From a virus, in the IMG/VR virus record IMGVR_UViG_3300047564_000994, positions 1 to 32,902 of that record: DNA of 32,902 nucleotides, one strand, 5' to 3'. Every line of letters begins with the position of its first letter. The stretch's first letter is position 1. Shown here piece by piece: positions 1 through 32,902 of this stretch. The notes beneath the pieces are model-generated. The model worked only from the letters and a program-made list of their open reading frames with translations. It had not been told where the DNA came from and did no database searches. Made by a program: the position numbers and the translations under genes.

Positions 1-262
1 ATCAGGAATAGGTTATGGTTACACAGTAGTTCACCAAATTAAAAAAGGAAATGTAAAAGTTTTTAATGTAACAAAAAAGTATATGCAAGCCGCAGCAGCT
101 CCACAATCTATGATTGTTTATTATGGAGGTAAAGGTGGTAGTGGTAAAAGAGTTGATATAGTTATTGAAACTGAAAAATATACTTTAGGATTAAACATTA
201 GAGATACACAAGGAAAAGATGGTTATCCAACACGATTGATGTGTAACTTCTCTTACAAATAA
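1..262 (+). CDS. C-terminal end of an unidentified phage protein (5' partial)
   Basis: An open frame runs from the window edge (frame starting at base 2) to a TAA at 260-262, giving about 86 residues. The visible part is rich in Lys, Gly and Tyr, with a glycine-rich stretch (YYGGKGGSGKR) and beta-prone segments. It ends in CNFSYK. I recognise no catalytic motif; the GGKGGSGK stretch superficially resembles a P-loop but lacks the following Thr/Ser and hydrophobic context. Only 5 bases separate its stop from the next gene, so both are probably on one transcript. The missing upstream part prevents a functional call. Confidence 0.7.
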   Translation, partial: SGIGYGYTVVHQIKKGNVKVFNVTKKYMQAAAAPQSMIVYYGGKGGSGKRVDIVIETEKYTLGLNIRDTQGKDGYPTRLMCNFSYK

Positions 263-267
263 AAAAA

Positions 268-1494
268 ATGAAATTCACAGAATACTTAACAGAAAGTAAA
301 GAAGGCAAGAATGTTCATCTTGAACACATTGAAGATGAAGTTCTAAATCGTGGTGTGTCGGGTAGCCGAGAAGCAATTAATTTTCTCCGTTCTCTCCGTG
401 ATATGCTTGCTGGTCAATCACAATCTCATGTCAATGTAACAACAAAATGGGATGGTGCACCTGCTATATTTGTTGGTACCAATCCAGAGAATGGTAAATT
501 CTTTGTTGGTACTAAGGGTGTGTTTGCTAAAAATGCAAAACTAAATTATACAGATAAAGATATTGATAAGAATCACCCAGCCGAAGGTCTGAATGATAAG
601 TTGAAAGTTGCATTACGCTACCTACCAAAACTTGGTATCAAAGGGGTATTGCAAGGTGATATGATGTTTTCAAAAGGTGATTTGAAAAAAGAAACAATAG
701 ATGGTGAAAAGTATATCACCTTTCAACCAAACACAATTGTCTATGCCATTCCTGCTGATTCTAAATTAGCACAGGCGATGTTGGCTGCACAATTGGGTGT
801 GGTGTTTCATACATCATACACAGGCAAAACCATATCTGATATGAAGGCATCATTCAATGTGGATATTGGTAAGTTATCTACAACCAAAGATGTTTGGTTT
901 CGTGATGCCTCATTTGTTGATGCTTCTGGTACTGCCACATTTACAGAAGATGAAACAAAAGAAATTACAAGAGTGTTATCACAGGCAGGTTCGTTATTTC
1001 AACAGATTAATCCATTGGCATTGAATCGCATTTCAGCCAATGAAACAATTTTAATGCAGATTAAAACATTTAACAATAGTAAAGTGCGTGAAGGTCAGGC
1101 AATTAAGAATACAACAGCACACACCAACGAATTGGTTAAATCTATTGAAACAAAATTGAACCAATCTGTTCTTGAAGCCAAATTAGAAAAAACCAAAAAA
1201 GAAAGAATTGCAAAGAAGAATGAAATCATGCGGTTCTATCGCAGTAATGCTGCCGAACTTAAAAAGATATTTGATTTACAGAATTTACTTGTTGATGCTA
1301 AACTAATGATTGTTCGTAAATTGGAAACCATTCGTGATGTAGGCACATTCATTCGCACAGACAATGGATTTAGAATTACTGCACCAGAAGGTTTCGTAGC
1401 CGTTGACCGAATTAAAGGTAACGCTATGAAGTTAATAGATAGATTAGAATTCTCACAAGCAAATTTTACTGCTGCAAAAAATTGGAGTAAATAA
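268..1494 (+). CDS. Conserved phage protein with covalent-nucleotidyltransferase (ligase/capping-type) motifs
   Basis: A 408-residue protein of a family common in T4-like aquatic phages and usually annotated as unknown. I see motifs of the ATP/GTP-dependent nucleotidyltransferase fold used by DNA/RNA ligases and capping enzymes. These are K60-W-D-G63 (motif I, Lys as nucleotide acceptor), GKFFVGTKG (76-84), GVLQGDM (126-132), E374-G-F-V377 (motif IV) and K388-L389 (motif V). The order fits, but a long Lys/Glu-rich helical insert (about 285-350) separates the last two motifs. Ligase or nucleotidyl transfer activity is therefore inferred. The first nine residues, MKFTEYLTE, resemble the T4 capsid-targeting leader, so the protein may be packaged in the head. 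It starts 5 bases after the upstream stop and overlaps the next start by one base. Confidence 0.8.
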   Translation: MKFTEYLTESKEGKNVHLEHIEDEVLNRGVSGSREAINFLRSLRDMLAGQSQSHVNVTTKWDGAPAIFVGTNPENGKFFVGTKGVFAKNAKLNYTDKDIDKNHPAEGLNDKLKVALRYLPKLGIKGVLQGDMMFSKGDLKKETIDGEKYITFQPNTIVYAIPADSKLAQAMLAAQLGVVFHTSYTGKTISDMKASFNVDIGKLSTTKDVWFRDASFVDASGTATFTEDETKEITRVLSQAGSLFQQINPLALNRISANETILMQIKTFNNSKVREGQAIKNTTAHTNELVKSIETKLNQSVLEAKLEKTKKERIAKKNEIMRFYRSNAAELKKIFDLQNLLVDAKLMIVRKLETIRDVGTFIRTDNGFRITAPEGFVAVDRIKGNAMKLIDRLEFSQANFTAAKNWSK

Positions 1495-1775
1495 TGGCTG
1501 ATATCAAATATGACCTCAACCTAATAATGAAAGAATATGGTGATGATGATTTTGGTTTCACCGCAATGGATGAAGAAGAATATACAGATGTTATTGCAGA
1601 GAAAGAAGAAACAGTAGAAGAATACAAGGCAAGATTACAACAGGTAGAAAAGTTAATTCTTCCATTTCTTACCAAACTATTACAGACGGCAGACCAACCA
1701 ATTATCAAATGGCCTAATCGTAAGGCTACATTAGAAACACAGATTCAAAAAATTCTGAATCTTACCAGAGGTTAA
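1494..1775 (+). CDS. Small conserved phage protein, function unknown
   Basis: A 93-residue acidic protein, mostly predicted helix. It begins MADIKYDLNLIMKEYG and ends with a basic amphipathic segment (ETQIQKILNLTRG). The ATG overlaps the stop of the preceding gene (TAATG), and only one base separates its own stop from the following ATG, so translation is likely coupled. No enzyme motif, membrane segment or signal peptide is visible. The central acidic region followed by a KWPNRK turn and a helix suggests a protein-protein adaptor, but this is a guess. Confidence 0.75.
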   Translation: MADIKYDLNLIMKEYGDDDFGFTAMDEEEYTDVIAEKEETVEEYKARLQQVEKLILPFLTKLLQTADQPIIKWPNRKATLETQIQKILNLTRG

Positions 1776-1776
1776 T

Positions 1777-2133
1777 ATGTCAGTTCAAAGAGTATTTTGG
1801 ATTAAACAAACATTAAAACAAATGAATGAAGCCACATACCAAGGCAATATTGGTGTGATGGAACTATTTAAGTTTCACCAAAAGGCTTCACAAAAGCAAA
1901 AAGATGTGTTACAATCACACATTAAGAATAAAAAACACAAAGAAGCATGGAAGTTGGTGCAAGATGTAACTGGAGTGAAACTACATAAGAGTGTAAATGA
2001 AATTGTGAAGCCTGATATTTTGCCTAAGGCTGGTGCAGGTGCATGGGGTACCGATGAATTGGCAAATACTTATAAGAAAGACACGCCAGGTCAAAACATT
2101 ACCAAGTTTAAGGACTACAAGCGACATAAGTAA
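1777..2133 (+). CDS. Small basic phage protein, function unknown
   Basis: A 118-residue Lys-rich protein with a helical N-terminal two thirds (clusters such as KNKKHKEAWKL). The C-terminal tail is probably extended, with a GAGAWGTDEL turn and a very basic end (KFKDYKRHK). It resembles small virion or neck-associated proteins of T4-like phages in size and charge, but I cannot assign a family. It is the last gene before the sugar cluster. The 23-base gap to the next ATG (2134-2156) is AT-rich and holds no clear promoter. Confidence 0.75.
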   Translation: MSVQRVFWIKQTLKQMNEATYQGNIGVMELFKFHQKASQKQKDVLQSHIKNKKHKEAWKLVQDVTGVKLHKSVNEIVKPDILPKAGAGAWGTDELANTYKKDTPGQNITKFKDYKRHK

Positions 2134-2156
2134 TATATTAACTGATTGGAAATATT

Positions 2157-3002
2157 ATGAAAGATTTGATTATAGGATGTACCACGAATTATGATTGGAG
2201 TAAACTGAAGTATTGGGTTAACTCTATCAACAAATCAGGTTATAAAGGCGAGAAAGTTATGGTCGCCTTTAACATTGATTATGAAACCATCAAACGGCTA
2301 TCTGATGCCGGATTTCAGGTCATTTTGCCTGGAAAAGCAAACGACACTACACAACGATATGAATACCAATCATCGTTGCCTGTCCATGTAGAGCGCTTTG
2401 TTCACATCTACAATTACCTACAATCACATGATGCTTATCGGTTTGTTATTACTACCGATGTTAAAGATGTAATCTTTCAGGAAGACCCAACAAAATACCT
2501 TGGCATGGAATTGCCAGGTGCTAAGCTGATGTTTGCTTCCGAATCAATGAAATACAAAGATGAACCATGGGGTAACCAAAACTTAATTGAAACATTTGGT
2601 CCCTTCTTCCATGAAAGATTCAAAGACAATACAATCTACAATGTAGGCGTTTTGGCAGGTCGTGGTGAAGCGATGAGAGATTTGTGTGCGATGATATTTG
2701 TTATGTCAGTAAATCGACCTATACCAATTGTGGATCAATCCACATTTAACTTTATGATTTCACAAGAGCCATATAAATCTGTGGCAAGATACATGAAGTC
2801 AGAAGATGGATGGGCTGCACAATTAGGCACAACTGCCGACCCAAGTAAGATTAACGAATTCAAACCATTCTTGCTTGAACCATCACCAATTATGAAAGAC
2901 GGCAAAGTTGCAACTTCAACAGGAAAAGACTTTACAATTGTTCATCAATATGATAGAGTACCAGAATGGAAAAAGGTTATAGAGGAAAAATATAATGACT
3001 AA
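2157..3002 (+). CDS. Glycosyltransferase-like protein (GT-A type nucleotide-sugar fold)
   Basis: A 281-residue protein that opens the sugar cluster. The N-terminus (LIIGCTTNYDWSKLKYWVNS) reads as the first Rossmann-like beta-alpha unit of a GT-A enzyme. The segment FVITTDVKDVIFQ (about 96-108) looks like the D-x-D-type metal/nucleotide-sugar site with nearby Asp101 and Asp104. A later segment, with VDQSTFNF and downstream acidic residues, resembles acceptor-side elements of small GT-A enzymes. No signal peptide or membrane span is visible, so it should act in the cytoplasm. It overlaps the next gene by 8 bases. Donor and acceptor cannot be read from sequence; other nucleotide-diphospho-sugar-dependent enzymes of the same fold are possible. 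Confidence 0.65.
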   Translation: MKDLIIGCTTNYDWSKLKYWVNSINKSGYKGEKVMVAFNIDYETIKRLSDAGFQVILPGKANDTTQRYEYQSSLPVHVERFVHIYNYLQSHDAYRFVITTDVKDVIFQEDPTKYLGMELPGAKLMFASESMKYKDEPWGNQNLIETFGPFFHERFKDNTIYNVGVLAGRGEAMRDLCAMIFVMSVNRPIPIVDQSTFNFMISQEPYKSVARYMKSEDGWAAQLGTTADPSKINEFKPFLLEPSPIMKDGKVATSTGKDFTIVHQYDRVPEWKKVIEEKYND

Positions 3003-4023
3003 AAGAGTATTAATTACAGGTGGTGCAGGCTTCATTGCACATCACTTGATTGAAACAATCCTTGATACAACAGATTGGACAATCGTATCACTTGACCGAT
3101 TAGATTTCTCTGGCAATCTAAATCGCCTTGAAGATATTATGAAGAAGTATTCACCTGAGCAGAAGAAACGGGTTGAGATTGTGTTCCATGATTTGCGTGC
3201 TGAAATTAATCCACAGACTTCAGGTTTAATTGGTGATGTTCAATTAGTATTGCACCTTGCAGCTGGTTCTCATGTAGACCGCTCAATTGAATTCCCAATG
3301 GAGTTTGTGCAAGACAATGTAATCGGTACAGTTAATCTATTAAACTATGCTCGCACATTAAAGAACTTAGAAAAGTTTGTTTACTTCAGCACAGATGAAG
3401 TGTTTGGTCCCGCACCAGAAGGCGTAGATTACAAAGAAAGAGACCGTTACAATGCTACGAATCCATATTCAGCATCTAAGGCGGCAGGTGAAGAAATGTG
3501 TGTTGCATTTGAGAACACATACAATATGCCAATTATTGTTACACATACAATGAATGTGTTTGGTGAACGCCAACATCCTGAGAAGTTTATTCCTAAGGCC
3601 ATTCGGTATGCTCGTGATGGTGAAACACTTACTATTCACTCTGATAGAAGCAAAACAAAGGCAGGCTCACGCCACTATGTTCATGCTAAAGATGTTGCAG
3701 ATGGTTTAATGTTTATTCTAAACCTGCCTGAAGATTATGCTCGTATCCCTGATTTCGGTGGTGCGAAGATTCCTAAGTTTAACATTGTTGGTCCCGATGA
3801 AGTAGATAACTTAGAATTGGCTAAATTAATTGCAGAAGCACAAAACAAGGAGTTAAAATATGAGATGGTTGACTTTCATTCATCCAGACCTGGCCACGAT
3901 TTACGCTACGCTTTGTCTGGTGATTATATGGAATCTCTAGGTTGGAAACCAAAGATTTCTTTGCGTGACCGTATTAAAGGTATGGTTCAATGGTCGTTAG
4001 AGAATGATAAGTGGCTCAAATGA
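2995..4023 (+). CDS. NAD-dependent nucleotide-sugar 4,6-dehydratase/epimerase (extended SDR, RfbB-like)
   Basis: A 342-residue protein, the usual length for dTDP-glucose 4,6-dehydratases. It shows the NAD-binding TGGAGFIAHH (8-17), HLAAGSHVDRS (87-97) and the dehydratase-type active site triad with STDEVFG (132-138; Thr133, Asp134, Glu135). The SDR pair YxxxK follows in NPYSASK (Tyr158, Lys162). The Asp-Glu after the Thr is typical of 4,6-dehydratases rather than simple 4-epimerases. The likely reaction is NDP-glucose to NDP-4-keto-6-deoxyglucose. This would supply the substrate type used by the RfbH-like dehydrase encoded at 8897. It overlaps the neighbours on both sides. The base of the NDP donor cannot be determined. 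Confidence 0.88.
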   Translation: MTKRVLITGGAGFIAHHLIETILDTTDWTIVSLDRLDFSGNLNRLEDIMKKYSPEQKKRVEIVFHDLRAEINPQTSGLIGDVQLVLHLAAGSHVDRSIEFPMEFVQDNVIGTVNLLNYARTLKNLEKFVYFSTDEVFGPAPEGVDYKERDRYNATNPYSASKAAGEEMCVAFENTYNMPIIVTHTMNVFGERQHPEKFIPKAIRYARDGETLTIHSDRSKTKAGSRHYVHAKDVADGLMFILNLPEDYARIPDFGGAKIPKFNIVGPDEVDNLELAKLIAEAQNKELKYEMVDFHSSRPGHDLRYALSGDYMESLGWKPKISLRDRIKGMVQWSLENDKWLK

Positions 4024-4727
4024 AAATTGCACTTTGTTTATCAGGCCAACCTCGTTGCGTAAAACAAGGCTACGAGTTTATTAAAAGAAACATACTAGAC
4101 GGTAACGATGTTACCGTTTTTTGTCATGTGTGGGAAACACCTGAAGTTGCAGATATTGAAATTTATAAACCTGAAGCATTTATGATTGAAAAGTCTTTGA
4201 CAAATGACCTATCAAAATACACCAGAGTTCCACCACCACAACCAAACTGGAAAGTAAAAGACCCAGCTAGGTCAACTTATAACCAATTGTATGGCATTAT
4301 GAAATGTAATGAATTAAAAAAGGTCTATGAAGAATCCAATAACATGAAATTTGATTGGGTGATTCGTTCTCGTTTTGATTTTGCCATTAATGTTAGAATA
4401 CCTTTTGCAGAGTTAGATAATACAAAACTTCATATACCAAATTGTCGTATGACACCTCAAAGAGATTTTGGTAATGACCAATTTGCGTTTTCATCTTCAG
4501 AAAATATGGACAAGTATGCAGACACTTTTAACCGTATTGATGAGTTTTATGATGAAGATGGTGTGCAAATGATGTGTGAAGATATGATGAGTGAAAACTG
4601 GAAAGCAAATGATTTGGTTGGTGAGAACTTGATATATTGTAATCTTAATCATCCATTTCCACCTGGTCCCTATAACGGAACATGGCACAGTTTGATTCGT
4701 GAGGACTTTGAACAATGGCTTCGTTAG
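4020..4727 (+). CDS. Predicted glycosyltransferase (SGQPR / RSRFD type)
   Basis: I chose the ATG at 4020, which overlaps the upstream stop in an ATGA arrangement, rather than the GTG at 4011. This gives 235 residues. The N-terminus MKIALCLSGQPR and the internal WVIRSRFD (about 114-120) followed by NDQFAFSSS (about 152-160) are the recurring motifs of a family of glycosyltransferase-like proteins found in capsule clusters and large viruses. RSRFD probably plays the D-x-D-like metal role. There is no signal peptide or membrane segment. It lies between a nucleotide-sugar dehydratase and a nucleotidyltransferase, so it probably transfers a sugar made by this cluster. Donor and acceptor are unknown. 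Confidence 0.65.
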   Translation: MKIALCLSGQPRCVKQGYEFIKRNILDGNDVTVFCHVWETPEVADIEIYKPEAFMIEKSLTNDLSKYTRVPPPQPNWKVKDPARSTYNQLYGIMKCNELKKVYEESNNMKFDWVIRSRFDFAINVRIPFAELDNTKLHIPNCRMTPQRDFGNDQFAFSSSENMDKYADTFNRIDEFYDEDGVQMMCEDMMSENWKANDLVGENLIYCNLNHPFPPGPYNGTWHSLIREDFEQWLR

Positions 4728-5431
4728 TATTATGCATGGCTGGTTTAAACACCAGATTCCATGATGTTGGCTTTGACATACCAAAGTATCTTTTACCTTG
4801 GGGTGATGAAACAATTATCCATGAAATCATTAAGCAACTTGGTACTTTTGATGAAACTATTCTTCTGGCGAATAAAAGAGATTCTTATTTTAAGACCAAA
4901 CTAGTTGATACAATTAAACCACTAGGTCTAACAGAGAATAATATTCAATACATTGGTGATACTGATGGTCAGGCACACACAGCATACATTGGTGCTTCAC
5001 TACTAAAGAACCAAACCAAACCATTCTTTGTTCACAATGCTGATACACTTTTAATTGGTAGAGATTTTGATGAGATTGAAAGTTTGATGGCTGATGGTTA
5101 CATTGATGTGTTTGTTGCCAATAATCCAAAGTATTCTTATGTTCGCTCAAAAGATGGACTCGTAACAGAAATTGTAGAGAAATCTCCTATCTCTCCATTT
5201 GCCAGTTCTGGTCTTTATGGGTTTCAAAGCTCACAATTATACCAACAGATGTATGAGAGTTTATCTACCACATTTGTTGGTAAAGAAATGTATATTGCAA
5301 ACCTGTTTACACATATGATTGAGAAGAATTGTTCTATTGGTTTGAATGATTTGAACAACAAATATGAAACCATTGTTCTTGGTTCACCACAAGAATATGG
5401 TCTTGAATTGGCGAAAAAGAGCTTAAGATGA
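4715..5431 (+). CDS. Sugar-phosphate nucleotidyltransferase (NTP_transferase family)
   Basis: A 238-residue protein beginning with the nucleotide-binding signature in diverged form: VLCMAGLNTRF (5-15) followed by IPKYLLPWGDE (22-32), in which Lys24 is the expected phosphate-contacting lysine. FVHNADTLL (105-113) contains the metal-binding Asp110. A later VEKSP and the GLYGFQSSQ region match the sugar-binding half of these enzymes. The expected reaction is sugar-1-phosphate plus NTP giving NDP-sugar plus pyrophosphate; the base is not predictable. The start overlaps the previous gene by 13 bases and the end overlaps the next by 4. It sits immediately before the kinase-fold gene and the cyclase, which suggests one activation pathway. 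Confidence 0.8.
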   Translation: MASLVLCMAGLNTRFHDVGFDIPKYLLPWGDETIIHEIIKQLGTFDETILLANKRDSYFKTKLVDTIKPLGLTENNIQYIGDTDGQAHTAYIGASLLKNQTKPFFVHNADTLLIGRDFDEIESLMADGYIDVFVANNPKYSYVRSKDGLVTEIVEKSPISPFASSGLYGFQSSQLYQQMYESLSTTFVGKEMYIANLFTHMIEKNCSIGLNDLNNKYETIVLGSPQEYGLELAKKSLR

Positions 5432-6381
5432 AAGTTACACAATTAAAAGGTGGTTCTCTCAGCTCTACATCATTGTATGAAGATGGCGATAGAAAGTTTA
5501 TTCGCAAATTAATTAGCACAAAAGACAATCGTGAATATGGTTATGTTCGTTGGTATACACAGTTAAAGAAACTGCAACGATTAGCCGAAACTGGTTTATT
5601 TCCAAAAGTATTAGATGTGAACTATTCAAATAATTCAGCATACTTTGATATTTCTTATTTGGAAGGTTACAGAGATGTTAAGACCATTTTGGCAGAGGAC
5701 ACATTAACAGAAAACCAAATTGAAAGAATACACGATGCAATGATGTGGGCATTTGATAATCTACACCGCAAGATGTATATTCCTAATCCTGGTGGTCCCA
5801 AATTATACTTCAAAGAAGAAGTTACACAAAAACTTTCAGATGCTTTTAAGTATCCAACTTTCTATAATTTTTATGAACTTGGAACACTTAACACTTTTGA
5901 GTATAATGGTCAAATAACACACGGCATTCAAAACTTTCTACCTGAGTTGAAGAACTTCTTTGATGAAATGGAATTAATCTCAGAAGAAAATATTCATGGT
6001 AATCCAACACTAGAGAATATGATGTATTCTTTTGAAGAAGATAAAGTTATGTTTGTTGACCCTTATGAAGAAAGCATTATAGATAGTAGGCTATTAGATT
6101 ATTCACAAGTGCTTCAATGCTCTCGCAGTCATTATGGTTTTATAAATGATAGGTTTGTTATTATAGATGGTTCATCTGTATCACATAACTTAGATATACC
6201 AAATAATCTAAAAGTTTTTAGTAAAATCTTTGAATCACACCTTGAACATAAACAAATCATTGATGTATTAGAAGCAACTCAATTCATTCGTATGTTGCCA
6301 TTTAAGTGTGCAGCTGGTGATTTTGAAAAAGCAAAGTTTTTTTATGTTCATGCTTGCCATTTGTTAAGTAAGATATTTTAA
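5428..6381 (+). CDS. Kinase-fold (aminoglycoside/choline-kinase-like) protein with altered catalytic loop
   Basis: A 317-residue protein. The N-terminal GGSLSSTSLY (8-17) and KFIRK (Lys27) look like the glycine-loop and nucleotide-binding lysine of the small-molecule kinase fold. H190-G-N-P-T-L-E-N197 aligns with the Brenner-type catalytic loop HGDxxxxN, and FVDP (Asp211) aligns with the metal-binding DFG-equivalent. The expected catalytic Asp at position 192 is Asn, which is unusual. It could be a pseudokinase, or the base may be supplied elsewhere. By position, between a nucleotidyltransferase and a cyclitol synthase, its substrate would be a sugar or cyclitol. It shares 4 bases with its upstream neighbour and 1 with its downstream neighbour. 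Confidence 0.65.
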   Translation: MKVTQLKGGSLSSTSLYEDGDRKFIRKLISTKDNREYGYVRWYTQLKKLQRLAETGLFPKVLDVNYSNNSAYFDISYLEGYRDVKTILAEDTLTENQIERIHDAMMWAFDNLHRKMYIPNPGGPKLYFKEEVTQKLSDAFKYPTFYNFYELGTLNTFEYNGQITHGIQNFLPELKNFFDEMELISEENIHGNPTLENMMYSFEEDKVMFVDPYEESIIDSRLLDYSQVLQCSRSHYGFINDRFVIIDGSSVSHNLDIPNNLKVFSKIFESHLEHKQIIDVLEATQFIRMLPFKCAAGDFEKAKFFYVHACHLLSKIF

Positions 6382-7523
6382 TGGAAAATGTATTAACTAA
6401 ATTTGATAATTATAAACGCACATGGTCAGTCAAGGCTGAACTGCCTATTGAGTTTATTCTAAAGTATTCTAGTGATGTGTTTGATGTAAACAATCACGAC
6501 CTGTTATCGTTCAATGAGTCCAATCGTAAAGTGGTTGTGATTGATAAGACAGTCAATGAAATCTATGGCCAACAATTACAGGCATACTTTGATACTTTCA
6601 AAATAGAATTAAAATTGTTTGTTATTGATGCCACAGAAGAAAACAAAGACTGGCATCATACAGACCAGATTCTTAAATTCTTTGAAGATGTTGGTGTTCT
6701 GCGTAGAGAACCTGTCATTGTAATTGGTGGTGGTGTTCTGTTAGACTTGGTTGGTTTCTGTTGCTCAATTTATCGTAGAGGCATTCCTTATGTTAAAGTG
6801 CCAACTACATTGTTGGCTATTGTAGATGCTTCAGTTGGTGTTAAAGTTGCAGCCAATCATTTCAACAGACGAAATCGTATTGGTGCATATTACCCACCAA
6901 TTGCCACATTACTTGATAAGAAGTTTATTAAGACACAAGACCAAAGAAACATTGTAAATGGTATTGCAGAGATATTCAAACTTGCGGTAATCAAAGACAA
7001 AGAATTGTTTGAGTTGATGGAAGAATCATATGAACAATTGGTTGATGAGAAGTTTCAGTTTGGTGCCGTGCCTGTTCGTGTAATCAATCTTGCTATCACA
7101 GGCATGATTGAAGAACTGGCACCAAATCTGTGGGAAAGAAAACTAGACCGATGTGTTGACTTTGGTCATTCGTTTAGTCCAATTATTGAAATGCAGAATA
7201 TACCAAACCTACAACACGGTGAAGCCGTTGTATTAGATTGCCTGTTTAGCTCTTGCCTATCTCAGATTCGTGGCTACATTGATATGCCAACACTACAAAG
7301 AATCTTTCAAACGGCAAATAATCTAAAATTACCAACATTTCATAAAGATTTTTGTAATTTTGACTTGCTTAAGAAATCATTATCTGATACAATGAAGCAT
7401 AGGAACGGTAATCAATACTTACCTGTCCCTGTTGGTATTGGTAACTATAAAATGTTAAATGATGTTACTGATGATGAGATAAAGGCTTCTGCTGAATTAT
7501 TTGAAAAACTAAAGAATGAATAA
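6381..7523 (+). CDS. Sugar phosphate cyclase, EEVS-like (2-epi-5-epi-valiolone synthase type; DHQ synthase superfamily)
   Basis: A 380-residue NAD- and metal-dependent cyclase. The superfamily core is clear: IGGGVLLDLVGF (115-126), VPTTLLAIVDASVGVK (140-155) and the metal ligands Glu197 (GIAEIFK), His263 (FGHSF) and His279 (QHGEAV). Several positions follow the C7-cyclitol branch instead of 3-dehydroquinate synthase. YRRGIPYVKVPTT and NRIGAYYPP replace the dehydroquinate-synthase forms. DFGHSFSP (260-267) has Asp260 and Pro267 where dehydroquinate synthases have Asn and His in NFGHTFGH. HRNGNQYLPVPVGIG (340-354) replaces the lysine-rich substrate loop. The likely reaction is cyclisation of sedoheptulose 7-phosphate to a valiolone isomer. 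The exact stereochemical product (EEVS, EVS or other) cannot be decided by eye. Confidence 0.82.
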   Translation: MENVLTKFDNYKRTWSVKAELPIEFILKYSSDVFDVNNHDLLSFNESNRKVVVIDKTVNEIYGQQLQAYFDTFKIELKLFVIDATEENKDWHHTDQILKFFEDVGVLRREPVIVIGGGVLLDLVGFCCSIYRRGIPYVKVPTTLLAIVDASVGVKVAANHFNRRNRIGAYYPPIATLLDKKFIKTQDQRNIVNGIAEIFKLAVIKDKELFELMEESYEQLVDEKFQFGAVPVRVINLAITGMIEELAPNLWERKLDRCVDFGHSFSPIIEMQNIPNLQHGEAVVLDCLFSSCLSQIRGYIDMPTLQRIFQTANNLKLPTFHKDFCNFDLLKKSLSDTMKHRNGNQYLPVPVGIGNYKMLNDVTDDEIKASAELFEKLKNE

Positions 7524-8187
7524 AACTATATTAATTACTGGCACTACAAGTGGTGTTGGTGCTACGATTGCATATCATTACATTGAGAAAGGTTGGAATG
7601 TAATTGGTTTTGCTCGTGGTGAATCTATATTTCAATTTCCAAACTACAAACATTTTCAAGTTGATATCAGTAATTCATATGCATTGTATGATGTGTTTGA
7701 CCAAATTTATAACATTGATGTTCTAGTAAACAATGCTGCTGTGTTTAAGATGAAATCATTTTCAAACACCACTTTGAATGAGATTGATGATATGATTGAT
7801 ATTAATCTCAAGGGTGCAATATATGTAACTAAGTTTGCACTACAAAAGATGGAAAAAGGCAGTCGCATCTTCTTTATTAATTCAGTTGCAGGCCTTGAAG
7901 AATTGGAGAACCAATCTGGTTATTGTGCCTCTAAACATGGTCTTACAGGATTTGCTGGTGTTCTTGGTGAAGAATTACGACCAAGAGGAATCAAAGTAAC
8001 AAGTATTCATCCTGGTGGTATTGACACACCATTGTGGAGTAGAGATATACCTTATCCTTGTGGTGATGTAAGTAAAGCAATTTCACCTATTGAACTCGCA
8101 AAGGTAATTGATTTTGTTTGTGAGAGTAAATTCAATATTGAATATAAAACAATTAAGATGTTTCCTGATACAGAATGGCACAAATGA
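7516..8187 (+). CDS. Classical short-chain dehydrogenase/reductase
   Basis: A 223-residue SDR with the cofactor-binding TGTTSGVG (8-15), VDIS (49-52), VNNAA (71-75) and the catalytic Ser123, Tyr136 and Lys140 (GYCASK). The length is slightly short for the family but complete. ARG after the second strand (33-35) favours NADP(H). It overlaps the upstream cyclase gene by 8 bases and its stop overlaps the next start, so it is most likely translated with the cyclase. An obvious role is oxidation or reduction of a ketone on the cyclitol or on the nucleotide sugar. The substrate is not readable. Confidence 0.88.
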   Translation: MNKTILITGTTSGVGATIAYHYIEKGWNVIGFARGESIFQFPNYKHFQVDISNSYALYDVFDQIYNIDVLVNNAAVFKMKSFSNTTLNEIDDMIDINLKGAIYVTKFALQKMEKGSRIFFINSVAGLEELENQSGYCASKHGLTGFAGVLGEELRPRGIKVTSIHPGGIDTPLWSRDIPYPCGDVSKAISPIELAKVIDFVCESKFNIEYKTIKMFPDTEWHK

Positions 8188-8897
8188 TTATACCAAATAC
8201 CGATTTGTTTATAGTAACATCGGCTCTAAGAACGAGAATTGGTGTTATTGATGATGAAACAAGAACAAGGCAAACAATTGAAGGTTTGCAATCACTACGC
8301 AAGGCTGCACCTGATGCACTTATTTTATGGGTAGATGCCTCATCTAAACAGGTTGACGAAGCAACAATGGCTCAAGTAACTCAATACTGTAATAAGAGTA
8401 TTAGTTTTTTTGGTGATGAAGATTTAATGTCACTTGCAAACGCAGGTCTTAAATCTCAAGCTGAAGTTGCTTTATTATTTAAGACACTAAGTATTATTAA
8501 GCAACATCCTGAACTACAAAAGATGATGGCTGGTGTCCGTAGAGTGTTTAAGTTGTCAGGTAGAACCAATATGCTTGAAGGTTATGACCCAAAAGCATAT
8601 GACAACCAATATGGTAAGTATGTGTTTAAGAAAGCAATACCTTCTTGGTTGCCACCACAGAAACAATTAGAATCTGGTTGTGACCACTTATACATAACTA
8701 GAATGTATTCATTCTGTATATCATTGTTTGATAATTATTTGAATACTTTACCAACGATTTATCAAACAATAAATCAACATGGCGTAGATACAGAACACGC
8801 ACACTATGGTAATATTGATAAAGGTTTCTCAGTAGAATTTGAAAAGTTATATTGCCAAGGAGTATTGGCTGGAAATGGACAATTGGAAGCATATTAA
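8184..8897 (+). CDS. Unknown protein of the sugar cluster, possibly a glycosyltransferase
   Basis: Two ATGs are possible, at 8175 and 8184. I prefer 8184 because it overlaps the upstream TGA as ATGA, the dominant arrangement here; this gives 237 residues. The N-terminal IIPNTDLFIVTSAL and LILWVDAS resemble alternating strands of a nucleotide-binding half. RVFKLSGRTNM (about 119-129) recalls the KxSGRY motif, and DTEHAHYGNI the late EHxxY-type motif, of some virus and capsule glycosyltransferases. There is no membrane segment. I do not recognise a defined family; the context makes a sugar-transfer role the best guess. Confidence 0.6.
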   Translation: MIIPNTDLFIVTSALRTRIGVIDDETRTRQTIEGLQSLRKAAPDALILWVDASSKQVDEATMAQVTQYCNKSISFFGDEDLMSLANAGLKSQAEVALLFKTLSIIKQHPELQKMMAGVRRVFKLSGRTNMLEGYDPKAYDNQYGKYVFKKAIPSWLPPQKQLESGCDHLYITRMYSFCISLFDNYLNTLPTIYQTINQHGVDTEHAHYGNIDKGFSVEFEKLYCQGVLAGNGQLEAY

Positions 8898-10180
8898 TGA
8901 TTGATGATAAATTAATTGAAGAAATAGCCAAACAGGCTAAACCGAAGTATCAACAAGACTATTCTAACTTCAAACCTGGCGAAGATTATGTAATGTATTC
9001 TGGCCAAATGTGGGACGAAAAAGAGTTTGCTGCTGGTCTAAAATCGTTTCTAACAGGTAAATGGTTACCAGCAGGTGAAAGAGTTGAGCAATTTCAAATT
9101 AAGTTCTCAAAGAAATACAATGTAAAACAATCTCACATGGTTAATTCTGGTTCATCTGCCAATTTGGTAATGATTGCAGCCGTGAAGAAGCATTTGAATT
9201 GGCAAGATGGTGATGAAGTCATTGTATCACCAGTTGGATTTCCAACTACAATTGCACCATTGATGCAGAACAATCTTAAGCCAGTATTCATTGATATTGA
9301 GTTTGATACATTGAATTTCAATGTAGATTTAATTGAACAAAAGATTACATCAAAGACCAAAGCAATTATTGTTTCTCCTGTGTTGGCCAATCCGCCTGAC
9401 ATGGATAGAATCCATGATATTTGTTACAGAAACAATATAGTATTAATTGGTGATAACTGTGATTCACTAGGCACAAAATGGAATGGTAATTTGATTACTG
9501 ATTTGTATTACTGCTGGTCAACATCATTCTATCCTGCACATCATATGTCAACAGGTGAAGGCGGAATGATTTCGTCTAACGATGAGAAACTAATTGACAT
9601 TGCTCGTTCAATTTCTTGGTGGGGTCGTGATTGTTATTGTGTCGGTTCAAACAATATGTTACCATGTGGAACTTGTGGTAATAGGTTTGATAAGTGGTTG
9701 CCAGATTATGATGGCATCATTGACCACAAATATATTTTTGCTTATGCAGGTTATAATTTGAAGCCACTTGATATGCAAGGTGCAATTGGTATAGCACAAC
9801 TAGAAAAAGTTGATTACATTGACCAGAAACGCAAAGAACACAAAGAGAGATTATCTAAACTATTAACCAAATATTTGAATATTCGTATTGCTGATAAGTT
9901 AGACAAGGCAGACCCATCTTGGTTTGGTGTGCCAATTATATGCGAAACACAAAAACAAAAAGAAACTTTGGTTGCACACTTTGAAGCCAATAAGATTCAG
10001 ACACGAAACTATTTTGCTGGTAATATCTTATTGCATCCAGGTTTCAAACACTTAGATGATTCAAGTAAATATCCATTGGCAAACAAAGCATTATCTCATG
10101 TATTTTTGTTGGGTTGTCCTCCGTTTTGGAATGATGCAGTATTTGATTATATTGAAAAGGTGATTAAAAATGTTACTTAA
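8897..10180 (+). CDS. rfbH: RfbH-type PMP/[2Fe-2S]-dependent NDP-4-keto-6-deoxyglucose-3-dehydrase (DegT family)
   Basis: I start at the ATG overlapping the upstream stop (TAATG), giving 427 residues. The fold is the DegT/AHBA aminotransferase fold (NSGSSANL 83-90; SPVGFPTT 111-118). The internal-aldimine lysine is replaced by histidine in SFYPAHHMSTGEGG (210-223, His215), the hallmark of the E1 dehydrase. The iron-sulfur cysteines are present: Cys188, Cys246, Cys248 and Cys260. The spacing is C-x57-C-x-C-x11-C, whereas the classic E1 spacing ends in x7, so there is a four-residue insert (with an extra Cys257). Expected chemistry is C3 deoxygenation toward 3,6-dideoxysugars, with a reductase partner not found in this window. 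Confidence 0.87.
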   Translation: MIDDKLIEEIAKQAKPKYQQDYSNFKPGEDYVMYSGQMWDEKEFAAGLKSFLTGKWLPAGERVEQFQIKFSKKYNVKQSHMVNSGSSANLVMIAAVKKHLNWQDGDEVIVSPVGFPTTIAPLMQNNLKPVFIDIEFDTLNFNVDLIEQKITSKTKAIIVSPVLANPPDMDRIHDICYRNNIVLIGDNCDSLGTKWNGNLITDLYYCWSTSFYPAHHMSTGEGGMISSNDEKLIDIARSISWWGRDCYCVGSNNMLPCGTCGNRFDKWLPDYDGIIDHKYIFAYAGYNLKPLDMQGAIGIAQLEKVDYIDQKRKEHKERLSKLLTKYLNIRIADKLDKADPSWFGVPIICETQKQKETLVAHFEANKIQTRNYFAGNILLHPGFKHLDDSSKYPLANKALSHVFLLGCPPFWNDAVFDYIEKVIKNVT

Positions 10181-10361
10181 AAACACAAATGATTGTAATT
10201 TAATTGTTGAAACACAACATACTAGAAATCCATCAGATTTAACCAAAATTACATTTAGACGAGAGATTTTAGATACATCAACCAAAAAAGTAGTTAGTTA
10301 TTCCAATTTTGATATGCACCTTACAGATGATGAAATCCAAAGGTTAAAACAAGCACTATGA
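10170..10361 (+). CDS. Small unknown protein in the sugar cluster
   Basis: A 63-residue reading frame that starts 11 bases inside the end of the dehydrase gene and ends with ATGA on the start of the epimerase gene. The tight fit on both sides, and the absence of any other frame that fills the interval, argue that it is real. The sequence is polar, with a beta-prone N-terminal half (LIVETQH, KITFRREILD) and a helical acidic end (LTDDEIQRLKQAL). No known motif was seen. It might be a subunit or stabiliser of an adjacent enzyme, but nothing in the sequence shows this. Confidence 0.6.
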   Translation: MLLKNTNDCNLIVETQHTRNPSDLTKITFRREILDTSTKKVVSYSNFDMHLTDDEIQRLKQAL

Positions 10362-11173
10362 AAATTCAAGTATTTGGTGGTTCAGGCTTTGTTGGTTCAG
10401 AGTTTGCTAAGCAGAATCCGGGTTGTATAGTAAATGCTCGTAATGATTATGAAATAAAAGGCCAAGATATTCTTTACATGATTTCTACTGTAACAAATTA
10501 CAATGTAAAGACTGACCCTTTTATTGACATTGATACAAACCTAACCACATTGATGAAGGTTTTACGACAATGTAAGAGCTCACCCGTAACATTTAACTTT
10601 ATCAGTTCATGGTTTGTTTATGGTGAAACAGAGATGCCTGCACACGAAGAATCTAATTGCTACCCAAATGGATTCTATTCTATTACTAAACGATGTGCAG
10701 AGCAACTACTAATTTCTTATTGTGAAACTTTTGATATTAAGTATCGTATTCTCCGTCTTGCCAATGTCGCAGGTTATGGTGATAGGAAAGCTTCACCACA
10801 AAAGAACGCACTTCAACATATGATTAATCAATTGAAAGTAGGCCGTGATGTGAATGTTTATGATGGTGGCAATCTTTACCGAGATTATATTCATGTGAAT
10901 GATGCCGCTAGGGCAATTAAACTCATCATGGAAAAAGGCGAAGTTAATACTACCTACAATGTGGGCAATGGGCAACCATTATTGTTTAAGGATATGATTG
11001 AGTATGCCAAAGAGTTAATTGGTGGGGAAGGTAAATTAGTACCGATTGAAATTCCTGACTTCCATCGCACGGTACAAGTTCGTAGTATGTGGATGCTATC
11101 TGATAAATTAAAATCATTAGGATACGCTCCAAACTATGATATGAAGGCTATCATTGAGGACATGGTGAAATGA
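10358..11173 (+). CDS. NAD-dependent epimerase/dehydratase (extended SDR)
   Basis: A 271-residue protein with N-terminal GGSGFVGSEF (7-16), the active-site strand FISSWFVYGE (81-90) and the YxxxK pair Tyr107/Lys111 in GFYSITK. A substrate-side NVYDGGNLYRDYIHVNDAARA segment (155-175) and NVGNGQP follow, as in nucleotide-sugar epimerases. It is shorter than the RfbB-like protein at 2995. Its active site has Ser-Ser-Trp rather than Thr-Asp-Glu, so it is more likely an epimerase or 4-ketoreductase than a 4,6-dehydratase. Acting after the RfbH-type step, it could reduce a 4-keto-dideoxysugar. ATGA overlaps link it to its neighbours. Confidence 0.85.
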   Translation: MKIQVFGGSGFVGSEFAKQNPGCIVNARNDYEIKGQDILYMISTVTNYNVKTDPFIDIDTNLTTLMKVLRQCKSSPVTFNFISSWFVYGETEMPAHEESNCYPNGFYSITKRCAEQLLISYCETFDIKYRILRLANVAGYGDRKASPQKNALQHMINQLKVGRDVNVYDGGNLYRDYIHVNDAARAIKLIMEKGEVNTTYNVGNGQPLLFKDMIEYAKELIGGEGKLVPIEIPDFHRTVQVRSMWMLSDKLKSLGYAPNYDMKAIIEDMVK

Positions 11174-11895
11174 ATTTGATTTTGTATCAGGCATACTATG
11201 ATAACAATCAGTTGCCTCTTTTAGATTCTACATTTACCCCGTATGATAATACCGAAAATGTTAAGCCCGAGTTGCGGGAATACCCCATGTGGAAAAATCT
11301 ATTAGAGAAACACAGAGGTACCGATGTGTATTGGGGACTTTTATCATGGCGTTGGATGCAAAAGACAGAGTTACCTGCTTCAGAGTTTCGTGATTGGATT
11401 TTGGCCAATCCTGATTATGATGTGTATCACATGGATCCAAGTTTAGAAGTTACAGCAAACTATGTTAATCTTTGGGTGCAAGGTGACCAATGGCATCCTG
11501 GTATGTTGAAGTTTGCAAATCGTTTATTTCCAAAAATTGGTATCACCGAGAAGGCTGAAGAATTAGTTTATAAGTCTGATGATTTTGCTACTTGCAATTA
11601 TTACATTGGTAATTCTAAATTTTGGACAGAATGGTTAACATTCCTTGATAACACATTAGAGATTTGTCGTGGAGATGGTGAACTATATAATTATCTCTAT
11701 CGTGATGGTAAAGGGTATAATGGTTCATGGATTCCATTTTTCTCATTTGTAACTGAAAGATTGTTATCTATTTTTCTAATTCAAAACCGACACATAAAAG
11801 TGAAAAAGTTTCCTGTTGAACACCCATGTTATGCAAAACGATTTGGCTCACAATTTCACCAGTTTGTAGAAGAATATAAAAGAAAAAATGATTAA
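11170..11895 (+). CDS. Unknown protein of the sugar cluster, possibly a glycosyltransferase-like protein
   Basis: A 241-residue protein rich in Trp and Tyr. It starts with MNLILYQAYYDNNQLP and has YWGLLSWRW, a DYDVYHMDPSLE segment and CNYYIGNSKFWTEW. Near the C-terminus, SFVTERLLSIFL followed by basic residues matches the acceptor-side ERL motif common at the ends of capsule-type transferases in DUF4422-like families. The aromatic patches would suit carbohydrate contact. I cannot name a family with certainty. It overlaps the preceding gene by 4 bases (ATGA) and the following gene by 8. Confidence 0.6.
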   Translation: MNLILYQAYYDNNQLPLLDSTFTPYDNTENVKPELREYPMWKNLLEKHRGTDVYWGLLSWRWMQKTELPASEFRDWILANPDYDVYHMDPSLEVTANYVNLWVQGDQWHPGMLKFANRLFPKIGITEKAEELVYKSDDFATCNYYIGNSKFWTEWLTFLDNTLEICRGDGELYNYLYRDGKGYNGSWIPFFSFVTERLLSIFLIQNRHIKVKKFPVEHPCYAKRFGSQFHQFVEEYKRKND

Positions 11896-12667
11896 TCAAT
11901 TTGATTACGATAAACTAAGTAAAGAATTTCAAGAAGCAAAACCATTTCGCCATTGTATTATTGATAACTTCTTTGAAGATATTACCGCATTGGATTTGTC
12001 TAATGAATTTCCTGACTATAATGATCCAAATATTTGGTCGGTTTATCGTAATGCCATTGAAAACAAAAAACTAACTCCACATTGGGACTTGTTTCCTGCT
12101 AAAACATATCAGGCTTTTACATTGATGAATAAACCTGAGTTTGTTGAAAAGATTAAACTCATTACTGGCATTCCTAATCTTGTTGCAGATTATGGTATGC
12201 ATGGTGGTGGGTGGCATATGCATACTCGTGGTGGTAAATTGAATATGCATAAAGATTATTCTATTCACCCAAAGCTTGGCATGGAAAGACGAATCAACAT
12301 TATCATCTACATGACACCAGATTGGCAAGAAAAATGGAATGGCGGTTTAGAATTTTGGTCACACGATGCAGAGAAGAACCTACCAAAAGAATGTGTTACT
12401 AGAGTTCATAATAAATTCAATCGTGCGGTTCTATTTGACACCGCAGATAATTCGTGGCACGGCCTGCCAACTGAGATAGTTTGTCCAGAGGGTGTTTATC
12501 GTAAGTCATTGGCAATATACTATATTTCTGAGCCAAGAACTGATGCAGAAAGCCATGACCGAGCATACTTTGCACCCACCTCAGAGCAGGCAAACAATCA
12601 AGAAATACTAGAATTGATTAAGAAAAGGTCTAGTTCCAAAACATCCTCAGAAGCATACAGAACATAA
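11888..12667 (+). CDS. 2-oxoglutarate/Fe(II)-dependent oxygenase
   Basis: A 259-residue protein with the double-stranded beta-helix metal site: His121-x-Asp123 (NMHKDYSIH), the distal His191 in NSWHGLP, and Arg205 (YRKSLAIYYI), the expected 2-oxoglutarate-binding residue 14 positions later. RINIIIYMTPDW (135-146) and GGLEFW (152-157) are core strands seen in prolyl-hydroxylase-like phage oxygenases. It is the last gene of the sugar cluster and ends just before a late promoter. The substrate could be a sugar, a protein side chain or a lipid; nothing in the sequence decides. The N-terminal 100 residues are helical and carry no motif I recognise. Confidence 0.85.
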   Translation: MINQFDYDKLSKEFQEAKPFRHCIIDNFFEDITALDLSNEFPDYNDPNIWSVYRNAIENKKLTPHWDLFPAKTYQAFTLMNKPEFVEKIKLITGIPNLVADYGMHGGGWHMHTRGGKLNMHKDYSIHPKLGMERRINIIIYMTPDWQEKWNGGLEFWSHDAEKNLPKECVTRVHNKFNRAVLFDTADNSWHGLPTEIVCPEGVYRKSLAIYYISEPRTDAESHDRAYFAPTSEQANNQEILELIKKRSSSKTSSEAYRT

Positions 12668-12671
12668 ATTG

Positions 12672-12679
12672 TATAAATA
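12672..12679 (+). promoter_or_regulatory. T4-type late promoter box
   Basis: TATAAATA, identical to the late promoter consensus recognised by the T4 gp55 sigma factor. It lies in the 47-base gap after the sugar cluster and 35 bases before the ATG at 12715. A perfect sigma70 -10 hexamer, TATAAT, also occurs at 12683-12688 but lacks a plausible -35 at the correct distance. A GAGG ribosome binding site is at 12706-12709. This element should drive the virion-protein block that follows. Confidence 0.75.
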
Positions 12680-12714
12680 GACTATAATCATAATTAAACG
12701 CTGTAGAGGCGGAG

Positions 12715-15423
12715 ATGAAATTTAGAGAATTTATACAAGAACAAAAAGAGAAGCACGCCGTCCTGGCCTTTGGCAGGATGAATCCACCTACAACTGGTCA
12801 CGCCAAGTTGGTAGACAAGGTTAAAGAAGTTGCTAAGTCTGTTGGTGGTTCACATCATGTAGTTCTATCTCATTCTCAGGATCCTAAAAAGAATCCACTC
12901 TCCGCTAAAGACAAACTCAAACACGCAAAACGGTTCTTTCCTGACACTAATCTGTCAACATCCAGCAAAGAACATCCAACTTTCCTAGACCACGCAGCCA
13001 AACTCCACAAATCTGGTGCAACACATTTGCACATGGTGGCCGGTTCTGACCGCAAAGAAGAATACAAAAAGAAACTGGCACAATACAATGGAACACACGA
13101 GGGTGCATTATTCAATTTTAAAAAGATTACTGTTCATTCTTCTGGTGAAAGAGATCCTGATGCTGAAGGCACAGAAGGAATGTCAGCATCAAAAATGAGA
13201 AGTCATGCTTCAACAGGCAACTTCAAAGAATTTAAGAAAGGTGTTCCTGGCCATGTACCTGGACATCACGCAAAAGAATTATACAACGATGTTCGTAAAC
13301 ACATGGGTGTAAAAGAAAGTGTTGATGATGAATTTGAAGAACTTATTACTGAAGGTGTGCATGACAAAGGCATTTTCAAAGCAGTATTTTTAGCAGGTGG
13401 TCCTGGTTCTGGTAAAGATTATGTTTTAGATAATACTTTGTCTGGCCATGGTATGACCGAGATTAACTCTGATAAGGCTTTAGAGTTTTTGATGGACAAA
13501 AAAGGTCTAAACAAGACCATGCCTGCATCTGAGAAGATTGAAAGAGATTTAGTTCGTGGTCGAGCCAAGAACATGACTGAGTTACGCCAGCGTTTAGCAC
13601 TACAAGGTCGCAATGGTTTAATCATCAATGGCACAGGTGATGACCATGAAAAAGTTAAAATAATTAAATCACGCCTTGAAGAATTAGGTTATGACACTTC
13701 AATGATTATGGTTAACACACGAGATGAAGTATCTGCTTCACGAAATGTTGAAAGAGGTTCTCGTGGTGGTCGTACCGTACCTGAAGATGTTCGCAAACAA
13801 AAATGGGATGCCGTTCAAAAGGCAAGACCTGAATTAGCAAAACTATTTGGTGACAGATATGCTGAGTTTGATAACTCTGAAGATTTAAGAGTTGCAAGAC
13901 CAGAGATTGTTCAAGCAAAAAAAGAAGAACTTCTGAACCTATACAAAGGTGTTCAGAAGTTTATGAAAGCACCACCAAAAGCAGACCAAGCAAAAGAATG
14001 GGTAGCAAATGAGTTACAGAAAAAAGATGCAATGCCAATCAGTAAGAAAACTGATGCGATGCCACATCCTGATTCTGCTGCCTCTGCTGAAGCACGCAAA
14101 CTTGGTTTAGAATACTACGGCTTTGGTCGCTACGGTAAAGATAGAAAAACATTGTATCGCTCGGTACATGATAAACTAGTTAAGGTTTCTGATGTAGAAC
14201 CACAACAACCAAACATTCCAATTTCAGGTTCATCTATGAAACCACAGAAAAAAATAAACGAAGAATTTGAAGAATTATTTGAGGCAGTTACAATAACAAT
14301 TAATGCTGACACACCAGAAGAAGCGGCTAAAGCAATTAAATTGTTGACCTCAAATGATGAAGAAGAACAAGAAGTGGAAGAAAGTCATTTATCTAATAAT
14401 GATGCACTAAGAATATTAACATTAGGTAGAATGACCGAAGATGTTCTATTAACTGAAAAGTGTTGGGATGGTTACACAGCAAAAGGTATGAAAAAGAAAG
14501 GCAATCGTATGGTGCCAAATTGTGTGCCTGTTTCTGAAGCCAAGAAACCAACAGCACTAGAAAAGTTCCGTCAAGCCGCAGCTGAAAGAGAAAGAAAACA
14601 CGCAGAGATTGAAAAAAATCGGTCTAAAGATGGTTCTGGTATGACTGCTGCTATTGACCGTTTAGAGAAACAAGTTAACAAAGAAGAAGTTGAAAAAGTA
14701 AATGAAATTTCAGTTGATTCAGCATCCAATTATATTAAAAAAAGAACATTTGGTTATGTAAAAACAATGAAAGGCCAAGTTCAACCTTCTGATGTATATA
14801 ACAAAATGTCAGATAAACACAAAGCAGGCATTAGCCGTGCTATGGACAGAGTTGTTAAACCAGTTAAAGAAGAAGTCAAATTAAACCATAAACATTTATT
14901 GAAAGATACGAGTGGCAAAGTCAGAACATTTATGCTTCGCCGTTCAGCAGCAAAAGAAGCCCACATCAATGGTGGTGTAGTCCACAAGATGGGCAATGGA
15001 TATGTTATTAAAATTAAGGAGAATGAAGATGCTAAAAGCACTAATCAATTATTTGAAAATCAAACCAACAGTATCGCCATGCGAGGACAAACCAGTAGAA
15101 GCTCCGAAGGCGGAAGAGCCAGCGAAGAAAGAAACTGTCAAGAAGGCTACAACACGGGCAAAATCACCCTCAGTCAAATCCGCTCCAAGAAAGAAAAAGT
15201 AAGCGAATCAATTGATAGAGGAATTGAACCAGGACTTTCAATGGCACAATCAGGTGAAAACTTCAGTAGACCTGCAGGTGAGAAGTTAAACAAAAAAGGT
15301 CGAGTTGTTACTGAACTAACTGGTGATGAAACAACAGCCAGTATTGGTGACCAAAAAGAAGATGAACTTAAAAAGAAAGGCATTAGTTTATTGTCATTCA
15401 AAAAGAGAAACTACGCACTATGA
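12715..15423 (+). CDS. Multidomain protein: NMN-adenylyltransferase-like domain, P-loop kinase-like domain and repeat-rich tail; candidate packaged polyprotein
   Basis: A 902-residue protein. Residues 14-200 form an HxGH-type nucleotidyltransferase: FGRMNPPTTGHAKL (19-32) and the late GMSASKMR (155-162), as in NadR/NMNAT proteins. Residues 221-420 form a P-loop kinase-like domain with GGPGSGKD (228-235) and an INGTGDD strand (304-310), similar to zeta-toxin-type kinases. The tail is Lys/Glu-rich with small modules: CWDGY...VPNCV (583-605), a VNEISVDSASNYIKK module (662-676), and a conserved ending with ELTGDETTASIGDQKEDEL (867-885). The leader MKFREFIQE resembles a T4 capsid-targeting sequence. 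The linkers EEFEEL..E (ITE213-G, LFE523-A) look like prohead-protease sites between modules. It follows a late promoter. Confidence 0.8.
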   Translation: MKFREFIQEQKEKHAVLAFGRMNPPTTGHAKLVDKVKEVAKSVGGSHHVVLSHSQDPKKNPLSAKDKLKHAKRFFPDTNLSTSSKEHPTFLDHAAKLHKSGATHLHMVAGSDRKEEYKKKLAQYNGTHEGALFNFKKITVHSSGERDPDAEGTEGMSASKMRSHASTGNFKEFKKGVPGHVPGHHAKELYNDVRKHMGVKESVDDEFEELITEGVHDKGIFKAVFLAGGPGSGKDYVLDNTLSGHGMTEINSDKALEFLMDKKGLNKTMPASEKIERDLVRGRAKNMTELRQRLALQGRNGLIINGTGDDHEKVKIIKSRLEELGYDTSMIMVNTRDEVSASRNVERGSRGGRTVPEDVRKQKWDAVQKARPELAKLFGDRYAEFDNSEDLRVARPEIVQAKKEELLNLYKGVQKFMKAPPKADQAKEWVANELQKKDAMPISKKTDAMPHPDSAASAEARKLGLEYYGFGRYGKDRKTLYRSVHDKLVKVSDVEPQQPNIPISGSSMKPQKKINEEFEELFEAVTITINADTPEEAAKAIKLLTSNDEEEQEVEESHLSNNDALRILTLGRMTEDVLLTEKCWDGYTAKGMKKKGNRMVPNCVPVSEAKKPTALEKFRQAAAERERKHAEIEKNRSKDGSGMTAAIDRLEKQVNKEEVEKVNEISVDSASNYIKKRTFGYVKTMKGQVQPSDVYNKMSDKHKAGISRAMDRVVKPVKEEVKLNHKHLLKDTSGKVRTFMLRRSAAKEAHINGGVVHKMGNGYVIKIKENEDAKSTNQLFENQTNSIAMRGQTSRSSEGGRASEERNCQEGYNTGKITLSQIRSKKEKVSESIDRGIEPGLSMAQSGENFSRPAGEKLNKKGRVVTELTGDETTASIGDQKEDELKKKGISLLSFKKRNYAL
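15029..15202 (+). CDS. Candidate overprinted small basic protein nested in the 902-residue gene
   Basis: A 57-residue frame in the +1 phase of the long gene. An AAGGAG ribosome binding site at 15016-15021 lies seven bases before the ATG at 15029 (a second in-frame ATG is at 15023). The product starts MLKALINYLK and becomes a Lys/Ala/Pro/Glu-rich tail ending in SAPRKKK, similar in style to histone-H1-like or DNA-binding tails. In the host frame, residues 771-825 read as unstructured Ser/Arg/Gln-rich sequence unlike the rest of that protein. Base use there is richer in G and C than nearby. Both facts suggest that the nested frame shapes this stretch. The function is unknown. Confidence 0.5.
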   Translation: MLKALINYLKIKPTVSPCEDKPVEAPKAEEPAKKETVKKATTRAKSPSVKSAPRKKK

Positions 15424-15725
15424 AAAGACTAAAAGATTTTTTAGATGAAGCTGCGCCTGCATGGCAACGCAAAGAAGGCAAATCTGAATCTGGTGGTTTG
15501 AACCGCAAAGGTATTGAATCATATCGCCGTGAAAATCCTGGTTCAAAACTTTCAATGGCAGTTACAACAAAACCAAGTAAATTAAAACCGGGTTCAAAGT
15601 CAGCCAATCGCCGTAAATCATTTTGTGCTCGTATGGGCGGCATGAAGAAGCGTTTGACTTCTGCTAAAACAGCAAATGATCCAGATAGCCGTATCAACAA
15701 AGCATTGAGAAAGTGGAACTGCTAA
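15420..15725 (+). CDS. Conserved small basic phage protein (DUF6321-like)
   Basis: A 101-residue very basic protein. The core segments AWQRKEGKSESGGLNRKG, SYRRENPGSKL, TTKPSKLKPGSKS and RRKSFCARMGGMKKR followed by INKALRKWNC form a compact conserved family of T4-like aquatic phages that I associate with DUF6321. The end KWNC and the CARMGGMKK stretch are invariant-looking. The leader MKRLKDFLDE-A has the shape of a T4 capsid-targeting and cleavage sequence. A packaged DNA-contacting protein is a reasonable inference. Its ATG overlaps the upstream stop (ATGA), and its stop abuts the GTG start of the next gene. Confidence 0.8.
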   Translation: MKRLKDFLDEAAPAWQRKEGKSESGGLNRKGIESYRRENPGSKLSMAVTTKPSKLKPGSKSANRRKSFCARMGGMKKRLTSAKTANDPDSRINKALRKWNC

Positions 15726-16448
15726 GTGGCACAAATTGCTTATCTGGAAGATGAAAGAATTAAGATTTCCCGTGGCATGGTCAAGGGAGTTGTTCCTGTT
15801 CATAAGTTTGGTGCAGTTCCTGCAATGTCCCAAAGTTCAAGTGGAACAGTATGGGACAAAAATGATACAATTTATCCTTGGTCAACTTGGACTGGAGCAA
15901 ATACAATTACAGTAAGTAGTTCAAGTGCCTCTGATGTAAACGCAAGTGTGGTTGTTGTTGGTTTAGATGCTAACTATGATATCTTAGAAGAAGAAATAAC
16001 ATTAACATCACAGGCAAACAATGCTAGTTCTAATAATTTTATAAGAATTCACCGTGCTTACATGGGTTTTAATGGAAACACTAATATTGGAACAATTTCA
16101 ATTAAAAATGGCGCAACAGATGTGGCTTTAATTACTGCTGGGTTTGGCCAAACCTTAATGGCAATTTACACAATACCAAGAAATTATACAGGATATTTGT
16201 ATCAAGGTACCGCATCGGCTCAATCAGGTGCTGATGCAACAGGAAATATGTTTATTAGATATGATGGAACATCAGCGTTTAGAGTTGGTCATACCTTTGA
16301 GGTTGCCGGTTCTGGTGGACAGTATGATTATTCATTTTCTTTTCCACCACAAATACCACAGAAATCAGATATTGATGTAAGAATAACAACAAGAAGTAAT
16401 AATGGTCGCTATACTGCAGCCTTTGACCTATTATTAGTAAAAAATTAA
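15726..16448 (+). CDS. Probable virion structural protein (beta-rich)
   Basis: A 240-residue protein starting at a GTG directly after the previous stop; no ATG is available nearby and MAQIAYLEDERIKISRG is a plausible N-terminus. It is rich in Ser, Thr, Asn, Gly and alternating hydrophobics, with segments such as TITVSSSSASDVNASVVVVG and TSAFRVGHTFEVAG that predict beta-sandwich structure. No cysteine, signal or membrane segment is visible. The composition and position in the late block suit a head decoration, neck or tail-associated protein. The family is not recognised beyond that. Confidence 0.7.
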   Translation: MAQIAYLEDERIKISRGMVKGVVPVHKFGAVPAMSQSSSGTVWDKNDTIYPWSTWTGANTITVSSSSASDVNASVVVVGLDANYDILEEEITLTSQANNASSNNFIRIHRAYMGFNGNTNIGTISIKNGATDVALITAGFGQTLMAIYTIPRNYTGYLYQGTASAQSGADATGNMFIRYDGTSAFRVGHTFEVAGSGGQYDYSFSFPPQIPQKSDIDVRITTRSNNGRYTAAFDLLLVKN

Positions 16449-16467
16449 TTAAATCAGGAGAAAACTA

Positions 16468-17490
16468 ATGTATTCTAACAATAAACTAATTCGTGATGTA
16501 GCCGATATTGCGGCTCAAATCATATCCGGTCAACAAAAGGTCGATGAAAAATTACATCCAAATCAACAGAAGTTGGATGTGCATGAGCCAGAGAAAGATG
16601 AATTGACGGCTGATGACTTCAAAAAACTCCGTGCAGGTAAAAAACCTGCTGAAGTTAAAAAAGAAGAAGTTGAACAGATTGATGAAGTATCATTAAAAAC
16701 TGCCACTTCTGCTTATGTAAAAAGAATGGGTGACGATGGTCCAAATGAAAAATCTAGTCAAGATAAAGCAGTAAAAACTATGGATTATATTGCAAAGAAA
16801 CATGGAGTAAGAGGAGTTGCTAGAGCAACCAAAACAGCAGATGACAAGTATGGATTAAATGATCCTGTTCATAATCCAAGAAAAGCATTTGTTAAACAAG
16901 TTATGGCTGGTGTTAAAAAAGAAGAAGTTGAGCAAATTCAAGAATATGAATCTAAAGATGGCAAGTTTGTTCATCGTGCAAAACCTGGTGTTTATGGTGG
17001 CACAAAAGATGAGAAGCACGCCGTTGATACACTCAAGGGACCAAAGATGAAAGACCTTTCTGACATTGAAGCAGAAAAGAAAAAGAAAAAGAAAATGTCT
17101 GAGATGGTTGCAACATATCAAGAGCAAGGCCTCAAAGGTTTGTTTGCAACATTGGTAAAAGAAGAGCCAGACAATGAAACTTTTACTAAAGAAGTAGAAG
17201 CACAGAAGGCAAAAAATGCAGGTGAAGGTAAGAAAGCAGAAGTTGCTAAAGCTGCCGTTCAAGCTGTGCAAAATGAAGAATATGATGTATTAGATTATAA
17301 CGAAGTTAATGGCGTAAGAATTTCTGAGATTGATTTAGAAGAGCGTCAAATGACAGAACCAGAAATGAAAAAGAAAGAAGAAATTGTTAAATCAATGAAA
17401 AAAGGTATTGCTGGTTTCAAAGAGCGTTATGGTGAGCGTGCAAAGAATGTGATGTATGCCACAGCAACCAAACAAGCCATGAAGGACTAA
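16468..17490 (+). CDS. Lys/Glu-rich modular virion-type protein
   Basis: A 340-residue protein with a good AGGAG site (16457-16461). It starts with NKLIRDVADIAAQII, then HPNQQKLDVHEPEKDEL. Two copies of a VKKEEVEQI module follow (63-71 and about 149-157). The first continues as DEVSLKTATSAYVKRMG, a module widespread in T4-like aquatic phage proteins. The C-terminal KKGIAGFKERYGERAKNVMY (311-330) and ATATKQAM are another recurring phage cap. It is mostly charged helix and disorder, with no enzyme motif. A scaffold, internal head or neck role is plausible. A related module lies in the 902-residue protein, so they may share a partner. Confidence 0.75.
   Translation: MYSNNKLIRDVADIAAQIISGQQKVDEKLHPNQQKLDVHEPEKDELTADDFKKLRAGKKPAEVKKEEVEQIDEVSLKTATSAYVKRMGDDGPNEKSSQDKAVKTMDYIAKKHGVRGVARATKTADDKYGLNDPVHNPRKAFVKQVMAGVKKEEVEQIQEYESKDGKFVHRAKPGVYGGTKDEKHAVDTLKGPKMKDLSDIEAEKKKKKKMSEMVATYQEQGLKGLFATLVKEEPDNETFTKEVEAQKAKNAGEGKKAEVAKAAVQAVQNEEYDVLDYNEVNGVRISEIDLEERQMTEPEMKKKEEIVKSMKKGIAGFKERYGERAKNVMYATATKQAMKD
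16654..16931 (+). repeat. 20-base perfect direct repeat, in frame (16654-16673 and 16912-16931)
   Basis: Both copies read gttaaaaaagaagaagttga and are 258 bases apart, exactly 86 codons, so both encode VKKEEVE in the same frame. The next codons also correspond (QIDE and QIQE). This points to duplication of a short protein module, or homologous exchange between module copies, not to a regulatory repeat. A diverged copy of the module (KEEVEKVNE) is encoded near 14680. Confidence 0.75.
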
Positions 17491-17491
17491 T

Positions 17492-19222
17492 ATGAAGAAG
17501 TTTAAGGAGATGCTTGAGCAACACCGTGAGAAAGGCAGGTTTCATCCTGTCAAGCCTTACAACGTTCAGAACACAGCTGCGGCATCTCCTCGCCCATCTT
17601 CTGATAGTGCTAGTGTTAAACTAAAAGAAGATTTGCGTAAATGGTTTAGTAAGACTGACCCAGCAGGAGATTGGAAAAGAATCAACAGTAAGGGAGAGGC
17701 CATTGGTCCATGTGCTAGAGAGCCAGGTGAACCAAAACCTAAATGTATGTCAAGAGCAAAGCGTGAATCTCTTACTAAAAAAGAAAGAGCATCCGCTGTT
17801 CGTGCTAAACGCAAACATGACCCAAATCCTGAAAGAAAGGGTGAACCCATCAATGTATCCAATTTTGGAAAAGGAAAGATAAGCGAAGATATGGAAAACT
17901 TAGACGAAAAAAATGTACCAACCAGTCCAGAAAAATGGGCACAAGCTAAAGCACAAGCAAAGGCTAAATTTGATGTTTATCCATCCGCTTATGCCAATGG
18001 TTGGGCTGCAAAGAAATATAAAGCCATGGGCGGTGGTTGGAAATCTGTATCAGAAGAAAATAGCCTATTAGAAAAATGGTCACAAAAATATAAGAGTAGT
18101 ATTGACTGTGATAATCCAAAAGGTTTCAGTCAAAAGGCTCATTGTGCAGGCAAAAATGAAGAAGTGGTGCATGAAGGTGCCATTCCTGCTAAAGAAAAAA
18201 CTGTTACTGTTAAACACAAAACATCTGGCAAAGAGTTAGTTGTTACTGCTCAGAAAGCAAAAGAATTAAAACAACAAGACTATCATCCAGTTAAAGAAGC
18301 AAAAGAAGTTGGTGATGAACAGATTAATGATGGCACACCAGAAGGTTTAGTTAAAAGAGGCGGAAAAACTATGTTTATTAAACCATTAGCGCAAGAAGCA
18401 AAAGATGTTAACGAATATGACCAAGAAGGTGATATGGCTAAATCTGATTTACGCTCTATTATGGCCAATGCAAAGAGAGTCCATGATATGTTAGAAGATA
18501 GTGATAATCTTCCTGAGTGGGTTCAATCTAAGATTACTAAGGCTGAAGATTATATGTCAACAGTTGCCAATTATTTAAGTGCTGAGATGAGCGAAGAAGT
18601 CAAGCAGATTGAAGAAGCTATTGAAGTTAAAAAAGAATACAACGACAAAACCGAAGCTGAACATGGTGTTTACCATAAAGGCAAAAAAATTGGTTATGTA
18701 GTTCATCATAAACCATCAGGCACACATACTGCTTATCATAGTCCACAAGATGATGATGATTATGGCCAAATTGATGATTTTCGTAGTCACCACGATGCCG
18801 TTAGTCAAATCAGACATTCAGCTGGCGTAGGTGTTCACGAAGAAGTTGATGCTGCTATCGGTTTAGCTAAACCAAAGACCAGTTTAACTGCAGCTGCAAA
18901 AACATTGGCACCTCAAACTCGTGTAGCAGAAGGATCTAAACCTCCTTTTGATAAACCATACACAACAATCAAAGGTGTCGTAACAGATAAGTCTGGTGCA
19001 AAACACACACCAATGTCCCGTGCTCGTGATATTGCTCGTATGGCAATGAAGAAACAAGTGGAAAAAATGAAGCAACCAGTAAAAGAATCTTTAGATGAAT
19101 CTCGCAGAATGGAGATTGTTCGTGAAGCCATGAAAGTTGCAAAGAAGAAAAAAGAAACAATGGCAGCAGATGACAAATATCAAGCTGAACCAATGTTATC
19201 AAGTCAAATAACCAAGACATAA
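17492..19222 (+). CDS. Large Lys-rich modular phage protein (DUF5872-like segments)
   Basis: A 576-residue protein built from short conserved modules joined by charged linkers. One is EDLRKWFSKTDPAGDWKRI with GPCAREPGEPKPKCMSRAKR, ending in a KKERASAVRAKRKHDPNPER segment (45-115). Another is PEKWAQAKAQAKAKFDVYPS with YANGWAAKKYKAMGGGW (144-181), which I associate with DUF5872. The others are KYKSSIDCDNPKGFSQKAHC, EYDQEGDMAKSDLRSIMANA with LPEWVQSKI, and the closing MAADDKYQAEPMLSSQITK. No enzymatic signature is visible. Paired cysteines in two modules could bind metal. The start MKKFKEMLE-Q weakly resembles the capsid-targeting leader. It is most likely a virion or head-internal protein. Confidence 0.75.
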   Translation: MKKFKEMLEQHREKGRFHPVKPYNVQNTAAASPRPSSDSASVKLKEDLRKWFSKTDPAGDWKRINSKGEAIGPCAREPGEPKPKCMSRAKRESLTKKERASAVRAKRKHDPNPERKGEPINVSNFGKGKISEDMENLDEKNVPTSPEKWAQAKAQAKAKFDVYPSAYANGWAAKKYKAMGGGWKSVSEENSLLEKWSQKYKSSIDCDNPKGFSQKAHCAGKNEEVVHEGAIPAKEKTVTVKHKTSGKELVVTAQKAKELKQQDYHPVKEAKEVGDEQINDGTPEGLVKRGGKTMFIKPLAQEAKDVNEYDQEGDMAKSDLRSIMANAKRVHDMLEDSDNLPEWVQSKITKAEDYMSTVANYLSAEMSEEVKQIEEAIEVKKEYNDKTEAEHGVYHKGKKIGYVVHHKPSGTHTAYHSPQDDDDYGQIDDFRSHHDAVSQIRHSAGVGVHEEVDAAIGLAKPKTSLTAAAKTLAPQTRVAEGSKPPFDKPYTTIKGVVTDKSGAKHTPMSRARDIARMAMKKQVEKMKQPVKESLDESRRMEIVREAMKVAKKKKETMAADDKYQAEPMLSSQITKT

Positions 19223-19225
19223 ATA
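19218..19225 (+). promoter_or_regulatory. Probable T4-type late promoter box (one mismatch)
   Basis: CATAAATA differs from the T4 late consensus TATAAATA at the first base only. It overlaps the stop codon of the upstream gene and lies 33 bases before the ATG at 19258, almost the same arrangement as the box at 12672. A TTAGGAG ribosome binding site follows at about 19243-19249. The short AT-rich gap and the structural gene downstream support a late promoter. Confidence 0.55.
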
Positions 19226-19257
19226 GACAATAAACCGATTTTTTAGGAGAAACAAAA

Positions 19258-19830
19258 ATGAGTTTATGGGGAAACCTAGATGCCGCTAACAATGCACCGA
19301 AGCAGAGTGCTACAGCTGGCTACGGTGGCAATACGCCACAAGTTACTGCAAATGCACAAGTGTATTTTAGTAACACACAAAATGGAGCATTTATTACTGG
19401 ATCCGCCATTGGTGTATTCGGTGTTGATGCTCAAGAACAAATCAATGCAGAGGCAAGCGCCAATACATTACTTGGAGTACCACAACACGCAGGTTGGGTT
19501 GTTCGTAAGACTGGTATGGGACCAATTACTGCTATTACAGCTAACGCTGGTTCGGTTGGTGTAAATAGTTCTATTATTTTTTCGCAAGGCCTTGGTCGTG
19601 ATGGTTCTGGTAGCACACCTGCTACTGCATCCATTTCCGTAAATACTGCTGGTTATATTACAGCTGTTACATTGACATCTGGTGGTTTGTATGCTAACAC
19701 ACCAATTGCAACTGCTAACTCTGGTAACGCATCATTCACAATCACTATGGGTGGTCGTGCAAACCGTGTAACAACAGAAACTATTGTTGCTATGGGTTCC
19801 ATGACAGGTGACGGTGGTAACGTTTACTAA
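19258..19830 (+). CDS. Probable virion structural protein
   Basis: A 190-residue protein of low charge, rich in Ala, Gly, Thr, Asn and Val. It begins MSLWGNLDAANNAPK, a start I associate with a conserved structural protein of T4-like aquatic phages. TPQVTANAQVYFSNTQ, the GVPQHAGWVVRKTG segment and repeated TAVTLTSGG-type strands indicate a beta-rich fold. It has its own likely late promoter and a strong ribosome binding site, as expected for a protein made in quantity. The role (head decoration, neck or tail) is not readable from sequence. Confidence 0.75.
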   Translation: MSLWGNLDAANNAPKQSATAGYGGNTPQVTANAQVYFSNTQNGAFITGSAIGVFGVDAQEQINAEASANTLLGVPQHAGWVVRKTGMGPITAITANAGSVGVNSSIIFSQGLGRDGSGSTPATASISVNTAGYITAVTLTSGGLYANTPIATANSGNASFTITMGGRANRVTTETIVAMGSMTGDGGNVY

Positions 19831-20201
19831 TGAAGTTTAAAGAGTTTCTGACCGAACTGGCGATGCCTGAAATATCTTCAATGGCGAAAGATGTTGCTGT
19901 TGAAGAAGAAATCAATCGTCAATTGGAAATGGGACTCAAAGATGTAATATTATCTCCACAAATCGGTTTGTATAAAGTGCGTAAGGTGTTGAACAGGTTT
20001 GGTTATGACCTGCCAACATCTTATGTACCTGACCAAGATGGTGATGAGGTAGTATTAGATGTTTTCGGTAGTGATTCACTACTATATGTTTTATATTATC
20101 AAACCGATGATGGTAATTATGATTTTTATGCTCATGTTGACGATGATGAAGGCATAGAAGAAATTCTATCAAAGGATGAAGAGCTAGAAAAAGAAGAATA
20201 A
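19830..20201 (+). CDS. Small acidic phage protein with capsid-targeting-like leader
   Basis: A 123-residue acidic protein. The leader MKFKEFLTE-L matches the pattern seen at 268 and 12715 and the T4 internal-protein leader. The body has a helix (VEEEINRQLEMGLKDVIL), then IGLYKVRKVLNRFGYDLP and a beta-rich acidic half (VVLDVFGSDSLLYVLYY, then DFYAHVDDDEG). It ends in a Glu/Lys run. No catalytic motif was seen. It shares a base with the genes on both sides (TAATG and a one-base overlap). The function is unknown; an internal head or scaffold-associated role is an inference from the leader. Confidence 0.75.
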   Translation: MKFKEFLTELAMPEISSMAKDVAVEEEINRQLEMGLKDVILSPQIGLYKVRKVLNRFGYDLPTSYVPDQDGDEVVLDVFGSDSLLYVLYYQTDDGNYDFYAHVDDDEGIEEILSKDEELEKEE

Positions 20202-20593
20202 TGTCCTTTGATGATTTGAGTAATGATAATATAATGTTATATGCAACTAAGGCTTACGATAAGCCTAATTGCATTATGTCTGAATTCAAAGAGGACATGA
20301 AGCGCTTTAACTATTTGAAGCGTTTGTTTTATCGTCACCGTAAAATTGGTGAAATAAAAGAACGATTAGTGTTAAATCATTTAGTGGTTTTATACAATGT
20401 CTTTGGTGTTGAAGCTGCTACAAGGTTATTATTTTATAAGATTGCAAAAGAAGATTACTCCGCATTAAAAACATATTTGGTTTTTCTGAGTTGTATGCCA
20501 GAAAGAGTTAAAGGTATTAAAGGACACGATATAGTATCTTCTGATATTTCAGTTGATATGAAAATTGCAGACATATTAAGAGAAATTAAATGA
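20201..20593 (+). CDS. Conserved T4-like phage protein (DUF7207-like)
   Basis: A 130-residue mostly helical protein with MSFDDLSNDNIMLYATKAYD, CIMSEFKEDMKRFNYLKRLF, and LNHLVVLYNVFGVEAATRLL. It is highly conserved across T4-like aquatic phages, and I associate it with a family named DUF7207. The basic YRHRKIGEIKER segment suggests nucleic-acid or partner contact. No catalytic residues were recognised. Its start overlaps the previous stop, and its stop overlaps the next ATG (ATGA). Strong conservation with no known function makes it a likely regulator or assembly factor. Confidence 0.8.
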   Translation: MSFDDLSNDNIMLYATKAYDKPNCIMSEFKEDMKRFNYLKRLFYRHRKIGEIKERLVLNHLVVLYNVFGVEAATRLLFYKIAKEDYSALKTYLVFLSCMPERVKGIKGHDIVSSDISVDMKIADILREIK

Positions 20594-21144
20594 TAATTGG
20601 TTCAGGTATTAGAATTGGTTCTGGTGTCAGTATTGTTCCTGATATCTCATATACCGCTGGTTTGTATAAAACCACATATGCAGGATATTTTAATGATGTT
20701 CCTAGTTTCTTTGCAACGGCTACACCGACAACATATGGTACGAACCCAGCAACATCGGTTCAAACTACAGCAATTTCAGAAGCAGGTAGTGATGATGGTT
20801 CAAACTTTAGTTGTCAATGGTTAGGTTATTTTTTACCTTCTACAACAGAAACATATACATTTTTTACAGCAAGTGATGATGCTTCTTATGTTTGGGTTGG
20901 TTCAAATGCATTATCTGGTTTTACAACTGGAAATGCAATAGTAAACAATGGTGGTGCTCACGCTGTTCAAGAAGCAAGTGGAACCATCTCTCTTACATCT
21001 GGTGTATATTATCCAATAAGAATACAGTTTGGTGAAGCTGGCGGTGGTGATGCAATGACATTTAATTATTCTACACCAACGATAACTAAAACGACCAATG
21101 TTACAAGCAGAGTGTTTTACAATGCAGCAACAAACGGATTTTAA
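20590..21144 (+). CDS. PA14/GLEYA-like carbohydrate-binding protein
   Basis: A 184-residue protein. After a short Gly/Ser/Ile N-terminus (GSGIRIGSGVSIVPD) it reads as a PA14-type beta-sandwich. WLGYFLPSTTETYTFFTASD (75-94) is the core strand pair, DDASYVWVG is the typical SDDGsrLwvdG equivalent with paired Asp that would bind calcium, and GVYYPIRIQFGEAGGGDAMT is the closing strand. PA14/GLEYA domains bind glycans. Its position in the late block suggests a virion adhesin or fibre-associated receptor-binding module. No signal peptide is visible, consistent with a virion protein. It overlaps the upstream gene by 4 bases. Confidence 0.75.
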   Translation: MIIGSGIRIGSGVSIVPDISYTAGLYKTTYAGYFNDVPSFFATATPTTYGTNPATSVQTTAISEAGSDDGSNFSCQWLGYFLPSTTETYTFFTASDDASYVWVGSNALSGFTTGNAIVNNGGAHAVQEASGTISLTSGVYYPIRIQFGEAGGGDAMTFNYSTPTITKTTNVTSRVFYNAATNGF

Positions 21145-21147
21145 TAT

Positions 21148-21369
21148 ATGGCAAACGAATTGAAAAAAGAATGTGGTTTAGGTTACTATTGGTGTAACAC
21201 CGATAACAAATGTAAACCAATACAAGAAGATGCACCAGTCAACGCAGTTGGTGGTGGTCAAATTGCTGGCCTTGGAGTTGGCCCACAAGGTGAGCCAGGA
21301 GTAACAAAGAAAAAGAAACCAATGTTGTTTAGCTCTTTTTTGCGTAGGAAACTACCAGGAGTTAAGTAA
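21148..21369 (+). CDS. Small Cys-containing phage protein
   Basis: A 73-residue protein. The N-terminal part has three cysteines in CGLGYYWCNTDNKCKPI (9-25), which resembles a small disulfide or metal knuckle. It is followed by the flexible VGGGQIAGLGVGPQGEPGV stretch, a motif that recurs in T4-like aquatic phage virion proteins, and a basic end (KKKKPMLFSSFLRRKLPGVK). It is probably a minor virion or processing-associated component, but no function is shown. Its stop overlaps the first base of the next gene. Confidence 0.7.
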   Translation: MANELKKECGLGYYWCNTDNKCKPIQEDAPVNAVGGGQIAGLGVGPQGEPGVTKKKKPMLFSSFLRRKLPGVK

Positions 21370-21875
21370 TGTGGCAGTTGTCTTGGATGCTGAGTTTAAT
21401 ACCAGAATGGATTCTGGTCACTCTTATTCATGGAACAGTTGTAGTAGGATTAGTTTTAACATTTTGTGGTGGTTTATTAAAGTTTATACCAGTTATAAAT
21501 CCTTATGCAGCCATTGCTAAACAAATTGGTATAGTGCTTCTTGTGATTGGTGTATTCTTTGAAGGTGGTCTGGCAGTTGAACAGTCTTATCGTGCAAGAA
21601 TTGCTGAGATGCAAGCAAAGATAAAAGAAGCAGAAATACAATCTGTTAAACTTAATGAAAAATTGACAGTTGAAGTTAGTAAGAATAAAGAATTGATTAA
21701 AGAGAAGGTGAATAAGAATGCTAAAGACATTGAAGCAAAGAGGGAAGCTATTAATGCTGAGTGCAAGCTGTCTGATGATGCTTGGGTGCTCTACAACCGT
21801 GCCGTTGAGCCAAAAGTTTCCAGAGGCCCCTCAAGTGCTAATGGAGCCCGCTCCGGTTCTAAAGCCTCTAAGTGA
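21369..21875 (+). CDS. Inner-membrane spanin (Rz-like), two membrane segments plus coiled coil
   Basis: A 168-residue protein. Two hydrophobic segments (about 10-35 and 50-71) are followed by a long charged coiled coil (about 73-140, Glu/Lys/Ile heptads) and a Ser/Gly-rich tail. The coiled-coil part and the overlapping lipoprotein gene in the +1 frame are the classical Rz/Rz1 spanin arrangement. Spanins fuse inner and outer membranes at the end of lysis. Having two membrane segments rather than one is unusual for an i-spanin, so a holin-like or fused function is possible. The next gene overlaps its last 158 bases. Confidence 0.65.
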   Translation: MWQLSWMLSLIPEWILVTLIHGTVVVGLVLTFCGGLLKFIPVINPYAAIAKQIGIVLLVIGVFFEGGLAVEQSYRARIAEMQAKIKEAEIQSVKLNEKLTVEVSKNKELIKEKVNKNAKDIEAKREAINAECKLSDDAWVLYNRAVEPKVSRGPSSANGARSGSKASK

Positions 21876-22011
21876 AGATAAAAAGACATTAGCAGACCTA
21901 TTACAAAATGCTAATGATAATTATGGACTTTACTATGAGTTGCAAGATAGATACAATGCATGGCAGTTATGGTATAAACAACAGAAACAAATATTTGATA
22001 GTGTAAAATGA
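21718..22011 (+). CDS. Outer-membrane spanin lipoprotein (Rz1-like), overlapping the i-spanin
   Basis: A 97-residue protein in the +1 frame relative to the Rz-like gene, overlapping it by 158 bases. The N-terminus has a basic start, a hydrophobic core and a lipobox LMMLGC with Cys24, then a proline-rich stretch (FPEAPQVLMEPAPVLKP) typical of o-spanins. A C-terminal helical part rich in Tyr and Trp (NYGLYYELQDRYNAWQLWY) extends past the overlap, longer than minimal Rz1 proteins. The presence of an o-spanin implies a host with an outer membrane. Confidence 0.75.
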   Translation: MLKTLKQRGKLLMLSASCLMMLGCSTTVPLSQKFPEAPQVLMEPAPVLKPLSEDKKTLADLLQNANDNYGLYYELQDRYNAWQLWYKQQKQIFDSVK

Positions 22012-22412
22012 AAAGAATACTTATAGTTCTATTTGCGTTTAGTTTGTCTGGCTGTGCCTTATTTGATGTCTATTTTATGGCCAAGTATGACACCAATGAA
22101 TACTTTATTGTGAATGATATCAAAACAAAGGCGCAGGTAGCAGAAGAAAATTGTGGTAACCATATACTGGTTGTTACACAGGTAAACGAATTGTATATCA
22201 AAGCGTTGGAGTTTAAGAACTTTACAACACATATACCACGAAACAAAGATACTGATAATATGTCAACCAAGTTATTGACATTGACAAAAGATACAAAAGA
22301 TTATTTTAATAAAGCAGAAAAGATATCACCAATCTTCTGTAAAGCAAAATTACAACAGGTTGTTAAGTCTGCTGATACCATTCAACACGTTTTAGGGAGC
22401 AAACCAAGATGA
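22008..22412 (+). CDS. Small predicted lipoprotein
   Basis: A 134-residue protein with a signal peptide and lipobox LSGC (Cys16), overlapping the o-spanin stop as ATGA. The mature part is helical and charged, with two more cysteines (NCGNH and IFCKAK), and shows no enzyme motif. Located between the spanin pair and the endolysin, it may be a second lysis lipoprotein, or an envelope protein that blocks superinfection. The sequence does not choose between these. Confidence 0.7.
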   Translation: MKRILIVLFAFSLSGCALFDVYFMAKYDTNEYFIVNDIKTKAQVAEENCGNHILVVTQVNELYIKALEFKNFTTHIPRNKDTDNMSTKLLTLTKDTKDYFNKAEKISPIFCKAKLQQVVKSADTIQHVLGSKPR

Positions 22413-22615
22413 CACCAGAACAATTAAATGCTTACATTATTGAATACAATAAAATGTTGGCAGACGGACTAGTTACGAAAGAAGAATATATGGAGTTGTT
22501 GAAAGGTATCAATATTATGGAAGGTATTTCTGATGATGCAGAAGGACTTGCATTGAAAGAACAATTAAATTTAATTATCAATGCTGCTATTAGTGCAGCC
22601 TCTTTAATGGCGTAA
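22409..22615 (+). CDS. Small helical protein of the lysis region
   Basis: A 68-residue protein, nearly all helix, with acidic and hydrophobic alternation (YIIEYNKMLADGLVTKEEYM) and an Ala/Ile-rich C-terminus (LNLIINAAISAASLMA) that is weakly hydrophobic but too short for a confident membrane span. It starts in an ATGA overlap with the lipoprotein gene and ends 2 bases before the endolysin ATG. It could regulate lysis or be a subunit of its neighbours. No family was recognised. Confidence 0.65.
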   Translation: MTPEQLNAYIIEYNKMLADGLVTKEEYMELLKGINIMEGISDDAEGLALKEQLNLIINAAISAASLMA

Positions 22616-22617
22616 AA

Positions 22618-23244
22618 ATGGAACTGACAAAAGACCAACTAAAGCAATTGCTTCCAAAGAATCCATACATTGACCAATGGCACAATGCCTTGGCACAATT
22701 GTTACCTGACTATGGTATCAATACACCACAGCGTATTGCAGCCTTCATAGCACAATGCGCTCACGAATCTGGTAATTTTGTATTTCTCAAAGAGAACCTA
22801 AATTACAAAGCAGCCACATTACGCAAACTGTTTGCAAAGTATTTTCCAACAGATGAGTTGGCCAATGAGTATGCAAACAAACCAAACAAACAAGAAGCAA
22901 TTGCAAATCGTATCTATGCTAATCGTATGGGTAATGGCGATGAGGCCTCTGGTGATGGTTTCAGATATTGTGGTCGTGGTCTAATTCAATTGACAGGTAA
23001 AGAGAACTATTCTTGGTTTGCTGCCTCAATTGAAGTACCTGTTGAACAAGCATCCGAATATCTACAAACATTTGAAGGTGCAGCTCAATCTGCTTGCTGG
23101 TTTTGGGAAACAAACAATCTAAACCAATGGGCAGACAAAGGCGACATACTAACCTTAACAAAGCGTATCAATGGTGGTACCATTGGACTTGAAGATAGAA
23201 TTAAACATTATGAACACGCACTTCATGTATTAGGAGTTCATTAA
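22618..23244 (+). CDS. Endolysin, glycoside hydrolase family 19 (chitinase-like lysozyme)
   Basis: A 208-residue protein of the GH19 lysozyme type that cleaves peptidoglycan glycan strands. IAAFIAQCAHESGNF (40-54) carries the expected catalytic Glu50, and Glu59 (FLKEN) is the likely second acid. YCGRGLIQLTGKENY and KRINGGTIGLEDR are the substrate-groove signatures of the family. The usual order and length are kept. There is no signal peptide, so the enzyme needs a holin to reach the cell wall; the small membrane proteins encoded immediately downstream are candidates. Neighbouring spanin genes complete the lysis module. Confidence 0.92.
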   Translation: MELTKDQLKQLLPKNPYIDQWHNALAQLLPDYGINTPQRIAAFIAQCAHESGNFVFLKENLNYKAATLRKLFAKYFPTDELANEYANKPNKQEAIANRIYANRMGNGDEASGDGFRYCGRGLIQLTGKENYSWFAASIEVPVEQASEYLQTFEGAAQSACWFWETNNLNQWADKGDILTLTKRINGGTIGLEDRIKHYEHALHVLGVH

Positions 23245-23522
23245 TGAATGATAAGAGATTAGCCAAAGGCCTAATTATTTTATTATTACTTCCATTGACA
23301 TTGGCATATTTTAGTGGCGATAAGTTTCGTTACCCATGCCAAGATCCATCCAATTGGGATAAAGATATCTGCAAATTGCCATATTGTGATGTAACAAGGA
23401 CTTGTCCTGAACATATCTTTAAGGGTCAAAATGATCCACGATTGGGACCAGCAGGAAATAAACCTCTTGCACAAAATACACCAACACCAATAACGCCAAC
23501 AACTGGAGCGAATTGCAAATGA
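23244..23522 (+). CDS. Small exported or membrane-anchored Cys-containing protein
   Basis: A 92-residue protein. A basic start (MNDKRLAKG) precedes a hydrophobic segment (LIILLLLPLTLAYFSG), fitting an uncleaved anchor or a signal peptide. The exported part holds four closely spaced cysteines (YPCQDPSNWDKDICKLPYCD and RTCPEH), likely to form disulfides in the periplasm. It ends with a Pro/Thr-rich tail. The one-base overlap with the endolysin stop (TAATG) places it in the lysis operon. I recognise a common arrangement in aquatic T4-like phages but no function. Confidence 0.7.
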   Translation: MNDKRLAKGLIILLLLPLTLAYFSGDKFRYPCQDPSNWDKDICKLPYCDVTRTCPEHIFKGQNDPRLGPAGNKPLAQNTPTPITPTTGANCK

Positions 23523-24004
23523 ACTTGAATATTTTTAATAAAGAAGAAAAACAACCAGAAAATGACTTTATGTATACCGAAGAGCAGTTAATGGCTCGTC
23601 TGAAGTTCTTCATTGGTATTTGTTTGGCACTTACATTATTTGGTATTGTATTTGTCGTATTGTATTCATTAATCTTTGTTACACAACCACTCAATGCTAT
23701 TTCACCAATTGACCAAAAATTCTTTGAGTTAATTATACCTATCGCCACATTTTTAACAGGCACATTGTCTGGTATCATGTTGGCTGGTGGTGATAAAGAT
23801 GCACAGAAGATGGCACTACAAGCTGCAACACGGCCTACAACAGTAAGTCCTGCACCAACAACACCATCTACACCAAGTTTTAGTGGTGTAACAACACCTG
23901 CTTTTGTTGCATCGGCACCTGCAGCATCGCCATTTGCACCAGCAGTTGTAACAGGATTTGGTGGTAAACCAGCACCACTACAACCACCTCAACCAGAGCT
24001 ATAA
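23519..24004 (+). CDS. Two-span membrane protein, holin candidate
   Basis: I chose the ATG at 23519, which overlaps the upstream stop as ATGA, over the TTG at 23513; this gives 161 residues. A charged N-terminus precedes two hydrophobic spans (about 31-55 and 67-90; the first is KFFIGICLALTLFGIVFVVL) and a long Ala/Pro/Thr-rich, probably disordered C-terminal tail. Two spans beside an endolysin without a signal peptide fit a holin. The extended Pro/Thr tail is unusual for a holin, so it could be a lysis regulator instead. Confidence 0.6.
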   Translation: MNLNIFNKEEKQPENDFMYTEEQLMARLKFFIGICLALTLFGIVFVVLYSLIFVTQPLNAISPIDQKFFELIIPIATFLTGTLSGIMLAGGDKDAQKMALQAATRPTTVSPAPTTPSTPSFSGVTTPAFVASAPAASPFAPAVVTGFGGKPAPLQPPQPEL

Positions 24005-24005
24005 G

Positions 24006-24227
24006 ATGACTTGGTTGAATAGTATGTTATCTGATGGACATAATAGTTCCATCAGTAGTAAAAGAGTTATAACATTTTTATCATTTTTAATTTGTGCATT
24101 TGCACTTGTTGCTGATATATTTGGTTACAAGGTAACGCCATCATTGTTTGATTCAATGATATACCTTGTAATCGCAGGATTAGGGTTTACCGCCTCAGAA
24201 AAATTTGCCAAAAAGGAAGAAAAATGA
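24006..24227 (+). CDS. Small two-span membrane protein, holin candidate
   Basis: I start at the ATG at 24006, right after the upstream stop, and not at the earlier frame start, which would overlap that gene by 47 bases. This gives 73 residues. There are two hydrophobic segments (VITFLSFLICAFALVADIFG and MIYLVIAGLGFTASEKF) and a basic end (KFAKKEEK). Size, topology and charge are typical of class II holins. The downstream gene begins in an ATGA overlap. With several candidate holins here, which one forms the lethal hole is uncertain. Confidence 0.65.
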   Translation: MTWLNSMLSDGHNSSISSKRVITFLSFLICAFALVADIFGYKVTPSLFDSMIYLVIAGLGFTASEKFAKKEEK

Positions 24228-24424
24228 AAGCATTTAACACATTCGCATGGACATTTATTGCCGTAATGGTAGCATTTACTGCCGTTAATACAGCACAAGC
24301 AGCTGAAACAAAGAAAGCCTGTGTAACACAAAAAGATCCAAAAACAGGTAAAGAAAAAGAAGTATGTAAAGAAATCAAAGTGCATAAGAAGTTAGACGGT
24401 ACTCCTGTGCCAGAGAAGAAATAA
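24224..24424 (+). CDS. Small secreted periplasmic protein
   Basis: A 66-residue protein with a clear cleavable signal peptide: MKAFNTFAWTFIAVMVAFTA and a cleavage site after NTAQA (residue 26). The mature peptide of about 40 residues is Lys-rich and contains two cysteines (CVTQKDP and EVCKE) that probably form one disulfide. It lies within the lysis/envelope block. An antiholin-like periplasmic regulator or an envelope-modifying peptide is possible; nothing in the sequence proves either. Confidence 0.65.
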   Translation: MKAFNTFAWTFIAVMVAFTAVNTAQAAETKKACVTQKDPKTGKEKEVCKEIKVHKKLDGTPVPEKK

Positions 24425-24425
24425 A

Positions 24426-24731
24426 ATGGCATCTACAGCAGAACGCCTTGGTATTGTTGAAACCAAGGTACATACCCTTGATGAGAAATTAGACGACCTG
24501 AAAGTTGACGTTAAAGATGTGCATGATTGCCTTGATAAAACTCGTGATGACTTGACAATACAGCTAAAAACGATGTATGATGCTTCATGCAATCAACATT
24601 CAGCATTGGCAAAAGAGATTAGTGCATTAAAATCTCAGAGAGATAAATGGGTATGGTTAGCAGCTGGTGGTCTTGCCGTTTTTGGTTGGATATCAGGACA
24701 TTCGGATATAATCACAAAAGTTTTCGGTTAG
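24426..24731 (+). CDS. Coiled-coil protein with C-terminal membrane anchor (XhlA/holin-like)
   Basis: A 101-residue protein. The first 75 residues form an acidic coiled coil (LGIVETKVHTLDEKLDDLKV and following heptads), then WVWLAAGGLAVFGWISG (76-92) forms a single C-terminal membrane span. The order coiled coil then C-terminal anchor matches XhlA-type hemolysin/holin accessory proteins. It is the last gene before a promoter and probably the last of the lysis block. Two cysteines (Cys50 and Cys70) lie in the soluble part. Confidence 0.65.
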   Translation: MASTAERLGIVETKVHTLDEKLDDLKVDVKDVHDCLDKTRDDLTIQLKTMYDASCNQHSALAKEISALKSQRDKWVWLAAGGLAVFGWISGHSDIITKVFG

Positions 24732-24733
24732 TG

Positions 24734-24762
24734 TTGACAATTTAGTAGTTTTCTGTTATTAT
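24734..24762 (+). promoter_or_regulatory. Sigma70-type promoter (early) driving primase and the nucleotide genes
   Basis: TTGACA (24734-24739, perfect -35) and TATTAT (24757-24762, five of six matches to -10) are separated by 17 bases. It occupies the 38-base gap between the lysis block and the primase gene. The predicted start site, about 7 bases after the -10, falls at or next to the primase ATG at 24770, leaving no room for a ribosome binding site. This is the strongest host-type promoter I see in the window. Confidence 0.75.
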
Positions 24763-24769
24763 TTACATT

Positions 24770-25801
24770 ATGAGTTTAAGTGTAGAGTCCAAATATATTG
24801 GACTAATTTCCCATCGTCTAAGAAATTTCAAGCGTAAGCAAGATTACCTTTGGAATTTCTCATGTCCAATTTGTGGCGATTCTAAAAAGAATCTTCACAA
24901 GGCTCGTGGGTATGTGTATAAGAAAGGCAACAACCTATTCTATTCATGTAAGAATTGTGGAATAGGCACAAGTCTAGGTAAATTATTGGAGAATGTAGAT
25001 GGTACATTATATAAAGAATACATCCTTGAACGGTATAAATCGGGTGAATCCGGTTTCTCCAATTTCAAAGAGCCTACATTCAACGTACCCTCGCCAAGAT
25101 TTGATAAACTTGACAAACCAAAAATCTTTGAACACGCCGAGTTCTGTTCTAACCTATCAAGTGAGCATTTTTGCTTAGCGTATCTAAATAATCGTAAGAT
25201 TCCAGATAGGTTCTACAAAGACCTATTATTCACATCACACTACAAGAAGTTCATTGATGCATTGGTACCAAACCATGGCAAGAAACTAATTGATGATGCT
25301 AGAGTTATTATACCGTTTTATGATGTGTATAATAACTTGATTGCAGTATCAGGCCGTGCATTAGAAACCTCCGATAAAACTCTTAGATATATAACTATTC
25401 GCACTACTGATAGTGAAGAAAAGTTGGTGTTTGGTATGGATAGAGTGAGTGTTCACGAACCTGTCCGTGTTGTTGAAGGTCCCCTTGATAGTTTGTTTGT
25501 AAAGAATTGTGTAGCGAGTGCTGATGCTAATCTTGCTAATGTTGCAGAAAATATTTCAGCAGGTAAGAAAGTTTTAATATTTGATAACGAGCCACGCAAC
25601 AAAGAAATCGTCAAATTAATGCAGGAAAGCATCAAATCCAATCACAATATCGTCATTTGGCCTAATACTATACAAGCAAAAGATGTCAATGAAATGGTGA
25701 TGAGTGGAATTTCAGTTGATGAGATTGAAAGTATTATAAGTAGTAACACCTTTTCAGGTTTAGAAGCACAAACTAAATTCGTTTTTTGGAAGAAAATATA
25801 G
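24770..25801 (+). CDS. 61: DNA primase subunit (T4 gp61-like)
   Basis: A 343-residue protein, essentially the length of T4 gp61. The zinc ribbon is Cys32-Cys35 (CPICGDSKK) with Cys60-Cys63 (SCKNCGIG), and the surrounding HKARGYVYKKGNN is typical. The TOPRIM half has VVEGPLDSLFVKN (234-246, Glu236) and VLIFDNEPRNKE (268-279, Asp272), the metal site for primer synthesis. It should work with the gp41-type replicative helicase, encoded outside the window. It follows a sigma70-type promoter with almost no leader, and no Shine-Dalgarno sequence is evident. The next gene starts 2 bases after its stop. Confidence 0.9.
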   Translation: MSLSVESKYIGLISHRLRNFKRKQDYLWNFSCPICGDSKKNLHKARGYVYKKGNNLFYSCKNCGIGTSLGKLLENVDGTLYKEYILERYKSGESGFSNFKEPTFNVPSPRFDKLDKPKIFEHAEFCSNLSSEHFCLAYLNNRKIPDRFYKDLLFTSHYKKFIDALVPNHGKKLIDDARVIIPFYDVYNNLIAVSGRALETSDKTLRYITIRTTDSEEKLVFGMDRVSVHEPVRVVEGPLDSLFVKNCVASADANLANVAENISAGKKVLIFDNEPRNKEIVKLMQESIKSNHNIVIWPNTIQAKDVNEMVMSGISVDEIESIISSNTFSGLEAQTKFVFWKKI

Positions 25802-25802
25802 T

Positions 25803-26483
25803 ATGAATGTGAAGTTAATTAGTTTTTCGGCACCATCACCTGAAATGCCAGTAGAAATTGAAGATGCACAAGACTTGATTGCATTTTGTGCCAGAGTATC
25901 AAACCCCAGCAATCAACTAAACACAGATACATCAGAAAAATTAATTAGATACCTAGTTAATAATAAGCATTGGTCTCCGTTAGAAATGGTGAGTGCTTGC
26001 ATTGAGATTGAAACGACAAGAGATATTGCTCGTCAAATTTTAAGGCATCGTAGTTTTAGTTTTCAAGAGTTTTCTCAGCGATATGCTGACCCAACAAAAG
26101 ATTTAGATTTTGTATTAAGAGAGGCACGATTACAGGATAAAACCAATCGTCAAAATAGTGTAGAAATTTCAGGCCTAACTTTAACAGAACAAAATTTGAT
26201 TGAGCAATGGAAATGGAAGCAAAGAGATGTTATTTCAGCTGCTCAACACGCATATGAATGGGCTATTAATAATGGTATTGCAAAAGAACAAGCTCGTGTT
26301 GTTTTACCAGAAGGTAACACAATATCAAGGTTGTATATGAATGGTACATTAAGAAGTTGGATTCATTTCATTGAGTTAAGAAGTGCTAACGGTACACAAA
26401 AAGAACACCGTCAAGTTGCAATAGAATGTGCAAAAGTAATCGCCAAAGTATTTCCAATGGCGAATGAGTTTATAACAAAATAA
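25803..26483 (+). CDS. thyX: FAD-dependent thymidylate synthase ThyX
   Basis: A 226-residue enzyme converting dUMP to dTMP with methylenetetrahydrofolate and reduced FAD. The family signature RHRxxSxxExSxR is present as R81-H-R-S-F-S-F-Q-E-F-S-Q-R93, with Gln in place of the more usual Asn before the Glu. HWSPLEMVSACIEIE (56-70) matches the region that begins the FAD and substrate site, and QARVVLPEGNTISRLYMNG the late conserved block. The length is within the family range. It sits with the ribonucleotide reductase genes, forming a dNTP supply unit. Confidence 0.92.
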   Translation: MNVKLISFSAPSPEMPVEIEDAQDLIAFCARVSNPSNQLNTDTSEKLIRYLVNNKHWSPLEMVSACIEIETTRDIARQILRHRSFSFQEFSQRYADPTKDLDFVLREARLQDKTNRQNSVEISGLTLTEQNLIEQWKWKQRDVISAAQHAYEWAINNGIAKEQARVVLPEGNTISRLYMNGTLRSWIHFIELRSANGTQKEHRQVAIECAKVIAKVFPMANEFITK

Positions 26484-26502
26484 GAATAAGATTGGAGTGT
26501 TA

Positions 26503-28293
26503 ATGAATAATATCGTTCACGGTATTAAGGTAGATTATTCTCGTGATTCATTGTTTGATGAATTGGGAATTAAAAGATTAAAAGAGTCCTATATGAAAGA
26601 GGACGAAACATCACCGCAGGAGAGGTTTGCATATGTTTCAAAGGCGTTTGGCTCTAACGAAGAGCATTCACAGAGGTTGTATGAGTATAGTTCCAATCAT
26701 TGGCTTTCTTATTCTACTCCCATTCTTAGCTTTGGTCGCAGTAAGCGTGGTCTTCCTATATCATGTTTTCTCCCTTATCTACATGATTCGGCAGAAGGAC
26801 TAGTAGATTGCCTTGCTGAAGTAAATTGGTTATCAATGCTGGGTGGTGGTGTAGGCATCGGCATTGGTATTCGTAGTGCTGATGATAAATCAACAGGCGT
26901 AATGCCACACTTGCGTACCTATGACGCCTCATCACTAGCCTATCGTCAAGGTCGCACACGCAGAGGTTCATATGCAGCCTATCTTGATATCAGTCATCCT
27001 GATGTATTAATGTTCTTGGAGATTCGTAAACCAACAGGCGACCAGAATATGCGTTGCCTGAATTTACATCACGGCATTAATATTACCGATGAGTTTATGC
27101 ACCTTGTTGAGCAATCAATGCTTGACCCAAACTTTGATGACACATGGCAATTAAAAGACCCAGCGTCAGGTGAAGTAAGAGATACTATTTCTGCTCGTGA
27201 ACTATGGCAAAGAATTTTAGAAACAAGAATGTTAACTGGTGAACCATATATCCATTTCATTGACACCAGCAATCGGCTCATGCCACAATTTCAGAAAGAT
27301 TTGGGTCTAAAGATTCAACAATCAAACCTATGCTCTGAGATTATTCTACCAACAGATAAAGATAGAACAGCCGTTTGCTGCCTATCGTCAGTTAATTTGG
27401 AGTATTATGATGAATGGAGAACTAACAAATTATTTCTTAAAGATATTGCCGAGATGCTTGATAATGTCCTTGATTACTTCATTACTAATGCTCCTGATGC
27501 TGTCAGTCGTGCAAAGTTTAGTGCCGAGCGAGAGCGTTCTATTGGTATCGGTGCTCTTGGGTTCCATGCTTATCTACAGCGTAATGGCATTGCTTTTGAA
27601 GGTGTTATGGCTAAAGTAGCCAATAACAAAATGTTCAAACATATAAGGAGTAAATTAGATGAAGCCAACTTGGAATTGGGTGGTGAACGGGGCTCTCCTG
27701 GTGACTGTGCCGGCACCGGCCTACGCTTCGCTCACGTTATGGCTGTGGCCCCAAATGCTTCCAGCTCTATTCTTATGGGTAACACCAGTCCTTCTATTGA
27801 GCCATATCGTGCTAATGCTTACAGACAAGACACCTTATCAGGAGCATATCTGAATAAGAATAAATTCCTTGATGCTATCCTCAGAGCAAAAGGTTTAACA
27901 GAAGAACAAATGCAAGATACATGGTCATCTATTATTGCAAATGATGGTTCAGTTCAACATTTAGATGTGTTAGATGAAACGCAAAAAGATGTGTTTAAGA
28001 CCAGTATGGAAATTGACCAACGCTGGGTAATTGAACACGCAGCTGACCGCCAAGTGTATATTGACCAAGCACAATCATTGAACCTATTCTTTAGGCCTGA
28101 TGTGAATGTTAAGTATCTTCATGCTTGCCATTTCTTGGCATGGAAAAAAGGATTGAAAACACTATACTATTGTCGTTCAGAGAAGTTAGCGAAGGCTGAT
28201 AAGGTCTCTAAGCGTATTGAAAGAGAAGTTATCAAAGAATTAGACATGACTGCTATCGCACAAGGTAATGAGTGCTTGGCGTGTGAAGGGTAA
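26503..28293 (+). CDS. nrdA: Ribonucleotide reductase, class I large (alpha) subunit, short form
   Basis: I use the ATG at 26503, which has a TTGGAG site five bases upstream; the in-frame GTG at 26497 overlaps that site. This gives 596 residues. Active-site residues are visible: Cys88 (ISCFLP), Asn275-x-Cys277-x-Glu279 (SNLCSEI) and the redox partner cysteine in VCCLSSVNL (Cys292). PNASSSILMGNTSPSIEPYR is the conserved phosphate-binding loop. The C-terminal ECLACEG keeps the CxxC that is re-reduced by thioredoxin or glutaredoxin. The N-terminal ATP-cone found in E. coli NrdA is missing, so dATP inhibition is probably lost. The beta subunit is at 29247. Confidence 0.93.
   Translation: MNNIVHGIKVDYSRDSLFDELGIKRLKESYMKEDETSPQERFAYVSKAFGSNEEHSQRLYEYSSNHWLSYSTPILSFGRSKRGLPISCFLPYLHDSAEGLVDCLAEVNWLSMLGGGVGIGIGIRSADDKSTGVMPHLRTYDASSLAYRQGRTRRGSYAAYLDISHPDVLMFLEIRKPTGDQNMRCLNLHHGINITDEFMHLVEQSMLDPNFDDTWQLKDPASGEVRDTISARELWQRILETRMLTGEPYIHFIDTSNRLMPQFQKDLGLKIQQSNLCSEIILPTDKDRTAVCCLSSVNLEYYDEWRTNKLFLKDIAEMLDNVLDYFITNAPDAVSRAKFSAERERSIGIGALGFHAYLQRNGIAFEGVMAKVANNKMFKHIRSKLDEANLELGGERGSPGDCAGTGLRFAHVMAVAPNASSSILMGNTSPSIEPYRANAYRQDTLSGAYLNKNKFLDAILRAKGLTEEQMQDTWSSIIANDGSVQHLDVLDETQKDVFKTSMEIDQRWVIEHAADRQVYIDQAQSLNLFFRPDVNVKYLHACHFLAWKKGLKTLYYCRSEKLAKADKVSKRIEREVIKELDMTAIAQGNECLACEG
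27659..27853 (+). CDS. Speculative overprinted hydrophobic peptide inside nrdA
   Basis: A 64-residue frame in the +1 phase of nrdA, with AAGGAG at 27645-27650 and an 8-base spacer to the ATG. The product would be very hydrophobic: a signal-like start with VPAPAYAS, then MLPALFLWVTPVLLLSHIVL, so one or two membrane spans. The DNA at about 27690-27750 uses GC-rich codons (GGC, ACC, CGC) unlike the rest of nrdA, which could reflect a second coding constraint. Against it, another frame in the same phase (27407-27619) is also hydrophobic, so this may be a composition effect. Confidence 0.25.
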   Translation: MKPTWNWVVNGALLVTVPAPAYASLTLWLWPQMLPALFLWVTPVLLLSHIVLMLTDKTPYQEHI

Positions 28294-28616
28294 TGAAACT
28301 AACAAAGGCTGCCGCTGAAAGAATTCGTGATTTAATTATTGAAGAAAACGAACCTAAATTAAAAGGTTTGAGGGTTGCTCTCAGAGGCGGTGGTTGTAAT
28401 GGCTTTGAATATGTTTTTACTTTTGAAGATACAATAGAAGAAGATGATTTTGTTTTTGAAGCAACAGATGTTAAACTAATAGTGGATTATATGTCAATGG
28501 AATACTTAAATGAAGCAACATTAGATTATGTTGAAAAGCCTTTTGAATCAAGGTTTGTAATTAGTAATCCAAATATAAAATCTTCTTGTGGTTGTGGTTC
28601 ATCGGTGGGTTTTTAA
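28293..28616 (+). CDS. A-type iron-sulfur carrier protein (IscA/ErpA/HesB-like)
   Basis: A 107-residue protein with the three conserved cysteines of the family: Cys35 in RGGGCNGFEY, and Cys99 and Cys101 in SSCGCGSS. Other core elements are KLTKAAAERI and a VDYMSMEYLNEATLDYVE segment. The length is standard. It would bind and deliver Fe-S clusters or iron in the host cytoplasm. It starts one base into the nrdA stop. Possible clients include the Fe-S-dependent RfbH-type dehydrase of this phage and host electron-transfer proteins. The iron-containing NrdB and desaturase may also depend on iron supply. No partner is proven. Confidence 0.9.
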   Translation: MKLTKAAAERIRDLIIEENEPKLKGLRVALRGGGCNGFEYVFTFEDTIEEDDFVFEATDVKLIVDYMSMEYLNEATLDYVEKPFESRFVISNPNIKSSCGCGSSVGF

Positions 28617-29254
28617 TGGCACATATTCTTGCAAATTTACCACCAGTAAAATGTTTTGTTCGTAAAGAGTTTCTCTATGATTTTCAAAAAGGTCATGGAG
28701 AACTTGAACCATGTTGGTGGATAAGTATCAAGTCTTTACGGGGTCAAGCATTTCGTATTGAAGCCTACTTAAACAATTATGGTGCATTGTATGACAAATT
28801 GCCATTACACGCATTTTGTTGGAAACCTATTGAAGGTGAACCACACCCATTAGATTATTTGCAGTTGTGGGATTGTTTATCTTATGATATTACTGTTATT
28901 AAAAAAGCACAGTTACAATCAATGAGATGTAAATTCAAATTAAAAAATGGAGATTGGATGTATGGGGTATACCTTTTCACAGTTGATAGTGCCCATCCTG
29001 ATTTTAATATTCTTGATACTGGCTTTTCTGAAGATGTCGAGGACCATAAGTCTTATAATTTTGTTATGTGTGATAATGGGCAGTTTGCTGCTCAACCAAA
29101 TAATAGATTAATTATATTAGAACCAAGCAGTAACCCAAAAGAATTAAAGATGCCTGATTTCAAAGTTGCAACTAAAAGATGGTCAGTTGAAACAGATTCA
29201 AAATGGGCATTAGGAGATACTAACACAGTCATGTATGAGAGAAAAAATGATTAA
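28616..29254 (+). CDS. Conserved phage protein between the nrd genes, function unknown
   Basis: I start at the ATG overlapping the upstream TAA (TAATG), giving 212 residues; the in-frame extension upstream lies inside the IscA-like gene and was rejected. The protein is rich in aromatic and beta-prone segments: ANLPPVKCFVRKEFLYDF, PCWWISIKSLRGQAFRIEAY, LPLHAFCWKP and a central YDITVIKK. No catalytic pattern, signal or membrane span was found. It overlaps the NrdB start by several bases. I associate the position between nrdA and nrdB with T4-like aquatic phages but know no function. Confidence 0.8.
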   Translation: MAHILANLPPVKCFVRKEFLYDFQKGHGELEPCWWISIKSLRGQAFRIEAYLNNYGALYDKLPLHAFCWKPIEGEPHPLDYLQLWDCLSYDITVIKKAQLQSMRCKFKLKNGDWMYGVYLFTVDSAHPDFNILDTGFSEDVEDHKSYNFVMCDNGQFAAQPNNRLIILEPSSNPKELKMPDFKVATKRWSVETDSKWALGDTNTVMYERKND

Positions 29255-30239
29255 GAAAACAGAAAGTAAATTAACAGATACACGCAACAGTTTTAAGCCG
29301 TTCAACTATCCATGGGCATATGAAGCATGGTTGAAGCATGAGCAATCACATTGGTTGCATACTGAAGTACCAATGCTTGAAGATGTGAAAGATTGGAAAA
29401 AGAAACTCACACCAGCTGAGAAACATTTTTTAACCAATATCTTCCGTTTCTTCACGCAAGGCGACATTGATGTGGCAGGTGGTTATGTAAAGAACTATCT
29501 ACCATATTTTCCACAACCAGAAGTAAGAATGATGTTGATGGGTTTTGCTGCTCGTGAGGCATTACATATTGCGGCCTATTCACACCTGATTGAAACACTT
29601 GGTCTACCTGATGCAACATACAATGAATTTATGGAATATCAGGAGATGAAAGACAAGCACGATTATGTTTTAGATATCTCAGATAAGAATGGCACCAAAG
29701 AGAACACCGCAAAGCATATTGCTGTATTCTCTGCCTTTACAGAAGGTATGCAGTTGTTTAGCTCATTCATTATGTTGTTGAATTTTCCACGCCAAGGTAA
29801 AATGAAAGGCATGGGTCAAATCATTACATGGTCAATCGTTGATGAAACCATGCACGCTGAATCCATGATGAAGTTGTTCAAAACTTATATACATGAGAAC
29901 ACCGAGATTTGGAACGATGAATTAAAACAATCTATCTATGCCATTGCAGAAAGAATGGTTGAATTAGAAGATAAATTTATTGATTTAGCATTTAGTATGG
30001 GTGAGATGGAAGGTCTAACACCAGCCGATGTAAAGCAATACATTCGTTATATTGCTGACCGCAGGTTGATTGGTCTAGGCATGAAGGGCATTTTCAAAGT
30101 CAAACGCAATCCATTGCCATGGGTTGAAGAAATGATTAATGCTCCAACACACACCAACTTCTTTGAAAACCGTTCAACAGATTATTCTAAGGGTGCATTA
30201 AGTGGTACATGGGACGATGTTTGGGGTAAAGCCGCCTAA
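29247..30239 (+). CDS. nrdB: Ribonucleotide reductase, class I small (beta) subunit
   Basis: I prefer the ATG at 29247 (MIKKTESKL, 330 residues) over that at 29235; the latter would add MREK. The di-iron and radical site is visible: Glu40 (HTEVPMLED), Glu104 and His107 with Tyr111 in REALHIAAYSHL, matching the ExxH-xxx-Y pattern of the tyrosyl radical. FSAFTEGMQLFSSF and a later DETMHAESMMKLF supply the second set of Glu and His ligands. The radical Tyr is present, so this is a Tyr-radical class I enzyme rather than a radical-free variant. Eight bases overlap the upstream gene. Confidence 0.94.
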   Translation: MIKKTESKLTDTRNSFKPFNYPWAYEAWLKHEQSHWLHTEVPMLEDVKDWKKKLTPAEKHFLTNIFRFFTQGDIDVAGGYVKNYLPYFPQPEVRMMLMGFAAREALHIAAYSHLIETLGLPDATYNEFMEYQEMKDKHDYVLDISDKNGTKENTAKHIAVFSAFTEGMQLFSSFIMLLNFPRQGKMKGMGQIITWSIVDETMHAESMMKLFKTYIHENTEIWNDELKQSIYAIAERMVELEDKFIDLAFSMGEMEGLTPADVKQYIRYIADRRLIGLGMKGIFKVKRNPLPWVEEMINAPTHTNFFENRSTDYSKGALSGTWDDVWGKAA

Positions 30240-30943
30240 TGTTAATTCTATACACATTGGTGATGACACACATCACCATTCTTTGTGTTACAATGTATTT
30301 ACATCGTAGCCAAGCACACCGAGCAGTAACATATAATCCTGTAGTAGAACATCTCATGCGGTTTTGGCTATGGCTTACAACAGGCATGGTCACAAAAGAA
30401 TGGGTTGCTATACATCGTAAGCATCACCAGATGACCGACCAATATGGCGACCCACATTCACCAAAAGTATATGGCATTTGGCGTGTATTGTTTGGTGGTG
30501 CATTTCTGTATGCTAATGCAAGTAAAGATAAACTAATGGTTCAAGCATACGGCAAAGGAACACCTGACGATTGGGTTGAGAAGAATATATACTCAAAGTA
30601 TAGCCTTGTAGGCGTAATAGCATTATTGATTATTGAAACCTATCTATTTCACGGATGGGGTATTGTTATGTGGTTAATACAGATGGCCTGGATTCCATTT
30701 TGGGCTGCAGGCGTGGTCAATGGTATTGGCCATTATTGGGGTTATCGTAACACCGAAACAAATGATACATCCAAAAATATTATACCAATGGGTTTGATTA
30801 TTGGTGGTGAAGAACTACATAATAACCATCATAACAAACCAGCGAGTGCAAAACTATCTGAGAAATGGTTTGAATTAGATATTGGATGGTTTTGGATTAA
30901 AACATTAAGTTATTTGAAATTAGCAAAAATTAATAGGAAATAA
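30239..30943 (+). CDS. Fatty-acid desaturase (acyl-lipid/acyl-CoA delta-9 type)
   Basis: A 234-residue integral membrane protein, a short form of the desaturase family. All three His boxes that bind the di-iron centre are present: HRSQAH (22-27), HRKHH (59-63) and HNNHH (194-198). A further His lies in GIGHYWG. Hydrophobic spans lie at about 1-20, 35-50, 122-138 and 140-160. It should introduce a double bond in acyl chains of host membrane lipids using a host electron donor. It begins one base before the end of the nrdB stop, so it is co-expressed with that gene. Phage desaturases are auxiliary metabolic genes. Confidence 0.9.
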   Translation: MLILYTLVMTHITILCVTMYLHRSQAHRAVTYNPVVEHLMRFWLWLTTGMVTKEWVAIHRKHHQMTDQYGDPHSPKVYGIWRVLFGGAFLYANASKDKLMVQAYGKGTPDDWVEKNIYSKYSLVGVIALLIIETYLFHGWGIVMWLIQMAWIPFWAAGVVNGIGHYWGYRNTETNDTSKNIIPMGLIIGGEELHNNHHNKPASAKLSEKWFELDIGWFWIKTLSYLKLAKINRK

Positions 30944-30944
30944 A

Positions 30945-31379
30945 ATGAAGAAACTATTACTAGTATTACTTGCAATGCCTATGTTAGCATTTGCACAAAA
31001 AACTCCACAAGGTGTAACCTATGATGCTCAGATTGTCCGTGTAAGCGATGGCGATACTATTGTCATAGCGGCTCCTTTTTTACCTGCACCACTTAAACCC
31101 GAACTTGCCGTTAGAATATTCGGTGTGGATACTCCAGAAAAAGGACACAGAGCCCAATGCCCTTCAGAAGATGCCAGAGGACAAGCCGCAAGTGAATTCA
31201 CAAAAAAGGCAGTATCAGCTTCCACTCAGCGTCAAGTTGTGTTGTATGGCTGGGATAAATTTGGTGGCCGTGTCTTGGGTGATATCATATTAAATGGCCA
31301 ATCATTACGCACCATGTTAATTAAAAATGGTTTTGCTCGTGAGTATTTTGGTGAAGCCAAACAATCATGGTGTAATTAA
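30945..31379 (+). CDS. Exported staphylococcal-nuclease-like protein
   Basis: A 144-residue protein with a signal peptide (MKKLLLVLLAMPMLAFA, cleavage after Ala17). The SNase fold shows VRVSDGDTIV (31-40; Asp35/Asp37), then RIFGVDTPEKG (57-67; Arg57, Asp62, Glu65) and GGRVLGDI (107-114; Arg109). These correspond to the calcium and catalytic Arg/Glu/Arg residues of micrococcal nuclease. Cys72 and Cys143 could form a disulfide, consistent with a periplasmic protein. It would degrade DNA or RNA outside the cytoplasm, possibly incoming DNA of a competing phage or nucleic acid for salvage. It lies one base after the desaturase stop. Confidence 0.88.
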   Translation: MKKLLLVLLAMPMLAFAQKTPQGVTYDAQIVRVSDGDTIVIAAPFLPAPLKPELAVRIFGVDTPEKGHRAQCPSEDARGQAASEFTKKAVSASTQRQVVLYGWDKFGGRVLGDIILNGQSLRTMLIKNGFAREYFGEAKQSWCN

Positions 31380-31528
31380 TGACCGTATTAAAACACCAAT
31401 GTTCTGAGTGTGATTCAAAGTTTAAGATTGAATATGATGAAAGAGTAGTAGAAGATAATCCTCAATACTGTCCGTTCTGTTCTACCTATATACAGGAGAG
31501 CGAACTGGAGCAGGATGAAGATTATTAA
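31379..31528 (+). CDS. Small zinc-ribbon protein
   Basis: A 49-residue protein starting at the ATG that overlaps the upstream TAA and ending in a TAA that overlaps the next ATG. It has CSEC (Cys8, Cys11) and CPFC (Cys31, Cys34), the four ligands of a zinc ribbon, separated by an acidic loop (KIEYDERVVEDN). It ends in a Glu/Asp-rich tail. The same type of tiny acidic zinc-ribbon protein occurs near phoH in T4-like aquatic phages. A transcription- or replication-associated adaptor role is likely but unproven. Confidence 0.8.
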   Translation: MTVLKHQCSECDSKFKIEYDERVVEDNPQYCPFCSTYIQESELEQDEDY

Positions 31529-31986
31529 TGTGGCTTTATTATAATACAACAGAACAATTCAACGAAGAAGATATACAAGACCATTACGGTTTTGTGTATC
31601 TTATCACACACATTTCAACAGGCCGAAAGTATATCGGTAAGAAATTTTTTACTAAATCTAAAACGAGGCAGGTAAAAGGCAAAAAGAAAAAGAGCAGAGT
31701 ATCAAGTGATTGGCTAACCTATTGGGGATCCAATGAAGTATTAAAAGAAGAAGTCAAACAAAATGGGGAGGAAGCATACACAAGAGAAATTCTACATTTA
31801 TGCAAATCTAGGTCAGAGTGCAGTTATTGGGAAACATTTGAGATATTCTATCGCCATGCTCTACTAAGTGAACAATACTATAACTCATGGGTGACCTGTA
31901 AAATCCACAAATCTCATGTATTAGGAAAAATTAATGGCTCGCAACAAAGCTCTAACAGACAATGTAACAGAACTGAAACCAGTTAA
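31528..31986 (+). CDS. GIY-YIG-superfamily-like nuclease
   Basis: A 152-residue protein. GFVYLITHISTGRKYIGKKF (21-40) corresponds to the GIY...YIG core in diverged form (FVY for GIY, YIG kept). It is followed by a basic loop (RQVKGKKKKSRV) and a helix with the candidate catalytic Glu in WETFEIFYRHAL (101-112). A conserved DWLTYWGSN segment and an HLCKSRSEC pair are also visible. Related phage proteins are small GIY-YIG nucleases, some of which act as free-standing homing endonucleases or resolvases. It could equally be inactive. The C-terminal 53 bases overlap the phoH gene in another frame. Confidence 0.7.
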   Translation: MWLYYNTTEQFNEEDIQDHYGFVYLITHISTGRKYIGKKFFTKSKTRQVKGKKKKSRVSSDWLTYWGSNEVLKEEVKQNGEEAYTREILHLCKSRSECSYWETFEIFYRHALLSEQYYNSWVTCKIHKSHVLGKINGSQQSSNRQCNRTETS

Positions 31987-32680
31987 AACATCCAATCAAT
32001 TACGCATACGAATTGATGACCTCAAAACCTTTCAACCACTCACAGAAAACCAACGATTATTCTTTGAAGCATACAAACGCCAAGATTACTTTGTAGCACT
32101 ACATGGTGTTGCAGGTACAGGTAAAACATTTTGTGCTTTGTATAAAGCAATTGAAGAAGTATTAGACAAATCAAACCCATTTGATAAAATCATTGTAGTT
32201 AGGTCTGCCGTGCAATCACGGGAGATTGGTCATTTACCCGGCGATGTAAATGAAAAGATGGACATCTATCAGCAACCGTATCGCCAGATATGTGAAACAC
32301 TATTTGGTCGCAAGGATGCATGGGATAGACTAGAGGAACAAGGCCACATTGAGTTTATATCTACATCATTCATTCGTGGTATGTCCTTTGATGATGCCAT
32401 TATTATTGTAGATGAAATGCAGAACCTTACCTATGAAGAAATTGATACAGTAATGACACGGGTAGGTTACAGGTCAAAGATTATTTGGTGTGGTGATTAC
32501 AGGCAAACCGACCTGAACAAAAAGAAAAATGATATGTCAGGCATATTAAAGTTTTTTGATATTGCTCATCACATGGCAGCCTTTACACGAATTGAATTTA
32601 CCCCTGATGATATTGTTAGGTCATCATTGGTAAAAGATTATATCCTTGCCAAAATGAAGTATGAAGATGCTAATGACTGA
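31934..32680 (+). CDS. phoH: PhoH-like ATPase
   Basis: A 248-residue P-loop protein of the PhoH family, common in aquatic phages. The Walker A motif is GVAGTGKT (58-65, Lys64) and Walker B is IIIVDEMQN (156-164, Asp160/Glu161). IIVVRSAVQSREIGHLPGD (86-104) and the sensor-like IIWCGDYRQTD are family marks. It is predicted to hydrolyse ATP and may act on RNA; the physiological role in phages is unresolved. A ribosome binding site (TAGGA, about 31920) supports the ATG at 31934 despite the overlap with the nuclease gene. It is the last gene before a non-coding gap of 110 bases. Confidence 0.93.
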   Translation: MARNKALTDNVTELKPVKTSNQLRIRIDDLKTFQPLTENQRLFFEAYKRQDYFVALHGVAGTGKTFCALYKAIEEVLDKSNPFDKIIVVRSAVQSREIGHLPGDVNEKMDIYQQPYRQICETLFGRKDAWDRLEEQGHIEFISTSFIRGMSFDDAIIIVDEMQNLTYEEIDTVMTRVGYRSKIIWCGDYRQTDLNKKKNDMSGILKFFDIAHHMAAFTRIEFTPDDIVRSSLVKDYILAKMKYEDAND

Positions 32681-32706
32681 TTTCACCAGGTGATAAAGTC
32701 TAGGCG

Positions 32707-32815
32707 ATAGTGATAAAATCATATTGCATTGCAACATAAATTACTATATACTCCATATAGATGCTCATTAAGAGGTCTACGGAGAAAAAAATGCTTAATA
32801 AAATTTTATCACTAT
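32707..32815. repeat. 13-base inverted repeat flanking promoter and start codon
   Basis: atagtgataaaat at 32707-32719 is the exact reverse complement of attttatcactat at 32803-32815, with a loop of 83 bases. The first arm lies in the non-coding gap; the second is inside the first codons of the gene at 32791. The related sequence gtgataaa also occurs at 32690-32697. In a read-through transcript from phoH the two arms could pair and loop out the ribosome binding site and start codon. Confidence 0.5.
32724..32752 (+). promoter_or_regulatory. Likely sigma70-type promoter for the gene at 32791
   Basis: TTGCAT (32724-32729) and TATACT (32747-32752) are separated by 17 bases. The -10 matches five of six consensus bases; the -35 matches only three. 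Transcription would start near 32759 and give a leader of about 30 bases with a GGAG ribosome binding site at 32781-32784. Otherwise the gap 32681-32790 holds no gene and no clear hairpin terminator after phoH. Confidence 0.5.
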
Positions 32816-32902
32816 TCACCATTGACAGGCAATCTATACTAGAAAGTTATATTGCCAGTCGTCAGCCATTATCACAGGCTGATGTTGAAAGATTGATTAG
32901 AG
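32791..32902 (+). CDS. Start of a small protein (3' partial)
   Basis: The frame opens with ATG behind a GGAG site (32781-32784) and runs off the window edge after 37 codons. The visible part begins MLNKILSLFTIDRQSILESY and continues IASRQPLSQADVERLIR. A hydrophobic start followed by a YIASRQPLSQADVERL helix resembles DUF3563-type small proteins, but too little is visible to be sure. It has its own predicted promoter and an inverted repeat overlapping its first codons. Confidence 0.55.
   Translation, partial: MLNKILSLFTIDRQSILESYIASRQPLSQADVERLIR

Follow-up and report, generated by a model that had tools for sequence, protein, structure and literature searches.

A conserved four-gene set in T4-like phages with a predicted route to an activated C7-cyclitol

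What might four overlapping genes in the sugar-gene island of a virus make? C7-cyclitol pathways are known from drug-producing bacteria (acarbose and the like), symbionts and sunscreen-making organisms, and to our knowledge a carba-sugar pathway of this kind is not known from any phage. The original prediction proposed such a pathway for a nucleotidyltransferase (NTase), a kinase-like protein, a sugar phosphate cyclase and a short-chain dehydrogenase/reductase (SDR) in the window, that is, the whole 32,902-nucleotide stretch of viral DNA that was analysed. The four genes indeed overlap head to tail (Table 1), and Pfam searches and AlphaFold2 modeling bore out the four families, with an APH fold for the kinase-like member.

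Table 1. Features of the locus, with window coordinates and the basis of each assignment
Feature	Coordinates	Strand	Basis
g1, distant glycosyltransferase-like protein	2157..3002	+	PHROG 1579
g3, 238 aa protein of unknown fold	4011..4727	+	PHROG 13607, weak DUF7796
g4, nucleotidyltransferase	4715..5431	+	NTP_transferase PF00483, E 9e-8
g5, APH/choline-kinase-fold protein	5428..6381	+	AlphaFold2 model, motif alignment
g6, probable EEVS-type sugar phosphate cyclase	6381..7523	+	DHQ_synthase PF01761 + DHQS_C, tree, residues
g7, short-chain dehydrogenase/reductase	7516..8187	+	adh_short
g8, predicted GT-A-fold glycosyltransferase	8175..8897	+	AlphaFold2 model

The cyclase and its active site

Structural database comparison of g6 revealed the closest similarity to ValA, which together with AcbC represents the 2-epi-5-epi-valiolone synthases (EEVS). 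Among PDB entries, g6 matched ValA best (300.8 bits), ahead of DDGS (238 bits), the best dehydroquinate (DHQ) synthase (132 bits) and DOIS (78 bits), and its identity to ValA (PDB 4p53) is about 43% over the ValA chain segment. A profile of the phage cyclases gave the same ranking (ValA 339.5, DDGS 266.6, DHQ synthase 173.6 bits), with DOIS far below ValA at 104.8 bits. When aligned to ValA, g6 has the metal ligands E197, H263 and H279 and the EEVS residues D260, P267, H340 and W251; Asp260 and Pro267 in DFGHSFSP, as well as YRRGIPYVKVPTT and NRIGAYYPP, are present as had been claimed. The equivalents of ValA D281, P288, H360, W272, E266 and K221 are identical in all 51 phage cyclases examined, and the key residues are also identical in the five bacterial cassette cyclases described below. 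Two of these positions, D281 and H360, are presumably the published key sites of ValA, in line with a legend in PMC4426668.

Phylogenetic analysis pointed in the same direction. The split between EEVS plus DDGS and the other cyclases received support of 100/99, and the phage cyclases fell with ValA in a 45-row clade (88/94), nested inside it as a 24-row branch (98/91). Joining the phage and cassette cyclases to the DHQ synthases was rejected by the AU test (p-AU 2e-55). These comparisons support the assignment of g6, from its sequence, to the EEVS type within the sedoheptulose 7-phosphate branch rather than to the DHQ synthases, as originally predicted. An annotation would nevertheless cast g6 as a DHQ synthase enhancing the shikimate pathway of the host, since Pfam and NCBIfam both name that family. 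We consider this reading highly improbable: the NCBIfam aroB score of g6 is 213 bits, below the cut-off of 305, g6 has Asp and Pro where DHQ synthases have Asn and His, the tree rejects the grouping, and the bacteria that carry the set also keep a separate DHQ synthase.

Which product the cyclase would release is a narrower matter. DDGS, of the mycosporine pathway, differs from ValA at D281, H360, W272, E266 and K221, with P288 as the only exception; Ala and Thr would be expected at the D281 and H360 positions, where g6 has Asp and His. With ValA and AcbC, g6 has in common the metal ligands, the D281/P288/H360/W272 residues and the clade; it differs from them in forming its own branch with the other phage cyclases, in V156 for Thr172 and in its T4-like phage carriers. 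About half of the phage cyclases also have Ala at the ValA T357 position. A cyclase that takes sedoheptulose 7-phosphate and yields something else, be it 2-epi-valiolone, an enone of the DDGS kind or a novel isomer, would suit the separate branch of the phage and cassette cyclases, whose placement outside EEVS plus DDGS was not rejected (p-AU 0.061) in a tree that included no characterised EVS, DOIS or aminoDHQS enzyme. Against it, the D281, H360 and W272 positions of the phage cyclases are all of the EEVS type and not of the DDGS type, and we regard another product as unlikely. Placement inside EEVS, rather than beside EEVS plus DDGS, is the favoured reading of the tree.

A kinase fold with an altered catalytic motif, and the neighbouring genes

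The Pfam scan gave no match for g5 itself, while a bacterial homologue exceeded the Pfam APH (PF01636) cut-off. The AlphaFold2 model of g5 (pLDDT 91.6) adopts an APH/choline-kinase fold, with APH(4)-Ia at Z 19.1 and an rmsd of 3.0 over 259 aligned residues. Despite this fold, the Brenner motif HxDxxxxN with its catalytic Asp, as found in the PF01636 family, is absent: HGN(P/L/A)TLEN replaces HGDxxxxN, placing N192 at the catalytic Asp, while N197 and D211 are kept. The Asp-to-Asn exchange occurs in all 63 distinct viral copies (HGN in 62, LGN in one), and the five bacterial copies likewise have HGN. A substitution this uniform, next to invariant TLEN and IDxY motifs, points to a selected change; at the same time, the loss of the catalytic Asp in every copy places phosphotransfer in doubt, so that g5 is here a putative kinase and the step may run differently or without it. 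From the sequence, E196 of TLEN is a candidate for the role of the missing Asp.

These features could also describe a pseudokinase, a regulator or a transferase of another group, with the phosphate for g4 supplied from elsewhere, and the near-uniform HGN beside intact TLEN and IDxY motifs is what such a protein might display. We find this possible but rather doubtful, as g5 retains its fold and the remaining residues of the nucleotide site (N197, D211), is under strong purifying selection, and occupies a place in the pathway where one kinase is required. A kinase of the acarbose/validamycin type was rejected for g5, because the 7-kinases AcbM and ValC are ROK-like (PMC9200736). The original prediction that the phage set uses the same enzyme classes as those pathways therefore holds for the cyclase and fails for the kinase. 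A search of 398 Pseudomonadota genomes, a group that offered no positive control, recovered no member of the g5 family at E 1e-20; the same query recovered it in Myxococcota and Cyanobacteriota.

For the nucleotidyltransferase g4, the closest solved structure is the NDP-sugar pyrophosphorylase 4evw (91 bits), and g7 displays the conserved residues N97, S123, Y136 and K140. The glycosyltransferase expected in the same cluster has a candidate in g8, which sits immediately after the SDR in almost every close phage relative and whose AlphaFold2 model (pLDDT 92.9) resembles GnT-I (Z 13.4), with glycogenin as the best Foldseek match (E 9e-8); g8 is accordingly a predicted GT-A glycosyltransferase. 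On the other side, almost every close relative has g3 immediately 5′ of the nucleotidyltransferase. The g3 protein matched nothing in the PDB and nothing significant in a comparison with a Prochlorococcus TPR/GT-like protein, and a relationship between g3 and g8 as glycosyltransferases was set aside, their profiles having no similarity. Most viral relatives also have g1 close to the core.

Conservation in phages and bacteria

A search for the same gene order in viral records revealed the kinase-like, cyclase and SDR genes adjacent in 61 of 61 distinct loci, with the nucleotidyltransferase nearby in 60; wherever enough downstream sequence was present (69 cases), the cyclase came next after g5. 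The exception, L256, keeps the triad with no recognisable NTase. In most relatives, the conserved block is wider than the four genes and extends from 4011 (g3) to 8897 (g8). Low dN/dS values against related phages (0.05–0.24 for the four genes) and an order kept in all 61 loci argue against both chance and decay.

The T4-like character that was predicted is borne out by the relatives: all four long ones that carry the set (133–162 kb) encode Gp23 (E about 1e-142), while the 32.9-kb window itself has no Gp23; a search of the window for tRNA genes also found none. Together, the carriers are a large, mainly aquatic group of T4-like phages that share a tightly conserved set. The original prediction was aware of no such pathway described in a T4-like phage. 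In agreement with this, the cyclase had no close relative among 50,697 named phage records (best match 29%; identities under 30% or scarcely higher), and literature searches on valiolone, cyclitol or pseudosugar genes in phages gave no relevant report. Annotated matches in the named records are called 3-dehydroquinate synthase and were discounted as bacterial-origin records or short prophage fragments. T4-like cyanophages carry sugar nucleotidyltransferases 27–29% identical to g4, and several of them also carry relatives of g3; no relative of the cyclase or of the APH-like protein was found in those phages.

The set is not phage-specific. Among the genomes sampled, three from the phylum Myxococcota have all four families together in one operon, where the cyclase (45–47%), SDR (43–44%) and NTase (38–40%) are identical to those of the window at the levels given and the order, unlike that of the phages, is kinase-cyclase-SDR-NTase. 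The NTase-kinase-cyclase order of the phages recurs in the Myxococcales MAG FL481 and in an island of Prochlorococcus AG-424-E20, each followed by an aldo/keto reductase in the place of the SDR, so that the reductase step appears to be kept with a non-homologous enzyme. A GT61 gene lies nearby in the former, and sulfotransferase and TPR genes in the latter. Other weak cyanobacterial and Myxococcota matches did not carry the set. That the four might be unrelated neighbours within a sugar-gene island is suggested by the sugar genes on both sides (g2 and g9–g13), which come and go between relatives. The four stay together even as these surroundings change, and they do so in phages as well as in two bacterial phyla, in differing orders. 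We therefore consider coincidental neighbours very improbable; the comparisons support one functional unit, seen independently in bacteria.

A proposed route to an activated cyclitol

Computation shows the families or folds of g4–g8, an active site of the EEVS type and a strict linkage of the genes in phages as in bacteria. We judge it somewhat probable that the operon makes an activated C7-cyclitol (a carba-sugar) in the order g6, g7, g5, g4, followed by transfer by g8. By analogy with known pathways, g6 would convert host sedoheptulose 7-phosphate to 2-epi-5-epi-valiolone or a close isomer with loss of the phosphate, and g7 would reduce the ring ketone. The putative kinase g5 would then phosphorylate the newly formed C1 hydroxyl, g4 would turn the cyclitol 1-phosphate into an NDP-cyclitol, and g8, perhaps with g3 and g1, would transfer the cyclitol to an acceptor, most likely a virion or host-surface glycan. 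We infer the step order, the kinase step, the nucleotide, the stereochemistry, the acceptor and the benefit, and likewise the NDP activation and transfer that the original prediction had proposed.

In the acarbose pathway, AcbU places a phosphate on C1 of valienol and AcbR makes GDP-valienol from valienol 1-phosphate, with no phosphate present on C7 (PMC9200736). On this precedent, a cyclase, a reductase, one kinase and an NTase are a sufficient set, and their four steps are the minimum for making an NDP-activated C7-cyclitol out of sedoheptulose 7-phosphate. The fuller proposal, that T4-like phages decorate the virion or host surface with an NDP-activated carba-sugar made by this minimal four-enzyme route, with a kinase-fold enzyme that functions without the canonical catalytic Asp, is plausible but tentative. 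If true, the phages and a rare four-gene bacterial operon would offer a very short way of making an activated carba-sugar, genes annotated as DHQ synthase and hypothetical protein would gain a function, and a chemically unusual unit, whose carba-sugar ring in a glycan resists cleavage by ordinary glycosidases, would join the sugars of the phage-host contest. The set is small enough for test-tube reconstitution.

Alternatively, the product might be a small C7-cyclitol, free or phosphorylated, with a role inside the infected cell or after release (e.g. as a sugar-mimic inhibitor), the nearby glycosyltransferases serving other sugar pathways. A plant symbiont uses an EEVS to produce free C7-cyclitols, among them (+)-streptol (PMC8599487); the core triad of L256 has no recognisable NTase, and none of the three Myxococcota operons had a glycosyltransferase recognised next to the set, so that transfer is not a required step there. 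An NTase nevertheless accompanies 60 of the 61 viral loci and all five bacterial sets, and g8 keeps its place directly 3′ of the SDR in almost all of the close relatives among phages; a free cyclitol is, in our view, improbable.

Activation and transfer, the preferred reading, follow a logic common to the acarbose and validamycin clusters, namely a sedoheptulose 7-phosphate cyclase, a dehydrogenase, a cyclitol 1-kinase function, a cyclitol nucleotidyltransferase and a (pseudo)glycosyltransferase. The phage cluster differs in its APH-fold, HGN-bearing kinase-like protein, where those clusters have ROK-like 7-kinases, and in its predicted GT-A fold, where they have GT5/GT20-like pseudoglycosyltransferases. 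No ROK-type 7-kinase, epimerase, dehydration enzyme or phosphatase was recognised among the scanned cluster ORFs. As the epimerase, dehydration and 7-phosphate steps have no counterpart among the four genes, the product is likely simpler than valienol.

Gene cluster and its conservation in viruses

The 32.9 kb virus record carries, on the + strand between 4011 and 8897, a run of six genes in which neighbours overlap by 1 to 13 bases, and the four genes of the original prediction form the middle of this run. The structure predicted for the last gene, g8 (pLDDT 92.9), matched GnT-I (Z 13.4), with glycogenin at the top of the Foldseek list, pointing to a GT-A fold.

Overlapping genes of the cluster and the basis of their assignment
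Gene	Position	Strand	Assignment
Gene before the nucleotidyltransferase (g3)	4011-4727	+	ORF
Nucleotidyltransferase (g4)	4715-5431	+	Pfam NTP_transferase
Kinase-like protein (g5)	5428-6381	+	Pfam: nothing; identity from predicted structure
Sugar phosphate cyclase (g6)	6381-7523	+	Pfam DHQ_synthase + DHQS_C
SDR (g7)	7516-8187	+	Pfam adh_short
Gene after the SDR (g8)	8175-8897	+	No family by sequence; GT-A fold by structure prediction

IMG/VR searches returned 55 viral loci first and then about 80 per query, with cyclases 52-100% identical. The same grouping was recovered in these viruses, as the original prediction had proposed to look for: after duplicate removal, and among loci with enough flanking sequence, the kinase-like, cyclase and SDR genes were adjacent in all 61 distinct viral loci, with a nucleotidyltransferase within 3.5 kb in 60 of the 61. 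At the viral locus L287, the nucleotidyltransferase lies just within the locus, past the strict distance set in the counting script. The cyclase followed the kinase-like gene in 69/69 distinct cases with downstream room, and dN/dS for the genes of the set was 0.05-0.24. The neighbours vary, with g2 and g9-g13 found in some relatives and missing from others. The four genes are one unit.

Another viral locus (L256:3998-8694) has the three adjacent genes without a recognisable nucleotidyltransferase; they sit beside a gene resembling NDP-sugar epimerases/decarboxylases, and a UvdE-like endonuclease follows. In two loci, the three genes have directly upstream a homologue of the RuBisCO large chain (PF00016; E 1e-43 at L359:3799-5037, 2e-32 at L287:4881-5999) that keeps the KEDE and HAG motifs and is preceded by a small cupin-like protein.

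Identity of the cyclase and the kinase-like protein

Against the PDB, the cyclase scored 300.8 bits with the 2-epi-5-epi-valiolone synthase (EEVS) ValA (4p53) and 238 with the mycosporine-pathway cyclase DDGS (5tpr), versus 132 for the best dehydroquinate (DHQ) synthase and 78 for 2-deoxy-scyllo-inosose synthase; a profile from 25 phage cyclases left the order ValA, DDGS, DHQ synthase unchanged. Its zinc ligands (E197, H263 and H279) match those of ValA in the alignment. The proposed active-site comparison with ValA gave EEVS-like residues at positions D281, P288, H360 and W272 in 51/51 phage cyclases and in all five cyclases of the bacterial versions of the set (cassettes), while in the same alignment DDGS carries Ala at D281 and Thr at H360. 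In a 74-cyclase tree (IQ-TREE, LG+C20), built without any characterised EVS, DOIS or aminoDHQS sequence, the phage cyclases fell in a clade with ValA (support 88/94), where they nest next to copies from Paracidovorax, Kitasatospora and bacteria that have the cassette (98/91); DDGS lies outside this clade.

The original prediction that the enzyme is not a DHQ synthase held: that identity is ruled out by the residues at D281 and P288 (Asn and His in DHQ synthases), by a score of 213 with the NCBIfam aroB model, below its cut-off of 305, and by the tree, where DHQ synthases are distant and joining the phage and cassette cyclases with them was rejected (p-AU 2e-55). The genomes with the set that were checked also have a separate DHQ synthase. 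Placing the phage and cassette cyclases outside EEVS and DDGS was narrowly not rejected (p-AU 0.061), and the label sedoheptulose 7-phosphate cyclase is therefore firmer than EEVS.

The predicted structure of the kinase-like protein (pLDDT 91.6) matched APH(4)-Ia (Z 19.1, rmsd 3.0, 259 residues), followed by LicA and fructosamine kinases, which identifies an APH/choline-kinase fold at the level of the model. Wherever this family was found, Asn replaces the catalytic Asp in an HGNxTLEN motif (LGN in one copy), and N197 and D211 are retained. Either another residue serves as the base or the protein has a different activity.

Occurrence in phages and bacteria

The named phage collection contained nothing closely related to the cyclase, and for the kinase-like protein only a weak relative, gp311 of Bacillus phage G (24%). 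Gp23 was present in four of four long relatives, and the carriers are thus T4-like; T4-like cyanophages have distant relatives of the nucleotidyltransferase and of g3 but lack the set. Searches of an open-access library turned up no description of C7-cyclitol synthesis by a phage, in agreement with the original remark that such a pathway is not known from a T4-like phage.

The family is rare in cells. Strong relatives of the kinase-like protein occurred in 4/284 Myxococcota-phylum genomes, three of which have an operon of the four families, ordered kinase, cyclase, SDR, nucleotidyltransferase and flanked by unrelated genes; no glycosyltransferase was recognised beside these three operons, one of which sits on a 3.5 kb contig. 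The set was present in 1/386 genomes of the cyanobacterial sample, and the kinase-like family in 0/398 Pseudomonadota genomes at E 1e-20. Myxococcales FL481 and Prochlorococcus AG-424-E20 share the order nucleotidyltransferase, kinase, cyclase, aldo/keto reductase, the last at the SDR's place. The Prochlorococcus set adjoins sulfotransferase and TPR proteins, in what looks like a surface-glycan island.

A proposed cyclitol route and other genes of the window

EEVS enzymes split the phosphate off sedoheptulose 7-phosphate and yield a ring ketone, as established for ValA and AcbC. The phage cyclase would likewise convert sedoheptulose 7-phosphate to a cyclitol ketone with loss of phosphate. For the subsequent steps, we infer that the SDR would reduce the ring ketone, the kinase fold would place phosphate on the newly formed hydroxyl, and the nucleotidyltransferase would add a nucleotide, giving an activated cyclitol for the putative GT-A protein to use. 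A route of this kind needs three enzymes after the cyclase, for reduction, phosphorylation and nucleotide transfer, and these are just what the operon offers in its SDR, kinase fold and nucleotidyltransferase; that two bacteria have an aldo/keto reductase instead of the SDR is consistent with reduction being a required step. In acarbose synthesis, AcbU is able to phosphorylate valienol at C1 and AcbR converts valienol 1-phosphate to GDP-valienol (PMC9200736), which gives chemical precedent for a short route that skips phosphorylation at C7.

Some points do not fit this route, namely the change of the catalytic Asp to Asn in the kinase-like family, the L256 locus with no recognisable nucleotidyltransferase and the Myxococcota operons with no recognised glycosyltransferase beside them. 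Moreover, the acarbose and validamycin kinases AcbM and ValC are ROK-like (PMC9200736), whereas the phage protein has an APH fold. The parallel originally drawn with the enzyme classes of these pathways therefore stands for the logic but not for the kinases, which are not homologous.

Downstream, the DegT-family protein at 8897-10180 is nearest RfbH (364 bits) and has His (FYPAHHMSTGEGG) at the PLP-lysine position of aminotransferases; it is therefore more likely to act as a 3-dehydratase in the synthesis of a 3,6-dideoxy sugar than as an aminotransferase. ORFs at 268, 12715, 15420, 17492 and 19830 have MKxFxEFLxE-like N-termini (e.g. MKFKEFLTEL and MKFREFIQEQ), similar to the sequence that targets the internal head proteins of T4 to the capsid, and may encode packaged, injected proteins. 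The 902 aa protein at 12715-15423 combines such an N-terminus with a cytidylyltransferase-like and a zeta-toxin/AAA kinase domain. The ribonucleotide reductase genes adjoin an IscA/ErpA-like Fe-S carrier (28293-28616) and a desaturase-like membrane protein (30239-30943; histidine motifs by eye).
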